From: Saccharothrix saharensis
GTDB lineage: Bacteria; Actinomycetota; Actinomycetes; Mycobacteriales; Pseudonocardiaceae
DNA: 64,000 nucleotides
Direction of reading: 5' to 3'
Assembly (NCBI RefSeq): GCF_006716745.1
Contig: NZ_VFPP01000001.1
Span: forward strand, 3,534,001-3,598,000
Shown piece by piece: positions 1 to 64,000 of this stretch. The notes below the pieces were generated by a model. It did no database searches and had not been told where the DNA came from. It saw nothing but the letters and a program-made list of their open reading frames with translations. A program made the translations under genes and the position numbers. The stretch's first letter is position 1. Each line of letters begins with the position of its first letter.

Positions 1-2
1 GG

Positions 3-653
3 GTGCTGGCGGCGCTGGCGAACGACCACAAGTTCACCGAGGTGTCGTCGGACGACGACCTCTACACCACGTTGGCCGAGGAGGCGTTCGACGGCGACCG
101 GGGCAAGGCGAAGCTCGCCATGCTGTCGGCGATGTACGGCGGCACGGGCGGCAACGCCGGTCCCGCGATGGCCGTGCTGCGCCGCCGCTTCCCCGAAGCC
201 GTCGGGTACGTGGAAGCCGCCGCGCTGGCGGGTGAGCAAGGACGGATGGTGCGCTCGCGGTTGGGCCGCACGAGCCCGCCGCCGTCGCAGGCGTGGCGCG
301 AGGTGACCGGCAGCGCGGACGACGGCGAGGACGCGGTGCGCCGGTCGCGGCGGGCGGCACGGGACTGGGGCCGGTTCACCCGCAACTTCGTGGTGCAGGC
401 CAGCGCGGCGGACTGGACGGCGGCGTTGCTGGGCGTGCTGCGGCGGCGGCTGCACGAGTCGGCGCGGGGCGCGCACCTGGTGTTCTTCCAGCACGACGAG
501 GTGCTGGTGCACTGCCCGGCGGAGTTGGCCGAGGTGGTGTGCGCCGAGGTGACCGCGGCGGGCGCGGAGGCGTCCCGCCTGGTGTTCGGCGCGACACCGG
601 TCCGGTTCCCGCTCAAGGCCGTGCCGGTGGACTCCTACGCGGACGCGAAATAG
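3..653 (+). CDS. C-terminal part of a family A DNA polymerase (bifunctional 3'-5' exonuclease/DNA polymerase type), 5' end outside window
   Basis: The frame is open at the left edge, so only the last 216 residues are visible. They carry polymerase A hallmarks: an O-helix-like stretch RGKAKLAMLSAMYGG (about residues 33-47), NFVVQASAADW (128-138), equivalent to the N-x-x-I/V-Q-G/A-S-A-A-D helix of Pol I, and motif C as FFQHDEVLVH (161-170) with the metal-binding HDE. The fragment spans most of the palm and part of the fingers. Actinobacteria often carry such a second Pol I-like enzyme besides PolA, so this need not be the housekeeping copy; the missing N-terminus would decide. The next gene starts 114 nt downstream behind its own operator, so the two are probably separate transcripts. 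Confidence 0.85.
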   Translation: MLAALANDHKFTEVSSDDDLYTTLAEEAFDGDRGKAKLAMLSAMYGGTGGNAGPAMAVLRRRFPEAVGYVEAAALAGEQGRMVRSRLGRTSPPPSQAWREVTGSADDGEDAVRRSRRAARDWGRFTRNFVVQASAADWTAALLGVLRRRLHESARGAHLVFFQHDEVLVHCPAELAEVVCAEVTAAGAEASRLVFGATPVRFPLKAVPVDSYADAK

Positions 654-689
654 CCGCTTTGCGCCGTTCGGTCGCTTGAACGATCTTGG

Positions 690-703
690 TGAGAGCGCTC
701 TCA
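690..703. promoter_or_regulatory. LacI-family type operator (perfect 14-bp palindrome)
   Basis: TGAGAGCGCTCTCA is a perfect palindrome 64 nt upstream of the glucanase start. It has the same architecture, with the GAGCGCTC core, as the TGGGAGCGCTCCCA boxes of CebR/CelR, LacI-type repressors of cellulose and glucan use in actinobacteria. A possible -35 (TTGAAC, 676-681) lies just before it. No LacI-family gene lies in this window, so the regulator would act from elsewhere. Confidence 0.7.
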
Positions 704-767
704 TGATTGCACGGCAATGTGTTGTCGTGCCGAACGCTGGAGGACAGTGACAAGGAGGTCACCGCTC

Positions 768-2156
768 ATGGAGTTCAGCCCGAGCAGACGACGACGCGCC
801 CTCGCGACCGCTGCCGCACTGATCACCGCCGTGCCGTTGGCGGTCGTCGCCACGATGTCGGCCGACGCCTCGGTACCGTCCACCCCGTCGGGCTGGACCC
901 TGCAGTGGAGCGACGACTTCACCGGCGCGGCGAACACCCTGCCGTCGTCCTCGAACTGGATCTTCGACCTCGGCCACGGCTACCCCGGCGGCCCGGGCAA
1001 CTGGGGCACCGGCGAGATCCAGAACTACACCAACAGCACGAACAACATCAAGCTGGACGGCGCGGGCAACCTGCGCATCACCGCGCTGCGCGACGGCTCG
1101 GGCAACTGGACGTCCGCCCGCATCGAGACCCAGCGGTCGAACTTCAAGCCGCCCGCGGGCGGCAAGCTCGCCATCGAGGGCCGCATCCAGATGCCCAACG
1201 TCACCGGCCAGGCCGCGCTCGGCTACTGGCCCGCGTTCTGGGCGCTGGGCTCGCCCTACCGCGGCAACTACTGGAACTGGCCCGCCATCGGCGAGTTCGA
1301 CATCATGGAGAACGTCAACGGCATCAACTCCGTGTGGGGCGTGCTGCACTGCGGCGTCAACCCCGGCGGGCCGTGCAACGAGACCAACGGCCTCGGCGCG
1401 AGCCGCGCGTGCCCCGGCTCGACGTGCCAGTCGGCGTTCCACACCTACCGGTTCGAGTGGGACGACGGCGCCAAGGCGCTGCGCTGGTACGTGGACGGGC
1501 AGCAGTTCCACAGCGTCACGCAGGCCCAGCTCGACGCGACCACGTGGAACAACATGACCGGCCACGCCGGTTACTTCCTGCTGCTGAACCTGGCCATGGG
1601 CGGCGCGTTCCCCAACGGCGTGGCGGGCTTCGGCACGCCGACCTCGGCCACCCAGTCCGGTCACTCGATGGTGGTCGACTACGTCGCGGTGTGGTCCACC
1701 GGCGGCGGCACGCAGCCCACGACCACGACCACCACGCAGCCCGGCGGCAGCGGCTGGGACGCGTTCGCCGACGTCCAGGCCGAGCAGGCCACCTCGCGGT
1801 CCGGCGGCTACCTCGAAGCCGGTGACGGCGGCCAGACCGTGGCGCAGCTGCGCAACGGCAACTCGCTGCGGTTCTCCGGCGTCCGGTTCGGCTCGCGCAC
1901 GGCCACCCAGTTCGTCGCACGGGCCGCGTCCGGGGCGTCCGGCGGGGCCAGCGGCCTGGTCGAGGTGCGACTGGACAGCCCGACCGCGGCACCCATCGGC
2001 AGCTTCGCCATCGCCAACACCGGCGGGTGGCAGAGCTGGCGCACGGTGCCGGCGAACATCTCGGGTGTCACCGGCACGCACGACGTCTACGTGACGTTCA
2101 CCAGCGGCCAGCCCTCGCCGTACGTGAGCCTGAACTGGATCCGGTTCGGCACGTGA
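768..2156 (+). CDS. secreted glycoside hydrolase family 16 (endo-beta-1,3-glucanase type) with C-terminal carbohydrate-binding module
   Basis: The 462-residue product is built for export and polysaccharide cleavage. Residues 1-34 are an arginine-rich signal peptide (four consecutive Arg before a hydrophobic core). The GH16 domain spans about 38-310 and contains the E-x-D-x-x-E active site in GEFDIMEN: E176 is the expected nucleophile, D178 the helper and E181 the acid/base. A Thr/Pro/Gly linker (311-329) leads to a 130-residue beta-rich module ending in a tryptophan and arginine pattern typical of CBM6/CBM35-like sugar-binding modules. The start was set at ATG 768 because AAGGAGG (752-758) lies 9 nt before it; an in-frame start at 717 would precede that site. 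A LacI-type operator upstream suggests induction by glucan oligosaccharides. Laminarin-like glucan is the likely substrate, inferred from the family. Confidence 0.92.
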   Translation: MEFSPSRRRRALATAAALITAVPLAVVATMSADASVPSTPSGWTLQWSDDFTGAANTLPSSSNWIFDLGHGYPGGPGNWGTGEIQNYTNSTNNIKLDGAGNLRITALRDGSGNWTSARIETQRSNFKPPAGGKLAIEGRIQMPNVTGQAALGYWPAFWALGSPYRGNYWNWPAIGEFDIMENVNGINSVWGVLHCGVNPGGPCNETNGLGASRACPGSTCQSAFHTYRFEWDDGAKALRWYVDGQQFHSVTQAQLDATTWNNMTGHAGYFLLLNLAMGGAFPNGVAGFGTPTSATQSGHSMVVDYVAVWSTGGGTQPTTTTTTQPGGSGWDAFADVQAEQATSRSGGYLEAGDGGQTVAQLRNGNSLRFSGVRFGSRTATQFVARAASGASGGASGLVEVRLDSPTAAPIGSFAIANTGGWQSWRTVPANISGVTGTHDVYVTFTSGQPSPYVSLNWIRFGT

Positions 2157-2164
2157 GTGCTCGT

Positions 2165-2200
2165 GGCGGGCCGCGCGTGCCTCCTCCTGCGCGGCCCGCC
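2165..2200 (+). terminator. intrinsic terminator hairpin after the glucanase gene
   Basis: A perfect 12-bp GC stem (GGCGGGCCGCGC, 2165-2176, with its complement at 2189-2200) closes a 12-nt loop, 9 nt after the stop codon. There is no T-tract, as is common for actinobacterial terminators. Confidence 0.8.
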
Positions 2201-2216
2201 ACTACCATCGGTGGGC

Positions 2217-2885
2217 GTGTACGCGGAACGCCCGTTCCCCGGTCTGGCCTGCGTGTGGCGCCGGACCACGTCGTCGACCGCCGTGGGGCGGGTCGTGCCG
2301 GACGGGTGCACCGACATCATCTACTCGGCGGGCACGGGTGAGGTGTTCGTGGCCGGGCCGGACACGGTCGGGCACGTGACGCGGTCGAGGCCGGGCGAGC
2401 TGTTCGGCGTCCGGTTCGGTCCCGGCGTGGGGCCCCCGGCGTTCGGCGTGCCCGCGGTGGAGCTGCGTGACCAGCGCGTTCCGCTGTCGGAGCTGTGGGG
2501 ACCGTCGGCTCGCCTGGAGGACGCCCTCGGCGCGGCGGCGGACCCGTGCTCGGTGTTGGCGTCCGCCGCCCTGGCCCGGTTGCGGGAGACGCCGCCGGAC
2601 CCCGTGGTGGGCGTCATCGCGTCGTCCTCGGGCAGCGTCGGCGATCTGGCCTGGTCGCTGGGGCTCAGCAGCCGCCAGCTGCACCGGCGCAGCCTGGCCG
2701 CGTTCGGCTACGGCCCCAAGGTGCTGCACCGCGTGCTGCGGTTCGACCGCGCGGTCAAGCTGGCGTGGCGGGGCGTGCCGTTCGCCGACATCGCCCACCG
2801 CACCGGGTACGCCGACCAGGCGCACCTGTCGCGCGAGGTGCGCGAGCTGGCGGGCGTGCCGCTGGGTCAGCTGATCCGGCCGTAG
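2217..2885 (+). CDS. AraC/XylS-family transcriptional regulator
   Basis: A 222-residue protein with an N-terminal ligand-type domain (YAERPFPGLACVWRR at the start, the DUF6597-like family found before AraC DNA-binding domains) and a C-terminal pair of helix-turn-helix motifs (VGDLAWSLGLSSRQLHRRS, then FADIAHRTGYADQAHLSRE). GTG 2217 was preferred because the -10-like hexamer TACCAT (2203-2208) lies 8 nt upstream, fitting a leaderless start; GTG 2211 is also in frame. It sits directly behind the glucanase terminator, so it need not control that gene. Its 3' end overlaps the convergent toroid-repeat gene by 19 nt. No target can be named from the sequence. Confidence 0.82.
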   Translation: MYAERPFPGLACVWRRTTSSTAVGRVVPDGCTDIIYSAGTGEVFVAGPDTVGHVTRSRPGELFGVRFGPGVGPPAFGVPAVELRDQRVPLSELWGPSARLEDALGAAADPCSVLASAALARLRETPPDPVVGVIASSSGSVGDLAWSLGLSSRQLHRRSLAAFGYGPKVLHRVLRFDRAVKLAWRGVPFADIAHRTGYADQAHLSREVRELAGVPLGQLIRP

Positions 2886-3730
2886 GCGCGCAGCGCCAGC
2901 AACGCCGTGATGGTGACAATGGGCCGCCACTCGTAGGTCGTCACCGGCGTCCACGAGGCCCACGGGAACGTCCACCCGCCGTCGTCCTGCTGCGCCGCCG
3001 CCACCGCGTCCAGGTCCGCGTCGATCTCCGCGTCGGTGAACCACTCGCGGGCCAGGCTGTCCGGCGTCGGCGCGTAGTGGTGCGGCTTGTGCGTCTCCCC
3101 CTCCGCGTACCCCTCGTGCGCCTTGCCGCCCCCCAGGTCGACCAGGCCCTGCTCGCGCACCAACGCGCCCAACCGCGCCGCCTCCCGTTCCGCCCACGGC
3201 CGGTCGGGCACGTGGTCGAGGAACCGGGCGCTGGCGTTAACCTCGTACGGGTGCGACTTCGTGAGGTCGGTGATGCGCCGCCGGCAGAAGTCCGTCGCGC
3301 CGTCCAGCCAGCCGTGCTCGACGCCCATCTTGTGCAGGACTCCTGCCAGCAGCCCCGTGACCAGCAGGTCGCTGTCGCCCGACGGCTGCCACCACGGCGC
3401 CCGCAGGTCCGCCCGCCCGGTGTCCAGGCAGTTCGGCACCCCGCCGTCCGCGTTCGTGATCGTGGCCAGGAAGTCGCAGGCCTCCCGCGCGTACTCGGTG
3501 CTGCCCGCCTCTTCGAGCAGCGACAACGCGGTGTAGGTGTGCAACGGCTGGCTCTCCGGCCCCCGCCCGTCGGGCTCCAACGCGTGCCCGAACCCGCCGT
3601 CGTCGTTGCGATACGCCGCCACCGCCGCCACCACCGCGTCGGCCGGCCCACCGTCGAACAGGTAACCGAACCGCCGCTGCTCCAGGACGCGCGCGTTGAG
3701 CCGGATGAAGGAACGTGCCGCTTCGATCAT
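2867..3730 (-). CDS. prenyltransferase/squalene-cyclase-like alpha-toroid repeat protein
   Basis: A 287-residue soluble protein of tandem helical repeats carrying D-D-G-G-F/W turns: NDDGGFGHALEPDG near residue 55 and QQDDGGWTFPW near the C-terminus, with NADGGVPNC between. These resemble QW motifs of the terpenoid cyclase/prenyltransferase alpha-alpha toroid fold. The DxDD catalytic motif of squalene cyclases and the zinc ligands of prenyltransferase beta subunits were not seen, so a catalytic role is doubtful. ATG 3730 was chosen; the longer frame upstream reads antisense to the PE-like gene. It is divergent from the ESX cassette across about 150 nt and converges on the AraC-type gene. Confidence 0.7.
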   Translation of the reverse strand: MIEAARSFIRLNARVLEQRRFGYLFDGGPADAVVAAVAAYRNDDGGFGHALEPDGRGPESQPLHTYTALSLLEEAGSTEYAREACDFLATITNADGGVPNCLDTGRADLRAPWWQPSGDSDLLVTGLLAGVLHKMGVEHGWLDGATDFCRRRITDLTKSHPYEVNASARFLDHVPDRPWAEREAARLGALVREQGLVDLGGGKAHEGYAEGETHKPHHYAPTPDSLAREWFTDAEIDADLDAVAAAQQDDGGWTFPWASWTPVTTYEWRPIVTITALLALRAYGRIS

Positions 3731-3881
3731 GCCCCGACGGTAGGCCTGTCCGCCTTGCTGCGTCTTGAACGAATCGGCCGTCCATCCCCCGGTAGGAGTA
3801 ACTGCGGCGATAGTCCCGATGGGGCCAAGACCCTGTGCCATCATCGCTTCGGGCAGTTCAGCGTGTGAGGGGAGCACGACG

Positions 3882-4298
3882 ATGTTGGACGCCGGGGGCG
3901 GCGGGGGCGCCAAGCAGATCGGCTTCATCGCCGACACCGTGGCGGCGGGACCAGCGGGTTCGGGGCTGGTGGCGAGCCAGACCCGGTTCACCGTCGACCC
4001 GCAGCAGGCGCAGAAGCTGATCGACGGCTTGATCGAGGCTCGTGACAAACTGCAGGGACTGGTGCTGCAGGCCGAGCGGCTCGCGGGCGTCCAGTCACCC
4101 GGCAAGGACCCGTACAGCGGTTTCGCCACGTTGGCCATCCGCCGATCCGCAGGCGGCGAGCCGGGCGGGTACGTGTGGGCGAACAAGGAGGCCTACAAGG
4201 CCCTCACCAACACCATCCTGAACATCCAAGCGGCCCTGGAGAACTACAAGGGCCAAGACGAAGCAACCGCCGACGCCTTCAAGGGCGAGGGGAAGTAG
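3882..4298 (+). CDS. PE-like ESX (type VII secretion) associated protein
   Basis: A 138-residue, mostly alpha-helical protein without signal peptide, beginning with a Gly-rich stretch (LDAGGGGGAKQ) followed by long amphipathic helices (VDPQQAQKLIDGLIEARDK). It is the first gene of a tight four-gene cassette with a DUF3558 lipoprotein, a PPE-like protein and an EspG-like protein, the standard order of ESX substrate clusters in Pseudonocardiales; by position and size it is the PE/WXG-like partner of the PPE-like product. A purine-rich site (GAGGGGAG) precedes ATG 3882. The family assignment rests mainly on context, since PE proteins are weakly conserved outside mycobacteria. Confidence 0.68.
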   Translation: MLDAGGGGGAKQIGFIADTVAAGPAGSGLVASQTRFTVDPQQAQKLIDGLIEARDKLQGLVLQAERLAGVQSPGKDPYSGFATLAIRRSAGGEPGGYVWANKEAYKALTNTILNIQAALENYKGQDEATADAFKGEGK

Positions 4299-4300
4299 TC

Positions 4301-4897
4301 GTGAGGCGAGCAGTTCTGGCAGTTCTGTCCCTGGTCGCGATCGTCGCGGGCTGCACGTCGACCGGGGGCACCCCCGGCCCCGCCGCGACGACCATGGGCG
4401 GCTCGACCACCACTCGGTCCTCCGCCCCGGACGGCAACGGGATGCCCCCCATCAGCGGGCCGGAGCTGGACCTGTCCAAGTCCGGCGCGTGCGAACTCCT
4501 CAAGGCCGACCAGTTGGCCTCCCACGACGTCACCAAGCCCGGCGAGGTCACCACCGACGCCGCCGGCGAAACGTGCCAGTGGCGGCCGCAGGACCGGGTC
4601 CTCGGCACCAGCTTCAGCGCCACGATCCTGGAGAACACCGACGGCATCGCGGGCTACTACGAGAACCGCGACGACTACGCCGAGTTCGAGGAGATCCAGG
4701 TCGCGGGCTACCCGGGCTTCAACGCGAGCAAGACCGACCTCAAGAGCGGGTCCTGCACCACCGGCGTCGGGGTGGCCGACGGCCAGGGCTTCCTCGTCCA
4801 GAGCATCGTGAACGACGAGAAGCTGCCCGAGTACAAGAACCCGTGCTCGGTCTCCGGCGCCATAGCGGAGACGATTGTCGGGAACCTGAAGGGGTAG
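4301..4897 (+). CDS. DUF3558-type secreted lipoprotein of the ESX cassette
   Basis: A 198-residue lipoprotein with a short signal peptide and lipobox ending in VAGC (about residues 16-19), then a Ser/Thr/Pro/Gly spacer and a globular domain starting near GACELLKADQLASHDV, the pattern of DUF3558 proteins. Paired cysteines (CQW, GSCTTG, NPCSV) could form disulfides outside the membrane. GTG 4301 begins 2 nt after the PE-like stop codon, implying translational coupling. DUF3558 lipoproteins regularly sit between PE-like and PPE-like genes in this order; their molecular role in ESX secretion is not established. Confidence 0.85.
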   Translation: MRRAVLAVLSLVAIVAGCTSTGGTPGPAATTMGGSTTTRSSAPDGNGMPPISGPELDLSKSGACELLKADQLASHDVTKPGEVTTDAAGETCQWRPQDRVLGTSFSATILENTDGIAGYYENRDDYAEFEEIQVAGYPGFNASKTDLKSGSCTTGVGVADGQGFLVQSIVNDEKLPEYKNPCSVSGAIAETIVGNLKG

Positions 4898-4901
4898 GGA
4901 C

Positions 4902-6230
4902 ATGGCCGGCGATGTGGACATGGACCTGGGGGGCTTCGTGCTCCTTCAGATGGGCATGGGCGCGGAGAAGATCTACGGCTGGTTCCACGACGGCAAGGGG
5001 CCCGAGCAGACCACGGACTCCGGCCTCGAGACGTGGGGCACCATCTCCAACGGCCAGACCGAGGTCAGCGACCTGATCAACCAGGCGGTCCGGGCTTCCG
5101 GCGCGGCGTGGGAAGGCGCGGCCGGTGATCGGGCGCGATCCGCCACCACGCCGCTGGCCAGTTGGTCCGACGCGGCGAGCAGCAGTGCCCTGACCGCGAG
5201 CGACAACACCGCGGAAATCAGTCGGGCCTTCCGGCAGGCCAAGGACAGCCTGCAAAAGCCCGTCGACGTGCCCGACAAGCCCTGGTACAACGACGCGATC
5301 CCGTGGAACACCGACTACGACGACGCGGTCGAGGAGAGCCAGCAGGTCAACTCGCACAACGTCGCCGTGCTCAGCAGCTACGGCGAAGCGGCGAACACGG
5401 CGGGCGCCGGGATGCCGACGTTCCAGTCACCCGACGAGATCGGGGCGGACGTCGAGAAGGAGAAGATCGTCATCCCGCCGCCCAAGCCGGGCAAGGACGA
5501 CGGCACCGGTGACGGTGACGGGACGGGTGACGGCGACGGTAGCGGTGATCGCAACGGCACGGGGACGACCAAGCCGTCGTGGACCGAGCCGACGATCCCG
5601 CCGCCCGGCACGACCGACAACACGACCAGGCCGTCGTGGGTGCAGCCCGATCCCAACGGGCCCAAGCCCGACATCGGCTACCGGCCGCCGGAGCTGCCGA
5701 AGGACCGCCTGCCGTACGACCCGCGGTTGCCCTATGACCCGAGGTTGCCGTACGACCCGCGCAACCCGAACGACCCCCGCAACCCCAACCACCCCAACAA
5801 CCCCAACAACCCGCGCAACCGGGTGCCGGGGACGCCGCCCGGCATGCCCGGTGGCGGCGGCGGTCGCGGGGGTGGCGGTGGCGCCGGTGGGTTCGGCGGT
5901 GGGCGCATCCCCGGTATGGGCGGACCCGGTGGCATGGGCGTCGGCGGCATGGGGCCGGGTGGCTTCGGCCCCGGCGGCGCGTCCGGCGCGTTGGGCCACG
6001 GCGAGGGCCGAGGTGGGTTCGGGCCGGGTGGTGCGGGCGGGTTCGGGCCCGGTGGCGCGGCCGGTGGTCGTGGTGCTCCGGGTGCGGCCGGCATGGCCGG
6101 CATGGGTGCCGGTGGCGCCCGCGGTGGGGGTGACGAGGACAAGGAGCACAAGTCCGCGTCCTACCTGCAGGAGACCGAGGACATCTTCGGCGACGGCACG
6201 ATGGTGGCCCCACCGGTCATCGGCGAATAG
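4902..6230 (+). CDS. PPE-like ESX substrate with proline- and glycine-rich tail
   Basis: A 442-residue protein with three zones. Residues 1-180 are helical and contain a W-x-G turn (AWEGAAGD, W70), as in WXG100/PPE helical hairpins. Residues about 195-310 are low-complexity: Asp-Gly repeats (DGTGDGDGTGDGDG), Pro-rich segments and a decaying LPYDPR/NPNDPR/NHPNNP repeat. Residues 311-415 are almost pure Gly/Met/Phe/Pro. The final acidic segment (SASYLQETEDIFGD then VAPPVIGE) is a conserved C-terminal tag in such actinobacterial proteins. The gene starts 4 nt after the lipoprotein gene. It is probably exported with the PE-like protein through an ESX system encoded elsewhere; the repeats could make it surface-exposed or extended. 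Confidence 0.78.
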   Translation: MAGDVDMDLGGFVLLQMGMGAEKIYGWFHDGKGPEQTTDSGLETWGTISNGQTEVSDLINQAVRASGAAWEGAAGDRARSATTPLASWSDAASSSALTASDNTAEISRAFRQAKDSLQKPVDVPDKPWYNDAIPWNTDYDDAVEESQQVNSHNVAVLSSYGEAANTAGAGMPTFQSPDEIGADVEKEKIVIPPPKPGKDDGTGDGDGTGDGDGSGDRNGTGTTKPSWTEPTIPPPGTTDNTTRPSWVQPDPNGPKPDIGYRPPELPKDRLPYDPRLPYDPRLPYDPRNPNDPRNPNHPNNPNNPRNRVPGTPPGMPGGGGGRGGGGGAGGFGGGRIPGMGGPGGMGVGGMGPGGFGPGGASGALGHGEGRGGFGPGGAGGFGPGGAAGGRGAPGAAGMAGMGAGGARGGGDEDKEHKSASYLQETEDIFGDGTMVAPPVIGE

Positions 6231-6247
6231 CGGGAACAGGGGGGAAA

Positions 6248-7066
6248 GTGCTGCGTACCAGGGTCGCCATCCCGGTCGTCGCGCTCTACAACGCCTGGCA
6301 GGCCGAAGGTCTGCCGACGCTGCACAACGCGCTGCTGGCGCAGGTCGACTTCGACGATGACCAGCTCGCCGAGGGTGACGTCACGGTCCTGGCCGACCTC
6401 GCGCGCCGCGGGTGGGCCGAGTTGGAACGGCTCGGCCTCGCCCGCGGCCGGCAGGTGCACGCCGACCTGGGCCGGTCGTTGCGCCTGATCGCGAACGCGA
6501 GCGCCGAGTACTACGCGTTCTTCAACCAGGGTGGGGACGAGACGCGCACCGCCCTGGTCGTGCAGTCGGGGGACGACGCGCTGCGCGTGGTGCTGCGGGC
6601 GGACAAGCACTTCGTGCTGGAACCCGTGCGGGTCGAGGACGTGGTGCAGTCGCTGGTGTCCGCGCTGCCGGAGGTGAAGCCGGGACGCGGCGGCGTGGTC
6701 TCGCTGCCCGCCGACGCGTTGGACGACAAGCCGCGCCAGCCCCGTCCGGACGAGGACGGCGGGTCGTTCCTGCAGGCCAGCAGGCCGACCGGGGCGCACG
6801 TCGCCGAGGTGCAGCAGGTTCGCAGGCTGCTGGCCGAGCAGCGCACCGGCGGCGGCCAGCTCTACGCCGCGCGCCGGGACCGGTTCGGCCGCAAGCAGCG
6901 GTGCGCCGCGCCGTTGACGTACTTCGACACGATCACCGGTCGTTACCTGTCGGCGAAGACGCCCGGCCGCGACGGCACCCCGTGGATCACCGTGCAGCCG
7001 GCCGACTTCACCACCTTGCAGAACCGGGTGCGGCAGCTCAGCGCCGACGCAGCACCTCGCGGCTGA
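6248..7066 (+). CDS. EspG-family ESX secretion-associated chaperone
   Basis: A 272-residue cytoplasmic protein without signal or membrane segments. It has the mixed alpha/beta pattern of EspG chaperones, which bind PE-PPE pairs and keep PPE tips soluble before secretion: an N-terminal VAIPVVALYNAWQAEGLP strand-helix, a central SAEYYAFFNQGGDETRTALV, and a C-terminal AAPLTYFDTITGRYLS. It follows the PPE-like gene by 17 nt and ends the cassette, which fits a dedicated chaperone for that substrate. GTG 6248 has GGGGAAA just upstream. The 3' end overlaps the convergent lactate monooxygenase-type gene by 29 nt. Confidence 0.85.
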   Translation: MLRTRVAIPVVALYNAWQAEGLPTLHNALLAQVDFDDDQLAEGDVTVLADLARRGWAELERLGLARGRQVHADLGRSLRLIANASAEYYAFFNQGGDETRTALVVQSGDDALRVVLRADKHFVLEPVRVEDVVQSLVSALPEVKPGRGGVVSLPADALDDKPRQPRPDEDGGSFLQASRPTGAHVAEVQQVRRLLAEQRTGGGQLYAARRDRFGRKQRCAAPLTYFDTITGRYLSAKTPGRDGTPWITVQPADFTTLQNRVRQLSADAAPRG

Positions 7067-8198
7067 GCTCGGCCGGGCTGCGGTGCCCGGACAGGCCCAG
7101 GGTCAGGTCGAAGTCGGCGAGCAGGCTCCGCAGCACGTGCCGGACACCGACCTGGCCGCCGTGCGCCAATCCGTAGGCGAACGGGCGGCCGACGAGCACG
7201 GCCTTCGCGCCCAGCGCCAGCGCCTTGACGATGTCCGCGCCGCTGCGGATGCCGGAGTCGAACAGCACCTCGACCTGCTCACCCACGGCGTCGGCGATCT
7301 CCGGCAGCACCTCCAGCGACGCGACCGCGCCGTCCACCTGCCGTCCGCCGTGGTTGGACACGACGATGCCCTGCACGCCCGCGTCGACCGCCTTGCGCGC
7401 GTCGTCGGGGTGCTGGATGCCCTTGAGCACGATCGGACCGTCCCAGTGCTCGCGCAGGAACGACAACTGGTCCCACGACTTGTCGGTGCCGGTGAACAGC
7501 TGCACCCACCGCAGGATCGCCATCGGCAGGTCGTCCTCGGGTGACGCGGCGAGCCCGGCCCGGAACGCCGGGTCGGAGAACGGGATCGCCGTGCCGACGC
7601 CGCGCAGGAACGGCAGGTAGGACTGGTCGAGGTCGTGCGGCCGCCAGGCGAGCGTCCACGTGTCGAGCGTGACGACGAGCACCCGGTACCCGGCTTCACG
7701 CGCCCGGCCGAGGATGCTCACCGCCACGTCCGGGTCGTTGGGCCAGTAGAGCTGGAACCAGCGGGCGGCGTCACCGGCAGCCTCCGCGACCTCCTCGATC
7801 GTGTGCGACGACGCCGTGGACAGCACGAACGGCACCCCCAACTCGGCCGCCGCCCGTGCCGTTGCCAGCTCGCCGTCCGGGTGCAGGATCGACTGCACGC
7901 CGACCGGCGCGAGCAGCACCGGCGCGGGCATGTCGGTACCCAGCACGGAGGTCCGCAGGTGCCGCTCGGTGGCGTTGGTGAGCATCCGCGGCACGATCCG
8001 CCAGTCGTCGAACGCCTCCCGGTTCGCCCGCGCCGTCGCACCCCCACCGGCCGCGCCCGCCACGTACCAGAACGGCCCGGGCCCGAGCCGTTCCCGGGCG
8101 GACGCCTCCAGCGCTTCGGGGTCGGTGGTGAACGGCGGGACGTTGCCCGCGAGGCCTTGCAGGTAGATCTCGTTCTGGTACGAGGCGAATCCGGTCAT
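7038..8198 (-). CDS. FMN-dependent alpha-hydroxy acid oxidase, lactate 2-monooxygenase type
   Basis: A 386-residue TIM-barrel flavoenzyme. Diagnostic segments are PVLLAPVGVQSI and FVLSTASSHTIEEVA in the first half, WFQLYW, GPIVLKGI with the FMN-contact lysine, and SNHGGRQVDG, which holds the catalytic His and substrate-binding Arg of the glycolate oxidase/lactate monooxygenase family. The N-terminal YQNEIYLQGLAG and the overall length match lactate 2-monooxygenases, which convert L-lactate and O2 to acetate, CO2 and water. A 2-hydroxy acid other than lactate cannot be excluded. It stands alone on the minus strand, with the remnant of an antiporter gene upstream. Confidence 0.85.
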   Translation of the reverse strand: MTGFASYQNEIYLQGLAGNVPPFTTDPEALEASARERLGPGPFWYVAGAAGGGATARANREAFDDWRIVPRMLTNATERHLRTSVLGTDMPAPVLLAPVGVQSILHPDGELATARAAAELGVPFVLSTASSHTIEEVAEAAGDAARWFQLYWPNDPDVAVSILGRAREAGYRVLVVTLDTWTLAWRPHDLDQSYLPFLRGVGTAIPFSDPAFRAGLAASPEDDLPMAILRWVQLFTGTDKSWDQLSFLREHWDGPIVLKGIQHPDDARKAVDAGVQGIVVSNHGGRQVDGAVASLEVLPEIADAVGEQVEVLFDSGIRSGADIVKALALGAKAVLVGRPFAYGLAHGGQVGVRHVLRSLLADFDLTLGLSGHRSPAELSREVLRRR

Positions 8199-8206
8199 GG
8201 GGACAC

Positions 8207-8460
8207 CTTGCTACAAGAACAGGCGTTTCGGCAGGAGCCACGACCAGCAGCTCGTCGTCCGCCGAGCGGAACAGACCGGTCACCACCCGGCGGCCCCGGC
8301 GCGCGACCGCGGGCCGGCTCGCCGGGGTCGTCCACAAGCGACGGACCGGGCGTGATGGGTCCGAACAGGATGCCCGCCACCATGAACAGCGGGATGGTCG
8401 GCAGTTCGATCCGGACGGCGGCGGCCGGGAACGCCCCAACGACGAGCAGCGCGTGGCCCG
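8207..8460 (-). pseudogene. remnant of a CPA2/Kef-type cation:proton antiporter with TrkA-C tail
   Basis: Reading the minus strand from 8460, one frame gives GHALLVVGAFPAAAVRIELP followed by TIPLFMVAGILFGPITPG and LVDDP, the start-of-protein pattern of Kef/CPA2 antiporters (first helix, then TIPLFMLAGILFGP). About 45 codons later, in another frame, comes VVTGLFRSADDELLVVAPAE, like the end of a TrkA-C regulatory domain. The several hundred residues expected between are absent and the frame has shifted. This looks like one large internal deletion of an antiporter gene that once lay downstream of secDF. The match is from memory of the family, not an alignment. Confidence 0.55.
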
Positions 8461-8463
8461 CGC

Positions 8464-10617
8464 TTACCGGCGCTCCAGCACGATCGCCGCCGGCGCCGCC
8501 GTCACGACGGTCGAGGCCGTGCCGGCGACCAGCCCGACCAGCAGCGCGGTGGAGAAGTCGGCCAGCGAGCCGTCACCGAGCACCAGCAGCGCGGCCAGCA
8601 CGAACAGCACGCCGATGCCGGTGTTCACCGTGCGCGGCAGGGTTTGCAGCACCGCGGAACTCATCACGTCGGGGAACGGCGCCTTGGTCCGCTTCAGCTC
8701 GCGCACCCGGTCGAACACCACCACCGAGTCGTTCACCGAGTACCCGATCACGGTGAGCAGCGCGGCCAGGAACACCGCGTCGGCCGTCTTGCCCAGCCAC
8801 GCGAACGCGCCGACGAGCACGACCACGTCGGTGACCAGGGCGACCACGGTGGCCACGCCGAGCCGCCAGTCGAACCGCACCGCCAGGTAGACGAGCTGCG
8901 CGGCGACGGCGATTGCCAGCGCGATCAACGCGTTGCGCCGCAGCTCGGAGCCGAGGCTCGGCCCGATCAGCTCGTTGCTGACCTGTTCCGCGCCGCCGGT
9001 CGCGCGGTCGACGGCCTCACCCAGCCGCACGGCGGCGGCCGAGTCGATGGGACCGGTGCGCACCGAGATGCCGTCGGAGCCGGAGGTCGCCACGACCGCG
9101 TCGCCGAACCCGGCGGATGCCAGTTCCGCCCGCACCCGGCTCGTGTCGACGGAGGACGCGGTGAACTCCAGCATCCGCCCGCCGGTGAACTCGACCCCCA
9201 GCTCCAACCCGCGCACGACCAGGCCGCCGACGGCCGCCAGCAGCACCAGGCCGGCGGCGAGCAGCCACCGCCGCGGTCGCCGGTACAGCGCGATCCCGCG
9301 TGTGGTGAGCCACGTGCGCACCCGTCCCAGCGAGTGCAGCCCGCTCCACGTCGGCCGCCGTTCCAGCAAAGGCATCACCAACCGCAACAGCACCCGGCTG
9401 AGCACCAACGCGCTGAACAACGACGCCAGCACACCGATCGACAGGGTGACGCCGAAACCCTTCACGGGCCCGGTGGCCAGCCAGAACAGCAGCCCTGCGG
9501 CCAGCAGCGTGGTCACGTTCGAGTCCGCGACCGCGCTCAGCGCGCCGCGGAACCCCTGGTCCACGGACCGGGGCAAGCGCTTGCGGCGCGCGTACTCCTC
9601 CCGGGACCGCTCGAACACCAGCACGTTCGCGTCCACCGCCATGCCGATGGCCAGCACGAACCCCGCCAAGCCGGGCAACGTGAACGTCGCCCCGATCGCC
9701 AGCATCGCGGCGTACGCCAGAGCCGCGTAGCCGGCCAGCGCCAGCACGGCCACGAGCCCGGCGAGCCGGTACGCGAACACCAGGAACAGCCCGGTCAGCG
9801 CGACGCCGATGATCGCCGCACGGGCGCTGGCCTCGATCGCCTCGGCGCCGAGCGTGGGCCCGACGGTCCGCTGCTCCACCACCTCGACGGGCACGGGCAG
9901 CGCACCGGACCGGATCACCAGCGCCAGCTCCTCGGCCTCGGCCTGGCTGAACTGCCCGGTGATCGACGTGCTGCCGCCGATCATGCCGGTGCCGCACACC
10001 ACCGACGGGTCCACCTGCGGCGCGGACACGACCTGGCCGTCCAGCACGAACGCCACCCGCCGCTTCGGGTCGCCCGGTGGCGAGCACGCGGCCTCGGCGG
10101 TCACCCGCTGCCACGCCCGCGGTGCGTCACCCTGGAAGTCGACGCCGACCAGGTAGCCGACGCCCTGCGAGTTGGGCGTGGCGCGGGCGTCCTCGATGCC
10201 CTCGCCGGTCATCACGACCTCGCCCAGGGCGACCGCGTCACCTGTCGGTGTGGGCACGTCGCCGAGCCCGGTCACCGGCTGCACGCGCAGTTGGGCCGTG
10301 CGGCCGAGCACCTCGATGGCCTCGGTCGGGTCCTGCACGCCGGGCAGTTCCACGACGATGCGGTGATCGCCGGACCGGGCCAGCACGGGTTCGGCCACGC
10401 CGAGCTCGTCGACGCGGCGGCGCAGCACCTCCATCGCCCGGTCGGTGGCGTCGGAGGTGGCTTCGGACGGGGTCTCGAGCACGATCCGGGTGCCGCCGCG
10501 CAGGTCGAGCCCGAGGCGCGGTTGGACGGTGAGCAGGGTGAACGTGGACGCGACGAGCACGCCGAGGGCCAGCAGCCCGCGGACGACAAGAGCTCGCCGC
10601 GCGTTGGAGCGCGGCAT
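8464..10617 (-). CDS. secDF: fused SecD-SecF protein translocase subunit
   Basis: A 717-residue membrane protein joining both halves of the SecDF translocon motor, which uses the proton gradient to pull proteins across the membrane on the outer side. The SecD half has one N-terminal helix, the conserved GLDLRGGTRIVLE motif, a large periplasmic P1 region, and GFVLAIGMAVDANVLVFER in helices 4-5. The SecF half starts with LGVEFTGGRMLEF and has VIGYSVNDSVVVFDRVRE. Each half has six predicted helices. Actinobacteria usually encode separate secD and secF in the ruvB-yajC region, so this fused copy is probably an additional one. A small exported protein gene lies 37 nt upstream. Its Shine-Dalgarno GGAGG lies inside the palindrome CGGAGGAACCTCCG (10620-10633). 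Confidence 0.9.
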   Translation of the reverse strand: MPRSNARRALVVRGLLALGVLVASTFTLLTVQPRLGLDLRGGTRIVLETPSEATSDATDRAMEVLRRRVDELGVAEPVLARSGDHRIVVELPGVQDPTEAIEVLGRTAQLRVQPVTGLGDVPTPTGDAVALGEVVMTGEGIEDARATPNSQGVGYLVGVDFQGDAPRAWQRVTAEAACSPPGDPKRRVAFVLDGQVVSAPQVDPSVVCGTGMIGGSTSITGQFSQAEAEELALVIRSGALPVPVEVVEQRTVGPTLGAEAIEASARAAIIGVALTGLFLVFAYRLAGLVAVLALAGYAALAYAAMLAIGATFTLPGLAGFVLAIGMAVDANVLVFERSREEYARRKRLPRSVDQGFRGALSAVADSNVTTLLAAGLLFWLATGPVKGFGVTLSIGVLASLFSALVLSRVLLRLVMPLLERRPTWSGLHSLGRVRTWLTTRGIALYRRPRRWLLAAGLVLLAAVGGLVVRGLELGVEFTGGRMLEFTASSVDTSRVRAELASAGFGDAVVATSGSDGISVRTGPIDSAAAVRLGEAVDRATGGAEQVSNELIGPSLGSELRRNALIALAIAVAAQLVYLAVRFDWRLGVATVVALVTDVVVLVGAFAWLGKTADAVFLAALLTVIGYSVNDSVVVFDRVRELKRTKAPFPDVMSSAVLQTLPRTVNTGIGVLFVLAALLVLGDGSLADFSTALLVGLVAGTASTVVTAAPAAIVLERR

Positions 10618-10654
10618 GGCGGAGGAACCTCCGGGTGAGGTGAACGGGGTGGGT

Positions 10655-10984
10655 TCAGCTACCGGAGGTCACGGGCGGCGCGCGTTCGCCCAGGGAGGTC
10701 TGGCCGTTGCGCTCGAGGAGGTGGTGGGTCGGGTCGACCACGTCCACCCGCACCGGCGGCGCGGGCGTGACGTGCACGGCCGGCTGGACGCCGTCCAGCG
10801 GCTGACCCGGGTGCACCTGCACGGGGTGGGTGGCGTTCGTGGCGCGCGCGGTCGTGCCGGGCAGGTGGGCGGCGTCCACGGTGGACGAGACGGCGACCAC
10901 GTCGACGGGCGTACCGGGGCCGGGTCCGGACACGACGAAACCCGCGATCAACGCCAGGATCGCGAGCAGCGCGCGTCGGGTCAT
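10655..10984 (-). CDS. small exported protein of the secDF operon
   Basis: A 109-residue protein with an N-terminal signal (MTRRALLAILALIAGFVVS) and a short hydrophilic, Pro/Thr/Val/His-rich mature part with no recognisable domain and no cysteine. The start at 10984 is supported by GGAAGGAGG immediately upstream. It lies 37 nt before secDF and 23 nt after the TPR gene on the same strand, so the three probably form one transcript. The mature part is likely extracytoplasmic. Function unknown; a substrate or accessory of this SecDF copy is a guess from position only. Confidence 0.65.
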   Translation of the reverse strand: MTRRALLAILALIAGFVVSGPGPGTPVDVVAVSSTVDAAHLPGTTARATNATHPVQVHPGQPLDGVQPAVHVTPAPPVRVDVVDPTHHLLERNGQTSLGERAPPVTSGS

Positions 10985-11007
10985 CGGCCTCCTTCCCGTC
11001 GTCCAGG

Positions 11008-12000
11008 TTAGCGACCGCCGGCCAGGACGACGACGGCTCCGCCGATCAGGGCGCACAGCCAGGCGATGACGAGCGGCTGCATCGTCGTCGCGCCGAGCAG
11101 CAGCGCCACCGTCCAGCCGGTCAGGATGACGGCGGACAGACCGAACATGGTCGCGGTGAAGGCGACCTTGGGCCGGTGCCGGGGCAGCCGGAACAGCGCC
11201 CGCCGCACCCCGCGCCGCGCCTTGACCAGCACCAGCCCGACGACCGCGGCGCAGGCGACGACCAGCAGGCCGGAGAACCAGCCGAGGAACGGCGTCGGCC
11301 GCGGCATGCCCCCGAGCAGCAGCACCAGCCCGCCCGCGACGAGCAGCGCGGCCAGCCGGGACAACGCGGGCCAGACCAGCGCGTGCGCGGCGTGCAGCGC
11401 TTCGGCGGACGGCGGCGGGATGGGCGCGCCACCGCGCTTGCGCCGCACGGTGTCGAGGTTGGCGCGCACGTCGCCGGCTTCGGGGTCCAGGCGCAACGCG
11501 GTGCGGTAGGCGCGTTCGGCGGTGCCCCAGTCGCGCACGCGCAGGGCGGCGTCGCCGAGCACCTGGAACGCGCGTGCCTGCCCGGGCGCGAGGTGCGCTG
11601 CCTGCCGGGCGACCTCCACGGCCTCCCGCCGGCCGTCGGGGCTGTTCGCCAGCACTTCGGCCAGCACCACCTGGCAGCGCCAGTCGCCGGGTTTGCGGCG
11701 CACGCACTCCCGTGCCGCGACGACCGCCTCGGCGTGCCGCCCCAGTTCGCTCAACGCCAGCGCGGTCAGCCGTTGCGCCCACGCCGGGTCGCCGTCGAGC
11801 ACCAAGGCGCGCTTGGCGGCGTTCAGCGCCGGGTCGGGTTCGCCCGCGTCGAGGTAGGCGGCGGCCAGCCGGCACCACGCCTCACCGTGCAGGGGGTTGA
11901 CCACGAGCGCCGGCTGGAGCAGGTCGATCGCCTGGCGCGGCAGTCCGCGCGCGGTCAGCTCGGCGGCACGCACCACGACCGCGGCGATCGGCTCCGACAT
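11008..12000 (-). CDS. TPR-repeat protein with C-terminal membrane domain
   Basis: A 330-residue protein. Roughly residues 5-190 form tetratricopeptide-like helical pairs (AIDLLQPALVVNPLHGEAW, then AYLDAGEPDPALNAAKRAL, AERAYRTALRLDPEAGDVR). Residues about 205-330 hold four hydrophobic helices, with a basic loop (KARRGVRRALFRLPRHRPK) between the second and third. The TPR part should therefore face the cytoplasm as a protein-binding surface on a membrane anchor. ATG 12000 (MSEPIAA) is preferred over the upstream 12009 start. It is the first gene of the apparent TPR/small exported protein/secDF operon. Its precise role is unknown. Confidence 0.75.
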   Translation of the reverse strand: MSEPIAAVVVRAAELTARGLPRQAIDLLQPALVVNPLHGEAWCRLAAAYLDAGEPDPALNAAKRALVLDGDPAWAQRLTALALSELGRHAEAVVAARECVRRKPGDWRCQVVLAEVLANSPDGRREAVEVARQAAHLAPGQARAFQVLGDAALRVRDWGTAERAYRTALRLDPEAGDVRANLDTVRRKRGGAPIPPPSAEALHAAHALVWPALSRLAALLVAGGLVLLLGGMPRPTPFLGWFSGLLVVACAAVVGLVLVKARRGVRRALFRLPRHRPKVAFTATMFGLSAVILTGWTVALLLGATTMQPLVIAWLCALIGGAVVVLAGGR

Positions 12001-12038
12001 GGCCCACATCGTGGCAGGCCCTCCGGGCTTGCACTATC

Positions 12039-12077
12039 GGGTGACGGGCCGTCCCCCTCGACGACGGCCCGTCACCC
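12039..12077 (-). terminator. intrinsic terminator behind the micro-ORF
   Basis: A perfect 15-bp stem, GGGTGACGGGCCGTC (12039-12053) with its complement at 12063-12077, and a 9-nt loop. It lies 9 nt after the stop of the minus-strand micro-ORF and before the TPR gene start, so it probably ends the short transcript coming from the MarR intergenic region. Confidence 0.75.
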
Positions 12078-12086
12078 GCCTCCCCC

Positions 12087-12197
12087 TCAGGTGACGGCCG
12101 GCTCGCGCACCGAGCGGTGCGCGTCCTCCCGCGAAGCGGCCGCCAACTCCTCGCCGGCGGTGCGCAGGCTGGTGTCGGTGTGCGGCAGGTGGGCCAC
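12087..12197 (-). CDS. 36-residue micro-ORF divergent from the MarR gene (small gene or deletion remnant)
   Basis: GTG 12197 opens a 37-codon frame (including stop) whose product begins AHLPHTDTSLRTAGEELAAA and ends REPAVT; it is acidic/basic helical without hydrophobic segments. AGGGGGA precedes the start, the large inverted-repeat operator lies just upstream, and a strong terminator follows 9 nt after the stop, so the unit has promoter region, ribosome site, frame and terminator. It could be a true small protein controlled by the MarR regulator, or the tail of a larger target gene (often a transporter or oxidoreductase) whose body was deleted. No family was recognised. Confidence 0.4.
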   Translation of the reverse strand: MAHLPHTDTSLRTAGEELAAASREDAHRSVREPAVT

Positions 12198-12204
12198 GAT
12201 CCCC

Positions 12205-12277
12205 CTAGGAATTCTCAACTCGGAACATATTGGCTGAGGAGTTACGAGTCAAGATGTTCCGACCTAAGAATACCTAG
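12205..12277. promoter_or_regulatory. large inverted-repeat operator between the MarR gene and the micro-ORF
   Basis: Two 27-nt arms (12205-12231 and 12251-12277) match at 22 positions as an inverted repeat with a 19-nt spacer; the shared core is TCGGAACAT next to CTAGG-ATTCT. The element fills the gap between the divergent start codons and is AT-rich compared with its surroundings. It probably binds the MarR-type protein as two dimers and controls both directions. Confidence 0.65.
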
Positions 12278-12299
12278 CCCGACGGGTATGCTCGCGGGC

Positions 12300-12770
12300 A
12301 TGGACCTCGCCCCTGACCTGGGCTGCACCAGCCGCGCGGGCCTGAACTGGCTGCTGCACCGCGCGGCGCAGAAGCTGGGCGCGGTCTCGCAGGAAGCCGC
12401 GGTGCGGCACGGCATCACCACGCGGGGGCAGATCGTGCTGACCGCGTTGGTCAGCGAGGAGTTCCAGCGCACCCAGCTCGCGCTCGGCCACGCGCTGGGC
12501 GTGGACAAGACCACCCTGACCGCGGAGCTGGACCGGTTGGAACGCGCGGGCCTGATCATGCGCAAGCCGGACCCGCACGACCGGCGCGTGCGGGTGCCCG
12601 TGATCACCGAGCAGGGCCGGACCGTCCAGGGCGAGGTCGAGAAGCTGCACGTCGAGGTGGAGCGGGAGTTCACCGCCGGGCTCGGGCCGGAGGAGGCGCG
12701 CACGCTGCGCGTGCTGCTGGAACGCCTGATCGCGTCGGGTCACGGGCCCGACCACGGCTCCTGCATGTGA
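12300..12770 (+). CDS. MarR-family transcriptional regulator
   Basis: A 156-residue winged-helix protein: N-terminal dimerisation helix (LNWLLHRAAQKLGAVSQEA), recognition region RTQLALGHALGVDKTTLTAE, and the wing PDPHDRRVRVPVITEQG with the conserved D-R-R-x-x arginine turn. ATG 12300 is supported by the -10-like TATGCT (12287-12292), 7 nt upstream, so the mRNA is likely leaderless; ATG 12288 lies inside that hexamer. The upstream inverted repeat is the likely autoregulatory operator. Such regulators usually respond to phenolic or lipophilic compounds or oxidants; the ligand here is unknown. The 3' end overlaps the convergent oxidoreductase pseudogene by 31 nt. Confidence 0.85.
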   Translation: MDLAPDLGCTSRAGLNWLLHRAAQKLGAVSQEAAVRHGITTRGQIVLTALVSEEFQRTQLALGHALGVDKTTLTAELDRLERAGLIMRKPDPHDRRVRVPVITEQGRTVQGEVEKLHVEVEREFTAGLGPEEARTLRVLLERLIASGHGPDHGSCM

Positions 12771-13599
12771 CGCCTAGCGCACTGCTCCGGCGTCACCTCG
12801 GCCCGCGCGTCGACCAGGAGCTGCAACGCCTCGCCGTCGTCCCACCGGTTGACGTTCATCGCCGCCTGCACGCGCCCCTCGCGCAGCCAGAAGGCGGTGA
12901 ACTCGCGCGCGTCCACGTCACCGCGCACGACCAGCTCGTCGTGCTCGGCGTCGGCGAGTCCCCGGTACTCCATGCCGAGGTCGTACTGGTCGGTGAAGAA
13001 GTACGGCGACGCCTCGTACGGCTCGTCCGAGCCCAGGACCGGACCGGCCACGTGCTCGCCCTGGCCCTGGGCGTTCGCCCAGTGCTCGACCCGGATCCGC
13101 CGGCCGTGCCGGGGGTGGTCGTGCGCGGCGACGTCGCCGACGGCGAAGACGTCCGGCGCGGACGTGCGCAGGGCGCCGTCCACCGCCACCCCGCCCCCGT
13201 CCGAGGCCAACCCGGCGTCCCGCGCCAGGTCCAGGTTCGGCGCGGCGCCCACCGCGACCACCACCACGTCACCGGTCAGCGCGCCGCCGTCGGCGAGCCG
13301 GACGCCGTGCTCGGTGAAGCCGTCCACGCCGATGCCGAGCCGCCACCTCACGCCGTGCTCGGCGTGCAGGTCGCGGAACACCTCGCCCATCCGCGGTCCG
13401 AGCACCCGGCGCAGCGGCAGGTCCACGGGGTCGACCACGGTCACCGAAGCGCCGTGCCGCCGGGCCGCGGCGGCGACCTCGCAACCGATCCACCCCGCGC
13501 CGACGATGACGACCTCGGCCCCTCCGGTCAGCTCGGCCCGCAACGCCAGGCGCCCGCCAGACCCGACCCGATTATCACGATCCGTTGCGGTTCAGCCAT
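12740..13599 (-). pseudogene. FAD/NAD(P)-dependent ferredoxin reductase-type oxidoreductase with internal deletion
   Basis: From ATG 13599 (with GGGGTGAGAAAG upstream) the reading frame gives MAEPQRIVIIGSGLAGA, the normal FAD-binding start of rubredoxin/ferredoxin reductases, but after about 15 residues it runs into a stop in a shifted frame. A second open frame of 267 residues then begins at the NAD-binding domain (EVVIVGAGWIGCEVAAAAR) and continues through DVFAVGDVAAHDHP to the normal C-terminal domain. About 110 residues expected between the two glycine motifs are missing. The gene has therefore lost most of its FAD domain by one deletion and should be inactive. The intact C-terminal frame suggests recent decay. 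Confidence 0.75.
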
Positions 13600-13772
13600 C
13601 TTTCTCACCCCTTCAGGTGACTGCGAGGACAGCCTCATGCGACGCTAGCGACAGCTCGGCACGGTCGCCCGGCGGAAAGTCCCGTCATGGCACCAACCCA
13701 CGCGCGTCTCCTCCCGAGAGCGCCCGGATTGGTCCGAGCACCCCGTGTCGACACAGCTGGAGGTTGGGTGCC

Positions 13773-13976
13773 GTGAGCACAGGCAAGGAGTGGCAGATCG
13801 CCTGCCGCGACATCGCGTCACGTCGCCGTGACATGACCGTCTTCGTCAGCCAGGGCCACGTCGTGGTGACCGTGCCGCCGGGTGAGGCGGCCGTGCTGAC
13901 GCCGCTGGAGGTGGGCCGGCTGCGCGCGGCCCTGCGCGACGCGGTGGTGAACGCCTCCGGCACGCCGGAGAACTGA
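13773..13976 (+). CDS. small conserved-type protein of unknown function
   Basis: A 67-residue protein starting STGKEWQIACRDIASRRRDM and containing a beta-hairpin-like VFVSQGHVVVTVPPGEAAVL and a C-terminal helix LRAALRDAVVNA. GTG 13773 has GGAGG (13759-13763) 9 nt upstream, good evidence for a real gene. There is no signal or membrane segment, so it should be a small soluble protein. It stands alone between the decayed oxidoreductase and the reductase operon. No function can be assigned. Confidence 0.65.
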   Translation: MSTGKEWQIACRDIASRRRDMTVFVSQGHVVVTVPPGEAAVLTPLEVGRLRAALRDAVVNASGTPEN

Positions 13977-14009
13977 TCGCCGGCGTTCCGAATTCCCCCC
14001 GGACTCTTC

Positions 14010-14036
14010 CTACTCACGGGTAGGTAATGCCAGTAT
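14010..14036 (+). promoter_or_regulatory. promoter and possible TetR-type operator of the SDR/ligase operon
   Basis: CTACTCACGGGTAG (14010-14023) is a palindrome with a mismatched centre and CTAC/GTAG ends. It is followed by a -10-like CAGTAT (14031-14036), 7 nt before GTG 14044, with a -35-like TTCCTA (14007-14012) at 18-bp spacing. The palindrome fills the spacer, a classical repressor position. Sites with CTAC/GTAG or TTAC/GTAA ends are common for TetR-family regulators of fatty-acid-type genes. Confidence 0.55.
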
Positions 14037-14043
14037 CGGGGAC

Positions 14044-15906
14044 GTGGGTACCTACTTCGTCACCGGCGCGACGGGTTTCATCGGCAGGCGCCTGGTCGCC
14101 GAGCTGCTGCGGCGACCGGACTGCGAACGGGTGTTCGCGCTGGTCAGGCCGCACTCGGCGGACAAGCTGGACCGCCACGGGAAGCTGACGCCGGTGCTGG
14201 GCGACCTCGGTTCGCCGATCGACGCCGACCGGGTCGACCACGTCGTGCACCTGGCCGCCGTGTACGACTTCACCGCGTCCGCGGAGGCGCACCACGCCGT
14301 GAACGTCGAGGGCACCCGGCGGGTCGTCGAGTACGCCGAACGCACCGGCTCCGGCCTGCTGCACCACGTGTCGTCCATCGCGGTCGCGGGCGATCACCGC
14401 GGCTCGTTCACCGAGGACGACTTCGACCTCGGCCAGCACCTCGGCTCGCCGTACCACGCGACCAAGCACGCGGCCGAGAAGATCGTCCGGGGCCAGGACG
14501 GCGTCCCGTGGCGGATCTACCGGCCGGGCGCGGTGGTCGGCGACTCGCGCACCGGCGAGGTCGACAAGGTCGACGGCCCGTACCACTTCTTCGCGGCGCT
14601 GGCCGCGCTCGCCCGCCTGCCGCGCCGGCTGCCGCTGGTCGCGCCGCACTTCGGGGTCGCGAACGTGGTCCCGGTCGACTACGTGGTGGCCGCGCTGGAC
14701 CGGCTGATCCACGCCGACGTGCCGGCCGGCAGCACGTTCCACCTCACCGCCCGCCGCTCGCAGCGGATGGACGAGGTCTACAACGCGCTGGCCGACGCCG
14801 CCGGCGCGCCGAAGGTACGGTTCAGCGTGCCGCTGCCGCTGCCCGCCGAACCCACCGGCGCGGTCGTCACCGGCGTGCTCACGGAGCTGGGCGTCCCGCC
14901 GCGGCTCGTGCCCCACCTCGCGCTGCACGCCGATTTCGACTCGACGGCCACCCGCGCGGTCACCGGCCTCGAACCACCCGACTTCACCACCTACGCGCAC
15001 ACGCTGTGGCGCTACTGGGCCGACCACCTCGACCCGCTGCGCGCCGCCCGAGGGCACGGCCTGGCCGGGCGGACCGTGCTCGTCACCGGCGCGTCCTCGG
15101 GCATCGGCGCGGCCAGCGCGCTCGCCGTGGCGCGCAAGGGCGCCGTGCCGCTGCTGGTCGCCCGGCGCGCCGACGAGCTGGAGGAGGTCGCCGGGCGGAT
15201 CCGCGCGGAGGGCGGCACGGCGCACACCTACCCGTGCGACCTGACCGACGCGGAGGCGGTGGGCGCGCTGCTCAAGCAGGTGCTCGCCGACCACGACGGC
15301 GTCGACGCGCTGGTCAACAACGCGGGCCGGTCGATCCGCCGCAGCGTGCACCTGAGCGTGGACCGGCTGCACGACTACGAGCGCACCATGGCGTTGAACT
15401 ACTTCGCACCGCTGCGACTGGTCCTCGGTCTGCTGCCGCACATGAGGGAACGGCGGTTCGGCCACATCGTGAACATCTCGAGCATGGGAGTGCAGATCAA
15501 CACACCCCGGTTCTCCGCCTACCTCGCCTCGAAGAGCGCACTCGACGCGTTCAGCCGGGTGGCCGCCAGTGAGACCGTCGCCGACGGCGTCACGTTCACC
15601 TCCGTGCGGATGCCGCTGGTGCGCACGCCGATGATCGGCCCGACGAAGGTCTACGACGCGTTCCCCGCGGCCACGCCCGAACGCGCGGCGCAGTGGGTGG
15701 TCCGCGCGCTGGAACGCCGTCCGGAGGAGGTCAACCTCCCGGCCGGGGTGCTGGTCGAGCTGGCGCGCAAGGCCGCGCCGAAGACCGTCCGATCGCTGCT
15801 GCACCTGGTCTACCGGGCCATGCCGGAGCAGGGCGCGCCGCGCACGCCGCCGCTCGCCTCCGTCGCCGCGGGCATCACCCGCCTGGTCCTGCGGGCGACG
15901 CGGTGA
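14044..15906 (+). CDS. two-domain SDR reductase: extended SDR (fatty acyl reductase-like) fused to classical SDR
   Basis: A 620-residue protein with two Rossmann units. Residues 1-330 form an extended SDR with TGATGFIG near the start, a Y-x-x-x-K pair in SPYHATKHAAEK, and a substrate region like fatty acyl-CoA reductase/epimerase families. Residues about 340-590 form a classical SDR with TGASSGIGAAS, NNAGRS, and a serine plus YLASKSALD active site. Double SDR proteins of this kind occur in mycobacteria and relatives and are linked to reduction of acyl-CoA or fatty aldehydes. The gene is leaderless by position of its -10 and overlaps the next gene by GTGA, so reductase and acyl-AMP ligase are co-translated, suggesting an acyl-activation/reduction pathway. 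The substrate is unknown. Confidence 0.8.
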   Translation: MGTYFVTGATGFIGRRLVAELLRRPDCERVFALVRPHSADKLDRHGKLTPVLGDLGSPIDADRVDHVVHLAAVYDFTASAEAHHAVNVEGTRRVVEYAERTGSGLLHHVSSIAVAGDHRGSFTEDDFDLGQHLGSPYHATKHAAEKIVRGQDGVPWRIYRPGAVVGDSRTGEVDKVDGPYHFFAALAALARLPRRLPLVAPHFGVANVVPVDYVVAALDRLIHADVPAGSTFHLTARRSQRMDEVYNALADAAGAPKVRFSVPLPLPAEPTGAVVTGVLTELGVPPRLVPHLALHADFDSTATRAVTGLEPPDFTTYAHTLWRYWADHLDPLRAARGHGLAGRTVLVTGASSGIGAASALAVARKGAVPLLVARRADELEEVAGRIRAEGGTAHTYPCDLTDAEAVGALLKQVLADHDGVDALVNNAGRSIRRSVHLSVDRLHDYERTMALNYFAPLRLVLGLLPHMRERRFGHIVNISSMGVQINTPRFSAYLASKSALDAFSRVAASETVADGVTFTSVRMPLVRTPMIGPTKVYDAFPAATPERAAQWVVRALERRPEEVNLPAGVLVELARKAAPKTVRSLLHLVYRAMPEQGAPRTPPLASVAAGITRLVLRATR

Positions 15907-17483
15907 ACCGGGTCGTGGGAGCGCTGCGCGCGCTGGCGACGCTGGTGCGCGCCGGTGTCGTGCGGCCCATGGGCCCCGGCAGGCTGCTCGGCGTCGTGGA
16001 CGCCTTCCTCCGGTGGGACATCACGGTCGCGTTCGGCTTCGCCACCGGCGCGGCCCGCCACCCCGACCGGCCGGCGATCATCGACGACGCGGGCACGCTC
16101 ACCTACGCCGAGGTGGACGAGCGCACCACCAGGCTCGCGCACGGCCTGCACGACCTGGGCGTGCGCGCGGGCTCGAAGGTCGCCGTGCTGTGCCGCAACC
16201 ACCGCGGCTTCGTGGAGACCGTGGCCGCGTGCGTGAAGCTTGGCGCGCACGCCGTGCTGCTCAACACCGGGTTGAGCGCCGCGCAGATCGCCGTGGTGCT
16301 GCGCGAGCAGGACGTGTCCGTCGTCGTCGCCGACACCGAGTTCCGCGACCTGCTGACCAACGCGCCGCGCAAGGTGCGCCGGGTGATCGCGTGGGTGGAC
16401 GGCACCACGAAGAGCAAGACGTTGGAGCAGCTGATCGCCGGCTCACCCGACACGCCCCTGCCCCGGCGACCGCCGCGCGGCCGGATGATCGTGCTGACGT
16501 CGGGCACCACCGGCGCGCCCAAGGGCGCCAAGCGGCCGGAACCGGCGAGCCTCACGCCCGCCGCCGCGCTGCTGTCCCGCATCCCGCTCAAGGCGGGCGA
16601 CCGGTTCTCCGTGCCCGCGCCGCTGTTCCACACGTGGGGACTGGCCGCGTTCCAGATCGGGTTGGTGCTGGGCGCGACGTTCGTGCTGCGCCGCAAGTTC
16701 GACCCGGACCTCGTGCTCGCCGACGCCCGCCGGCACGGCAGCGACGCGTTGTTCGTGGTCCCCGTGATGCTGCAACGCGTGCTGGAGCTCACCGGACGCC
16801 CGCACCTGCCGAAGCTGCGGGTGATCGCCTCCAGCGGGTCGGCGCTGCCGCCGCCGGTGGCGCGCCGGTGCCTGACCGACTTCGGCCCGGTGCTCTACAA
16901 CCTCTACGGCTCCACCGAGGTGTCGTGGGTGAGCATCGCCCGGCCCGACGAGCTGGCCCGGCACCCGGACACCGCGGGCAGGCCGCCGCACGGCACCCGG
17001 CTGGAGATCCTGGACGACGAGGGCAACCGGGTGCCCGCGGGCACGACCGGCCGGATCTTCGTGGCCAACGGGATGCTGTTCGACGGCTACACCAACGGCG
17101 GCAACAAGGAGGTCCGCGACGGCCTCATGTCGACCGGTGACGTCGGCTACCGCGACCAGGACGGCCTGCTGTTCGTCGCGGGCCGGGACGACGAGATGAT
17201 CATTTCCGGCGGCGAGAACGTGTACCCGCGTGAGGTCGAGGACCTGCTGGCGGGCCTGGCGGGGGTGCGCGAGGTGGCCGTGGTCGGCGTGCCGGACGAA
17301 AGGTTCGGCCAACGGCTCGCCGCGTACGTCGTGTGCGAGGAGCCGGGCGTGCTGGACGAGGAGGCGGTGCGCGAGCACGTGCGCGGCAACCTCGCCAAGT
17401 TCTCCGTGCCGAGGGAGGTGGTCTTCCTCGACGCCCTGCCGCGCAACGCCACCGGGAAGGTGCTCAAGCGCGAGCTGGGGTGA
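15903..17483 (+). CDS. AMP-dependent acyl-CoA synthetase/ligase
   Basis: A 526-residue member of the ANL superfamily, which activates a carboxylate as acyl-AMP and transfers it to CoA or another thiol. Motifs in order: LTSGTTGAPKGAK (ATP loop), APLFHTWGLAAFQ, LYGSTEVSWV, STGDVGYRDQDGLLFVAGR with the ribose-binding Asp and hinge, and RNATGKVLKREL with the catalytic lysine at the C-terminus. It resembles medium/long-chain fatty acid ligases rather than acetyl-CoA synthetase. GTG 15903 overlaps the reductase stop (GTGA), and the LuxR-type frame follows at once, so all three are probably one transcript. Substrate chain length cannot be judged. Confidence 0.87.
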   Translation: MNRVVGALRALATLVRAGVVRPMGPGRLLGVVDAFLRWDITVAFGFATGAARHPDRPAIIDDAGTLTYAEVDERTTRLAHGLHDLGVRAGSKVAVLCRNHRGFVETVAACVKLGAHAVLLNTGLSAAQIAVVLREQDVSVVVADTEFRDLLTNAPRKVRRVIAWVDGTTKSKTLEQLIAGSPDTPLPRRPPRGRMIVLTSGTTGAPKGAKRPEPASLTPAAALLSRIPLKAGDRFSVPAPLFHTWGLAAFQIGLVLGATFVLRRKFDPDLVLADARRHGSDALFVVPVMLQRVLELTGRPHLPKLRVIASSGSALPPPVARRCLTDFGPVLYNLYGSTEVSWVSIARPDELARHPDTAGRPPHGTRLEILDDEGNRVPAGTTGRIFVANGMLFDGYTNGGNKEVRDGLMSTGDVGYRDQDGLLFVAGRDDEMIISGGENVYPREVEDLLAGLAGVREVAVVGVPDERFGQRLAAYVVCEEPGVLDEEAVREHVRGNLAKFSVPREVVFLDALPRNATGKVLKRELG

Positions 17484-17506
17484 GTACCCTCGGCGCGGGG
17501 GCAACG

Positions 17507-18832
17507 ATGACGATTCCCGTCCAGCGAGCGGCCGACCCGCGCGAAGCCGCGGTGTCCAACCTGCGCGAGGCGCGGATGGCGTTGGACGAGGGCCGCCCGG
17601 GCGACGCGCTGGAGTTCGCCGAGAAGGCCGTGGCCGCGTTCTCGTGGCTGGACGACGCCGAGGGCGTGGCGCACAGCGTGCTGGCGCAGTCCGTGGCGCT
17701 GGGCAAGCGCGGGCTGCTGCCGGGCGCGCTGGACACCATCGACCGGGTGCAGGCCATCGCGGCGGCCAACCGGCACGTCGGGCTCCAGGCGTGGTGCAGC
17801 TTCTCGCAGGCCGTGGTGGAGCTGCGGCTGGACTCGCGGGAGCGGTCGCTGCACTCGCTGGCCCGCGCCCTGGGCCTGGCCGAGCTGACCAAGGACGTCG
17901 AGCTGATCGGCTCGATCCTGTACGAGCAGGCCACCGTGCTGCGCACGCAGTACCACGAGCACTGCATGGTGCGCTCGCCGGCGAGCCGGTGCAGCCCGGA
18001 CGGGGAGCCGTGCACGCGCAAGCTGCGCCGCGCGGAGGCGCTGTGCGCGCAGGTCCGCGACCGGTGGAAGCACCTGGACCAGCCGTTGCGGATGGCCCGG
18101 CTGAACCTGCTGCTCACGCACGTGCGGCTGGACCTGGGCGAGGTGGACCGGGCGCTGCGCTCGTGCCGGCGGGCCGACCAGCTGCTGACCGGGCAGGACC
18201 GGCCCGTGCTGCGGGCCGAGCTGCTGATGGCGCGGGCCCGGATCAGCGGCGCCCGCGGCCGGTGCGACGAGCAGGTGCGGCAGCTGACCCGGGCGGCGGA
18301 GCTGGCGATGGGCGTGCTGGCCCGTGAGGTCGCGGTGCGGGCGCACGGCGCGTTGAGCCAGGCCTACGAGCGGGCCGGGAAGCTGGAACCGGCGCTGCGA
18401 CACGCCCGGTCTCAATTGGAGCAGTACCGGCTGTGGGAGCTGCAGGAAGGTCGGGACCTGCTGCGGATGCGGGAGCACGACCTGTCCGCCCGGCTGGTCG
18501 ACCAGTTGGCCGAGCGCACGGTCGGGCTGCGCCGCGACACCCGGTCGGCGCCGGACCCGCTGCGCAGCTCGGCCACCGCGGAGCAGGACAACCGGCGCAT
18601 CGCGCGGGCGCTGCGGGCCGGGCTGACCCGGCGCGGCATCGAGGTGCTACGTCGGGTCGCCGCAGGTGAGAGCACCGCCGCCATCGCGGCCGAGCTGTCG
18701 TTGTCGCCGAAGACCGTGCAGAACCACCTCCAGCGCATCTACCGGACCCTCGACGTGCGCGACCGCGCGGGGGCGGCGGTGTGGTGGGTCGACCTGGAGG
18801 ACGAGGCACGGGCACGCGCGGTGGTCGACTGA
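17507..18832 (+). CDS. LuxR-type transcriptional regulator with TPR-like sensor region
   Basis: A 441-residue protein: residues 1-350 are helical repeats (LREARMALDEGRPGDALEFA, ALDTIDRVQAIAAANRH, ALRSCRRADQLL) resembling the TPR part of large MalT/LAL-type regulators but without an ATP-binding domain. The C-terminal 65 residues form a LuxR/GerE helix-turn-helix (RRVAAGESTAAIAAELSLSP then KTVQNHLQRIYRTL). A Cys/His cluster (YHEHCMVRSPASRCSPDGEP) in the middle could bind metal. ATG 17507 was chosen; GTG 17480, overlapping the ligase stop by GTGA, is equally possible and would couple translation. It may control the reductase/ligase operon it ends. Confidence 0.78.
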   Translation: MTIPVQRAADPREAAVSNLREARMALDEGRPGDALEFAEKAVAAFSWLDDAEGVAHSVLAQSVALGKRGLLPGALDTIDRVQAIAAANRHVGLQAWCSFSQAVVELRLDSRERSLHSLARALGLAELTKDVELIGSILYEQATVLRTQYHEHCMVRSPASRCSPDGEPCTRKLRRAEALCAQVRDRWKHLDQPLRMARLNLLLTHVRLDLGEVDRALRSCRRADQLLTGQDRPVLRAELLMARARISGARGRCDEQVRQLTRAAELAMGVLAREVAVRAHGALSQAYERAGKLEPALRHARSQLEQYRLWELQEGRDLLRMREHDLSARLVDQLAERTVGLRRDTRSAPDPLRSSATAEQDNRRIARALRAGLTRRGIEVLRRVAAGESTAAIAAELSLSPKTVQNHLQRIYRTLDVRDRAGAAVWWVDLEDEARARAVVD

Positions 18833-19055
18833 GTCACTTCCGCCTTTCCGGCTCGTTACCGGTAATGGTGGGATGTCCCCGACGATCGGGGCGACCGCTC
18901 CGGGGGTATTGCCCAGCGGGCAGAGGCAGAAGTGGGTGATGACCGTGACGACACCTGTGTGCCATGCTCCGCTTGGACGCTTCCGGGCGTCGCCCGCGGA
19001 TCTGGTCCGGCTCCCCCCTGCCGACAAAGCCGCTACGATCGAACGGAGTTCGACG

Positions 19056-19205
19056 ATGGTTGTGCACTCCCTGCACAAGATCATGGCTGCGCTCGCCATC
19101 TGCGCCGGTCTCGCGGTCGTCGCCGGTGTGCCCGCCGCCGTGGCCGTCTCGGGCCAGAGCGCCGACGCGCGGGTCTTCCAGGCGCCGTACTCACCCCAGC
19201 CCTGA
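19056..19205 (+). CDS. very small exported peptide (49 residues)
   Basis: ATG 19056, preceded by CGGAG at 7-nt spacing, opens a 49-residue frame: a signal peptide (VHSLHKIMAALAICAGLAVV to about residue 34) and a mature tail of about 15 residues, SADARVFQAPYSPQP. It is too short for a domain call. It follows the LuxR-type gene after 223 nt and precedes the PH-domain genes. A second gene of the same design lies at 47233. Possible roles are a secreted signal or a small envelope peptide; neither is shown by the sequence. Confidence 0.55.
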   Translation: MVVHSLHKIMAALAICAGLAVVAGVPAAVAVSGQSADARVFQAPYSPQP

Positions 19206-19268
19206 CCGGTCGGTGACCCGGCCGGGTTCGCGCGCACGCGGGCTCGGCCGTGAGGCACAGTGGACGGC

Positions 19269-19760
19269 GTGAGCAACGAAGTGTTGCGCCTGCGTGCGCC
19301 GCGGCACCGGGTGAGCCGCAAGTCGATCACCCTCTGGACCCTGCACGCGCTGATCGGCTGGGCGGTGCTGCTGGTGCCGCAAGTGGTCGTGCTGGTCTTC
19401 ACCGCGACGCCGTGGCAGGTCGCCGCCGCGGTCGCCACCCTCGTGCTCGGCACGGCGCACACCCTGGTCATGCCGCGCTGGCGCTACCGCGTGCACCGCT
19501 GGGAGGCCACCCCGGACGCGGTCTACACGCTGGCGGGCTGGCTGAACCAGGAGTGGCGGATCGCGCCGGTCTCGCGCATCCAGACCGTGGACACCAAGCG
19601 CGGTCCGCTGCAACAGCTGCTCGGCCTGTCCACGGTCACCGTCACCACCGCCTCGGCCGCCGGCCCCGTGCTCATCGAGGGCTTGGAGCACGGTGACGCG
19701 GTGCGGCTGGCCGACGAGCTGACCACCACCACCCAGGCCACGCCGGGTGATGCCACGTGA
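19269..19760 (+). CDS. membrane protein with bacterial PH domain (bPH_2/DUF304, YdbS-like)
   Basis: A 163-residue protein with two hydrophobic helices near the N-terminus (LWTLHALIGWAVLLVPQVVV and VAAAVATLVLGTAHTLVMP) followed by one bPH_2 beta-domain (YRVHRWEATPDAVYTLAGW, then RIAPVSRIQTVDTKRGPLQ). GTG 19269 is preferred over GTG 19260 because CACAGT (19256-19261) lies 7 nt before it, in the spacing typical of leaderless transcripts. The last codons overlap the next gene (GTGA). The pair resembles B. subtilis YdbS/YdbT, small membrane proteins linked to resistance to envelope-active compounds; a role in envelope stress is inferred from that. Confidence 0.8.
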   Translation: MSNEVLRLRAPRHRVSRKSITLWTLHALIGWAVLLVPQVVVLVFTATPWQVAAAVATLVLGTAHTLVMPRWRYRVHRWEATPDAVYTLAGWLNQEWRIAPVSRIQTVDTKRGPLQQLLGLSTVTVTTASAAGPVLIEGLEHGDAVRLADELTTTTQATPGDAT

Positions 19761-21253
19761 CCACCGAGCTGCCCGCCGCGCCGGAGCACGCCGAGCCGGT
19801 CGTGGACTGGCACCGGCTGGACGTGCGCATGCTCGTCGTCCGGCCGCTGAACGAGCTGCTCGGCCTGGTGCCGGTGTTCGTCGGCCTGCTCGTGCTGGGC
19901 AAGGGCGAGACGTGGCGCATCCTGGTCAGCGTCGGCGTGATCGTCGCGATCGTGCTGTTCGGCCTGCTGCGCTGGATCACCACCCGGTACCGGATCACCA
20001 CCGAGCAGGTCGAGATGCACACCGGGCTGCTGGTGCGCAAGCGCCTGGCCGTGCCGCGCGACCGCATCCGCACCGTCGACCTGACCGCGAAGCTCGGCCA
20101 CCGGCTGTTCGGGCTGTCCGCGATCCGGGTCGGCACCGGGCAGCGCGACCAGCCCGGCGAGGACGGCCTGACGCTGGACGCGGTGTCCTCGGCCGAAGCG
20201 GAACGGCTGCGGGTGCTGCTGCTCACGATCGCCAAGGCGCCCGTCGCGGTGGCCCAACCGGCCGAGGAGCGGCCGAGCGTGGAGCTGTCCAAGTGGGACA
20301 ACCAGTGGCTGCGGTACGCGCCGCTGACGTTGTCCGGGCTGGTGGCCGCCGGTGCGTTGTTCGGGTTCGTGGTGAACTTCGCCCGGGAGCTGGACATCGA
20401 GGTGCTGGAGCCGATGACCGAGGCCGCGCACTGGGTCGCCGCGCAGCCGCTCGGGCTGACGATCGCGGTGTTCGCCGGTGTCGTGCTGCTGGTCGCCACG
20501 CTCGGCTCGGTGCTGGTGTACGTGGTGCAGTTCCACGGTTATCGGCTGACGCGCGAGCCGGACGACACGGTCCGGGTGCGCCGCGGCCTGCTCACCACCC
20601 GTTCGGTTTCCGTTGCCGAGCAACGACTTCGCGGCGTCGAGCTGGTCGAGCCGCTGCTGCTGCGGACCGGGCGGGGCGCGCACGCCAAGACCGTGACCAC
20701 CGGCCTGGGGCGCAAGGGTGAGAGCAACCTGCTGCTGCCACCCGCTCCGGTCGCCGAGGCGCACCGCGTGTCGGCGGAGGTGCTGCGCACCGACGAACCG
20801 CCGACCCGCACGCCGTTGCGGCGCCACCCGATGGCCGCCCTGCGCCGCCGGATGGTGCGCGCCGTCGTGCCGCTGCTCGTGCTCGCGGCGGCGCTGGCCT
20901 GGTCGGCGCCGAGCTGGACGTGGCAGGTCGTGCTGGCGCTCGTGCCGTTCTCCGCGGCCCTGGGCTGGGACCGGTACCGCTCGCTCGGCCACGCGCTGAC
21001 CGACCGGTACCTGCTCGCCCGCGCGGGCTCGGCGGTGCGGGAAACCGTGGCGCTGCAACGCACCGGCATCATCGGCTGGCGCGTCTCCCGCTCGTTCTTC
21101 CAGCGCCGCGCGGGCCTGGTCACCATCACGGCCACCACGGCGGCGGGCGACGGCGCGTACCACGTGGTCGACGTGGCCGAGGCCGACGGCCTGGCGCTGG
21201 CGGCCGAGGCGGTGCCGGACCTGCTGCGGCCGTTCCTGGAGCTAGCCGACTGA
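19757..21253 (+). CDS. large bacterial PH-domain membrane protein (bPH_2/DUF304, YdbT-like)
   Basis: A 498-residue protein alternating membrane helices and bPH_2 domains: helices about 30-75, first PH unit (TTRYRITTEQVEMHTGLLVR) 75-165, two helices 190-260, second unit (YRLTREPDDTVRVRRGLL) about 260-345, two helices 370-415, and a third unit (DRYLLARAGSAVRETVALQR) to the end. It is co-translated with the preceding YdbS-like gene through a GTGA overlap. The 3' end overlaps the convergent GlxA-type gene by 12 nt. Family and pairing are clear; the bound ligand or partner is not known. Confidence 0.85.
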   Translation: MTTELPAAPEHAEPVVDWHRLDVRMLVVRPLNELLGLVPVFVGLLVLGKGETWRILVSVGVIVAIVLFGLLRWITTRYRITTEQVEMHTGLLVRKRLAVPRDRIRTVDLTAKLGHRLFGLSAIRVGTGQRDQPGEDGLTLDAVSSAEAERLRVLLLTIAKAPVAVAQPAEERPSVELSKWDNQWLRYAPLTLSGLVAAGALFGFVVNFARELDIEVLEPMTEAAHWVAAQPLGLTIAVFAGVVLLVATLGSVLVYVVQFHGYRLTREPDDTVRVRRGLLTTRSVSVAEQRLRGVELVEPLLLRTGRGAHAKTVTTGLGRKGESNLLLPPAPVAEAHRVSAEVLRTDEPPTRTPLRRHPMAALRRRMVRAVVPLLVLAAALAWSAPSWTWQVVLALVPFSAALGWDRYRSLGHALTDRYLLARAGSAVRETVALQRTGIIGWRVSRSFFQRRAGLVTITATTAAGDGAYHVVDVAEADGLALAAEAVPDLLRPFLELAD

Positions 21254-22216
21254 GCGGAACGTGGTGCGGTACGCGCTGGGCGACACGCCGAGCGTCGCGC
21301 TCATCTGCTGCCGCAGCGCCGCGCCCGTGCCGAAACCCGCGTGCCTGGCCACCTGGTCGACGGCCAGGTCCGTGGTCTCCAGCAGGTGGCGCGCCCGTTC
21401 GACGCGCTGCTGCGTGATCCACTTGCCGGGGCTGACGCCCACCTCCTCGCGGAAGCGGCGGGTGAACGTGCGGACGCTCATCCGGGCGTGCGCGGCCAGC
21501 GCGCTCAGGTCGAGCGGCTCGCCCAGGTGCTCCAGGGCCCACGCGCGGGCAGGCGCGGTGGACGTGTCGGCCTGGTCCGGGATCGGCCGCACGATGAACT
21601 GCGACTGGCCGCCCGGCCGCCACGCCGGCACGACGCAGCGGCGCGCGGCCATGTTCGCCACCTCGCTGCCGTGGTCCTGCCGCACGAGGTGCAGGCACAG
21701 GTCGACGCCCGCGGCCACGCCCGCCGAGGTGAGCACGTCGCCCCCGTCCACGAACAGCACGTCCGGGTCCAGCTCAACGGCCGGGAACAGGCGGCGGAAG
21801 TTGTCCGCGTGCGCCCAGTGCGTGGTGGCCGCGCGGCCGTCCAGCAGACCGGCGGCGGCCAGCACGAACGCGCCCGTGCAGATCGACATGACCCGCGCGC
21901 CCCGGCCCGCCGCCGCGAGCAGCGCCGTGCGCACCGGTTCCTCCAGCGTGCCGTCGTCCAGCACCTGCGCGCCGTAGCTCACCCCGACCGCGATGACCGT
22001 GTCGGCTTCGGCGACCAGCTCCAGCCCGTGGTCGGGGGTGATGGTGAACCCGGCCGCGCTGCGCACCGGCCGAGCGCCGGGCGTGCAGATCCGCACCCGG
22101 TAGTGCCGCCGCCCGTGCTCGTCGCGGGCGGCGTTGAAGACCTGGGTCGGGGTGCCGAGGTCGAACGTCACCACCTCGTCCAGCGCGAGCACGGCGACCA
22201 GGTGACGGCGGTCCAT
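21242..22216 (-). CDS. GlxA-type transcriptional regulator (DJ-1/PfpI domain plus AraC HTH)
   Basis: A 324-residue protein: residues 1-190 are a class I glutamine amidotransferase-like/DJ-1 fold with the nucleophile-elbow sequence VMSICTGAFVLAAAG and the following GRAATTHW; residues 215-324 are an AraC HTH pair (LDLSALAAHARMSVRTFTRR and LAVDQVARHAGFGTGAALRQ). This is the standard layout of GlxA regulators. ATG 22216 was taken. It is divergent from an MFS carrier across 56 nt containing the palindrome GATCGGGGCCCGATC (22257-22271), so it probably controls that carrier. Confidence 0.87.
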   Translation of the reverse strand: MDRRHLVAVLALDEVVTFDLGTPTQVFNAARDEHGRRHYRVRICTPGARPVRSAAGFTITPDHGLELVAEADTVIAVGVSYGAQVLDDGTLEEPVRTALLAAAGRGARVMSICTGAFVLAAAGLLDGRAATTHWAHADNFRRLFPAVELDPDVLFVDGGDVLTSAGVAAGVDLCLHLVRQDHGSEVANMAARRCVVPAWRPGGQSQFIVRPIPDQADTSTAPARAWALEHLGEPLDLSALAAHARMSVRTFTRRFREEVGVSPGKWITQQRVERARHLLETTDLAVDQVARHAGFGTGAALRQQMSATLGVSPSAYRTTFRSVG

Positions 22217-22272
22217 GGCCGGATTCTTGCACATGATGGCCATCGAGCCACTTCCTGATCGGGGCCCGATCG

Positions 22273-23583
22273 GTGACGCTGGCCCACGTGATTCGCAGCA
22301 GGCAGAACTGGGCATGGGTGGTCGCCGGCGTCGGCTTCGTCGCGCTCGTCGGCGCGGCGGCGTTCCGGGCCACCCCGGGCGCGTTGATCGAACCGCTGCA
22401 ACGCGAGTTCGGCTGGTCCACCGGCACGGTCGGCTTCGCCGTGTCGGTGAACCTGATGTTGTTCGGCCTGACCGCGCCGTTCGCCGCCGCGCTGATGGAG
22501 CGGCTGGGCGTGCGCAAGGTCGTGGCCTCGGCGTTGACGCTGGTCGCGGTGGGCAGCGGGCTGACCGTGCTCATGACCGCGGCCTGGCAGTTGGTGCTGT
22601 TCTGGGGCGTGCTGATCGGCCTGGGCACCGGCTCGATGGCGCTGGCGTTCGTGGCGACGATCACCGGCCGGTGGTTCGTCAAGCACCGCGGCCTGGTCAC
22701 CGGCATCCTCTCGGCGGGCAGCGCCACGGGCCAGCTGGTGTTCCTGCCCGTCGTGGCGGCGGTGTCGGAGTCGTCGGGGTGGCGCACGGCGTGCGTCGTG
22801 GTGTCCGTCGCGGCCCTCGCGGTCGTGCCGCTGGTGCTGCTGTTCCTCCGCGAGCACCCCGCCGACCTGGGCGTTCCGCCGTACGGCGGTGACGAGGTCG
22901 TGCCCGTGCCGCCGGCCGCGGGCGGTGCCGCCCGCACTGCCGTCCGCGCGCTGGCCGGCGCCGCGCGCACGGGACCGTTCTGGTTCCTGGCGGCGGGCTT
23001 CGCGATCTGCGGCGCGACCACGAACGGCCTGGTCGGCACCCACTTCATCCCCGCCGCGCACGACCACGGCATGCCCACCACCACCGCCGCCGGCCTGCTC
23101 GCCCTGGTGGGGATCTTCGACATCGTCGGCACGGTCCTGTCGGGCTGGCTCACCGACCGCGTCGACTCCCGCGTCCTGCTCGCCGTGTACTACGCGCTGC
23201 GCGGCGCGTCACTGCTGGTCCTGCCGCAGCTGTTCCAGGACTCGGTGCACCCGTCGATGCTCGTGTTCATCATCTTCTACGGCCTGGACTGGGTCGCCAC
23301 CGTGCCGCCGACGGTCGCCCTGTGCCGCCAGGTGTTCGGCCTCTCGGCCCCGGTCGTCTTCGGCTGGGTCTTCGCCTCGCACCAGATCGGCGCGGCCATC
23401 GCCGCCACGGCCGCCGGCATCGCCCGCGACCACTTCGGCAACTACTCCTCGACGTGGTACGCGGCCGGCCTGCTCAGCATCGTCGCGGCGTTCCTGTCGA
23501 TGAGGATCAAGCGCTCACCGGCGCTTGCGGGAGGTCCCGAACAGCCCTCGGGTGATCTCACGACCCAGCGCACCGGCGGCTGA
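22273..23583 (+). CDS. MFS transporter, oxalate/formate antiporter-like (OFA) family
   Basis: A 436-residue protein with about 12 hydrophobic helices, a loop 2-3 signature (MERLGVRKVVASAL), a central hydrophilic loop of about 35 residues after helix 6 (HPADLGVPPYGGDEVVPVPP), and DRVDSRVLLAVYYALRG in loop 8-9. The N-terminal GALIEPLQREFGWSTGTVGF and WFVKHRGLVTGILSAGSATG are typical of the monocarboxylate/OFA branch. GTG 22273 lies 2 nt after the GATCGGGGCCCGATC palindrome. The divergent GlxA-type gene is the likely regulator. Its 3' end overlaps the convergent HerA-like gene by 69 nt. The transported substrate is unknown, probably an organic acid. Confidence 0.82.
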   Translation: MTLAHVIRSRQNWAWVVAGVGFVALVGAAAFRATPGALIEPLQREFGWSTGTVGFAVSVNLMLFGLTAPFAAALMERLGVRKVVASALTLVAVGSGLTVLMTAAWQLVLFWGVLIGLGTGSMALAFVATITGRWFVKHRGLVTGILSAGSATGQLVFLPVVAAVSESSGWRTACVVVSVAALAVVPLVLLFLREHPADLGVPPYGGDEVVPVPPAAGGAARTAVRALAGAARTGPFWFLAAGFAICGATTNGLVGTHFIPAAHDHGMPTTTAAGLLALVGIFDIVGTVLSGWLTDRVDSRVLLAVYYALRGASLLVLPQLFQDSVHPSMLVFIIFYGLDWVATVPPTVALCRQVFGLSAPVVFGWVFASHQIGAAIAATAAGIARDHFGNYSSTWYAAGLLSIVAAFLSMRIKRSPALAGGPEQPSGDLTTQRTGG

Positions 23584-25035
23584 ACGCAGGAACGACTTCA
23601 CCGCCGAGTTGCCGAGCACCTGCGCGACGACGCCGGGTTCCTCGCGCTCGGCCCGGTCTTCCCGAGGTGGCGCCGCCTCCTCCTGCGCGGGAGGCGGCGC
23701 CACCCTCGCCGCCAGCTTCTCGTAGGCCGACTCGCGGTCCACCGTCCCGGCGTACTTGCCGTGCAGCTCGGACCCCTCGGCGGCCTGCCTGATCGCGTCC
23801 GCCCCGATCGTGTCCATCAAGGACCGCGGAGCGCGCAACCTCGTCCACGCGACCGGTGTCGGCGCGCCCTTCTCGCTCAGCACCGTCACGACCGCCTCGC
23901 CGATCCCCAACGACGTCAACGCCTCGTCCAGCTCGTAGTGCGGCGTGGTCGGGTACGTCTTCACCGCCTTCGCCAACGCCGCCTGGTCCTCCGGCGTGAA
24001 CGCCCGCAGCGCGTGCTGCACCCGTGCGCCCAGCTGCGACAGCACCGCGTTCGGCACGTCGGTCGGCAACTGCGTGCAGAAGAACACACCGACACCCTTG
24101 GACCGGATCAGCTTCACCGTCTGCGTGATCCGCTCCAGGAACGCCTTGGACGCGTCGGCGAACAGCAGGTGCGCCTCGTCGAAGAAGAACACCAGCTTCG
24201 GCTGGTCCAGATCGCCTTCCTCGGGCAGCACCTCGAACAGCTCCGCCAGCAACCACATCAGGAACGTGGAGAACAACGCCGGCCTGGCCTGCAACTCCGC
24301 CAGCTCCAGCAACGACACCACGCCGCGGCCGTCCACCACCCGCATCAGGTCCCGCGGATCCAGCTCCGGCTCGCCGAAGAACGTGTCACCGCCCTGCGCC
24401 TCCAGGTTCACCAACGACCGCAGGATCACCCCCGCCGTCGCGGACGACACCCCGCCCAGACCTTTCAGGTCCGCCTTGCCCTCGGCGGACGTGAGGTGCC
24501 CGATCACCGACCGCAGGTCCTTGATGTCCAGCAGCGGCAAGCCGCGCGAGTCGGCCCAGTGGAAGATCAGCCCGAGCGTGGACTCCTGCGTGTCGTTGAG
24601 GCCGAGCACCTTCGCCAGCAGGATCGGCCCGAAGCTCGTCACGGTCGCCCGCACCGGCACCGCCGCACCGCCCGTGCCCAGGGACAGGAACTGCACCGGG
24701 CACGCCGCCGGCTGCCAGTCGTCACCGGTCTCGGCGGCCCGCGCGGTGACCCGCTCACCGCCCTCGCCCGGCCGGGACAGCCCCGACAGGTCACCCTTCA
24801 CGTCCGCCATCACCACGGGCACGCCCGCCGCCGACAGCTGCTCGGCCATCAGCTGCAACGTCTTCGTCTTGCCCGTGCCGGTGGCGCCGGCGACCAGGCC
24901 GTGCCGGTTCATCGTGGCCAGCGGGAGCCGCACGTGCGCGGTGGCCTCCACCTGTCCGCCGACGAGCACTGCACCGAGTTCGATGGCCGCGCCTTGGGAG
25001 GCGTAACCGGCAGCGATGTCGCTCTGGGCCGTCAT
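23515..25035 (-). CDS. HerA-like bipolar DNA helicase/ATPase (DUF853 family)
   Basis: A 506-residue soluble ATPase of the HerA/FtsK class: Walker A as VAGATGTGKTKTLQ, the strand VPVVMADVKGDLSGL, Walker B as KLVFFFDEAHLLFADASKAF, and the sensor-like VGVFFCTQLPTDVPNAVLSQ. These match the DUF853 group (YjgR), predicted to act on DNA or nucleoprotein; no substrate is established. ATG 25035 (MTAQSDIAAGY) is supported by a TACGCT -10-like hexamer (25043-25048 on the minus strand) 7 nt upstream, so the mRNA is probably leaderless. The C-terminal 60 residues are charged and Pro-rich. It is divergent from orn. Confidence 0.88.
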   Translation of the reverse strand: MTAQSDIAAGYASQGAAIELGAVLVGGQVEATAHVRLPLATMNRHGLVAGATGTGKTKTLQLMAEQLSAAGVPVVMADVKGDLSGLSRPGEGGERVTARAAETGDDWQPAACPVQFLSLGTGGAAVPVRATVTSFGPILLAKVLGLNDTQESTLGLIFHWADSRGLPLLDIKDLRSVIGHLTSAEGKADLKGLGGVSSATAGVILRSLVNLEAQGGDTFFGEPELDPRDLMRVVDGRGVVSLLELAELQARPALFSTFLMWLLAELFEVLPEEGDLDQPKLVFFFDEAHLLFADASKAFLERITQTVKLIRSKGVGVFFCTQLPTDVPNAVLSQLGARVQHALRAFTPEDQAALAKAVKTYPTTPHYELDEALTSLGIGEAVVTVLSEKGAPTPVAWTRLRAPRSLMDTIGADAIRQAAEGSELHGKYAGTVDRESAYEKLAARVAPPPAQEEAAPPREDRAEREEPGVVAQVLGNSAVKSFLRSAAGALGREITRGLFGTSRKRR

Positions 25036-25118
25036 CGCCCTGAGCGTAATGAGATTGGAAGGGGCCGCCACCCGAAGCGACGCGGGGCCGGTCGGACCGG
25101 GCGACTAGGCTCGCGCGG

Positions 25119-25730
25119 GTGATGGATCGCTTGGTGTGGATCGACTGCGAGATGACCGGCCTCGACCTGGGCAAGGACGCCTTGATCGAGATCGCGGCCC
25201 TGGTGACCGACGCGGAGCTGAACGTGCTCGGCGAGGGGGTCGACGTGGTGATCCACGCCGACGACACCGCGCTCGACTCGATGCCCGACGTCGTCATGCA
25301 GATGCACGCCAAGTCCGGGCTCACCGAGGAGGTCCGGCGGTCCACCGTGACGCTGGCCGACGCCGAGGCCCAGGTGCTGGCCTACATCAAGGAGTGGGTG
25401 CCGGACCCGCGCACCGCTCCCCTGGCGGGCAACTCGATCGCCACCGACCGCGGGTTCATCGCCCGCGACATGCCCGAGCTGGACGCCCACCTGCACTACC
25501 GGATGGTCGACGTGTCGTCGATCAAGGAGCTGTGCCGGCGGTGGTACCCGCGCATCTACTACGCGCAGCCGGGCAAGGGGCTGGCCCACCGCGCTCTGGC
25601 CGACATCAAGGAGTCGATCCGCGAGCTGGCCTACTACCGGCGCACGGCGTTCGTGCCGCAACCAGGGCCGACGTCGGAGCAGGCGCAGGCCGTGGCCGCC
25701 GAGCTGCTGGCCGCCGACGGGCAGAAATAG
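25119..25730 (+). CDS. orn: oligoribonuclease (3'-5' exoribonuclease, DEDDh family)
   Basis: A 203-residue exonuclease that finishes RNA decay by cutting 2-5 nt RNAs, including pGpG from c-di-GMP turnover. The DEDDh residues are visible: [10 protein letters not shown] (Asp and Glu), the third Asp in [12 protein letters not shown], and [14 protein letters not shown] with the catalytic His and last Asp. [14 protein letters not shown] is a family signature. The GTG at 25119 is followed at once by ATG; TAGGCT (25106-25111) lies 7 nt before GTG, arguing for a leaderless start there. Length is normal for the family. It is followed after 62 nt by tRNA-His. Confidence 0.96.
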
Positions 25731-25792
25731 GGTCGATTTCAGACCCGGCGGTAGGGCACTGTATGCTTCACGCGCCGGGTCAACCGGTCTTG

Positions 25793-25868
25793 GTGGGTGT
25801 AGCTCAGCTGGCAGAGCACTGGGTTGTGATCCCAGGTGTCGCGGGTTCAAGTCCCGTCACTCACCCCA
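25793..25868 (+). tRNA. tRNA-His (anticodon GTG), CCA encoded
   Basis: A full cloverleaf: acceptor GTGGGTG pairing with CACTCAC (one G-T), D arm GCTC/GAGC, anticodon stem CTGGG/CCCAG with loop TTGTGAT, and T arm GCGGG/CCCGT with TTCAAGT. The discriminator is C73 and a G lies at -1 (25792), both His identity features. CCA is encoded (25866-25868). TATGCT (25762-25767) is a plausible -10. Confidence 0.96.
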
Positions 25869-25874
25869 AGCGGA

Positions 25875-25909
25875 ACGCCCCTCGACGCCGTCGAGGGGCG
25901 TCTTCTTTT
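25875..25909 (+). terminator. terminator of tRNA-His
   Basis: A 12-bp stem (ACGCCCCTCGAC, 25875-25886, with its complement at 25890-25901) followed by TCTTCTTTT. This is one of the few hairpins in the window with a true T-rich tail. It lies 6 nt after the encoded CCA. Confidence 0.88.
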
Positions 25910-25924
25910 GCCCTGGAGTCGTCG

Positions 25925-27556
<1,632 letters not shown>

Positions 27557-27559
27557 GCG

Positions 27560-28762
27560 CTACTTCGCGCCGCCCTTGACCCACTCCTCCCACGGGATCT
27601 GCCAGTCGCCGTAGCCGTCGGTCGGCTCCAGCACCGGGCCGCCGGAGTTCGTCACGACCACGATGTCCCCGGGCTTGGAGATGTCGTAGACCCACCTGGC
27701 GTTCTCGGGCGAGAGGTTCAGGCAGCCGTGGCTGACGTTGCGCCTGCCCTGGTCCCCGATCGACCACGGCGCGCCGTGGAAGAAGATGCCGGAGTTGGAC
27801 ATCCGGACGGCCCAGTCGACCGGCGTGACGTAACCGCCCGCGTCCAGGGACAGGCCGTAGGTGCGGGAGTCCATCACCATGTGGTCGTGCTTCTCCATGG
27901 TGACGTAGACGCCCGTGGGGGTGGTGTTCTGCGCGTCGCCCATGGAGGTCGGCATGGTGCGCGCCACCTGGCCGTTGATCTTGGTGATGACCTGGTGCGA
28001 CTGGCCGTCGGCCTCGTGCACGACCGCGTCACCGATGGTGAAGGTGGACACGTGGTCCTCCTGGCCGTACACGCCGTTGCCGAGGTGCTTGCCGTAGATC
28101 TTGGCGTTGATGGTGGCCTTGGTGCCGGGCGCCCAGTAGGCCTTCGGGCGCCAGTGCACCTTCTGGTCGTCGAACCAGTAGAAGGCACCCTCGACGCTCG
28201 GTTCCGTGGTGATGGAGAGCATCGCCTCGGCGGCGGCCTTGTCGGTGACCGGCTCGTCGAACCGGAAGTGCACCGGCTGGCCGATGCCGACCGTCATGCC
28301 GTCGAACGGGAAGACCTCCGCGAGGAGCGTCTGGGTGCGCGGCTTGACGGTGGTGAAGGTCGAGGTCTTGGTGACGGGCTTGCCGTCCGCGCCCTCGCCG
28401 GTGACGGCCAGCTTGTAGGTCTTCTCGTAGCCCAGCGGCTCGGTGTTGGTCCACTGGAGACCGTCCGGGCTCACCTGGCCGGCCACGACCTTGCCCTCGG
28501 GGTTGGTCAGCGAGACCGCCGTGATCCTGCCGTCGGTGGCCGTGGCCACGACCGGCACACCGGGCGCCACGTCCACCGCCGCGTCCGCGGGACCGGTGCT
28601 CAACGACACGGGCTTGGGCGGCGGTGTGGACGAAGTGGTGGACGTCTCACCGGACGCGGCCCCGGTCGAGGCGGAGCCCGACGAACAACTTGTGATCAAC
28701 GTCGCGACCAACCCGATCGCGACGATCCCCAGCGCTCTGCGCGCCCCCCGCATGCGGTACAT
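27560..28762 (-). CDS. L,D-transpeptidase lipoprotein (LdtMt2-like)
   Basis: A 400-residue cell-wall enzyme that makes 3-3 cross-links in peptidoglycan. The signal peptide ends in a lipobox LITSC (Cys26). Two Ig-like domains follow (starting about PVSLSTGPADAAVDV and SITTEPSVEGAFYW). The YkuD domain holds HGAPWSIGDQGRRNVSHGC, with catalytic Cys347 in SHGCLN and the upstream His. Size and domain order match mycobacterial LdtMt2 (catalytic Cys354 of 408). ATG 28762 has GGAGG 5 nt upstream; the longer frame is rejected. The long extended C-terminal segment (GDWQIPWEEWVKGG) also fits the Ldt class. Confidence 0.92.
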   Translation of the reverse strand: MYRMRGARRALGIVAIGLVATLITSCSSGSASTGAASGETSTTSSTPPPKPVSLSTGPADAAVDVAPGVPVVATATDGRITAVSLTNPEGKVVAGQVSPDGLQWTNTEPLGYEKTYKLAVTGEGADGKPVTKTSTFTTVKPRTQTLLAEVFPFDGMTVGIGQPVHFRFDEPVTDKAAAEAMLSITTEPSVEGAFYWFDDQKVHWRPKAYWAPGTKATINAKIYGKHLGNGVYGQEDHVSTFTIGDAVVHEADGQSHQVITKINGQVARTMPTSMGDAQNTTPTGVYVTMEKHDHMVMDSRTYGLSLDAGGYVTPVDWAVRMSNSGIFFHGAPWSIGDQGRRNVSHGCLNLSPENARWVYDISKPGDIVVVTNSGGPVLEPTDGYGDWQIPWEEWVKGGAK

Positions 28763-28933
28763 CCCGTCCTCCGCTTCGTCCCCAGAACGCCTTGACAGCC
28801 CGCGACGAGAGCCTGTCGGCGTCCCCTGACAAGGTGACGCCTGGAGGGTTGACGATGTTGCCCGAGATGCTGGATCGTTACCAAGGCGAAGTTCCCCCTG
28901 CACCAGGGCGGCACACCTGCCCTGACCAGGCGA

Positions 28934-28962
28934 TTGGGAGCTGAGAGAGACGCTGTGCTAAT
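28934..28962 (+). promoter_or_regulatory. sigma70-type promoter of tRNA-Lys
   Basis: TTGGGA (28934-28939) and GCTAAT (28957-28962) at 17-bp spacing form a good vegetative promoter. TSS would fall near 28969, about 27 nt before the mature tRNA. An overlapping TAATGT at 28959-28964 is an alternative -10. Confidence 0.6.
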
Positions 28963-28995
28963 GTTCTTCGCGTCGGACGGAGCAAGGAAGTCCGA

Positions 28996-29068
<73 letters not shown>

Positions 29069-29073
29069 CAATA

Positions 29074-29112
29074 CGAAGAAGCAGGTCGGCATTGCGCCGA
29101 CCTGCTTCTTCG
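29074..29112 (+). terminator. terminator of tRNA-Lys
   Basis: A perfect 17-bp stem (CGAAGAAGCAGGTCGGC, 29074-29090, with its complement at 29096-29112), loop ATTGC, then TTTCTCC. It starts 6 nt after the tRNA and is unusually long. Confidence 0.9.
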
Positions 29113-29165
29113 TTTCTCCGGTGGTTTTCGGCGGGCGCGCAATCGCATTGTTCGCCCGGCCGCGA

Positions 29166-29798
29166 TCAGCCGAAGGCAAGCGCTATTCGCCGGCTCGCCA
29201 GCAACCGGGTCCGCCGGACTTCCCCGTCGAGGACGGCGTCGGTGTTGCGGTCCAGGCGGTCGTAGGACTTGGCCAGCAGCCAGTGGGCCGCCTCTGCCCC
29301 GATCGGGGTCAGCGGGCCCTGGTCGGACAGGCGGGTGCGGGCGGTGGTGACGTCGCGGGTCACGAAGGCGGTGCGGACTTCGCCGCCGGACAGCTCGTCG
29401 ATCAGGAACACCATGGCGTGCTCCGCGGTGGCGAACGTGTACGTGCAGATCAGGGCCAGGTAGCCGGCGTCGATCGACCGGTCGCAGATCCAGGCGCCGC
29501 CGACGGTCAGGGCGGGGCCCGCGGGCGTCACGGCGTTCGCCGCCCACTCGCGCGGGCGGCCGGTGAGCACGGCGGCCAGGACGCGCAGCAGGGCGTGGTT
29601 GCGGCGGCTGGGCAGCGACACGGCGTGCTCGATCAGGCCCGCCCAGAACTCCTCGTCCGGGCGGAGGTCCGCGACCGCGCTGCTGACGGTCAGTTCGGCC
29701 TCCAGCGGGTCGAGCAGGTGCGGCAGGGCGCGGCAGCGGTGGACGACCAGGCGTTGCGCCGTGGTCAGCGGCGTCCCCTGTGGACGGTGCACCACCAT
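29166..29798 (-). CDS. hypothetical protein (helical, about 210 residues)
   Basis: The frame from ATG 29798 encodes 210 residues with no signal or membrane segment: LTTAQRLVVHRCRALPHLLD, WAGLIEHAVSLPSRRNHALL, then a mixed region with GGAWICDRSIDAGYLALICT and YTFATAEHAMVFLIDELSGG, ending HWLLAKSYDRLDRN and a basic tail. I do not recognise a family. GTG 29837 would add 13 basic residues; neither start has a strong ribosome site. It is divergent from the DUF2786 gene across 122 nt and ends 53 nt from the tRNA-Lys terminator. Codon bias is like its neighbours, so it is probably expressed. Confidence 0.55.
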   Translation of the reverse strand: MVVHRPQGTPLTTAQRLVVHRCRALPHLLDPLEAELTVSSAVADLRPDEEFWAGLIEHAVSLPSRRNHALLRVLAAVLTGRPREWAANAVTPAGPALTVGGAWICDRSIDAGYLALICTYTFATAEHAMVFLIDELSGGEVRTAFVTRDVTTARTRLSDQGPLTPIGAEAAHWLLAKSYDRLDRNTDAVLDGEVRRTRLLASRRIALAFG

Positions 29799-29920
29799 GA
29801 TCGGTCGCCGTTTCGGGACCTGCGTCTTCCGGCTCACCGCGCGAGGCTGGCACGTCGGGGTCCGCGTGGGGCGCAACGCGCACCGGCTGCGGCGACACCA
29901 CACCCGAAAGGGGACAATCG

Positions 29921-31042
29921 GTGGTCGTGGACTCCCTGCGCGAGGCGTTGTGGCGGGCCGCGGCGAACCGCCGGGCCCGGCTGCCGCGCACCTCCTCCCT
30001 CCCACCGGCCGAAGTGGACGACGCGGTGCAGGCGGTGTTGAGGCGTGCGTTCGAGCACCTGTGGGAACACGGCTGGCTGCCCTACGACGTGTACGAGGTC
30101 GTGCGGCGCAACGAGGACGAGCGCGCGCTGTCGTTCCTGGTCGACTCGCTGGCGCTGGAGGCGTCCCGCTATCCCGCGCTGCACCCGCGCTGGCGGGAGC
30201 AGCTGGCGGAGATCGGGGCCGCGGTGTGGTGGGACGCCGACCAGCCGCACCTCGACCAGTGGGCCCGCCGGCACATCGAGCTGCGCGACGACGCCGTGGC
30301 CGCCGCGGTGGCGGTGCTGGCGGTGCTCGTCACGTTGCCCGCGCTGCCGGTGATCGTGCCGAAGCCGGGGACGCCGCTGGCCGCGATCGACCACCACCAC
30401 GTCGACCCGAAGATCCTCAACCGGGTGCGGGGGCTCTTGGCCAAGGCCGAGTCGACCGCGTTCCCGGACGAGGCGGAGGCGCTGTCGGCCAAGGCGCAGG
30501 AGCTCGTGACGCGGCACGCGTTGGAGCGGATGCCCTTGGAGGCGCCGACGACGACGTCCCGCCGGTTGTGGCTGGACAAGCGGTACTTCGACGGCAAGGC
30601 GCACGTCGTGCACGTGGTCGCGGAGGCCAACCGCTGCCGTGCCGTGGTGTACGACCTGGGGTTCGTGGCGCTGGTCGGCGAGGAGCTCGACCTGGAGATC
30701 GTGGAGCTGCTGTCGGCGTCGCTGCTGGTCCAGGCGACGCGGGCGATGGTCGCGGCGGGTGACAAGGCGCGCAAGGGCGACGAGGCCCGGTCGGCGGCGT
30801 TCCGCAAGTCGTTCCTGCTGTCCTACGCCCACCGGATCGGGGAGCGGTTGCGCGCGGCGAACGAGGTGCCCGCCGACGACGACCGGCTGCTGCCCGTGCT
30901 GGCGGAGCGGAAGAAGGCGGTGGAGGAGTACTTCGGCTCGATGTTCAGCCGGACTGTCGCCAAGTCGACGCCGGTGCGCAGCGCGGCGGGGTGGGACGCG
31001 GGTCGCTCGGCGGCGGACCGGGCGAACCTGTCGATCACCTGA
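29921..31042 (+). CDS. DUF2786 domain protein
   Basis: A 373-residue soluble protein. Residues about 1-150 are helical (LREALWRAAANRRARLP and VYEVVRRNEDERALSFLVDS). Residues about 158-200 are the DUF2786 motif (DPKILNRVRGLLAKAESTAF PDEAEALSAKAQEL split here by its conserved FPDEAEA), found in many phage and actinobacterial proteins of unknown role, followed by a DUF7168-like alpha/beta region and a helical tail with AYFRK-type lysines. GTG 29921 was used. It lies next to the methyltransferase/Vsr locus, and DUF2786 proteins are often seen near DNA-modification or mobile functions, but no activity has been established that I can cite. Confidence 0.75.
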   Translation: MVVDSLREALWRAAANRRARLPRTSSLPPAEVDDAVQAVLRRAFEHLWEHGWLPYDVYEVVRRNEDERALSFLVDSLALEASRYPALHPRWREQLAEIGAAVWWDADQPHLDQWARRHIELRDDAVAAAVAVLAVLVTLPALPVIVPKPGTPLAAIDHHHVDPKILNRVRGLLAKAESTAFPDEAEALSAKAQELVTRHALERMPLEAPTTTSRRLWLDKRYFDGKAHVVHVVAEANRCRAVVYDLGFVALVGEELDLEIVELLSASLLVQATRAMVAAGDKARKGDEARSAAFRKSFLLSYAHRIGERLRAANEVPADDDRLLPVLAERKKAVEEYFGSMFSRTVAKSTPVRSAAGWDAGRSAADRANLSIT

Positions 31043-31060
31043 CCTGCGGTTTCCCCGGAA

Positions 31061-31083
31061 CTGTCGGTGGTCGTCCGTACTCT
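31061..31083 (+). promoter_or_regulatory. RecA-NDp/PafBC-type DNA-damage promoter
   Basis: CTGTCGGTG (31061-31069), 8 nt, TACTCT (31078-31083) matches the LexA-independent actinobacterial damage promoter consensus TTGTCRGTG-N8-TANNNT at all but the first position, with exact spacing. The start codon lies 7 nt further on, so the transcript would be leaderless. In mycobacteria this element is activated by PafBC after DNA damage. Confidence 0.75.
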
Positions 31084-31090
31084 CCGCGTC

Positions 31091-31807
31091 ATGACCACCG
31101 CGATGGAAGTGCGCCGGCTGTTCAACGTCACGCAGGAGACCCGGTTCCACTTCAACCACTGGTACAGCGGGCGCAAGCACGTCGTGGGGCACGTGATGGC
31201 GCACGAGTCCGTGGCCGTGCACCGGGTCACCCCCGACGAGGTCGAGGCCGCGTGCCGGAGCGCGCCGCGGGCGGGTCCGGCGGACGTGCCGGAGATCCGG
31301 GGTTGGCGGCCGGACTTCGCCTTCGCGCACGTGGCGCACCACGTGGTCGAGGCGCTGGGCCGATTACCGGGCTGGCCGGAGTTCCGCGAGTTCTGCGAGG
31401 CCGACGAGCGGGCGCGGGGCATGTTGTGGACGCCGGCCCGCGAGGTGATCGCCGAGGTGGGGCCGGCGGGGCGGGCGGCCTTGCGCAACCGGGTGGTGTC
31501 CGAGTTCCTGGGGTTCCTGCGGGACGTGTACGTGGTCACGGTGTTGCGCGGGCACGGGCTGGACGTGCGGGTGCACCCGTTGGCGGACACCGTGTTCAAG
31601 GTGGACGCGTGGGTGGAGCGGCTGATCCTCAACCCGCGTGGCGGTGGGCAGCGGTCGGCGGAGCTGCTGGTGCACGCGATGCCGCCGTTCTTCTTCGCGG
31701 ACCTGGGGGTGAGCGAGTACACGCAGGTGGGCGCGGCGGTGCTGCCCGTGCGGGCCCAACTGGACCGGGCGGCGCGGCGGCTGCGGGACGTGCTGCACCC
31801 CGGGTGA
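31091..31807 (+). CDS. unrecognised protein at the Vsr/methyltransferase locus, candidate damage-induced nuclease or restriction partner
   Basis: A 238-residue soluble protein from ATG 31091, placed 7 nt after the -10 of a PafBC-type promoter. The sequence starts MTTAMEVRRLFNVTQETRFHF, has PEIRGWRPDFAFAHVAHHVV in the middle, and a C-terminal block with HGLDVRVHPLADTVFKVDAW followed by VERLIL. The alternation of a helix (FLGFLRDVYVVTVLRGHG), a strand and an acidic/lysine strand (TVFKVDAWV) is compatible with a PD-(D/E)xK-like nuclease core, but no complete D...ExK motif can be proven by eye. The gene precedes vsr and the cytosine methyltransferase on the same strand by 14 nt. I do not recognise the family; a nuclease role is inference from context. 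Confidence 0.55.
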   Translation: MTTAMEVRRLFNVTQETRFHFNHWYSGRKHVVGHVMAHESVAVHRVTPDEVEAACRSAPRAGPADVPEIRGWRPDFAFAHVAHHVVEALGRLPGWPEFREFCEADERARGMLWTPAREVIAEVGPAGRAALRNRVVSEFLGFLRDVYVVTVLRGHGLDVRVHPLADTVFKVDAWVERLILNPRGGGQRSAELLVHAMPPFFFADLGVSEYTQVGAAVLPVRAQLDRAARRLRDVLHPG

Positions 31808-31821
31808 GTCATGATGGCCGG

Positions 31822-32247
31822 GTGCCGAACCTGGAGACGACGGACGACGTCCGCGCCCGGATGAGCAAGCAGCGGTCCCGTGACACGGGCATCGAGGTGG
31901 CGTTGCGGCGTGAACTGCACCGGTTGGGGCTGCGGTACCGGGTGCACCAGCGGCCGGTGCGCGCGGTGCGGCGGGAGGCGGACGTGGTGTTCGGGCCGGC
32001 CAAGGTGGCGGTGTTCGTGGACGGGTGCTTCTGGCACGGCTGCCCGGAGCACGGCACCTGGCCCAAGCGCAACGGGGAGTTCTGGCGGACGAAGATCGAG
32101 GCGAACCAGGCGCGTGACGCGAACACCGACCAGGTGCTGGCCGACGCCGGGTGGCTCGCGGTGCGGGTCTGGGAGCACGAGGACCCGACCGTCGCGGCGA
32201 GTCGGGTGCGGACGGCGGTGCTGGCGCGGCGCGGTCGGCTAGCCTGA
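31822..32247 (+). CDS. vsr: very short patch repair endonuclease (Vsr)
   Basis: A 141-residue Vsr endonuclease, which nicks T:G mismatches arising from deamination of 5-methylcytosine. Family marks are complete: TTDDVRARMSKQRSRDTGIE at the N-terminus with the catalytic Asp region, VFVDGCFWHGCPEHGTWPK with the structural zinc ligands (Cys, His) and the active-site Asp, EFWRTKIEANQARD, and VRVWEHED near the C-terminus. GTG 31822 is used; CATGAT (31810-31815) lies 6 nt before it. It is 4 nt upstream of the methyltransferase gene, the normal pairing for protecting methylated sites from mutation. Confidence 0.95.
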   Translation: MPNLETTDDVRARMSKQRSRDTGIEVALRRELHRLGLRYRVHQRPVRAVRREADVVFGPAKVAVFVDGCFWHGCPEHGTWPKRNGEFWRTKIEANQARDANTDQVLADAGWLAVRVWEHEDPTVAASRVRTAVLARRGRLA

Positions 32248-32251
32248 GCCC

Positions 32252-33349
32252 GTGCTGTCCATGATCGACCTGTTCGCCGGCTGCGGTGGCATGACCTCCG
32301 GGTTCGCCGCGGCGGGCGGCTACCGGCCGGTCATGGCGGTCGAGTGGGACCTGCACGCGGCGGCCACGTACGCGGCGAACTTCGGCGAGGACCACATCCG
32401 CTGGTCGGACATCGCGGCCGTGCCGGACAGCGCGATCCCCGAGGTGGACGTGATCGTCGGCGGTCCGCCGTGCCAGGGTTTCTCGAACCTGGGCTCGAAG
32501 GACGTCAACGATCCGCGCAACTCGCTGTGGCGGGAGTACCTGCGGTTCGTGCGGCGGGCCCGGCCGTCGGTGTTCGTCATCGAGAACGTCGACCGGTTCC
32601 TGGCGTCGACCGAGTTCGCGTTGCTGCAGGCGGAGACCGAGGGCTACGAGCTGAGCCACGGCATCCTGCTCGCGGCGGATTTCGGCGTGCCGCAGCGGCG
32701 GCGGCGCACGATCGTGATCGGCTCGCGGATCGGGCGCATCCCGCTGCCGGTCGCGACGCACCCGCGCGGACGTTGGCACACGGTCGGTGACGTGCTGCGC
32801 GGCCTGCCGGAGCGGCCGGTGACGACGTCGTTGCCGACCTCGGTGGTGGAGTTCTTCGGGCGTGAGCTGCCCGGCCCGTTCAAGAGCCCGGACCTGCACA
32901 TCGGCCGCAACCCCACGCCGTTGTCGTTGGAGCGGTACCGGCACATCCCGCCGGGCGGGGGCCGGTTCGACCTGCCGCCGGACCTGCTGCCCCGGTGTTG
33001 GCGGGAGAAGAAGAGCGGCACGACCGACGTGATGGGCCGGATGCGGTGGGACGAGCCGTCGCTGACCATCCGCACCGAGTTCTACAAGCCGGAGAAGGGC
33101 CGCTACCTGCACCCGCAGTGGGAGCCGGGTGAGGACGGCCACCGGGTCGACCGCCCGATCACGCACCTGGAGGCGGCACGCCTGCAGTCGTTCCCGGACT
33201 CGTTCGAGTGGTGCGGCTCGAAGATCGAGGTGGCGCGGCAGATCGGCAACGCCGTGCCGCCGTCGTTGGCGCGGGCCATCGCCGAGCACCTCAAGCCGTA
33301 CCTGACGGGCTCGGAGCCGACCGCGCCGACGTGCCCGCTCTGCCCCTGA
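32252..33349 (+). CDS. DNA (cytosine-5) methyltransferase
   Basis: A 365-residue C5-methylase with the ordered motifs: I (MIDLFAGCGGMTSGF), IV (VIVGGPPCQGFSNLG with catalytic Cys), VI (FVIENV), VIII (FGVPQRRRRTIVIGSR), a target-recognition region about 190-290, and X (VARQIGNAVPPSLA). All catalytic residues are present. The Vsr gene directly upstream indicates a fixed methylated site, as in Dcm-like systems, but the recognised sequence cannot be read. Whether a restriction enzyme accompanies it depends on the identity of the gene at 31091. GTG 32252 lies 6 nt after TAGCCT. Confidence 0.95.
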   Translation: MLSMIDLFAGCGGMTSGFAAAGGYRPVMAVEWDLHAAATYAANFGEDHIRWSDIAAVPDSAIPEVDVIVGGPPCQGFSNLGSKDVNDPRNSLWREYLRFVRRARPSVFVIENVDRFLASTEFALLQAETEGYELSHGILLAADFGVPQRRRRTIVIGSRIGRIPLPVATHPRGRWHTVGDVLRGLPERPVTTSLPTSVVEFFGRELPGPFKSPDLHIGRNPTPLSLERYRHIPPGGGRFDLPPDLLPRCWREKKSGTTDVMGRMRWDEPSLTIRTEFYKPEKGRYLHPQWEPGEDGHRVDRPITHLEAARLQSFPDSFEWCGSKIEVARQIGNAVPPSLARAIAEHLKPYLTGSEPTAPTCPLCP

Positions 33350-33390
33350 TCGGACATTCGCTCCTCCGGTCCTCCGGCACGGGCCCGGAA

Positions 33391-33413
33391 TTGTCGGACC
33401 CCTCCGCTAGCGT
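33391..33413 (+). promoter_or_regulatory. RecA-NDp/PafBC-like promoter, near match
   Basis: TTGTCGGAC (33391-33399), 8 nt, TAGCGT (33408-33413) fits TTGTCRGTG-N8-TANNNT with two changes at the end of the first box. The start codon ATG 33421 follows after 7 nt. The same CCCGGAA leads into the box here and at 31061, hinting at a shared promoter class. Confidence 0.55.
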
Positions 33414-33420
33414 CATCACC

Positions 33421-33951
33421 ATGACGACAACCACGTACGAGAACGCGGTCCGCATCGGCTCCACGACCTACCAGGTGGTGGCCACCGCCGACCCGGACCT
33501 CTCCGTCGACCTGGCCGGTGTCGACGCCGCGGGCGCCATGGTGGCCGAGGGCGCGATCCGGATGCCGGCCGACGCCGGCGCGAAGATCGGCAGGCTGCTG
33601 GCGCAGGTGCTGGAGGCGTTGGGCAGGCTCAGCGCACCGTCCTCGCTCTCACCGCGCGACCGCCCGGCGAACGCCAACCAACCGTGGACCCGGGACCTGG
33701 ACGACGGCCTGCGCGCCGACTGGCTGGCCGCCACCACCGACACCCCGACCACCGACCTGATCCGCTCGATCGCGAAGCGCCTGGAACGCTCGCCCACCTC
33801 GATCAGGTCACGGCTGGCCAGGGTGGGCTGCGACCCGGACGTGCCCGGCCGGGTCCTGTCGGAGGAGGGCGCGGAGGTGTTCCGGGTTCAGGGTCGGGAT
33901 CAGGGCCGGGTCAGGGGCAAACCCGATTCGGGGGGTGAGGGCGTCGAGTGA
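33421..33951 (+). CDS. hypothetical protein with C-terminal HTH-like segment
   Basis: A 176-residue protein. The N-terminal half is beta-rich (AVRIGSTTYQVVATADPDLS, VDAAGAMVAEGAIRMPA) then a helix (GAKIGRLLAQVLEALGRLS). After a polar linker comes a helical block resembling a helix-turn-helix (TTDLIRSIAKRLERSPTSIR, SRLARVGCDPDVPGR), as in proteins that group helicase or nuclease functions with a small DNA-binding tail. The last 30 residues are Gly/Arg/Glu-rich. ATG 33421 lies 7 nt after the -10 of the damage-type promoter. Function unknown; a role in the DNA-damage response is inferred only from the promoter. Confidence 0.6.
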   Translation: MTTTTYENAVRIGSTTYQVVATADPDLSVDLAGVDAAGAMVAEGAIRMPADAGAKIGRLLAQVLEALGRLSAPSSLSPRDRPANANQPWTRDLDDGLRADWLAATTDTPTTDLIRSIAKRLERSPTSIRSRLARVGCDPDVPGRVLSEEGAEVFRVQGRDQGRVRGKPDSGGEGVE

Positions 33952-33990
33952 TGCTCGTGGTGGACGCGTAGGGCGAGGAAAGGACCTCTC

Positions 33991-34260
33991 GTGGAGATCA
34001 CCGGGCTCATCTCGGCGCTCGTCATCGGCGTGATCGTCGGTGGCCTGGGACGGCTGGTCGTGCCGGGCAGGCAGAAGATCTCGATGGTGATGACGCTCGT
34101 GGTCGGCATCGCGGCGGCCCTGGTGGGCACGTTCGCCGCGTCGGTCCTCGGCGTCTCGGACACCTCGGGCATCGACTGGATCGAACTGGCCCTCCAAGTC
34201 GGCCTGGCCGCCGTCGGCGTCACCACCCTGGCCCGCCGGAGGTCCCACCAACCCCGGTGA
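33991..34260 (+). CDS. GlsB/YeaQ/YmgE family small membrane protein
   Basis: An 89-residue integral membrane protein with three hydrophobic helices: LISALVIGVIVGGLGRLVVP, MVMTLVVGIAAALVGTFAA and ELALQVGLAAVGVTTLA. The GRLVVPGRQ loop after helix 1 is the family mark (G-x-L-x-x-P-G-x-x). Such transglycosylase-associated proteins are stress-induced in many bacteria; no enzymatic activity is known. GTG 33991 follows AGGAAAGGA. The hairpin at 34267 ends the transcript. Confidence 0.85.
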   Translation: MEITGLISALVIGVIVGGLGRLVVPGRQKISMVMTLVVGIAAALVGTFAASVLGVSDTSGIDWIELALQVGLAAVGVTTLARRRSHQPR

Positions 34261-34266
34261 CACGGC

Positions 34267-34303
34267 GGGCAGGCCGCCCGGTCCGATCCCGTCCGGCCTG
34301 CCC
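34267..34303 (+). terminator. terminator of the GlsB-type gene
   Basis: Stem GGGCAGGCCG (34267-34276) with its complement at 34294-34303, loop 17 nt, 7 nt after the stop codon. There is no T-tract. Confidence 0.6.
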
Positions 34304-34968
34304 ACCACCCCTCTCCCGGCTCGAACACGAACCTGGTACCGCCCGTCCCGACCTGGACCGCGCGCAAGCCCGCAGGACAACCGACCCGCGCCAGCCCACC
34401 GGCCGAGTCGGCTTGCCGAGCCGAGCTGAGGCCAACGCTGCGTCGGTCCACCCCCGCCGGGCCGACCGGGGTCGCACCCGGGTCCGGTTCGAGCAACGTC
34501 GGGCGGGGCGCGGCTGCCTGATCGGGTCTCGACTGGCAGGCAAGGCGGGTGTCGCCGGTCGAGGGTGAACGGTGACGCCCCGGCTTGGGCCGGACAACGG
34601 TCGGTCGGGGCGAACCTGCCAGGCGCTGCCCCAGCCGGGTCCTGGACTTCCCGGGCTGGGCACGCTGCCCTCAGCCTCCTCCGGCGCTCCCCGGCGGCTC
34701 GGGCTTCTGCGGCGGAATGGCCGGGGTGCTCGCGGGGTGTTGTGCCGGCCGCACCCGATCGAGCGGACTGGGCCGGCCGAGCTGCCCGGCTCGGGCCGGA
34801 CCTGGTTGGGCCCGGAGCTGGTCGGCGCACATCGACGTGGGCACGGTCGGCCCACGCAGGCGGCACGGGCAGGGGTCGGCGCGGGCAGCGTCCGGGCCGG
34901 GCAGAGGTCGAGGTGGGCACCGGTCGGGCCGGGAGGGGGCGGTGCGGGCGCGGTTGGGTGGGGGCGAA
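34304..34968. other. 665-nt gene-poor stretch before the SNF2 gene
   Basis: No convincing gene was seen. Open frames exist on both strands but they are Pro/Arg/Gly-rich, lack ribosome sites and look like composition artefacts. The segment has phrases that recur with variation, such as GTGGGCACGGTCGG and GTGGGCACCGGTCGGGCC, and a palindromic CCGGCCGAGCTGCCCGGCTCGG near 34772. It could hold a long leader, a structured RNA or simply decayed sequence. Confidence 0.4.
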
Positions 34969-35004
34969 TTCGGGGTTGGTGGTGGTGGGGCGCATAGTGC
35001 TGGG

Positions 35005-37914
35005 GTGTTGGTGTTGCACGCGGTCGGTGTGGGTGGTGGGCGGGTTGGCGTCTGGGCGGAGGAGTCGGGGTTGCCGGGGCGGGTGGTGGGGCGGTTGCCG
35101 AGGAGAGCGGTCCGGCATCCGTTCGCGGTTGAGGCGGAGGTGTTGCGGCGGCTGGTCGGGGGTGTTGTCGGGGAGGTTCCGCTGAGGTTGCCGTCGTGGG
35201 CCGGTGGGCCGGTGGCGTCCCCCGAGTCGGTCCGCGAGAGGCGTGGGCGTGGGGTTGTCCGGTGGCGGGAATGGGTGGTTCCCGTGGTGTGGGTTGACGA
35301 GGTGGTGTTGGAGGGGTTGCCGGATTGTCGGGTTGGGGCGTCCGGCAAGTTCTGGGGTGAAGTGCTGGACTTCGCGGCGGGGTTGGTGCGGCGCGGGCGG
35401 GTTCTGCCGGGGATCGACGGGGATGGGGTCGCGCGGTGGCGGTCGGCTTTGTCCGGGGTTGACGCGTTGCGCTTCGCGGCGTTGCGGGCCAGTGCGCCGC
35501 AGTCGTTCCGGGGGACCGACGAGGCGGGTGATCTGGTCGAGGAGGTGCTGGATCGCGCGGTCGACCGGAAGGTCAGGGCCGTGTTGCCCGAGGACGGCCC
35601 GGGCGGGGAGGGGGTGGTCGGGCGGTGGTTGGACGCGTTGGTCGGTGAGCCGCGTGCCGTCGAGGACGCGGGGGCGTTGCGGGCGAAGTTGGCGGCGTGG
35701 CGGGCCGGTGGGCTACGCCAGAACCCGGTCCGCACGTGCTTCCGGCTCAACTCGCCCGACCAGGGCGGCATGGCGAAGGACGGGTGGCGGGTCGAGTTCC
35801 TGCTGCAGGCCGTCGACGAGCCGAGCGTGGTGGTGACCGCCGAACAGCTGTGGCGCAAGCAGGACGCGGTGTTGCGGCGGTGGGTCGGTCGGCCCGAGGA
35901 CGTGCTGCTCGGCGACCTCGGCCGGGCGGGGCGGCTGTACCCGGCGTTGGACCGGGCGCTCGCCGCTCGCCGGCCGGTGGAGTTGGAGCTGGACGTCGAG
36001 GGCGCGTACGACTTCCTCCAGCACGCGGCGGTGTTGGCGGAAGCCGGCTTCGGCGTGATGCTGCCGTCGTGGTGGCGCCGGCCCCAGCGGCTCGGGCTCC
36101 GGCTCACGGCCGCCAGTCGCGGCACGGCCGGTCAGGTGGCCAAGGAGAGCGAGCTCGGCCTCAAGGTCCTGATCGACTACAAGTGGGAGCTGGCGGTCGG
36201 CGACGAGCGGCTGACCGAGGCCGAGCTGCAGTCCCTCGCCGAGGCCAAGGTGCCGTTGGTGCGGGTCCGCGGCCAATGGGTGCACGTCGACCCGAAACGC
36301 CTCGCCACCGGCCTCGCGTTCCTCGAGCGCGGCGGCGGGCAGATGACGGCCGCCCAGGTCCTGCTGCACTCCGGCCTGCACCCCGAGGACGCCGACCTGC
36401 CCCTCCCGCTCAACGGCGTCAGCGCCACCGGCTGGCTCGGAGACCTGCTGTCCGGCGAGGTCGAGCACCACCTGGAGCCGGTCGCCCGGCCACCGGGCCT
36501 GGTCGCCGAACTGCGCCCCTACCAGCAACGCGGCCTGGCCTGGCTCGCGTTCCTCGACCGGCTGGGCCTGGGCGCGTGCCTGGCCGACGACATGGGCCTG
36601 GGCAAGACGGTCCAGCTCCTCGCCCTGGAAGCGCACAACCGCGCGCACGGCAAGCGGCTGCCGACGTTGCTGGTCTGCCCGATGTCGGTGGTGGGCAACT
36701 GGCAACGGGAAGCCGCCCGCTTCACCCCCGGCCTGGAGGTGCGGGTCTACCACGGCGCCGACCGGGCCCTGGACACCGACTGCGACCTGGTCATCACCAC
36801 CTACGCGGTCGTCGCGCGCGACGCCGGGAAGCTCGCCGGAACCGCCTGGGACCGGGTCGTGCTGGACGAGGCGCAGAACATCAAGAACAGCGCCACCCGC
36901 CAGTCGAAGGTGGTCCGGGCGCTGCCCGCACGGCACCGCGTCGCCCTGACCGGCACCCCGGTGGAGAACCGGCTGGCCGAGCTGTGGTCGATCATGGACT
37001 TCGTCAACCCCGGCGTCCTGGGCACCGTCAACACGTTCCGCGCCCGCTTCGCCGTCCCGATCGAACGCCACCACGACGAGGACGCGGCCGTCCGCCTGCG
37101 CCGCATCACCGGCCCGTTCGTGCTGCGCCGGCTCAAGACCGACCCGCGGATCATCACCGACCTGCCGGACAAGATCGAGGTCAAGCAGCTCTGCACGCTG
37201 ACCGCCGAACAGGCCACGCTCTACCAGGCCGTGGTGGACGACATGCTGGCCAAGATCGCCGAAGCGGAGGGTGTCAAGCGCAAGGGCCTGGTCCTGGCCA
37301 CCATGTCCCGCCTCAAGCAGGTCTGCAACCACCCGGCACAGCTCCTCGGCGACGGCTCGCGCGTCGCGGGCCGCTCCGGCAAGCTCGCCCGGCTGGAGGA
37401 GGTCCTGGACGAAGCCCTGGCCGACGGTGACAAGGCGTTGTGCTTCACCCAGTTCACCGCGTTCGGCTCCCTGGTCGTGCCGCACCTGGCCGCGCGCTTC
37501 GACACCGAGGTCCTCCACCTGCACGGCGGCACGTCGAAGCGGCAGCGCGACGAGATGGTGCGCCGGTTCCAGGAGCCGGGCGGCCCGTCGATCTTCGTGC
37601 TGTCGCTGAAGGCCGGCGGCACGGGCCTCAACCTGACCGCCGCGAACCACGTCGTCCACCTCGACCGCTGGTGGAACCCGGCGGTGGAGGACCAGGCCAC
37701 CGACCGGGCGTTCCGCATCGGCCAGCGCCACCACGTGCAGGTCCGCAAGTTCGTCACCGTCGGCACGCTGGAGGAGCGCATCGACCGGATGATCGAGGAG
37801 AAGCGCGGGCTGGCGCAGCTCGTGGTCGGCGCGGGCGAGGACTGGCTGACCGAGCTGTCCACCGGCGAGCTGCGCGAGCTGTTCGCCCTGTCCGGGGAGG
37901 CCGTCGGTGACTGA
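35005..37914 (+). CDS. SNF2-family DEAD/DEAH ATPase (actinobacterial Snf2 with N-terminal SNF2-associated domain)
   Basis: A 969-residue ATPase. The N-terminal 500 residues belong to the bacterial SNF2-associated type (for example FLLQAVDEPSVVVTAEQLWR, LMPSWWRRP-like PSWWRRPQRLGL). The helicase core starts near LRPYQQRGLAWLAFL: Walker A ADDMGLGKTVQ, Walker B VLDEAQNIKN, motif III ALTGTPVENRLAELWS, and in the second lobe SLKAGGTGLNLTAANHV and DRAFRIGQRHHVQV. Such enzymes remodel protein-DNA complexes. The start GTG 35005 lies 6 nt after CATAGT (34993-34998); upstream frame extension is low-complexity and rejected. The SWIM-domain gene overlaps its end, the usual pairing for this family. Confidence 0.88.
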   Translation: MLVLHAVGVGGGRVGVWAEESGLPGRVVGRLPRRAVRHPFAVEAEVLRRLVGGVVGEVPLRLPSWAGGPVASPESVRERRGRGVVRWREWVVPVVWVDEVVLEGLPDCRVGASGKFWGEVLDFAAGLVRRGRVLPGIDGDGVARWRSALSGVDALRFAALRASAPQSFRGTDEAGDLVEEVLDRAVDRKVRAVLPEDGPGGEGVVGRWLDALVGEPRAVEDAGALRAKLAAWRAGGLRQNPVRTCFRLNSPDQGGMAKDGWRVEFLLQAVDEPSVVVTAEQLWRKQDAVLRRWVGRPEDVLLGDLGRAGRLYPALDRALAARRPVELELDVEGAYDFLQHAAVLAEAGFGVMLPSWWRRPQRLGLRLTAASRGTAGQVAKESELGLKVLIDYKWELAVGDERLTEAELQSLAEAKVPLVRVRGQWVHVDPKRLATGLAFLERGGGQMTAAQVLLHSGLHPEDADLPLPLNGVSATGWLGDLLSGEVEHHLEPVARPPGLVAELRPYQQRGLAWLAFLDRLGLGACLADDMGLGKTVQLLALEAHNRAHGKRLPTLLVCPMSVVGNWQREAARFTPGLEVRVYHGADRALDTDCDLVITTYAVVARDAGKLAGTAWDRVVLDEAQNIKNSATRQSKVVRALPARHRVALTGTPVENRLAELWSIMDFVNPGVLGTVNTFRARFAVPIERHHDEDAAVRLRRITGPFVLRRLKTDPRIITDLPDKIEVKQLCTLTAEQATLYQAVVDDMLAKIAEAEGVKRKGLVLATMSRLKQVCNHPAQLLGDGSRVAGRSGKLARLEEVLDEALADGDKALCFTQFTAFGSLVVPHLAARFDTEVLHLHGGTSKRQRDEMVRRFQEPGGPSIFVLSLKAGGTGLNLTAANHVVHLDRWWNPAVEDQATDRAFRIGQRHHVQVRKFVTVGTLEERIDRMIEEKRGLAQLVVGAGEDWLTELSTGELRELFALSGEAVGD

Positions 37915-38719
37915 CTGGCACTCCTACCGCCCGCCGTCACGGCCCATCCGGGTCGAGGGCGGCCTCACGTTGCGCAGCAAGCGGGGCGACGTCGCGCGGA
38001 CGTGGTGGTCACGCCGGTTCCTGGAGGTGTTGGAGTCGTTCGGCATGGCCGGACGACTCGCCCGCGGCCGCTCCTACGCCCGCACGGGCCAGGTGATGAG
38101 CCTGTCGCTGTCGACCAGCCTGGTGGTGGCCCTGGTGACCGGGACGCGCCCGGAGCCGTACCGGGCGCGGATCGGGGTGCGGAAGTTCGACGACGACGAC
38201 TGGCGGCGCATCGAGCACGCGCTGGCCGACCGGGCGATCTTCGCGGCCAAGCTGCTGGCGGGCGAGATGCCACCGGAGATCGAGGACGTGTTCGCCGACC
38301 TCGGCCTCACCCTGTTCCCCAGCACCATGCGCGAGCTGCACATGGACTGCACGTGCCCGGACTGGGAGGTGCCGTGCAAGCACCTCGCCGCCACCTGCTA
38401 CCTGCTGGCGGAGTCGTTCGACACCGACCCGTTCGAGATCCTGGCCTGGCGCGGACGCTCCCGCGAGGACCTGCTGGACCGGCTGCGCGACCTGCGCGCG
38501 CCCATCCCGCCCGAGGAACCCGAGACACCCCGGCAGCAGCCGGCGGAGTCGTTCGAGACCTTCTGGACCCGACCGCCGGTGGCCGCGGTCGTGCCCGACG
38601 TGGCCGAGCCGACGACCCGACGCCCGGACGCGCTGCTGGACCAGCTCGACCCGCTCGTCGTGGACGGCGTGTCGGTGACCGACGCGCTGCGCCCGCTCTA
38701 CCGGCGGACCCCCGGGTGA
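37907..38719 (+). CDS. SWIM zinc-finger protein, partner of the SNF2 ATPase
   Basis: A 270-residue protein with the SWIM motif C-x-C-x(n)-C-x-H as CTCPDWEVPCKHLAATCYLL (about residues 147-166), a zinc-binding unit seen with SNF2 ATPases and thought to bind DNA or proteins. The N-terminal region (ARTWWSRRFLEVLESFGMAG, RLARGRSYARTGQV) is the typical lead-in of these proteins. The C-terminal 80 residues are Pro/acidic-rich. GTG 37907 overlaps the SNF2 stop by 8 nt, so the two are co-translated and probably work as a complex. Confidence 0.88.
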   Translation: MTDWHSYRPPSRPIRVEGGLTLRSKRGDVARTWWSRRFLEVLESFGMAGRLARGRSYARTGQVMSLSLSTSLVVALVTGTRPEPYRARIGVRKFDDDDWRRIEHALADRAIFAAKLLAGEMPPEIEDVFADLGLTLFPSTMRELHMDCTCPDWEVPCKHLAATCYLLAESFDTDPFEILAWRGRSREDLLDRLRDLRAPIPPEEPETPRQQPAESFETFWTRPPVAAVVPDVAEPTTRRPDALLDQLDPLVVDGVSVTDALRPLYRRTPG

Positions 38720-38723
38720 CCGG

Positions 38724-39008
38724 TCAGCCGCCCGCGACCGACGGCAGGATCCGCACCTCCGCGTCCGGGCGCAACGACGTCTCGGCCCCGGACAGCCGGC
38801 GGCACTCCTCGCCGTCCACGTAGAAGTTCACGTAACGGCGCAGACCGGCCCGTTCGTCGCGCAACCTCCGGTCCAGCAACGGGTAGCGCTCGGCCAGGTG
38901 GTCGAGCAGCACCCCGAGCGTGGCGGGCTCGGGCAGGTCGACCTCCAGCCTGGCCTGGTCACCCGCCGTCTGCCGCAACGGCCCGGGGATCAGCACGAGC
39001 ACCCGCAC
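38724..39008 (-). CDS. MoaD/ThiS-like ubiquitin-fold sulfur-carrier-type protein
   Basis: A 94-residue beta-grasp protein: RVLVLIPGPLRQTAG strand-helix start, LGVLLDHLAERYPLLDRRLR helix, RRYVNFYVDGEECRR strand, and a C-terminus ending VRILPSVAGG with the terminal Gly-Gly needed for adenylation or conjugation in MoaD, ThiS and ubiquitin-like proteins. GTG 39008 has GGAGG upstream. It ends the minus-strand pair with the Asp-box protein, only 1 nt apart. A role in molybdopterin synthesis is not supported by neighbours; MoaD-like proteins paired with Asp-box proteins form a separate, poorly studied group. Confidence 0.85.
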   Translation of the reverse strand: MRVLVLIPGPLRQTAGDQARLEVDLPEPATLGVLLDHLAERYPLLDRRLRDERAGLRRYVNFYVDGEECRRLSGAETSLRPDAEVRILPSVAGG

Positions 39009-39009
39009 G

Positions 39010-40074
39010 TCACACCTCCGCCGCGCGCACGCACACCACGTCGGGCAGGTGCTCGGCGATCCGCCGCCAGCTCTCCCCCTCGTCCGCGCTCGCGTACACC
39101 TCGCCCGAGCGCGACCCGAAGTAGACGCCCGCCGGGTCGGCCGAGTCCGTGCACATCGCGTCACGCATCACGGCCGTCCAGAAGCCGTCCGGCAGACCGC
39201 CGCGCAACGCCTCCCACGACGACCCGCCGTCCGACGAGCGGTACACCGCGCACCGGCCGCCGGGCGGGAACCGCTCGCCGTCCGCGGTCAGCGGGAAGGT
39301 GTAGATCACGTCCGGCCGGTGCGGGTGGCTGACCACGGGGAACCCGAAGTCGGCGGGCAGGCCGTCGGCGATGGACGTCCACGTGGCCCCCGCGTCGTCC
39401 GACCGGTACACGCCGTGGTGGTTCTGCAGGAACAGCCGCTCCGGCCGGGACGGGTGCCGGCTCACCTTGTGCACGCACTGGCCGAACTCCGGGTACGGGT
39501 CGGGCAGGAAGTACGCCTTGATGCCGGTGTTGCTCGCCTCCCACGACGACCCGCCGTCGAACGACCGGTACACGCCGCCGGTGGACATCGCCACGGTCAG
39601 CTTGAGCGGGTCGGCCGGGTCGGGCAGCACGGTGTGGATCGCCTGCCCGCCGAACCCCGCGCCCCACCGCTCCCGGTGCGGGTGCTTCCACAGGCCTTCC
39701 ACCAGCGCGTACGTCCGGCCGCCGTCCTCCGAGCGGAACAACGCGGACGGCTGCGTGCCCGCGTACACGACCTCCGGGTCCGGGGTCGGCGCGAGCTGCC
39801 ACACCCGTTCCAGCGCGGTGTCGGCCGGGAACGCGATCGGCGCGTGGTCCGGCTCGTCCCAGGTCGCGCCGAGGTCGTCGCTGGTGACGACGGTCGGGCC
39901 GAAGTGGGAGCTGCTGGTGCCGACCAGCAGCCGCGGCCGGTCGCGGCGGTGGTCGATCGCGATCGCGTAGACCTCGGTCATCGGGTGGTGCGGTCCGCTG
40001 AGGCTCCAGGACGTGCGGTCTTCGCTGGTCGCGAGCCACAGGCCCTTGCGGGTGCCGATGGCGAGCAGGTGCAT
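39010..40074 (-). CDS. BNR/Asp-box repeat beta-propeller protein (sialidase-like fold)
   Basis: A 354-residue protein with six Asp-box turns of the S-x-D-x-G-x-T/S-W type: SDDLGATW, SEDGGRTY, SFDGGSSW, SDDAGATW, SSDGGSSW and SADEGESW, evenly spaced as in a six-bladed propeller. There is no signal peptide, so it is probably cytoplasmic, unlike true sialidases; the conserved arginine triad and Tyr/Glu pair of sialidases were not identified, so a hydrolase name would be misleading. ATG 40074 follows GGAGGAGTG. It is co-transcribed with the MoaD-like gene 1 nt downstream. Confidence 0.82.
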   Translation of the reverse strand: MHLLAIGTRKGLWLATSEDRTSWSLSGPHHPMTEVYAIAIDHRRDRPRLLVGTSSSHFGPTVVTSDDLGATWDEPDHAPIAFPADTALERVWQLAPTPDPEVVYAGTQPSALFRSEDGGRTYALVEGLWKHPHRERWGAGFGGQAIHTVLPDPADPLKLTVAMSTGGVYRSFDGGSSWEASNTGIKAYFLPDPYPEFGQCVHKVSRHPSRPERLFLQNHHGVYRSDDAGATWTSIADGLPADFGFPVVSHPHRPDVIYTFPLTADGERFPPGGRCAVYRSSDGGSSWEALRGGLPDGFWTAVMRDAMCTDSADPAGVYFGSRSGEVYASADEGESWRRIAEHLPDVVCVRAAEV

Positions 40075-40151
40075 GGTCACTCCTCCGTTGTGACGCGCAG
40101 CACACTACGCCGAGGGTCCGACACCCGCGCCCCGGCCGAGGAACCACACAA

Positions 40152-40167
40152 GTTACCGACTGGTAGC
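40152..40167 (+). promoter_or_regulatory. palindromic operator before the acyl-CoA dehydrogenase gene
   Basis: GTTACCGACTGGTAGC contains TACC-GACT-GGTA, an inverted repeat with a 4-nt centre. It overlaps a -10-like TAGCGT and lies 28 nt before GTG 40196. Sites of this shape are typical of TetR-family repressors of fatty-acid genes. Confidence 0.5.
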
Positions 40168-40195
40168 GTGCGGCGGCGACGAAGGGAGAACCCCG

Positions 40196-41902
40196 GTGCT
40201 GTTCGACCCGAACACCCACGACTTCGGCCACCTGGACGCGGAGAGCCGCCGCCTGCTGCGCGTGACCGTCGACTGGTTCGAGGAGCGCGGCAAGCGCCGC
40301 CTGATCGCCGACGACCAGGCGAAGGTCTGGTACACCGAGTTCCTGGACTTCGTCGCGCGGGAGAAGCTGTTCGCGACCTTCTGCACACCCGCCGCCGAGG
40401 CCGGCGGGAGCCCCGACAAGCGCTGGGACGCCGCCCGCAACGCCGCGCTGAGCGAGGTCCTCGGCTTCTACGGCCTCCAGTACTGGTACGCCTGGCAGGT
40501 CACCGTGCTCGGCCTCGGCCCGATCTGGATGAGCGACAACGCCGCGGCCCGCGCGAAGGCCGCCGAGCTGCTCGACCGGGGCTCGGTCTTCGCCTTCGGG
40601 CTGTCGGAGAAGGAGCACGGCGCCGACGTCTACTCCACCGACATGGTCCTCACGCCCACCGACACCGGCTTCACCGCGTCCGGCGGCAAGTACTACATCG
40701 GCAACGGCAACGTGGCCGGCATGGTGTCGGTGTTCGGCCGCCGCGCGGACGTCGAGGGCCCGGACGGGTACGTCTTCTTCGCCGTCGACTCCCAGCACGA
40801 GAAGTTCGAGCTGGTCAAGAACGTGGTCGACTCGCAGATGTTCGTCAGCGAGTTCCGCCTGCACGACTACCCGGTCACCGCGGCCGACGTCCTGCACACC
40901 GGCGCCGAGGCGTTCAGCGCCGCCCTCAACACGGTCAATGTGGGCAAGTTCAACCTGTGCACGGCCTCAGTCGGCATCAACGAGCACGCGTTCTACGAGG
41001 CCATCACGCACGCCCACAACCGCGTCCTGTACGGCAAGCGCGTCACCGACTTCCCGCACGTCCGGCAGAACTTCGTGGACGCCTACGCCCGGCTGGTCGC
41101 CATGAAGCTGTTCTCCGACCGCTCGGTGGACTACTTCCGCAGCGCCTCCCCCGAGGACCGCCGCTACCTGCTGTTCAACCCCATCACCAAGATGAAGGTC
41201 ACCAGCGAGGGCGAACGGGTGGTCGACCTGCTCTGGGACGTGATCGCGGCCAAGGGCTTCGAGAAGGACACGTACTTCTCCATGGCCGCCCGCGACATCC
41301 GCGCGCTGCCGAAGCTGGAGGGCACGGTCCACGTCAACCTGGCGCTCGTGCTCAAGTTCATGCCGAACTACCTGTTCCAGCCCGCCACCTACGCCGAGGT
41401 CCCGACCAGGCACGACCCGGCGGACGACGGGTTCTTCTGGCGCCAGGGCCCGGCCCGCGGCCTCGGGCGGATCCGGTTCCACGACTGGGAGACCGCCTAC
41501 CGCGAGCACGCCGACGTGCCGAACGTGGCCCGCTTCCACGAGCAGGCACAAGCCCTGCGCACGCTGCTGACCACGGCCGCGCCGGACGACGAGCAGCAGC
41601 GGGACCTGGACTTCCTGCTCAACCTCGGCCACCTGTTCACGCTGGTCGTCTACGGCCAGTTGGTGCTGGAGCAGGCCACGATCACCCGGTTGGACGTCGA
41701 CGTGCTGGACCAGGTGTTCGACGTCCTGGTGCGCGACTTCTCGGCCTACGCGGTCGCGCTGCACGGCAAGGCGTCGTCCACCGAGGCCCAGCAGGCGTGG
41801 GCGGTCGAGCAGGTCCGCAAGCCCGTGGTGGACCGGGCCCGGTTCGACCGCGTCTGGACCGCGGTGGCGGCGTTGTCCGGGGCTTACGACATGCGTCCGT
41901 GA
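40196..41902 (+). CDS. acyl-CoA dehydrogenase family protein (long form)
   Basis: A 568-residue flavoprotein, longer than the usual 380-residue enzymes. The middle shows the dehydrogenase fold: FAFGLSEKEHGADVYSTDMV (FAD/substrate loop), YYIGNGNVAGMVSVFG, then the helical C-terminal domain (GKRVTDFPHVRQNFVDAYAR, GFEKDTYFSMAARDIR). The C-terminal 130 residues are extra. It probably oxidises an acyl-CoA at the alpha-beta position with electrons to ETF; the substrate is unknown. GTG 40196 follows GAAGGGAG. A TACC-N4-GGTA palindrome sits in the promoter, hinting at TetR control. Confidence 0.8.
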   Translation: MLFDPNTHDFGHLDAESRRLLRVTVDWFEERGKRRLIADDQAKVWYTEFLDFVAREKLFATFCTPAAEAGGSPDKRWDAARNAALSEVLGFYGLQYWYAWQVTVLGLGPIWMSDNAAARAKAAELLDRGSVFAFGLSEKEHGADVYSTDMVLTPTDTGFTASGGKYYIGNGNVAGMVSVFGRRADVEGPDGYVFFAVDSQHEKFELVKNVVDSQMFVSEFRLHDYPVTAADVLHTGAEAFSAALNTVNVGKFNLCTASVGINEHAFYEAITHAHNRVLYGKRVTDFPHVRQNFVDAYARLVAMKLFSDRSVDYFRSASPEDRRYLLFNPITKMKVTSEGERVVDLLWDVIAAKGFEKDTYFSMAARDIRALPKLEGTVHVNLALVLKFMPNYLFQPATYAEVPTRHDPADDGFFWRQGPARGLGRIRFHDWETAYREHADVPNVARFHEQAQALRTLLTTAAPDDEQQRDLDFLLNLGHLFTLVVYGQLVLEQATITRLDVDVLDQVFDVLVRDFSAYAVALHGKASSTEAQQAWAVEQVRKPVVDRARFDRVWTAVAALSGAYDMRP

Positions 41903-42124
41903 GCCGGTCCCGGCGGGGCGGTGGTGCCTCCACCGCCGTCCCGCCGGGAAAACCGCAGGTGGACGGGCGAGCTCGGCCGGCCGCAGCGGCAACGGCACCA
42001 ATCACCGCGGCTCCGAGCGGACGGTCGCGCGCACCGCCCGGTGGGCGAACGGGTGCGGGATCGCGAACAACCCGGGGGCCGCGGCGTCTTGACTGGTGGG
42101 TGCGCGTGCGTGTTTCGTGCGCGC

Positions 42125-42544
42125 ATGACCGCTTCCAAGGCACTCCGGGCGCTTCGCGAGGCGATCGTGCTGGAGCACCTGGAGTCGGAGAACGAGCGCG
42201 AGTTCGACACCGCCGTCAGCGCGTTCGACCACCCGCGGTGCGAGATCGTGGCGACCGGGCAGGTGTTCGACGGCCGGGCCGAGGTGGCGGGGTACTACGC
42301 GCGCGTCGGCGACGCTTTCCCGGACCAGCGCAGCACGCTCGTGGAGCTGCACCACGCCGACGACGCGGTGATCGTGGAGCTGGAGCTGCGGGGCACCCAC
42401 CTGGGCAGCCTGCGCGGCGAGGAGCCCACCGGACGGGCCTACCGGGTGCGCACGACGGCGTTCTTCGTGTTCGACGACGCCCGGCTGGTGGGCAAGCGGG
42501 TCTACGGCGGCCAGGTCGACCACCCGGCCCCGCTGGGGGCCTGA
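42125..42544 (+). CDS. SnoaL-like (nuclear transport factor 2 fold) protein
   Basis: A 139-residue NTF2-fold protein: N-terminal helix (ALRALREAIVLEHLESENER), the typical H-P-x-C segment FDHPRCEIVATGQVFDG, then GRAEVAGYYARVGDAFPD and strands VELHHADDAVIVELELRG. Similar proteins act as polyketide cyclases, epoxide hydrolases or ligand-binding proteins. ATG 42125 has no good ribosome site; a TTGACT at 42089-42094 may be its -35. It stands alone, converging on the cold-shock gene. Substrate unknown. Confidence 0.75.
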   Translation: MTASKALRALREAIVLEHLESENEREFDTAVSAFDHPRCEIVATGQVFDGRAEVAGYYARVGDAFPDQRSTLVELHHADDAVIVELELRGTHLGSLRGEEPTGRAYRVRTTAFFVFDDARLVGKRVYGGQVDHPAPLGA

Positions 42545-42552
42545 GCACGCGA

Positions 42553-42596
42553 TTCGGGCCGCCACCCCCCGCTGCTGCGAGGAGTGGCGGCCCGAA
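42553..42596. terminator. bidirectional hairpin between the SnoaL-like and cold-shock genes
   Basis: A 13-bp stem (TTCGGGCCGCCAC, 42553-42565, with its complement at 42584-42596) sits between two converging genes, 8 nt after one stop and 33 nt after the other. It lacks a T-tract on either strand. Confidence 0.65.
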
Positions 42597-42629
42597 AAGA
42601 TCCAGGTCCTGGTGGTGACCCGGATTAGG

Positions 42630-42836
42630 TCAGAGCGGTCGAACCGTCTGCGCCTGCGGGCCCTTCTGGCCCTGGCCGATCTCGAACTCCACCCGCTGGT
42701 TCTCTTCCAGGGTGCGGTAGCCGTTGCTCTGGATCTCCGAGTAGTGCACGAACACGTCGGCGCCACCGTTGTCCGGGGAGATGAAGCCGAAGCCCTTCTC
42801 CGCGTTGAACCACTTGACGGTGCCCTGAACTGCCAT
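42630..42836 (-). CDS. cspA: cold-shock protein, CspA family
   Basis: A 68-residue nucleic-acid chaperone with a single cold-shock (OB-fold) domain: [18 protein letters not shown] contains RNP1 (KGFGFI) and VFVHYS is RNP2. Length is canonical. ATG 42836 follows GAGGAGAAGTAGCAAG. The roughly 245 nt between it and the divergent RHIM-like gene must hold both promoters, and the cold-shock gene probably has a long 5' leader, as usual. It binds single-stranded RNA/DNA and prevents mRNA structure. Confidence 0.96.
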
Positions 42837-43081
42837 CTTGCTACTTCTCCTCTAACAGGTGCCGGATCGCGCTTGCGACCACCGGGTCAGCTAGGGCCCC
42901 GGCCCTTCCTGGCGAGGAAAGTTCGGCGCCCGCAACTCCGTTCCGCGAGCGTGGTGGAACACGAACACAGAAAGGTACGACCGAAGACAGTCAACCACGA
43001 GATCCCGCCGCCAGTCGAGCGGAAGAATGCGGCGAGTCGCACTGCTACCGTGGGCGAGGTCGCGATCACAGGGGGTCCCCG

Positions 43082-43414
43082 ATGCCTGAACCGATGCTGG
43101 TCACCATCGCCGCTTCGCTCGCCACGCGGGCCGTCGCCGGGCTGTACGAGCTGGTCCGGGCGAAGTTCGCGGACGATCCGGTGGCCGCCGCGGCGCTCAC
43201 CGCGGCCGAGGGCGCGGCCCCGGACTCCCCGCAGGTCGCCGCGTTGAGCGAGACGCTGGAGCGGACCGTGCTGGCCGATCCCGCCTTCGGGGCCGAACTG
43301 CGGGCCCACCACGCCGTGACGCAGACCGGCCGCGTGACCAACAGCATCACCGGCACGGTCAGCGGCAACGCCGTGCAGGCGGGCGACATCCAGGGCGGCA
43401 TCACGTTCAAGTAA
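43082..43414 (+). CDS. small protein with C-terminal RHIM-like amyloid signalling motif
   Basis: A 110-residue protein. Residues 1-78 form a helical domain (AASLATRAVAGLYELVRAKF; LSETLERTVLADPAFGAELR) with an acidic-alanine linker. Residues 87-109 read NSITGTVSGNAVQAGDIQGG plus ITF: the core VQAG (98-101) fits the V/I-Q-x-G core of RHIM motifs, and the pattern G-x-V-x-G-x-x-V-Q-A-x-x-I-x-G-G agrees with the actinobacterial amyloid signalling sequences (BASS type 3) described near NLR-like and other effector genes. In those systems the motif templates amyloid assembly between a sensor and an effector. No signal peptide. GTG/ATG choice: ATG 43082, 14 nt after a GGGGG stretch. The membrane-protein gene 24 nt downstream is a possible partner. 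Confidence 0.65.
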   Translation: MPEPMLVTIAASLATRAVAGLYELVRAKFADDPVAAAALTAAEGAAPDSPQVAALSETLERTVLADPAFGAELRAHHAVTQTGRVTNSITGTVSGNAVQAGDIQGGITFK

Positions 43415-43437
43415 CCCCGGCGGGTGAAGATGGTGGG

Positions 43438-44160
43438 GTGTACGCGCTCGACCTGCCCCAGTCCCGGCTGCTGTTCTTCTTCCTCGGCCTGGTGCTGACC
43501 TTCGTCCTCATCAGGATCAGCGTGCGCCTGATCCGGGCGAAGGTCCGCTGGTGGCCGGGCAACATCACCCCTGGTGGCACCCACATCCACCACGTCGTGT
43601 TCGGCGCGGTGTTCATGCTGCTCGGCGGGGTGATCGGGCTGGCCGTGCCGGACGACATGCACGGGGTGCGGGTTGCCGCAGCCGCGTTGCTCGGCGTGGG
43701 CGCGGCCCTGGTGCTCGACGAGTTCGCGTTGATCCTGCACCTGCGGGACGTGTACTGGACCAAGGACGGCCGGCTGTCGGTGGACGCGGTGTTCCTGGCG
43801 ATCGGCATGACCGGCCTGCTGCTGCTCGGCGCGCGACCGCTGGGCTACGACGAGTTCTACGGCGAGGGCGTGGCCCTGCGGGTGCTGATCATCCTGCTCA
43901 ACCTGGGGTTCGCCATCGTGGCGCTGCTCAAGGGCAAGGTGTGGACCGGGCTGCTCGGGCTGCTGGTGCCCGTGCTGCCGGAGATCGGGGCGGTGCGGCT
44001 GGCCCGCCCGGGTTCGCCGTGGGCCCGCTGGCGGTACACCGAGGGCTCCCGCAAGCTGCGCCGGGCGTACCGCCGGGAGGCCCGCATCCGCCAGCCGCTC
44101 ATCCGGGTGAAGATCCGGGTGCAGGAGTTCATCTCCGGGCGGCACGACGAGGAGGCCTGA
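43438..44160 (+). CDS. conserved-type integral membrane protein of unknown function
   Basis: A 240-residue protein with about five to six hydrophobic helices (LLFFFLGLVLTFVLIRISV, HHVVFGAVFMLLGGVIGLAV, VAAAALLGVGAALVLDEFAL, AVFLAIGMTGLLLLGA, VLIILLNLGFAIVALL) and a conserved THIHHVVFG segment next to a membrane boundary, then a basic helical C-terminal tail (RWRYTEGSRKLRRAYRREAR). GTG 43438 lies 24 nt after the RHIM-like gene, so they are probably co-transcribed. If the RHIM-like protein is an adaptor, this membrane protein is its nearest candidate effector, but that is conjecture. Family not recognised. Confidence 0.6.
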   Translation: MYALDLPQSRLLFFFLGLVLTFVLIRISVRLIRAKVRWWPGNITPGGTHIHHVVFGAVFMLLGGVIGLAVPDDMHGVRVAAAALLGVGAALVLDEFALILHLRDVYWTKDGRLSVDAVFLAIGMTGLLLLGARPLGYDEFYGEGVALRVLIILLNLGFAIVALLKGKVWTGLLGLLVPVLPEIGAVRLARPGSPWARWRYTEGSRKLRRAYRREARIRQPLIRVKIRVQEFISGRHDEEA

Positions 44161-44170
44161 TCCCCCGGTC

Positions 44171-44617
44171 TCAGCTCTCCGGTTCCGCGAAGTCGTTGGT
44201 CAGCCAGCGCACCGGACGACCGGTGAACAGCACGAACGTGCCGGACGGGTCGACGGTCTCGGACTCGGCGAACGCCCGCGCATCCGCTTCGGGCATGTAC
44301 CGGCTCGCCACGGCCCGCACCTCGTCGGCCGACGGCGCCCGGTCGGCGCGTTCGACCACGCACTCGGCGGTGACGTAGCGGTACGGGTGGGTCGGCTGCT
44401 GCACGTTCAAGCTGAACGCGCCCGCCCGTTCCAGCAGCCGGGTCTTGCGGGCCGTGCGGCCCTGCGTGCCGGTGAAGAACGTGATGCGGCCGTCCCGGTA
44501 GGCGTAGAACACCGGCACGGTCAGCGGTGGTCGGTCCTCGGCCGCGACGCTCAGCACGGCGACGTGGGGCCCGCCGAGGAACTCGTCACGTTCGGCTTCG
44601 GTGAGGCTGCGGTCCAC
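44171..44617 (-). CDS. pyridoxamine 5'-phosphate oxidase-like flavin/F420-binding protein
   Basis: A 148-residue split-barrel protein of the PNPOx superfamily: HVAVLSVAAEDRPPLTVPVF (first strands), RITFFTGTQGRTARKTRLLE, YVTAECVVERADR, and a C-terminal VLFTGRPVRWLTNDF. Such small actinobacterial proteins bind FMN, F420 or haem; which one cannot be decided. It lies 10 nt after the DUF899 gene on the same strand, so it is probably under the same HxlR-controlled promoter and may take part in a redox or detoxification response. Confidence 0.8.
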   Translation of the reverse strand: MDRSLTEAERDEFLGGPHVAVLSVAAEDRPPLTVPVFYAYRDGRITFFTGTQGRTARKTRLLERAGAFSLNVQQPTHPYRYVTAECVVERADRAPSADEVRAVASRYMPEADARAFAESETVDPSGTFVLFTGRPVRWLTNDFAEPES

Positions 44618-44627
44618 CGGGATCTCC

Positions 44628-45278
44628 TCAGTACTCGTCGCGCAGGCGCAGCCACGCCATGGTCGGGGTCTGCGGCCAGCCCTCGGGCGAGTCCTCCCAG
44701 CGCTCCTGGCGGCCGTACGGGGTCAGGTCGAGCAGGTTGAAGTCCATCCGCAGCCGGTCCACGCCTCGGCCGCTGGTGAAGTACGTGCGGAACACCTCGT
44801 CGCCGTCGCGCAGGAACACGCTCAGCCCGAAGCCGCCGCCCAGGCCCAGCTCGTCGGAGAACGCCTGCCCGGACGAGTACCAGGGCACGGTCCAGCCCAT
44901 CCGCTCGCGCACGGGGGCGATCTCGGGCTGCGGCGCGCGTGACATCAGGATCAGGGTGGTGTCGCGGGCGTTGAGGTGGATCTGGTCGGCGAGGTTGTCG
45001 GTGAACGAGCAGCAGCCCGAGCACAGGTGGTCGTCACCCGGCGCGAGCATGTGGTGGTAGGCGATGAGCTGTCGCCGGCCGGCGAACAGGTCCGTGAGGC
45101 CGACCACGGCGCCGTCGGGCGCGGTGAACTCGTGGCCGGTGCCCAGCCGCACCATCGGCAGCCGGCGGCGCCGAGCGGCCAGCGCGTCCAGCGCGTGGGT
45201 GAGCTCCTTCTCCTTGACGAGCAGGTCGTCGCGAGCGGCCTGCCACTCCTGCGGGGTGACGACGGTCGGTCGAGCCAT
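44628..45278 (-). CDS. DUF899 family (thioredoxin-fold-like) protein
   Basis: A 216-residue protein with a basic N-terminal coiled region (WQAARDDLLVKEKELTHALD, LAARRRRLPMV), HHMLAPGDDHLCSGCCSFTD with a conserved CSGCC cluster, RAPQPEIAPVRERMGW and PYGRQERWEDSPEGWPQTP at the end, all typical of DUF899. The fold is thioredoxin-like; the Cys cluster suggests redox chemistry. ATG 45278 follows GGAGG. The promoter region has two GTTCCCT/AGGGAAC palindromes shared with the divergent HxlR gene, so expression is probably repressed by it. Confidence 0.85.
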   Translation of the reverse strand: MARPTVVTPQEWQAARDDLLVKEKELTHALDALAARRRRLPMVRLGTGHEFTAPDGAVVGLTDLFAGRRQLIAYHHMLAPGDDHLCSGCCSFTDNLADQIHLNARDTTLILMSRAPQPEIAPVRERMGWTVPWYSSGQAFSDELGLGGGFGLSVFLRDGDEVFRTYFTSGRGVDRLRMDFNLLDLTPYGRQERWEDSPEGWPQTPTMAWLRLRDEY

Positions 45279-45290
45279 GGCGCACCTCCA

Positions 45291-45307
45291 AGTTCCCTCA
45301 GGGAACT
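45291..45307. promoter_or_regulatory. operator palindrome 1 (HxlR divergon)
   Basis: AGTTCCCTCAGGGAACT: perfect 8-bp arms around one central base, lying 13 nt before the DUF899 start, over its expected transcription start. Confidence 0.8.
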
Positions 45308-45323
45308 GACCGTACCGCAGACA

Positions 45324-45338
45324 GTTCCCTGAGGGAAC
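45324..45338. promoter_or_regulatory. operator palindrome 2 and shared -35 region (HxlR divergon)
   Basis: GTTCCCTGAGGGAAC: same arms as palindrome 1, centre 32 bp away (three helical turns). Its halves supply TTCCCT -35-like hexamers in both directions: with TAGGCT (45349-45354) for the HxlR gene and TACGGT (45309-45314, minus strand) for the DUF899 gene. A bound regulator would block both. Confidence 0.75.
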
Positions 45339-45361
45339 CCTCAAGCGGTAGGCTCGGTCGC

Positions 45362-45817
45362 GTGCAGCGGACCCGGTTCGGCGACATGGCCTGCTCGATC
45401 GCGCGCACCATGGACGTCGTCGGCGAGCCGTGGTCGCCGCTGATCCTGCGGGACGTCTACGTGGGCATCTCGCGCTTCGACCAGCTCCAGGACGACCTCG
45501 GCATCTCCCGCAAGGTCCTCGCCGAACGGCTGAAGTGGCTCGTCGAGCAGGACGTGCTGGAACGCCGCGAGTACTCGACCAAGCCACCCCGCCACGAGTA
45601 CGCGCTCACGCCGAAGGGCGTCGAGCTGGTCGAGCTGCTGATGGTGATGGTGCGCTGGGGCGACCGCTGGACGGCGGGCGACGCCGGTCCGCCGGTGCTC
45701 TACCGCCACCACGCGTGCGGCCGGGTCGCGCACGTGGAGCTGCGCTGCTCGGAGTGCGGCGAGCCGATGGGGCCGACCGACGTCGACGTGCTCCCCGGCC
45801 CCGGCAGCGCCGCCTAG
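45362..45817 (+). CDS. HxlR-family transcriptional regulator
   Basis: A 151-residue winged-helix protein: MACSIARTMDVVGEPWSPLI (Cys near the N-terminus, as in many redox-sensing HxlR proteins), RFDQLQDDLGISRKVLAERL recognition helix, and DVLERREYSTKPPRHEYALT wing. The C-terminus has a second Cys cluster, HACGRVAHVELRCSECGEPM, which looks like a zinc or redox site. GTG 45362 lies 7 nt after TAGGCT, giving a leaderless mRNA. The twin palindromes upstream are its likely binding sites, controlling itself and the DUF899/PNPOx pair. Four bases at the 3' end overlap the convergent lipoprotein gene. Confidence 0.87.
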   Translation: MQRTRFGDMACSIARTMDVVGEPWSPLILRDVYVGISRFDQLQDDLGISRKVLAERLKWLVEQDVLERREYSTKPPRHEYALTPKGVELVELLMVMVRWGDRWTAGDAGPPVLYRHHACGRVAHVELRCSECGEPMGPTDVDVLPGPGSAA

Positions 45818-46920
45818 CCGGTCAGGATGCCCAGCTCAGCGCAGTCGTCCGCGGTGTCGCCCGCGCACAGGTCGACCGGCTTGACCACGCTCTCGGCCAC
45901 CAGCGCGCGCACGTTCTCGCGGGTGATCAGGTCCGCCCCCAGCAGCACCGACTTCACGTCCCGCTTCGCCACCAGGTCGCGGGTGTTGCCGGTGGCCAGG
46001 TCGTCCGCGCCGCTGAGGTCGCCGCGCGCCACCGCGATGGCCAGCCGCGCCGCCGCCTCGGCCTCGTCCCGGATCGGCTTGTAGACCGTCATGCACTGCT
46101 CGCCGCGCAGGATCGCGCGCAGGCCCTCCACCGTGGCGTCCTGCCCGGTCACCGGCACCCGCCCGGCCAGCCCCTTGGCCTTGAGCACCTCGATGGCCGC
46201 GCCCGCCAGCCCGTCGTTGGCCGCGACGACGCCGTCCACCGAGCCGCCGTTGGCCGACAGCATCTGTTCGAACGCGGCCTTGCCGAGCACCGGGTCCCAC
46301 TTGTCGATGGCCTTGCTCTCCACCAGGCGCAACGCCCCGGTGTCGTACTTGGGGCCGAGCTTGCGGCGCTGGCCGTCGAAGAACAGCGTGGCGTTGTTGT
46401 CCGTCGGCGCGCCCTGCAACTCCATGATCCGCGCACCCGGCTTCTCGCCCAGGCACCGCAGCAGGCCCTCGGCCTGCAACTCGCCCACGTTGAGGTTGTC
46501 GAACGAGACGTAGTACTCGGCCTGGCCACCCAGGCTGATCCGGTCGTAGTTGATGACCGGGATGCCCGCGTCCTTGGCCTTGCGCTCGACCGCCGCGCCG
46601 CCCTCGGGGCTCAGCGGCGTCGTCATCAGCACCTTCACCCCGCGGGCGATCATCTCGTCGGCGAGGCTCGCGAACCGGGTCTCGTCACCGTCCGCGTTCT
46701 CGATCACGCCCTCGACGCCCGCGAAGTTCAGCGCCTGGAGCAGCAGCGGCCGGTCCTGCTCCTCCCACCGGTCCGACGACGAGCGGTCCGGCAGGATCAC
46801 GCCGACGACGGGCTTGGCCGTGCGGCCGGTGGTGGGCGAGAGCGCGTCGTCCGACGCGCCGCACGCTCCCGCGAGCAGGACGAGGACACCGCAGGACACG
46901 GCCGTGACTAGCCTTCGCAT
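45814..46920 (-). CDS. sugar ABC transporter substrate-binding lipoprotein (XylF-like), without permease
   Basis: A 368-residue periplasmic-binding-protein type 1. The signal peptide ends in a lipobox LLAGAC (about residue 20). The two lobes show PVVGVILPDRSSSDRWEEQD, VKVLMTTPLSPEGGAAVERK, YYVSFDNLNVGELQAEGLLR and GVVAANDGLAGAAIEVLKAK, a pattern of xylose/ribose-type binding proteins. The C-terminal CAGDTADDC may form a disulfide. No permease or ATPase gene is near, so it may serve a transporter elsewhere or a sensor. ATG 46920 (MRRLVTAV) chosen. Confidence 0.85.
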   Translation of the reverse strand: MRRLVTAVSCGVLVLLAGACGASDDALSPTTGRTAKPVVGVILPDRSSSDRWEEQDRPLLLQALNFAGVEGVIENADGDETRFASLADEMIARGVKVLMTTPLSPEGGAAVERKAKDAGIPVINYDRISLGGQAEYYVSFDNLNVGELQAEGLLRCLGEKPGARIMELQGAPTDNNATLFFDGQRRKLGPKYDTGALRLVESKAIDKWDPVLGKAAFEQMLSANGGSVDGVVAANDGLAGAAIEVLKAKGLAGRVPVTGQDATVEGLRAILRGEQCMTVYKPIRDEAEAAARLAIAVARGDLSGADDLATGNTRDLVAKRDVKSVLLGADLITRENVRALVAESVVKPVDLCAGDTADDCAELGILTG

Positions 46921-47232
46921 TCGCCAACCCCTTGCGCGGGCACATCCGCCGCGGACGGCGTGAATACGGAATGTCGCGGAATTCCAACCCCCCGGGCGGC
47001 GGTTCGTCAAGACGTAGCAACCCCGCAGCTCCGAATGGTCCGCGCCATTCGGTCGGTTGACCTTCCCGGAACATCGAACCTGCTGGTCGGACCGTTACAG
47101 AGGGTATATATCACGCTCCGCAGCCGATTGGTCACGGATTCGGCAGGTACGAAAGGGGACTTCCCGTTGCGGTGAATTGTGTGCGATGGTGTCGCCTGCC
47201 GAACCCTGGCCGGGTGTGTGAGGAGTAGCAGC
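46921..47232. other. 312-nt divergent intergenic region
   Basis: No gene was seen here. It must carry promoters for the binding-protein gene (minus) and the small exported-peptide gene (plus). Visible elements are an AT-rich GGGTATATATCACG near 47103, a TTGACC at 47057, and an imperfect repeat GAATGGTCCGCGCCATTC (47033-47050) with 6-bp palindromic ends GAATGG/CCATTC that may bind a regulator. Confidence 0.4.
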
Positions 47233-47379
47233 GTGAGAATCATCCCCGCAGCGCTGGTGGCCGTGGCCGCCGCGGCGTTGCTCGCCTTGGGCGCCGGGTC
47301 CGCCGCCGCCGATCAGGCCACGCCGGACCACACCGTCGCCGTCGCCAGCACCAACGTGGACGACAACCGCGACATGTAG
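47233..47379 (+). CDS. very small exported peptide (48 residues)
   Basis: GTG 47233, with GAGGAG ending 7 nt upstream, encodes 48 residues: a clear signal peptide (RIIPAALVAVAAAALLALGA, cleavage likely after GSAAA) and a mature peptide of about 22 residues, DQATPDHTVAVASTNVDDNR plus DM. A strong terminator follows 5 nt after the stop, so promoter, ribosome site, frame and terminator define a real unit. It has the same design as the gene at 19056. Candidate secreted peptide signal; function unknown. Confidence 0.65.
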   Translation: MRIIPAALVAVAAAALLALGAGSAAADQATPDHTVAVASTNVDDNRDM

Positions 47380-47384
47380 GCAGC

Positions 47385-47432
47385 TACGGCGATCCCCGCC
47401 CACCGGCTCGCCGGAGGGCGGGGATCGCCGTA
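47385..47432 (+). terminator. terminator of the small peptide gene, shared with convergent glyS
   Basis: A perfect 17-bp stem (TACGGCGATCCCCGCCC, 47385-47401, with its complement at 47416-47432) and a 14-nt loop. It lies between the peptide stop and the convergent glyS stop (47443), so it can serve both strands. Confidence 0.85.
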
Positions 47433-47442
47433 CGCGACGGGT

Positions 47443-50427
<2,985 letters not shown>

Positions 50428-50603
50428 CGCAGCAGTCTACGAACGGGACGCGGCCGAACTTACAATCGGGTAACCGACCTGGTCAGACCGCCCTCGGCCC
50501 GGTATCACCACGTCCGGCGAAGCCGCTGTGCGACGCTGGTGGCAACCCGGACCACCTGTCATGCGTCCACTGGGACGTACCCGGGTACATGGGAGGAGTG
50601 GGA

Positions 50604-52502
50604 GTGGACAACCGGCCGCCGAGGCCAGGCGAACCCGACGGGTTCCGCAGGCGACCCGTTCCCCCTCGGAGTCCTTCCGCAGGTCAGCCGCCGCGCGCGC
50701 AGGAGCCGCCCCGGCGCTCCGAGCCGGGGGCGCGGTTCGACCCCCCTCGTCGCGGCCCCGAGCGCCCGACCGGCGAGCGCCGCGTGCCCGGTGAGCGGCC
50801 GAACCGCCCGGTCGACCCGGCCTCGCCCCGCCCGAACCCGCCGCGCTCGGCCGACCGCGCCCGCGCGGGCAACGAGCCCGGCCGCCCCCGTCCCACCGAC
50901 GACCGCAGGACCGAAGGTCGACGCCCCGCCGACCCCCAGCGCGTCGGCCCCGCGCCACGACCGACCGGGCAACGCCCGCGCCCGCCCGCCGGCCGCACGG
51001 GTCCGCCGCGCCGCCGCCCGCCCGCGCGCTCCGCCTCCGGCGGCGCCGTCTTCGGCCGGTCGCTGCTCGCGCTGTTCTCGGCGGCCGTGCTGCTGGGCAC
51101 CGGCTACGCGTGGGCGAACCTGAACACGCTGCTCAACGAGATCGCCACCACCGACGTGATCAGCGACGCGGGCGGCGGCGAGAAGCCCGCCGACGGGTCG
51201 GTCGACATCCTGATGGTCGGCATGGACAGCCGCACGGACTCCAAGGGCAACCCGCTGCCCCAGGAGATCCTGAGGGAGCTGCACGCGGGCAACGAGAACG
51301 ACGGCGGCCTGAACACCGACACGCTGATCCTGATGCACGTGCCCAACGACGGCGGCAAGGCGGTCGCGGTGTCGTTCCCGCGCGACTCCTACGTGCAGAT
51401 CGCGGGCGGCTACGGCCGGCACAAGATCAACTCGGCGTACGGCTACGGCAAGAACGAGGCCGTCGCCGAGCTCGAGCGCTCCGGCGTCAGCGACCCGGCG
51501 GAGCTGGAGGTCAAGTCCCGCCAGGGCGCGGCCAAGACCCTCATCACCACGATCGAGGACCTGACCGGCGTCACCATCGACCACTACGCCGAGATCAACC
51601 TGGTCGGCTTCTACGAGATCACCAAGGCCGTCGGCGGCGTGGACGTGTGCCTCAACCAGGCCACCCGCGACGACATGTCCGGCGCGAACTTCGCCGCCGG
51701 CCAGCAGAAGATCCAGGGCCGCGAGGCGCTGGCGTTCGTCCGGCAGCGCTACGGGCTGCTGCGCGGCGACCTCGACCGCATCGTGCGCCAGCAGGTGTTC
51801 ATGGCGGGCCTGGCCAAGCAGATCCTGTCCGCGGGCACGCTGTCGGACCCCGGCAAGCTGCGCTCCCTGATCGACGCGCTGACCAAGTCCATCGTGCTGG
51901 ACAAGGACTGGGACGTGCTGCGGTTCGCGACCCAGATGAAGGACCTGACCGGCGGCAGCCTCAAGTTCGAGACGATCCCGACCGGCAACCCGGAGTTGGC
52001 CACGCCCGAGGACGGCATGGCGGTCGAGGTCAACGAGCGCGAGGTGAAGCGGTTCTTCAAGACCCTCCGCGCCGACCCGAACGCGACGGCCGCCGGCACG
52101 CCCGCGATCGACAACGCCACGGTCACCGTCGAGGTGCGCAACGCCTCCGGCATGCCGGGCCTGGCCGGCCGGGTGCTGGAGGCGCTCGTGACCGAGCGGT
52201 TCGTCGACGGCGGCGCGGCCAACGCCTCGCCCATGGACGTGTCGGTGGTCCGCTACGGCGTGGGTGGCGAGGCCGGCGCCGAAGCCGTCTCCACGGCGCT
52301 GGGCGGGCTCGACCTGGAAGAGGACCCCGACATCCCGGCCGGTCACGTGCGCGTGTTCGTGGGAGCGGACTACGCCGGACCGGGCACGCAGAACCTCGCC
52401 GGCAAGCCGCTGGTCGGCTTGGACGGCGCGCGGCAGCAGCAGCCGGACCCGACCACGACCGAGCCGCCCATCACGGCGGACGGGGTGCGCTGCGTCAACT
52501 GA
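50604..52502 (+). CDS. LytR-CpsA-Psr (LCP) family cell-wall glycopolymer ligase
   Basis: About 632 residues. Residues 1-155 are an Arg/Pro-rich cytoplasmic stretch, then one membrane helix (FGRSLLALFSAAVLLGTGYA). The LCP domain runs about 190-400 with DILMVGMDSRTD, NTDTLILMHVPNDGG, SFPRDSYVQIAG and HKINSAYGYG, including the arginines and Asp that bind the polyprenyl-pyrophosphate head group. A LytR_C domain (about 505-605, VTVEVRNASGMPGLAGRV) follows. LCP enzymes attach arabinogalactan or teichoic-type polymers to peptidoglycan. GTG 50604 follows GGGAGGAG; ATG 50589 is possible. Confidence 0.9.
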   Translation: MDNRPPRPGEPDGFRRRPVPPRSPSAGQPPRAQEPPRRSEPGARFDPPRRGPERPTGERRVPGERPNRPVDPASPRPNPPRSADRARAGNEPGRPRPTDDRRTEGRRPADPQRVGPAPRPTGQRPRPPAGRTGPPRRRPPARSASGGAVFGRSLLALFSAAVLLGTGYAWANLNTLLNEIATTDVISDAGGGEKPADGSVDILMVGMDSRTDSKGNPLPQEILRELHAGNENDGGLNTDTLILMHVPNDGGKAVAVSFPRDSYVQIAGGYGRHKINSAYGYGKNEAVAELERSGVSDPAELEVKSRQGAAKTLITTIEDLTGVTIDHYAEINLVGFYEITKAVGGVDVCLNQATRDDMSGANFAAGQQKIQGREALAFVRQRYGLLRGDLDRIVRQQVFMAGLAKQILSAGTLSDPGKLRSLIDALTKSIVLDKDWDVLRFATQMKDLTGGSLKFETIPTGNPELATPEDGMAVEVNEREVKRFFKTLRADPNATAAGTPAIDNATVTVEVRNASGMPGLAGRVLEALVTERFVDGGAANASPMDVSVVRYGVGGEAGAEAVSTALGGLDLEEDPDIPAGHVRVFVGADYAGPGTQNLAGKPLVGLDGARQQQPDPTTTEPPITADGVRCVN

Positions 52503-52518
52503 GGACCGGGGGGCAGTC

Positions 52519-53184
52519 GTGCGGGACTTCGTCGAGCGCATCCGCTGGAAGCGGGTGCTGATCGCGCTCGGCCTCCTGGCCGTGCTCGTGGCCACGCCGT
52601 GGGTGTGGGTGCAGGTCGGCAGCGCCGCCTACCGGCACGACGCGTCCGACGTGCCGGACGCGCCGGTGGCGCTCGTCCTCGGCGCGGGCCTGACCAGGGC
52701 GGGCACGCCCACGCCGTTCCTGGCGGGCCGGCTCGACGTGGCCGCCGACCTGTACCGGCGAGGCAAGGTCGAGGTGCTGCTGGTCAGCGGAGACAACAGC
52801 ACCACCGACTACGACGAGCCGACCGCGATGCGCGCCTACCTGATCGACCGGGGCGTGCCGGCCGACCACGTGGTGGCCGACTACGCGGGCCTGGACACGT
52901 GGGACTCGTGCACGCGGGCCAAGCGGATCTTCGGCGTCGAGCGGGCGACCGTGGTGACCCAGGAGTTCCACCTGCCGCGCGCCGTGGCGCTGTGCCGCTC
53001 GGCGGGCATCGAGGCGTCCGGTGTGGGCCACGACACGTCGGCCTGGTTCGCGACCACGTCCTACGGGCACTTCCGGGAGGTGTTCGCGGCCGGCAAGGCG
53101 ATGTGGGACGGGCTCGTGGCCAAGCCCGACCCGCGCTTCCTCGGGCCGCGCGAGAACGGCGTCACCAGCGCGTTGAGGCGTTGA
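52519..53184 (+). CDS. SanA/YdcF-like DUF218 membrane protein
   Basis: A 221-residue protein with one N-terminal helix (VLIALGLLAVLVATPWVWV) and a DUF218 alpha/beta domain: PVALVLGAGLTRAGTPTPFL, VEVLLVSGDNSTTDYDEPTA, VVADYAGLDTWDSCTRAKRI and VVTQEFHLPRAVALCRSAGI, the SanA type, linked to vancomycin or envelope barrier function in enterobacteria. The active site, if any, is outside the membrane. GTG 52519 begins 16 nt after the LCP gene, so both are probably one transcript for envelope work. Confidence 0.88.
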   Translation: MRDFVERIRWKRVLIALGLLAVLVATPWVWVQVGSAAYRHDASDVPDAPVALVLGAGLTRAGTPTPFLAGRLDVAADLYRRGKVEVLLVSGDNSTTDYDEPTAMRAYLIDRGVPADHVVADYAGLDTWDSCTRAKRIFGVERATVVTQEFHLPRAVALCRSAGIEASGVGHDTSAWFATTSYGHFREVFAAGKAMWDGLVAKPDPRFLGPRENGVTSALRR

Positions 53185-53315
53185 AACGCTACTTTCAGTA
53201 CCACTCGGTTAACCCGATCGGGCGATAATTCGGACAACTCGCGTAAGCAACCGTCCGGTCGAGCTTTCCATCTGCGTGGGGTCTGTCGGGGCCCCGGCGG
53301 ACTGGAGGATCGACG

Positions 53316-53798
53316 GTGCAGATCGACACAGCGGCGTACCAGCGCGTGCTCGGCGATGAGCTCCGCAGCCTTCGCAAGCAGCGCGGATGGACTCGCAAGG
53401 AGCTCAACCGCCGGCTGCAGAGCGACATCTCGCTGCAGACGCTGGCCACGTACGAACTGGGCACCCGCCAGTGCTCCGTGACGAGGTTGGTGGAGATCTG
53501 CGTCGCGCTGGGCGTGCCCGCGCACCAGGTTCTCGCGCGGGTGCACGAACGCGTGTTCGGTGACACCCCCGCCGGGCACCTCTCCGTCGACCTGGCCACG
53601 GTCGTCGCCGACACGCGACCGCAACTGATGCCGCTGCGCCGCTGGGCGCAGGGCAGGCTCGCGCACCTGGTGCCCGGCCAACCGCCCGAGGTGCACCTCG
53701 ACCTGCCCGCGCTGGAGTACATGGCCCAGTTGTGCCAGCTCAGCACGGTGGACCTGATCCGGACCCTGCGGGAGCTCGACCACCACGGGCCCCGGTAG
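53316..53798 (+). CDS. XRE-family helix-turn-helix regulator
   Basis: A 160-residue DNA-binding protein: LRSLRKQRGWTRKELNRRLQ and ISLQTLATYELGTRQCSVTR form the HTH, LVEICVALGVPAHQVLARVH a third helix; the C-terminal 80 residues end in a conserved-looking helix LPALEYMAQLCQLSTVDLIR that may dimerise. GTG 53316 follows TGGAGGATCGACG. It precedes murT by 41 nt on the same strand. Proteins of this design recur in Pseudonocardiales, resembling BldD-type regulators only loosely. The palindrome CCCGATCGGG (53213-53222) upstream may be a self-operator. Confidence 0.75.
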   Translation: MQIDTAAYQRVLGDELRSLRKQRGWTRKELNRRLQSDISLQTLATYELGTRQCSVTRLVEICVALGVPAHQVLARVHERVFGDTPAGHLSVDLATVVADTRPQLMPLRRWAQGRLAHLVPGQPPEVHLDLPALEYMAQLCQLSTVDLIRTLRELDHHGPR

Positions 53799-53839
53799 CA
53801 TCGGGGGATCTCCCTCCCCTGACAGATCCGGGAAGTCGG

Positions 53840-55090
53840 TTGCCGAACACTCCAGGTGCAGACCCAGCCCGCCTGCCGCTGCGCACCGCCGCGGCCGTGC
53901 GACTGGGCAACATGAGTTCCAAGCTGTCGCAGAAGATGGGTCTCGGCGCGGGCGGCATGATCGGCGGCCGGGTCGCGCTCAAGCTCGACCCGCAGGCGCT
54001 GGCGCACTTGACGACCGGCCGCTCGGTCGCGCTGGTGACCGGCACGAACGGCAAGACCACCAGCACGATGATGCTCAGCCGGGCCGTGTCGTTCCTGGGC
54101 GAGGTCGCCACCAACCACGGTGGCGCGAACATGCCCGACGGGCACGTGACCGCGCTGTCCAAGCAGCCCGACGCGCCGTACGCGGTGCTGGAGGTCGACG
54201 AGGGGTACTTCCCCGAGGTCGTGCGGGCCGCGGCGCCCGCGGTGGCCGTGCTGCTGAACCTCAGCCGCGACCAGCTCGACCGGGTCGGCGAGGTGCGCAC
54301 CATCGAGCGGTCGCTGCGCACGGCGCTGGCGTCGGTGACCGGGGTCGTCGTGGCCAACTGCGACGACATCATGGTGACGTCGGCGGCGCGCGACTCGGCG
54401 AACGTGGTCTGGGTGGCGACCGGGACGGGCTGGCACAACGACGCCGCCTCGTGCCCGCGCTGCGGCGACCCGATCCGCTGGGAGGGCGAGCACTGGCACT
54501 GCACCGGGTGCGACCTGGCCCGGCCGCGCCCGCAGTGGGTGACCGGCGACGGGTACCTGGTGACGCCGAACGGCGTGAAGGTGGAGCTGGCGCTGCGGCT
54601 GCCCGGCAAGTTCAACCAGGCCAACGCGGTGATGGCCACGGCCGCCGCGGTCGCGCTGGGCGTGCCCGTGGAGGAGGCCGTGCAGCGGTTGCGCGCGGTG
54701 TCCAACGTGGCCGGCCGGTACCGGACGATCCAGCGGTCCGGGCACCGGGCGCGGCTGCTGCTGTCGAAGAACCCCGCCGGGTGGAGCGAGACGCTGACCG
54801 TGGTGCGCGAGGCGGACCACCCCGCGGTGCTCGTGATCAACGCGCACGAGGCCGACGGGCGCGACCTGTCGTGGCTGTGGGACGTGCCGTTCGAGCGGCT
54901 GCGCGGCCGTCAGGTGATCGCGTCCGGCGAGCGGGCCACGGACCTGGCCGTGCGGCTGACGTACGCCGAGGTCGAGCACACGATCGTGCCGGACCCGCTG
55001 CTGGCGATCGACGCCATGCCGCCGGGGCCGGTCGAGGTGATCGCCAACTACACCGCATTCCGCGACCTGAACGCGAGGGCCGCCCAGTGA
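53840..55090 (+). CDS. murT: MurT, Mur-ligase-like subunit of lipid II isoglutaminyl synthase
   Basis: A 416-residue Mur ligase homologue that, with GatD, amidates D-Glu of lipid II. Visible: ATP loop VTGTNGKTT (about 66-74), the NHGGANMPDG region, a four-Cys zinc ribbon (C205, C208, C221, C224 in CPRCGDPIRWEGEHWHCTGC), KFNQANAVMATAAAVALGV, and a C-terminal DUF1727 domain with VVREADHPAVLVINAHEADG and DLSWLWDVPFE. TTG 53840 has GGAAG upstream and removes a spurious N-terminal extension. The last codon overlaps GatD's GTG start, so subunits are made 1:1. Confidence 0.93.
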   Translation: MPNTPGADPARLPLRTAAAVRLGNMSSKLSQKMGLGAGGMIGGRVALKLDPQALAHLTTGRSVALVTGTNGKTTSTMMLSRAVSFLGEVATNHGGANMPDGHVTALSKQPDAPYAVLEVDEGYFPEVVRAAAPAVAVLLNLSRDQLDRVGEVRTIERSLRTALASVTGVVVANCDDIMVTSAARDSANVVWVATGTGWHNDAASCPRCGDPIRWEGEHWHCTGCDLARPRPQWVTGDGYLVTPNGVKVELALRLPGKFNQANAVMATAAAVALGVPVEEAVQRLRAVSNVAGRYRTIQRSGHRARLLLSKNPAGWSETLTVVREADHPAVLVINAHEADGRDLSWLWDVPFERLRGRQVIASGERATDLAVRLTYAEVEHTIVPDPLLAIDAMPPGPVEVIANYTAFRDLNARAAQ

Positions 55091-55806
55091 GCACCAGCAA
55101 GGTCCAGATCGCGCTCGTGCTGCCCGACCTGCTGGGCACGTACGGCGACTTCGGCAACGCGGTCGTGCTGGAGAAGCGGATGACGTGGCGGGGCATCTCC
55201 GCCGAGATCCTGAACATCCGGTTCGGCGAGCCGGTGCCCGAGTCGTGCGACATCTACGTGGTCGGCGGCGGTGAGGACACGGCGCAGACGTTGGCCGTGC
55301 GGCACCTGCGCGAGCACCCGGGCATGCAGCGGGCGGCGGCGCGCGGCGCGGTGATCCTCGGGGTGTGCGCGGGGATCCAGATCTTCGGCGAGTCGTTCAC
55401 CCGGGCCGACCAGGTGACGCACCCCGGGCTCGGGCTGATCGACTCGACGTCGCACGCGGGTGGCAGCCGGGCCATCGGCGAGGTCATCGCGACGCCGGCC
55501 GACGGGTTGTTCGAGGGCCTGCTGACCGGGTTCGAGAACCACCAGGGCCGCACCGTGCTGGGTCCGTCCGCGCGGCCGTTGGCGCACGTCAAGGTGGGCA
55601 CGGGCAACGACGGCTCGGTGGAGGGCGCGGTCCAGGGCCGGATCCTGTGCACCTACCTGCACGGTCCCGTGCTGCCGCGCAACCCGCAGATCGCCGACCT
55701 GCTGATCGAGTGGGCCACGGGTGCCAAGCCCGGCCCCCTCGACCTGCCCGACGTGACCCGCCTGCGCACCGAACGCGCCAAGGCCGCCGGCGTCCCGCTG
55801 TCCTGA
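55087..55806 (+). CDS. gatD: GatD, glutamine amidotransferase subunit of lipid II isoglutaminyl synthase
   Basis: A 239-residue class I-like amidotransferase. The nucleophile is Cys94 in GAVILGVCAGIQIFGE and the base His192 in LCTYLHGPVLPRNP. YVVGGGEDTAQTLAVRHLRE near the N-terminus is a family marker. It hydrolyses glutamine and channels ammonia to MurT, giving D-isoglutamine in the stem peptide, needed for efficient cross-linking. GTG 55087 overlaps the MurT stop (GTGA). The operon ends here and runs into the palindromic repeat block. Confidence 0.95.
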   Translation: MSTSKVQIALVLPDLLGTYGDFGNAVVLEKRMTWRGISAEILNIRFGEPVPESCDIYVVGGGEDTAQTLAVRHLREHPGMQRAAARGAVILGVCAGIQIFGESFTRADQVTHPGLGLIDSTSHAGGSRAIGEVIATPADGLFEGLLTGFENHQGRTVLGPSARPLAHVKVGTGNDGSVEGAVQGRILCTYLHGPVLPRNPQIADLLIEWATGAKPGPLDLPDVTRLRTERAKAAGVPLS

Positions 55807-55949
55807 ACGTCGAACTCAGGGGTCCTGGGCGTTCGACTCTCGGCACCTGAGCGTTCGACTCTCGCGAGAGTCCTGCGTCCAGCTCGCGAGAGTCGAACGC
55901 TCGGCGCCCGTGTGTCGAACGCTCGGGTACCGGGTGTTCGACGTTCGGG
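55807..55949. repeat. intergenic palindromic repeat block, copy 1
   Basis: The convergent gap between gatD and the monooxygenase is filled by variants of a roughly 22-nt unit around GTTCGACTCTCGGCACCTGA and its reverse TCGAACGCTCGG. The centre is a perfect 20-bp hairpin: GAGCGTTCGACTCTCGCGAG (55849-55868) with its complement at 55883-55902 and a 14-nt loop. The same unit recurs at 61342-61555, so it is a dispersed family. It may also serve as a bidirectional terminator. Confidence 0.8.
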
Positions 55950-57437
55950 TCAGGCGGGGACGCGGGCGCGGCGGGCCCGGGTCAGGGTGTAGTCCTCGGC
56001 GCGGACGGTCTTGGTGCGCATCCAGTAGCGCCACGTGAAGCCCGGCCACACCGTGCGGTTGATGCCTCGGGCGTCGAGGTACCAGCTCTTGCAGCCGCCC
56101 TCGGTCCACACGCCCTTGGTCAGCTTGCGCTGCAACTGCCGGTTGAACCGCGCCTGCACGTCCGGCCGCACGTCCAGCTCGTCGGCCTGGTGGCGGTCCA
56201 GCAGCTCCAGGCACTGGCGGACGTACCGGATCTGCGACTCGATCATGAACACCACCGAGTTGTGCCCCAGGCCGGTGTTCGGGCCGAGCAGGAAGAACAG
56301 GTTCGGGAAGCCCGAGACGGTGATGCCGTAGTAGGTCTCGATGCCCTGCTCGCGCCACTGCTTGGCCAGGTCGACGCCGCCCTTGCCGGTGATGTCCAGG
56401 TAGTCGAACGAGTCGACGACGTGGAACCCCGTGCCGTAGATGATCACGTCGACCTCGTGCTCGACGCCCGCCGCGTCCACCACGCTGTTCGCCCGCACCT
56501 CGGCGATGCCGTCGGTCACCAGGTCCACGTTCGGCCTGCTCAACGCCGGGTAGTAGTCGTTGCTGATCAGCACGCGCTTGCAGCCCATGGTGTAGTCGGG
56601 CGTCAGCTTCGCCCGCAACGCCTCGTCGGGCACCTGGCTGCGCATGTGCCGCTTCGCGATGTTCTGCGCGAACTCCATGATCTTCGGGTTCACCGCGAAG
56701 CCGAGCGCGCTCGACTCACGCGTCCAGTACACGAAGTCGCGGTACAGGCGCTGGGTGAACGGCAGCGCCCGGAACAGCTTCTGCTCCCAGGTCCGGATGG
56801 ACCGGTCCATCTTCGGCATGATCCACGGCGGCGTGCGCTGGAACAGGGTCAGGCCGCCGACCTCGTCCACGATCCGCGGCACAAACTGGATGGCGCTCGC
56901 GCCCGTGCCGACCACGGCGACCTTCTTGCCGCGCAGGTCGTAGTCGTGGTCCCACTCGGCCGAGTGGAACGTCCTGCCGGTGAAGTCCTCGATGCCCGGC
57001 AGGGTCGGGATGTTCGGGATGTGCAACGCGCCGACACCCGCGACCACGGCCTTCGCCGTGTAGGTGTCGCCGTGCTCGGTGGCGACGTGCCAGACCTTCG
57101 CGTCCTCGTCCCACCGCGCGCCGCTGACCTTGGTGTTGAACCGGATGTGCTCGCGCAGCCGGTACTTCTCCGCCACCCGCTTGAGGTAGTCCCAGATCTC
57201 GGGCTGCCGGGCGAACATGCGCGACCAGCGCGGGTTCAGCTCGAACGAGAAGGAGTACATGTGGGACGGGACGTCGCACGCGCAGCCGGGGTAGGAGTTG
57301 TCCCGCCAGGTGCCGCCGAGGTCGGCCGCCTTCTCCAGCACCACGAAGTCGCGTTTCCCGGTGCGCTTCAGCTCGATCGCCATGCCCAGGCCGGAGAAGC
57401 CCGTGCCGATGATCAGGACTTCGACCTCTCGGTGCAT
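55950..57437 (-). CDS. flavin-containing/Baeyer-Villiger-type monooxygenase
   Basis: A 495-residue FAD- and NADPH-binding monooxygenase. FAD site: VLIIGTGFSGLGMAIELKRT; BVMO fingerprint FxGxxxHxxxW as FTGRTFHSAEWDHDYDLRGK; NADPH site VVGTGASAIQFVPRI; then FLLGPNTGLGHNSVVFMIES. It probably inserts one oxygen atom into a ketone or oxidises a soft nucleophile; the substrate is unknown. ATG 57437 has GGAGGAG 6 nt upstream. It is divergent from a TetR gene, with the TTACTCGAAGTAA palindrome over the promoters, so it is likely repressed by that regulator and induced by a substrate-like ligand. Confidence 0.9.
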   Translation of the reverse strand: MHREVEVLIIGTGFSGLGMAIELKRTGKRDFVVLEKAADLGGTWRDNSYPGCACDVPSHMYSFSFELNPRWSRMFARQPEIWDYLKRVAEKYRLREHIRFNTKVSGARWDEDAKVWHVATEHGDTYTAKAVVAGVGALHIPNIPTLPGIEDFTGRTFHSAEWDHDYDLRGKKVAVVGTGASAIQFVPRIVDEVGGLTLFQRTPPWIMPKMDRSIRTWEQKLFRALPFTQRLYRDFVYWTRESSALGFAVNPKIMEFAQNIAKRHMRSQVPDEALRAKLTPDYTMGCKRVLISNDYYPALSRPNVDLVTDGIAEVRANSVVDAAGVEHEVDVIIYGTGFHVVDSFDYLDITGKGGVDLAKQWREQGIETYYGITVSGFPNLFFLLGPNTGLGHNSVVFMIESQIRYVRQCLELLDRHQADELDVRPDVQARFNRQLQRKLTKGVWTEGGCKSWYLDARGINRTVWPGFTWRYWMRTKTVRAEDYTLTRARRARVPA

Positions 57438-57477
57438 GCCCGTCTCCTCCAAGTCCGCTCACATACTCCGCAGTAGG

Positions 57478-57490
57478 TTACTCGAAGTAA
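57478..57490. promoter_or_regulatory. TetR-type operator between monooxygenase and TetR genes
   Basis: TTACTCGAAGTAA is a perfect 5-bp palindrome around CGA, within the longer imperfect GGTTACTCGAAGTAAGTTACC. TTACTC (57478-57483) also fits a -35 with TAGTCT (57502-57507) for the TetR gene, so repressor and polymerase would compete. Confidence 0.7.
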
Positions 57491-57514
57491 GTTACCTCCG
57501 GTAGTCTGGACTTC

Positions 57515-58156
57515 GTGACCACGACCGAGCCGCGCCGCAGGCGGATGCCCAAGGCCCAGCGCAAGGCGCAGATGCTCGACATCGCCGAGGGCGTCTTCGC
57601 CGAGCGCGGCTACCTGGCGGCGTCGATGGACGAGATCGCCGAACGGGTCGGGGTGTCCAAGCCGATGCTCTACGAGTACTTCGGCTCCAAGGAAGGCCTG
57701 CTCATCGGCTGCATCCACCGCGCGCGCACGGAACTGCTCGACCGCACGCAGCAGGCGATCACCGGCGCGGACGGGCCCGAGGAGGTCCTGCGGCGCGGCC
57801 TGATGGCGTTCTTCGAGTTCATCGCCGAGCACAAGCAGTCGTGGTCGTTGCTGCGGCAGGAGGCGGCGATCACCGTGCCGTCGGCCGTCGAGGAGGTCGA
57901 GGGCATCCGGCGGCAGCAGACCGACCTGATCGCGGCCGTGATCGGCAGCTTCGACTCCGATGTGGACGCGGTCGAGGCCGAGGCGTTCGCCGAGATCGTG
58001 GTGGGCTCGACCGAACGGCTGGCGCTGTGGTGCGAGCGCAGGCCCGAGGTGGGGCCCGCGCTCGCGACGGCCTACGTCATGGACGTCGTGTGGCGGGGCG
58101 TGGCGAGCCGGCTCACGCCCGCCGGCGGCGCGGTCAGGCGCGACGGCGACGGCTGA
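57515..58156 (+). CDS. TetR-family regulator of the adjacent monooxygenase
   Basis: A 213-residue repressor-type protein: HTH in RKAQMLDIAEGVFAERGYLA followed by SMDEIAERVGVSKPMLYEYF and GSKEGLLIGCIHRART, then a helical ligand domain (LMAFFEFIAEHKQSWSLLRQ). GTG 57515 lies 7 nt after TAGTCT (57502-57507), consistent with a leaderless mRNA. The divergent monooxygenase and the intervening palindrome identify the probable target. The ligand is unknown. Its 3' end overlaps the convergent surface-protein gene by 23 nt. Confidence 0.88.
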   Translation: MTTTEPRRRRMPKAQRKAQMLDIAEGVFAERGYLAASMDEIAERVGVSKPMLYEYFGSKEGLLIGCIHRARTELLDRTQQAITGADGPEEVLRRGLMAFFEFIAEHKQSWSLLRQEAAITVPSAVEEVEGIRRQQTDLIAAVIGSFDSDVDAVEAEAFAEIVVGSTERLALWCERRPEVGPALATAYVMDVVWRGVASRLTPAGGAVRRDGDG

Positions 58157-58661
58157 ACAGCAGCAGCAACGCCCCGGCCAGCAACGCGGCCAGGCCGCCC
58201 ACGCCCGTCCACAGCGGCGCGGCGCCCGTGCTCGCCAACGCCTGCCCCGCGGACGCCGACACCACGCGCGGCGGCACGGTGGTCGTCAGCGCCGGCGCGG
58301 TGGCGGTGGTGGTGGTCGTTCCCGGGACCGTGGTGCCCGCGACGGCCGTCGTGGTGGTCGACGCGGTCGTGGTGCCGGCGACCGCCGTCGTGGTCGTGGC
58401 GGTCGTGGTCGCGGACGCCGACGTGCCGGACACGGCGGTCGTCGTCGTGGTCACGCTGGTGGACCAGCCACCGGTCGACGTCGTCGTGGGGTTGGTGGTC
58501 GTGGTGTGGCACGGCGGGTCGCCGCGGTGCCGGCACACGTCACCCCGGACCGGGTCGCCCCACCCGTCCGGCACGTGCCACGACGGATCGGCCAACGCCA
58601 CCCCGGGCGCGATCGCGAGACCCAGCGCCAGGCACACCACAACGACCACTCGACGACTCAT
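58134..58661 (-). CDS. threonine-rich surface protein with LPXTG-like anchor
   Basis: A 175-residue protein: signal peptide (RVVVVVCLALGLAIAPGVAL), a short Cys-containing segment (DVCRHRGDPPCH), about 75 residues of Thr/Ala/Val repeats (TTTTTAVSGTSASATTTATT type, two GTT or AGTT spacers), then LASTGAAPLWTGVGGLAAL, a hydrophobic helix and RRRRA. LASTG with helix and basic tail is a sortase-signal layout, with Ala in place of the usual Pro. The repeats are typical of O-mannosylated or glycosylated linkers. ATG 58661. Likely a wall-anchored, extended protein of unknown partner. Confidence 0.7.
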   Translation of the reverse strand: MSRRVVVVVCLALGLAIAPGVALADPSWHVPDGWGDPVRGDVCRHRGDPPCHTTTTNPTTTSTGGWSTSVTTTTTAVSGTSASATTTATTTTAVAGTTTASTTTTAVAGTTVPGTTTTTATAPALTTTVPPRVVSASAGQALASTGAAPLWTGVGGLAALLAGALLLLFSRRRRA

Positions 58662-58884
58662 GACGACCTCTCAGACCAAAGGGATTACTCCAAATGGCCT
58701 ATCGACGTCCGATGGCGGGGCGTTACGGGTCATGCACGGTGTGTACCCGGTTTTCGAGTACACGATCGGGTGGCACATGGGGGCGTCGAGGCCTCATCAG
58801 CGCCTCTCACTCGATAGAAGGGGACGACGCGCGTTCATCCCCAAACGCCGGTCAGATGAGCAGACGACCGACGGAAGGCCAGGC

Positions 58885-59145
58885 ATGTCCACACTCCCCA
58901 TCACCGCGAACTACCGGCGCAACGGCGACGACTGGGCGGTCACCGTCCGCGCGGCGGGCAAAGAACTCGACGCGACCGCACCGGGCTTGATCGCGGCCCG
59001 GCTGGCCGCCGACCAACTGGTGGAGGAGATCGCCCTCGGGCGCTCCGCGCGCGCCGTCGTGCACCTGCTCGACGGCGACGCGCTCGCGTTCTCGGTGGCC
59101 TACCTGCACACCCGCGCGGGCCTCGCGCCGCCGGCGGCGGGGTGA
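58885..59145 (+). CDS. small hypothetical protein
   Basis: An 86-residue soluble protein: ITANYRRNGDDWAVTVRAAG looks like a beta-hairpin, DATAPGLIAARLAADQLVEE a helix, and ARAVVHLLDGDALAFSVAYL a strand pair. ATG 58885 has GGAAGG upstream at 6 nt. The fold may resemble small RHH or HicB-type antitoxin-like proteins (W-A-V-T-V hairpin followed by a helix), but that is not secure and no toxin gene is adjacent. No family call. Confidence 0.55.
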   Translation: MSTLPITANYRRNGDDWAVTVRAAGKELDATAPGLIAARLAADQLVEEIALGRSARAVVHLLDGDALAFSVAYLHTRAGLAPPAAG

Positions 59146-59239
59146 ACCCGAAGCGGCGCGGCGCGCGGGCCGGTGCTCGACGCCGGGATCCGGGCTCACC
59201 AGGCCTAGGATGTCCGGCCAAAGGCGACAGGAGCGCGAA

Positions 59240-59854
59240 ATGGCCACACCGGTGTACAGCGGGGCCGCTCGGACCCCGCAGCGGGGCAGACCCAGGGACG
59301 CCAGCCGGGACGACGCGTTGCGACAGGCCGCGCTGGAGGTGATGGCCGAAGTCGGGTACCGCGCGCTGACGATGGACGCCGTCGCGGCGCGCGCCCGTGC
59401 GGGCAAGGCGACGATCTACCGGCGGTGGGAGTCCAAGCTCGACCTCGTGATCGACACGTGCACGCAGCTCGCCCAGCAGAACCTGACCGAGCCGGACACC
59501 GGGTCGCTCGCCGGCGACCTGCGGGAGTTCCTGAGCGCGTTCGCCGCGTTCCTGTCCGGCCCGATCGGCAAGGCGGCGCAGGCGCTCGTCGGCGAGCTGC
59601 CGCACGAGCCGGAACTCGCCTCGGCGTTCCGCGAGACGTTCCTGACCGCGCAGCGGGGCGTGCTGCGGCGCATCCTGGAGCGCGCCGAGGAACGCGGCGA
59701 ACTGCGCCAGGACGCGCCGCGCGGCATGGCCGTCGAGATCGCGGGCGCGGCCCTGATCTACCGGCTGATGCTCACCGGCGACCCGCTCGACCTGCCGTTC
59801 GTCGACCGCGTGGTGGACCAGGTGCTGGTGCCCCTCGTCGCCAAGGGGCAGTAG
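59240..59854 (+). CDS. TetR-family transcriptional regulator
   Basis: A 204-residue protein: basic N-terminus, DDALRQAALEVMAEVGYRAL, TMDAVAARARAGKATIYRRW HTH, then an all-helical ligand domain (FLSAFAAFLSGPIGKAAQAL). ATG 59240 is preferred over 59210 because AGGAGCGCG lies just upstream and a -10-like TAGGAT at 59206-59211 overlaps the earlier ATG. There is no obvious target gene adjacent on the plus side; the DUF3618 gene converges on it. Confidence 0.83.
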   Translation: MATPVYSGAARTPQRGRPRDASRDDALRQAALEVMAEVGYRALTMDAVAARARAGKATIYRRWESKLDLVIDTCTQLAQQNLTEPDTGSLAGDLREFLSAFAAFLSGPIGKAAQALVGELPHEPELASAFRETFLTAQRGVLRRILERAEERGELRQDAPRGMAVEIAGAALIYRLMLTGDPLDLPFVDRVVDQVLVPLVAKGQ

Positions 59855-59878
59855 GGCGCGGTCAGCAGCAGGGCGCGG

Positions 59879-60100
59879 TCAGCGGAACAGCTTGCGCAGC
59901 AGGGCGAACCCGACGAGCACGGCCACCGCGATCAGCGAGTACCGGATCTTGGGTTCGTCGAGCTTCGCGCGCACGCTCTCCTTGCCGGACTCGACGAAGC
60001 GCTGGGGATTCGCCCTCGTCCCCAGTTCGTCGAGGGTCACGGCCAGCGCGTCGCGAGCCTGCTCGATCTCGCGCTGGATGGTGTCGGGATCGCGGGCCAC
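59879..60100 (-). CDS. DUF3618 small membrane protein
   Basis: A 73-residue protein: ARDPDTIQREIEQARDALAV forms the DUF3618 motif (R-D-P-x-x-I-x-x-E-I-E), TLDELGTRANPQRFVE continues it, and RYSLIAVAVLVGFALLRKLF is a C-terminal membrane helix. Length and layout are typical. GTG 60100 follows AGGAGGAGAT. Related proteins often sit near phage-shock-like or DUF1269-type membrane stress genes, but here the neighbours are a TetR gene and a tRNA. Function unknown. Confidence 0.8.
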   Translation of the reverse strand: MARDPDTIQREIEQARDALAVTLDELGTRANPQRFVESGKESVRAKLDEPKIRYSLIAVAVLVGFALLRKLFR

Positions 60101-60255
60101 ATCTCCTCCTAGCTGCTGCTCCTTGGTCACAACCGTAGTTGAGGCGCGGTGGCGGCGTTGACCTGACCGGCCGACGGGCGTTTCGGTAACGCTGTTTTCA
60201 CCCAGGTGGCCCTCGTCACCGGACGGCGCGGGCCTGCCGATAAGCTTGCCGCGCC

Positions 60256-60329
60256 GGGCTCGTAGCCCAATTGGCAGAGGCACACGGTTTAGGTCCGTGC
60301 CAGTGAGAGTTCGAGTCTCTCCGAGCCCA
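60256..60329 (+). tRNA. tRNA with anticodon TAG (Leu by anticodon) but a short variable loop
   Basis: Acceptor GGGCTCG/CGAGCCC, D region GCC...GGC with a long loop CAATTGGCAGA, anticodon stem CACGG/CCGTG with loop TTTAGGT (anticodon TAG, reading CUA), variable region only CCAGT (5 nt), T arm GAGAG/CTCTC with TTCGAGT, and discriminator A73. By anticodon it is tRNA-Leu, but bacterial tRNA-Leu normally has a long variable arm; this one is class I in shape. It may be a divergent or atypically charged tRNA. CCA is not encoded (A73 is followed by CGT). TAAGCT at 60241-60246 is a possible -10. Confidence 0.7.
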
Positions 60330-60369
60330 CGTCGCCGGCGACCCTCGGCGGTGATCCGCCGGGGGCCGT

Positions 60370-61320
60370 TCACGTGGTGTAGCGCAGGACCTCCAGCATC
60401 GACTGCGGGTTCACCGCGGCCGGGTCCGGTTCCTCGCAGGCGGCCAGCTCCGCGCGGATCGCGGCGACGTCCAGGCCCGTGCCGATGAGCACCAGCTCGG
60501 TGCGCCGCGGTCCCGGCCACGCCGACCGCTCGAACCGCAGGAACGCGCCGACGGTGTGCAGGCCGAACCGCTGCCGGTGGCCGGGCACGTCGAACCGGAC
60601 GAAGCCCTTGATCCGGTACAGGCCTTCGGGGCGTGCGTCGAGGAAGGCCATGAGCCGCAACGGGTCCAGGGCGCCGCCGGTGAACTCCACGCTGTCGTAG
60701 TGCACGTGGTCGTGCTCTTCGTCCAGCAGGTCCTCGAAGGACAGTTGGCCGAACCGCTCGCGTGGGCGTGGGTCGAACAGCAGGGCCGGGTCCACGCGGC
60801 CGTACGACGACTCCACCACGGGCACGCCCGGCTTGAGCCGGTGGATCTCGGCGGTGAGCTCGGGCGCGTTCGTGACGCGGTCGACCTTGTTGAGCACGAC
60901 CAGGTCGGCCACGCGCAGGTGCTTGGCCAGGTCGTCGGGGAACTCGGCGGCGTCGACCAGCAGCACCAGGCCGCCGTAGGTCAGGCGGGGGTTCTCGGTG
61001 GCGAGCACCATCCGTGCCATGGCCTGCGGTTCGGCCAGGCCGCTCGCCTCGATCACGATGACGTCGACCAGGGAGTCCAGCTTGGCCAGCATCGCGTCGA
61101 GCCCGCTCACGTCGACCGCGCAGCACAGGCACCCGTTGCTCAGCGAGACGGTCGAGTCGACCTGCCCGGCCACGCTCATAGCGTCGATGCCGATGGCCCC
61201 GAAGTCGTTCACCACGACCCCGATCCGCGTGCCGCGGCTGCCGCCGAGCAGGTGGTTGAGCAACGTCGTCTTGCCGGCGCCGAGGAACCCCGCGACCACC
61301 ACCACCGGGATCCGCTTCAC
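60370..61320 (-). CDS. CobW/COG0523-family P-loop GTPase (metal chaperone type)
   Basis: A 316-residue GTPase: Walker A VVAGFLGAGKTTLLNHLLG, GIDAMSVAGQ switch, the metal-binding SNGCLCCAVD with C-x-C-C, Walker B region VIVIEASGLAEP, and NKVD in DLVVLNKVDRV. The C-terminal CobW_C domain starts near LYRIKGFVRFD. A His-rich DEEHDHVHYD segment (about residue 205) adds metal-binding capacity. These proteins insert Zn or Co into client enzymes. GTG 61320. The client is unknown. The palindromic repeat block lies just upstream of its start, so its promoter probably lies within or before that block. Confidence 0.9.
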   Translation of the reverse strand: MKRIPVVVVAGFLGAGKTTLLNHLLGGSRGTRIGVVVNDFGAIGIDAMSVAGQVDSTVSLSNGCLCCAVDVSGLDAMLAKLDSLVDVIVIEASGLAEPQAMARMVLATENPRLTYGGLVLLVDAAEFPDDLAKHLRVADLVVLNKVDRVTNAPELTAEIHRLKPGVPVVESSYGRVDPALLFDPRPRERFGQLSFEDLLDEEHDHVHYDSVEFTGGALDPLRLMAFLDARPEGLYRIKGFVRFDVPGHRQRFGLHTVGAFLRFERSAWPGPRRTELVLIGTGLDVAAIRAELAACEEPDPAAVNPQSMLEVLRYTT

Positions 61321-61341
61321 GCCACCCGATCCTACGACCCC

Positions 61342-61555
61342 CTCGTGAGTCGAACGCTCGGGTCCCGAGTGTCGAACGCTCAGGTCCCGAGAGTCCTACG
61401 TTCGCGACCCCTGAATTCAACGCTCAGGACGGCCCCGCGACGTTCCGAGCGTTGAACTCAGGGGTCCTGAACGTAGGACTCTCGGGACCTGGAGGTTCGA
61501 CACTCGGGGCCTGGAGGTTCGACACTCGGGACCTGGAGGTTCGACTCACGGGGTG
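61342..61555. repeat. intergenic palindromic repeat block, copy 2
   Basis: A 44-nt arm (61382-61425) is repeated inverted at 61447-61490 with only a few mismatches, able to form one long hairpin around a 21-nt loop. It is followed by direct 22-nt units: GGAGGTTCGACACTCGGGGC-CT (61491-61512), a near copy (61513-61534) and a partial third that runs over the stop codon of the TetR gene. Upstream, reversed units TCGAACGCTCGGGTCCCGAG and TCGAACGCTCAGGTCCCGAG occur. Same family as at 55807. Confidence 0.85.
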
Positions 61556-62097
61556 GTCAGGGCGATGAACTCGTCCATGGCGGCGTTGACGGCGGCCAGG
61601 TCGTCGGTGGCGATCAGGTCCAGCAGGAGGCCGCGGGCGACGGCCAGACCAAGGCGGGCACGCGCCGCGGCGACGGCGGGCGGGTGGCCGAGGGCGCGCT
61701 GGACGGCGGCCACCGGTTCCAGCCAGTCGGTGACGATGCCGTCCAACAGCGGCGTCACGCCGGGACGGCCCTGGGCGGCCTGGGCGTAGAGCTCGAAGAA
61801 CAGGCGTTCGTGGGCGCGCAGGGCAGGGTCGGTGAGCGTGCGCCAGAACGCGCGGGCGGCCTCGGCCGGGTCGTCGGTCGGCAGGGACGCCAGCACGGCC
61901 CGCTGCTTCGCCTCGACCGCCCGCACGACCTCCACCAGCAGACCCTCCATCGAGCCGAAGTGGTAGATCAGCATCCGGTGGCTCGTGCCCACCGCCTCGG
62001 CCAGCCCGCGCAGGCTCACGTCCGCCAAGCCGTGCGACGCCAGGTGCTCGACGACCGCGGTGAGCAGGCGCTGACGTGCGGCCCCTTGTTCCGTCAT
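61546..62097 (-). CDS. TetR-family regulator of the SRPBCC divergon
   Basis: A 183-residue repressor: LLTAVVEHLASHGLADVSLR and GLAEAVGTSHRMLIYHFGSM form the HTH; the C-terminal domain is helical (LFFELYAQAAQGRPGVTPLL). ATG 62097 was chosen since TACCAT (62105-62110, minus strand) is 7 nt upstream, and the longer frame reads through the operator palindromes. The start codon is next to GTACC-N4-GGTAC operators, so autorepression is very likely. The last codons lie inside the repeat block. It probably responds to an acyl or polyketide-like ligand, judged only from its divergent partner. Confidence 0.87.
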   Translation of the reverse strand: MTEQGAARQRLLTAVVEHLASHGLADVSLRGLAEAVGTSHRMLIYHFGSMEGLLVEVVRAVEAKQRAVLASLPTDDPAEAARAFWRTLTDPALRAHERLFFELYAQAAQGRPGVTPLLDGIVTDWLEPVAAVQRALGHPPAVAAARARLGLAVARGLLLDLIATDDLAAVNAAMDEFIALTTP

Positions 62098-62127
62098 GTA
62101 CCAAATGGTACATGTACCACATGGTAC
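62098..62127. promoter_or_regulatory. tandem palindromic operator covering two divergent starts
   Basis: GTACCAAATGGTAC (62098-62111) and GTACCACATGGTAC (62114-62127): two 14-bp palindromes with GTACC-N4-GGTAC, centres 16 bp apart. The first abuts the TetR start codon on the minus strand and the second contains the ATG (62121) of the plus-strand gene; both -10-like hexamers (TACCAT minus, TACATG plus) lie inside. Confidence 0.85.
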
Positions 62128-62555
62128 AACGAGTGGACGTGCGGGTCCGCAGTGAAGCACCCCCGGAACGGGTTTACCGCCTGGTCGCGGACGGTTCGAC
62201 GTGGCCGAGCTGGTCGCCGGTCGTGCGGTACGAGCGGGAACGGGCCGGTGACGCGAATGGGGTCGGCGAAGTGCGGGTATTCCACAACCAAGGCCGCAAG
62301 GCGCTGACGAGGGAGGAGGTCGTCGAACTGACGCCGAACCGGCGGGTGGGCTACACCCTGCTCTCGGGTCTCGCCATCAGGGACTACCGGGCGTTCATCG
62401 ACCTCACGCCGGACGGCGACGGGACCGCGATCCGCTGGCACTCGTCGTTCGAGCCGAAGGCGCGGGGGACGGGGTGGCTCTACCGCCTGGTGCTCCAAGC
62501 CGTGATCTCGCGTTACGCCAAGGGCTTGGCCGCGCACGCCGCGGTGGGGAACTGA
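62121..62555 (+). CDS. SRPBCC (START/Bet v1-like) family protein
   Basis: A 144-residue hydrophobic-pocket protein: VDVRVRSEAPPERVYRLVAD, WPSWSPVVRYERERAG, TREEVVELTPNRRVGYTLLS, DLTPDGDGTAIRWHSSFEPK and a long C-terminal helix (LYRLVLQAVISRYAKGLAAH) match the polyketide cyclase/dehydrase branch of SRPBCC. ATG 62121 lies inside the operator; GTG 62133 is the alternative. Its divergent TetR gene starts only 23 nt away. It probably binds or modifies a lipophilic molecule that is also the TetR ligand. Confidence 0.82.
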   Translation: MVQRVDVRVRSEAPPERVYRLVADGSTWPSWSPVVRYERERAGDANGVGEVRVFHNQGRKALTREEVVELTPNRRVGYTLLSGLAIRDYRAFIDLTPDGDGTAIRWHSSFEPKARGTGWLYRLVLQAVISRYAKGLAAHAAVGN

Positions 62556-62623
62556 GGTTTTCCACACCCGGGTGTGCGGCAGGCTTCATGGCGACGGCAT
62601 CGGCGCGTTCGTAACTTGGCATC

Positions 62624-63244
62624 ATGGACGTCGTCTCGTGGGTCACCGACATGATGGAAGCGCTCGGCGCGCCCGGCGCCGGGATCGCGATCGCGCTGGA
62701 GAACCTGTTCCCGCCCCTGCCCAGCGAGCTGTTCCTGCCCCTGGCGGGCTTCACCGCGAGCCAGGGCAAGATGAACCTGCTCGCCGCGATCCTGTGGACC
62801 ACCACCGGGTCGGTCGCCGGCGCGCTCGCGCTGTACTACCTCGGCGCACTGCTCGGTCGTGACCGGATCAGGGCCATCGCCCAACGCCTGCCGCTGGTCG
62901 ACGTGTCCGATGTGGACCGCACCGAGCAGTGGTTCGCCCGGCACGGCAAGGCGACGGTGTTCTTCGGCCGCATGGTGCCGATCTTCCGCAGCCTCATCTC
63001 CATCCCCGCGGGCGTCGAGCGCATGCCCCTGCCCAGCTTCCTGCTGCTCACCGCGGCCGGCAGCCTGATCTGGAACTCCGCGCTCATCCTCGCCGGGTAC
63101 GTGCTGGGCGAGAACTACCACCTGATCGACCAGTACATGGGCGTCGTGTCGAAGGTCGTGATCGGCCTGGTCGTGGTGGCTGTCGCGTGGTTCGTCGTGT
63201 CACGCCTGTCCCGGCAGAAGAAGAAGGCTCAGACCCGCAAGTAG
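62624..63244 (+). CDS. DedA-family membrane protein
   Basis: A 206-residue protein of the DedA/SNARE-associated type: GAGIAIALENLFPPLPSELF with the conserved E-x-x-x-P-P-x-P-S-E membrane re-entrant motif, LYYLGALLGRDRIRA, FARHGKATVFFGRMVPIFRS with the G-R-x-x-P-x-x-R motif, and a final helix (VVIGLVVVAVAWFVVSRL). DedA proteins act as polyprenyl- or phospholipid flippases and support membrane energisation. ATG 62624 is 6 nt after TAACTT (62612-62617). Its end overlaps the convergent response-regulator gene by 16 nt. Confidence 0.9.
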   Translation: MDVVSWVTDMMEALGAPGAGIAIALENLFPPLPSELFLPLAGFTASQGKMNLLAAILWTTTGSVAGALALYYLGALLGRDRIRAIAQRLPLVDVSDVDRTEQWFARHGKATVFFGRMVPIFRSLISIPAGVERMPLPSFLLLTAAGSLIWNSALILAGYVLGENYHLIDQYMGVVSKVVIGLVVVAVAWFVVSRLSRQKKKAQTRK

Positions 63245-63867
63245 CGCAGGATCGCCAGCACGCGCCGACTGTAGCCGTCCACATCGGACAGGCCGAGCTT
63301 GTCGAAGATCGAGTTGATGTGCTTCTCCACCGCGCTGCGCGACACGTGCAGGCGGGACCCGATGGCGTTGTTCGTGTGCCCCTCGGCCATGAGCCCCAGC
63401 ACCTGGCGCTCCCGCTCGGTCAGCACGTCCAGCGGGTGGCTCGTGCGGGCCAGCAGCCGCCGCACCACCTCCGGGTCGAACGCCACGTCGCCCGCGCCGA
63501 CCCGGCGCAACGCGTCGAGGAACTCCTCCACCTGCACGACGCGGTCCTTGAGCAGGTAGCCCACGCCGTCGGCGTGCTCGGTGAGCAGGTCGACGGCGTA
63601 GCGCTGCTCGACGTACTGCGACAGCACCAGCACACCGACACCGGGGAACCGCCGGCGGATCTCCAACGCGGCCTTCAGGCCCTCGTCGGAGTTCGTCGGC
63701 GGCATCCGCACGTCGGTCACCACGACGTCCGGCACGTGCGCCGCCACAGCACTGACCAGCGCTTCCGCGTCACCGACGGCGGCGAGCACGTCGTGCCCCT
63801 CCTCGACGAGCAGCCGCACGAGCCCTTCGCGCAGCAACGTCGAGTCCTCGGCCAGGATCACCCGCAC
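63229..63867 (-). CDS. NarL/LuxR-type response regulator
   Basis: A 212-residue two-domain regulator. Receiver: MRVILAEDSTLLREGLVRLL with the acidic pair, phosphoacceptor Asp52 in DVVVTDVRMPP, and the lysine in GVGYLLKDR. Output: LTERERQVLGLMAEGHTNNA and IGSRLHVSRSAVEKHINSIF, a LuxR HTH. GTG 63867 overlaps the upstream kinase stop by 10 nt, so both are translated from one mRNA. Neighbouring DedA on the opposite strand does not identify the target; signal unknown. Confidence 0.93.
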   Translation of the reverse strand: MRVILAEDSTLLREGLVRLLVEEGHDVLAAVGDAEALVSAVAAHVPDVVVTDVRMPPTNSDEGLKAALEIRRRFPGVGVLVLSQYVEQRYAVDLLTEHADGVGYLLKDRVVQVEEFLDALRRVGAGDVAFDPEVVRRLLARTSHPLDVLTERERQVLGLMAEGHTNNAIGSRLHVSRSAVEKHINSIFDKLGLSDVDGYSRRVLAILRYLRV

Positions 63868-64000
63868 GGCACCTCCGCGGTGATCACCGTCGGGCCGCCG
63901 GCCGGGCTGGTCACGTCGAACGCGCCGTCCAGCGCGAGCACCCGCCGGGACAGCCCGGCCAGCCCACCGCCCGCCGGGTCGGCTCCCCCGACGCCGTCGT
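63858..64000 (-). CDS. C-terminal end of a sensor histidine kinase (NarL-type partner), cut by the window edge
   Basis: Only the last 46 codons are visible on the minus strand. They read DGVGGADPAGGGLAGLSRRV, LALDGAFDVTSPAGGPTVIT and AEVPCG, matching the end of the HATPase domain (N/G boxes D-x-G-G-A and G-L-A-G-L) of HPK7-type histidine kinases. The stop (63858-63860) overlaps the response-regulator start by 10 nt. The sensor part lies outside the window. Confidence 0.85.
   Translation of the reverse strand, partial: DGVGGADPAGGGLAGLSRRVLALDGAFDVTSPAGGPTVITAEVPCG

Follow-up and report, generated by a model that had tools for sequence, protein, structure and literature searches.

The window analysed here is a stretch of 64,000 nucleotides from Saccharothrix saharensis (contig NZ_VFPP01000001.1, positions 3,534,001 to 3,598,000 of the forward strand), and all coordinates below count from its first nucleotide. 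Within it, a gene that we refer to as U is followed by genes for a very short patch repair endonuclease (vsr) and a C5-cytosine DNA methyltransferase (dcm), as follows:

31061..31083, forward strand: promoter of the RecA-NDp/PafBC type, CTGTCGGTG-N8-TACTCT, found by motif match; the same or the TGTCGGAC form stands at repair genes of this genome
31091..31807, forward strand: U, an open reading frame for a protein of 238 aa, intact in 18 of the 24 assessable loci of the genus
31574..31612, forward strand: HPLADTVFKVDAW block, residues 162–174 of U (coordinates computed from the start at 31091), the most conserved of the U family
31822..32247, forward strand: vsr, very short patch repair endonuclease, 141 aa (TIGR00632, 113.6 bits; PF03852, E 6.9e-18)
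32240..32245, forward strand: TAGCCT, probably the -10 element of a separate dcm promoter, judging by the upstream regions of 24 genus loci
32252..33349, forward strand: dcm, C5-cytosine DNA methyltransferase, 365 aa (PF00145, E 5.7e-61)

The promoter motif of U, which the initial annotation had described as a near-perfect RecA-NDp/PafBC promoter, is confirmed in the sequence. With its N8 spacer (GTCGTCCG), it reads CTGTCGGTG-GTCGTCCG-TACTCT and conforms to the PafBC/RecA-NDp definition of TGTCRGTG-N8-TANNNT ahead of a gene start. The window has a single site for the pattern TGTCGGTG-N8-TANNNT, compared with 0.01 sites expected from 100 dinucleotide shuffles, and the whole genome has 19 (0 for the reversed pattern); the strict motif precedes 17 of the 18 intact U genes of the genus. 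Because only 7 nt separate the motif from the ATG at 31091, the U transcript is probably nearly leaderless.

In the same genome, the TGTCGGTG or the TGTCGGAC form is found ahead of uvrA, uvrC, pcrA, mpa, recA, polA, dnaX, and two ligA genes. We rejected the notion that TGTCGGAC is unrelated to TGTCGGTG, since it is the TGTCGGAC form that sits before recA, polA, one ligA, and dnaX. Ten of the 25 genomic TGTCGGAC sites fall within the first 0.19 Mb; the three of these that were inspected adjoin genes that we read as polyketide-synthase-like, and the ten are therefore probably not promoters. The genome also encodes a tandem pair of WYL proteins, approximately 1 kb apart, that fits PafB–PafC (no NCBIfam family matches the first protein at 1e-20, and the 1 kb read upstream of the pair contains no pafA). 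The U promoter resembles those of the actinobacterial PafBC/RecA-NDp regulon in its -26 motif, 8-nt spacer, and TANNNT -10 element, but U is no recognised repair gene, and no restriction-modification companion under PafBC control appears among the papers listed by literature searches on this regulon.

The U protein was initially reported as unrecognised, and our searches bear this out. Against Pfam and PADLOC, the window protein gives no hit at E<=1, and against NCBIfam a single one at chance level (E 0.16, far under the cut-off). When the family was searched, Pfam (12 and 18 members) returned scattered weak matches, the best of which (Kdo, 0.011) occurred in one of 18 members; NCBIfam returned at best an acylphosphatase match (0.0052) in two of 18, with no helix-turn-helix family among the weak matches from either library; and PHROGs returned nothing significant for 18 members. 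Profile searches of the PDB gave best E values of 0.49 and 0.16, to Brix-domain and ribosomal proteins, which we judged to be chance. In the structure prediction proposed earlier, two AlphaFold2 models had mean pLDDT values of 38.1 and 46.2, too low for a usable fold, and Foldseek found no match at E<=0.001. On these searches, U is a member of a small protein family named by none of the profile libraries used here. Its median dN/dS in Saccharothrix (0.22 in 36 pairs; methylase 0.15) points to purifying selection.

The initial annotation had suggested that the HPLADTVFKVDAW block could belong to a PD-(D/E)XK nuclease, and this was not borne out. HPLAD is invariant and D172 nearly invariant across the family, but no catalytic PD-(D/E)XK pattern is conserved in the 18 genus members, the ten other intact members, and a phage copy: where the second catalytic acid would be expected, members have N, A, D, E, or S; the family has neither a conserved (D/E)xK nor an invariant K after that position. 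Profile alignment by hhalign shows no link of U to Vsr (probability 0.8%) or to NaeI (0.1%). These results, together with the lack of any Pfam nuclease match, weigh against the broader proposal that the U protein works as a damage-inducible restriction or toxic nuclease in its own right, serving as the restriction enzyme of a U–Vsr–Dcm system in Saccharothrix and as an extra nuclease in islands encoding NaeI or NgoMIV. We consider this proposal unlikely, even though U is the unassigned gene immediately upstream of vsr–dcm in Saccharothrix, evolves faster than the methylase by the dN/dS values given above, and has been lost from loci in which dcm was kept. Restriction genes are often lost while the methylase is retained.

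Next to U, the adjoining vsr and C5-methyltransferase genes are as first described, with the vsr assignment scoring above the TIGR00632 cut-off of 97.85 bits and dcm supplying the DNA methyltransferase of a type II restriction-modification system. The GTG start codon of vsr follows the U stop codon by 14 nt, a gap that is not conserved and is longer in several relatives. No cognate restriction endonuclease was recognised among the five proteins searched at 29921–33948, although an enzyme of unfamiliar type may have escaped recognition. In its target-recognition core, the methylase shares 67–78% identity with six of nine compared methylases and 54–57% with the other three; its predicted target is GCCGGC, or CCGG within it. 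As in other Dcm–Vsr pairs, a C5-methylase adjoins a Vsr; unlike them, the Saccharothrix pair occurs genus-wide (dcm in 25 of 25 genomes, in fragments in one; vsr upstream of dcm in all 24 assessable loci) and has on either side a gene that carries a PafBC-type promoter.

Whether U, vsr, and dcm form one damage-induced unit, as the adjacency had suggested, is doubtful. A -10-like hexamer lies a few nucleotides before the dcm GTG in the 24 genus loci (mostly TAGCCT; TAACCT, TACCGT, or TAGCAT in four), with no TGTC at its -26 position, and the pair outlives both U and its promoter: U is truncated or missing in six of the 24 loci that retain vsr and dcm, and the motif is absent from five of these six. 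Since those five loci keep vsr–dcm with neither an intact U nor the motif, we rejected, for Saccharothrix, the idea that the motif is a property of vsr–dcm. Mapped on the dcm tree, the presence of U requires three changes, of which well-supported branches force two; vsr and dcm were retained throughout. NaeI was found in one of five genus genomes searched, which was not the window genome, and NgoMIV in none of 25, although the same search also matched nothing in control genomes. In Saccharothrix, U persists beside Vsr and Dcm, although the window genome offers it no recognised partner of the NaeI or NgoMIV kind, and the gene is in the process of being lost.

Beyond the genus, U is sparse. At the order level, matches were found in 3/298 genomes by single protein and 8/397 by profile (G104, G201, and G091, with profile E values of 0.004–0.009 in the order search, were treated as chance); at the class level, in 4/276, including G1109; at the phylum level, in 2/396, one of which (G492) is weak; and in the genus of G214, in 8/118. 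The G1109 match (E 6e-4, 201 bases) was dropped, as it looks to us like a tyrosine-recombinase gene. No relatives were found on plasmids or among phages. Viral contigs yielded one match with query A4, and the protein of that contig found only the same contig again; queries with the A1 or L002 protein yielded no U. That one contig, an 8-kb phage contig, encodes U, with no clearly recognised methylase in the eight ORFs searched, which is a further point against U being a nuclease.

The proposed tie between U and restriction-modification genes is supported in other genera by a survey of related loci. In the non-genus bacterial genomes examined, all ten intact U genes (the broken copy L044 being excluded) lie within approximately 10 kb of NaeI (seven), NgoMIV (two), or a C5-methyltransferase (nine), and nine lie near NaeI or NgoMIV; such linkage is not seen on the phage contig. 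Gene order and partner types vary among these loci. The linkage of U to NaeI, NgoMIV, or a C5-methyltransferase beyond Saccharothrix is, as read from these neighbourhoods, new here.

The frequent company of a C5-methylase could also be explained if U were a repair factor for lesions arising from C5-methylation (for instance 5-methylcytosine deamination, methylase–DNA adducts, or alkylated cytosine), induced in PafBC fashion and acting beside Vsr. A methylase likewise adjoins U in Saccharothrix, repair genes share the promoter type, and U has been kept in the window genome, where neither NaeI nor NgoMIV was found. We nonetheless regard this explanation as unlikely, to about the same degree as the nuclease proposal: outside the genus, U keeps company with NaeI or NgoMIV rather than with merely any methylase, and a quarter of the genus loci with vsr and dcm (6/24) lack an intact U.

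A relaxed form of the promoter motif, TGTCNG-N10-TANNNT, which was picked after inspecting the sequences, lies 60–88 nt upstream of U in nine of the ten intact non-genus loci (9/11 if L044 is included; absent at L174 and L044), with a chance expectation of 0.0087 per locus; the strict TGTCRGTG form occurs in 2/11. We compared 36 loci outside the window, comprising the 11 with U and 25 fetched around NaeI hits (none of the latter has U), with gene counts that depend on a crude gene caller. The relaxed pattern precedes 7/22 dcm genes (3/9 in U loci) and 1/4 AspBHI-like restriction genes, but no NaeI (0/29, six of them in U loci), NgoMIV (0/6), vsr (0/8), or HNH (0/3) gene. Its absence before all 38 NaeI, NgoMIV, and HNH genes argues against the restriction enzyme expressed on DNA damage that the initial annotation had envisaged, and, set against the 7/22 methylase genes, against U being a nuclease; the AspBHI-like gene indicates that a restriction gene can bear the motif. 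This pattern suggests that control by DNA damage extends to U and to some of the methylases but not to NaeI or NgoMIV, and that U is regulated apart from the nuclease. At two loci (L168 and L172), U and dcm are divergent, with a motif at each. Such an arrangement, the accessory size of U, and its recurrent neighbourhood would suit a controller-like protein that increases after damage and regulates the adjoining genes for methylase or nuclease; we think this very unlikely, given the lack of a helix-turn-helix match, the varied gene orders and partners, and the survival of vsr–dcm without U.

The sequences themselves show the U family, its neighbourhoods, and a PafBC-type promoter that recurs at U but stands before none of the NaeI, NgoMIV, and HNH genes examined. 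As an interpretation, we tentatively favour, over the nuclease reading and at somewhat less than even odds, that U is a damage-induced restriction-alleviation or site-protection factor that accompanies C5-methyltransferase restriction-modification islands, mostly of the NaeI/NgoMIV type. Single-stranded DNA-activated PafBC would switch on U after damage, and U would act protectively: it would either shield under-methylated sites of the host chromosome or hold restriction down during DNA repair (restriction alleviation). NaeI and NgoMIV both recognise GCCGGC. The nucleases that accompany U are of two unlike kinds, and so are the methylases; for this reason, U would more likely act on the DNA site that they have in common, or on the products of cleavage or modification at that site, than bind a particular nuclease.

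The main difficulty for restriction alleviation is the persistence of U, under purifying selection, in Saccharothrix: with neither NaeI nor NgoMIV found in the window genome, a protein that did nothing but inhibit these two enzymes would lack a target. The 25 NaeI-hit loci without U, the one AspBHI-like gene in four with the motif, the two motif-less U loci, the low frequency of the strict motif outside the genus (2/11), the choice of the relaxed pattern after inspection, the low-confidence structure models, and the lack of pafA in the 1 kb upstream of the WYL pair also count against it, and its phage support amounts to one contig.

In composition, the window locus shares with NaeI/NgoMIV type II systems the same type of C5-methylase and a Vsr (on two plasmids, a 64% identical methylase directly adjoins NgoMIV, with Vsr nearby), and differs from them in that its genome has no NaeI or NgoMIV match and U is an added component. 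Type I restriction alleviation (EcoKI, ClpXP) is described as a drop in self-restriction once the host genome comes to contain unmodified sites (PMC4231737, PMC11109961). The role proposed for U would likewise lower self-restriction at unmodified host sites; there, however, the type I enzyme is proteolysed, whereas here a candidate gene lies beside type II genes.

Since repair and recombination can leave unmethylated sites, type II enzymes should endanger a cell under DNA repair. More speculatively, and with a probability that we place somewhat below that of the general reading, U may be a dedicated damage-induced alleviation protein for type II systems: PafBC would raise U and, in some strains, the methylase, sparing the unmethylated sites made by repair; the gene would have been captured by a phage as an anti-restriction function; and in Saccharothrix it might guard against incoming enzymes of the same specificity or take part in repair with Vsr. 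What is newly added is the U family, nameless in the profile libraries used, and its pairing with NaeI and NgoMIV systems. A companion gene that is induced by damage from the class of promoter seen at recA and uvrA, and that adjoins type II enzymes in at least two orders of actinobacteria, would provide a direct handle on how cells deal with the conflict between restriction and repair.

Gene U stands at the head of a run in which a 14-nt gap separates it from vsr (very short patch repair endonuclease), followed by dcm, the C5-cytosine DNA methyltransferase gene. The features are:

31061–31083: promoter-like CTGTCGGTG-N8-TACTCT, 7 nt before the ATG of U
31091–31807: U open reading frame, 238 residues
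33391–33413: PafBC-type promoter of the gene after dcm, TTGTCGGAC-N8-TAGCGT, 7 nt before its ATG
33421–33951: gene after dcm, 176-residue product with a weak wHTH match

The RecA-NDp/PafBC-type promoter that the initial annotation placed before U is borne out: chance would give 0.01 occurrences of the strict motif in the window, and the motif precedes 17 of the 18 intact U copies in Saccharothrix, the exception (genome G796) carrying CGTCGGAC. RecA-NDp is named as the motif of PafBC in excerpts of PMC6789036 and PMC8223512, and an excerpt of PMC11804915 describes PafBC as activated by single-stranded DNA and working at a −26 promoter motif. The 8.92-Mb genome holds 19 strict sites (reversed control, 0), with uvrA, uvrC, pcrA/uvrD, one ligA, a proteasome ATPase gene and others downstream, as read from the sequences. 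The TGTCGGAC-N8-TANNNT form (25 sites; control, 0) is found ahead of recA, polA, a second ligA and dnaX. NCBIfam confirmed 9/9 proteins that we chose from the motif-preceded genes. A repair gene is not downstream of every site; the first 0.19 Mb contains ten of the 25 TGTCGGAC sites, and the three of these that were read are all beside polyketide-synthase-like genes. WYL proteins occur as a tandem pair, consistent with PafB-PafC, the first member being without an NCBIfam name; pafA was not seen in the short stretch read near the pair. Two distinct NAD-dependent ligase genes (loci L028 and L199) each have a PafBC-type motif (TGTCGGTG and TGTCGGAC forms), and another TGTCGGAC-N8-TANNNT site lies at 40102–40124 (− strand), 21 nt ahead of a 356-residue open frame (39010–40080, − strand).

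Within the genus, the methylase is present in 25/25 genomes (as fragments only in G790), and vsr lies upstream of dcm in all 24 assessable loci. U is intact in 18 of these, truncated in two (G780 and G389) and missing from four (G777, which retains a short 3′ remnant, G786, G150 and G083). The promoter is kept in G780 though most of U is gone; the remaining five loci that lack an intact U have no motif. We read U as having been lost repeatedly while vsr and dcm persisted; the methylase tree requires three changes of U presence, and well-supported branches make two of these unavoidable. Where intact, U is under purifying selection: across 36 pairs among nine close genomes of our choice from the 18, its median dN/dS is 0.22 (range 0.10–0.37), and vsr and dcm give 0.11 and 0.15, respectively. 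We infer that dcm has a separate promoter of its own: a −10-like hexamer (TAGCCT in most loci) lies a few bases ahead of its GTG in 24 genus loci, none of which has TGTC at −26. The gene after dcm is preceded by TGTCNG-N10-TANNNT at the same position in 17 of 19 aligned genus loci, among them G389, G786, G150 and G083, all without intact U. A DUF2786 protein (29921–31042) lies upstream in 22/24 genus loci and an SNF2-type helicase (34585–37914) downstream in 8/9 longer ones. G389 has a second methylase, 91% identical to that of the window, on another contig (C57; locus L155), with no vsr or U match within the 6 kb fetched.

Outside the genus U is rare, occurring in 8/118 genomes of one other genus of the same order, in two genomes from another order of the class and in few others. 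Its proposed link to restriction-modification genes held in the related loci surveyed, all 10 intact bacterial copies lying in such neighbourhoods; one further copy (locus L044) is broken and has HNH genes on either side, with a methylase of 66% identity nearby. NaeI is near U in seven loci (L043, L168, L169, L170 at ~7 kb, L171, L172 and L175) and NgoMIV in two (L173 and L174); a C5-methylase lies within ~10 kb of every intact copy except L170, and several loci also hold HNH or AspBHI-type genes. Since just 24/397 genomes of the order carry NaeI, its chance occurrence within 10 kb would, roughly, be far below 1% per locus. The association is one-way, with U in 0/25 loci fetched around NaeI hits. 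One of these NaeI loci, L093, lacks U and holds Vsr together with a pair of window-type methylases (68% and 53%), both of which have a PafBC-type motif ahead. On plasmids NZ_CP110617.1 (L215) and NZ_CP025550.1 (L216), NgoMIV sits close to Vsr and to a methylase of 64% identity; U was not found when the plasmid collection was searched.

The target-recognition core of the window methylase is 67–78% identical to six of nine compared (five from NaeI loci, one from L044) and 54–57% identical to the other three (two from NaeI loci, one beside NgoMIV), and the two plasmid relatives adjoin NgoMIV. NaeI and NgoMIV both recognise GCCGGC. Because related methylases accompany these enzymes, the window methylase likely targets GCCGGC, or the CCGG inside it. 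As the nucleases that accompany U are of two dissimilar kinds, and so are the methylases, a common DNA site is the simplest link.

The relaxed pattern TGTCNG-N10-TANNNT, set after the sequences were inspected, lies 60–88 nt upstream of U in 9/10 intact non-genus copies (background, 0.0087 per 160 nt) and is absent at L174 and the broken L044; the strict form occurs in 2/11 U loci. Unlike in Saccharothrix, transcripts from these promoters would have leaders several tens of bases long. Across 36 loci, of which 11 contain U and 25 surround a NaeI hit, a gene-by-gene scan placed the pattern ahead of 7/22 methylase genes (3/9 in U loci, 4/13 elsewhere); at L168 and L172 U and dcm are divergent, each gene having a motif. 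The pattern precedes none of 29 NaeI (six in U loci), six NgoMIV, eight vsr or three HNH genes; the exception among restriction genes is one of four AspBHI-like genes. Damage control therefore appears to mark U and some of the protecting methylases, not NaeI or NgoMIV.

A relative of U, with 34% identity over its best segment, is encoded on an 8-kb IMG/VR phage contig (L214), with ribonucleotide reductase on one side and, on the other, genes that include PAPS reductase, a ParB-like protein and a tail-completion protein. No restriction enzyme was recognised among the eight ORFs searched, and the sole hit labelled as a methylase, phrog_498 (E 1.3e-10), is one of lower rank for the ParB-like protein. 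Judging from this one contig, a restriction enzyme without a methylase would be of little use to a phage, and an anti-restriction protein more useful.

U may itself be a nuclease, and its best-conserved block, HPLADTVFKVDAW, had been suggested to belong to a PD-(D/E)XK enzyme; that assignment is not supported, as the second-acid position varies (N, A, D, E or S). Conservation is complete or nearly complete at F11, W72, H83, E87, F98, P115, F142, HPLAD (162–166), F169, D172, W174 and two glycines, among which H83xxxE87 and H162xxxD166 might, speculatively, be metal-binding pairs. A loop with GRK, absent from Saccharothrix copies, is shared by the phage copy and the 10 intact copies from outside the genus. 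No family-library or structure search placed U, and two AlphaFold2 models were both poor, the better (of the phage copy) exceeding pLDDT 60 only in a helical part, roughly residues 90–160. Excerpts of PMC2292703 and PMC8011034 describe other restriction-associated families, and a limited search of partial texts found no account of the U family or of a PafBC-controlled restriction companion.

Against a protective role, Saccharothrix keeps U though NgoMIV was found in 0/25 of its genomes (a search without a positive control) and NaeI in 1/5 searched, the window genome being negative; for this reason U may instead be a repair factor beside Vsr, or the nuclease already considered. Taken together, the comparisons favour a protective role, because the damage motif accompanies some methylases and not NaeI or NgoMIV, and because a phage carries a copy: U would act in restriction alleviation or site protection while DNA is repaired.
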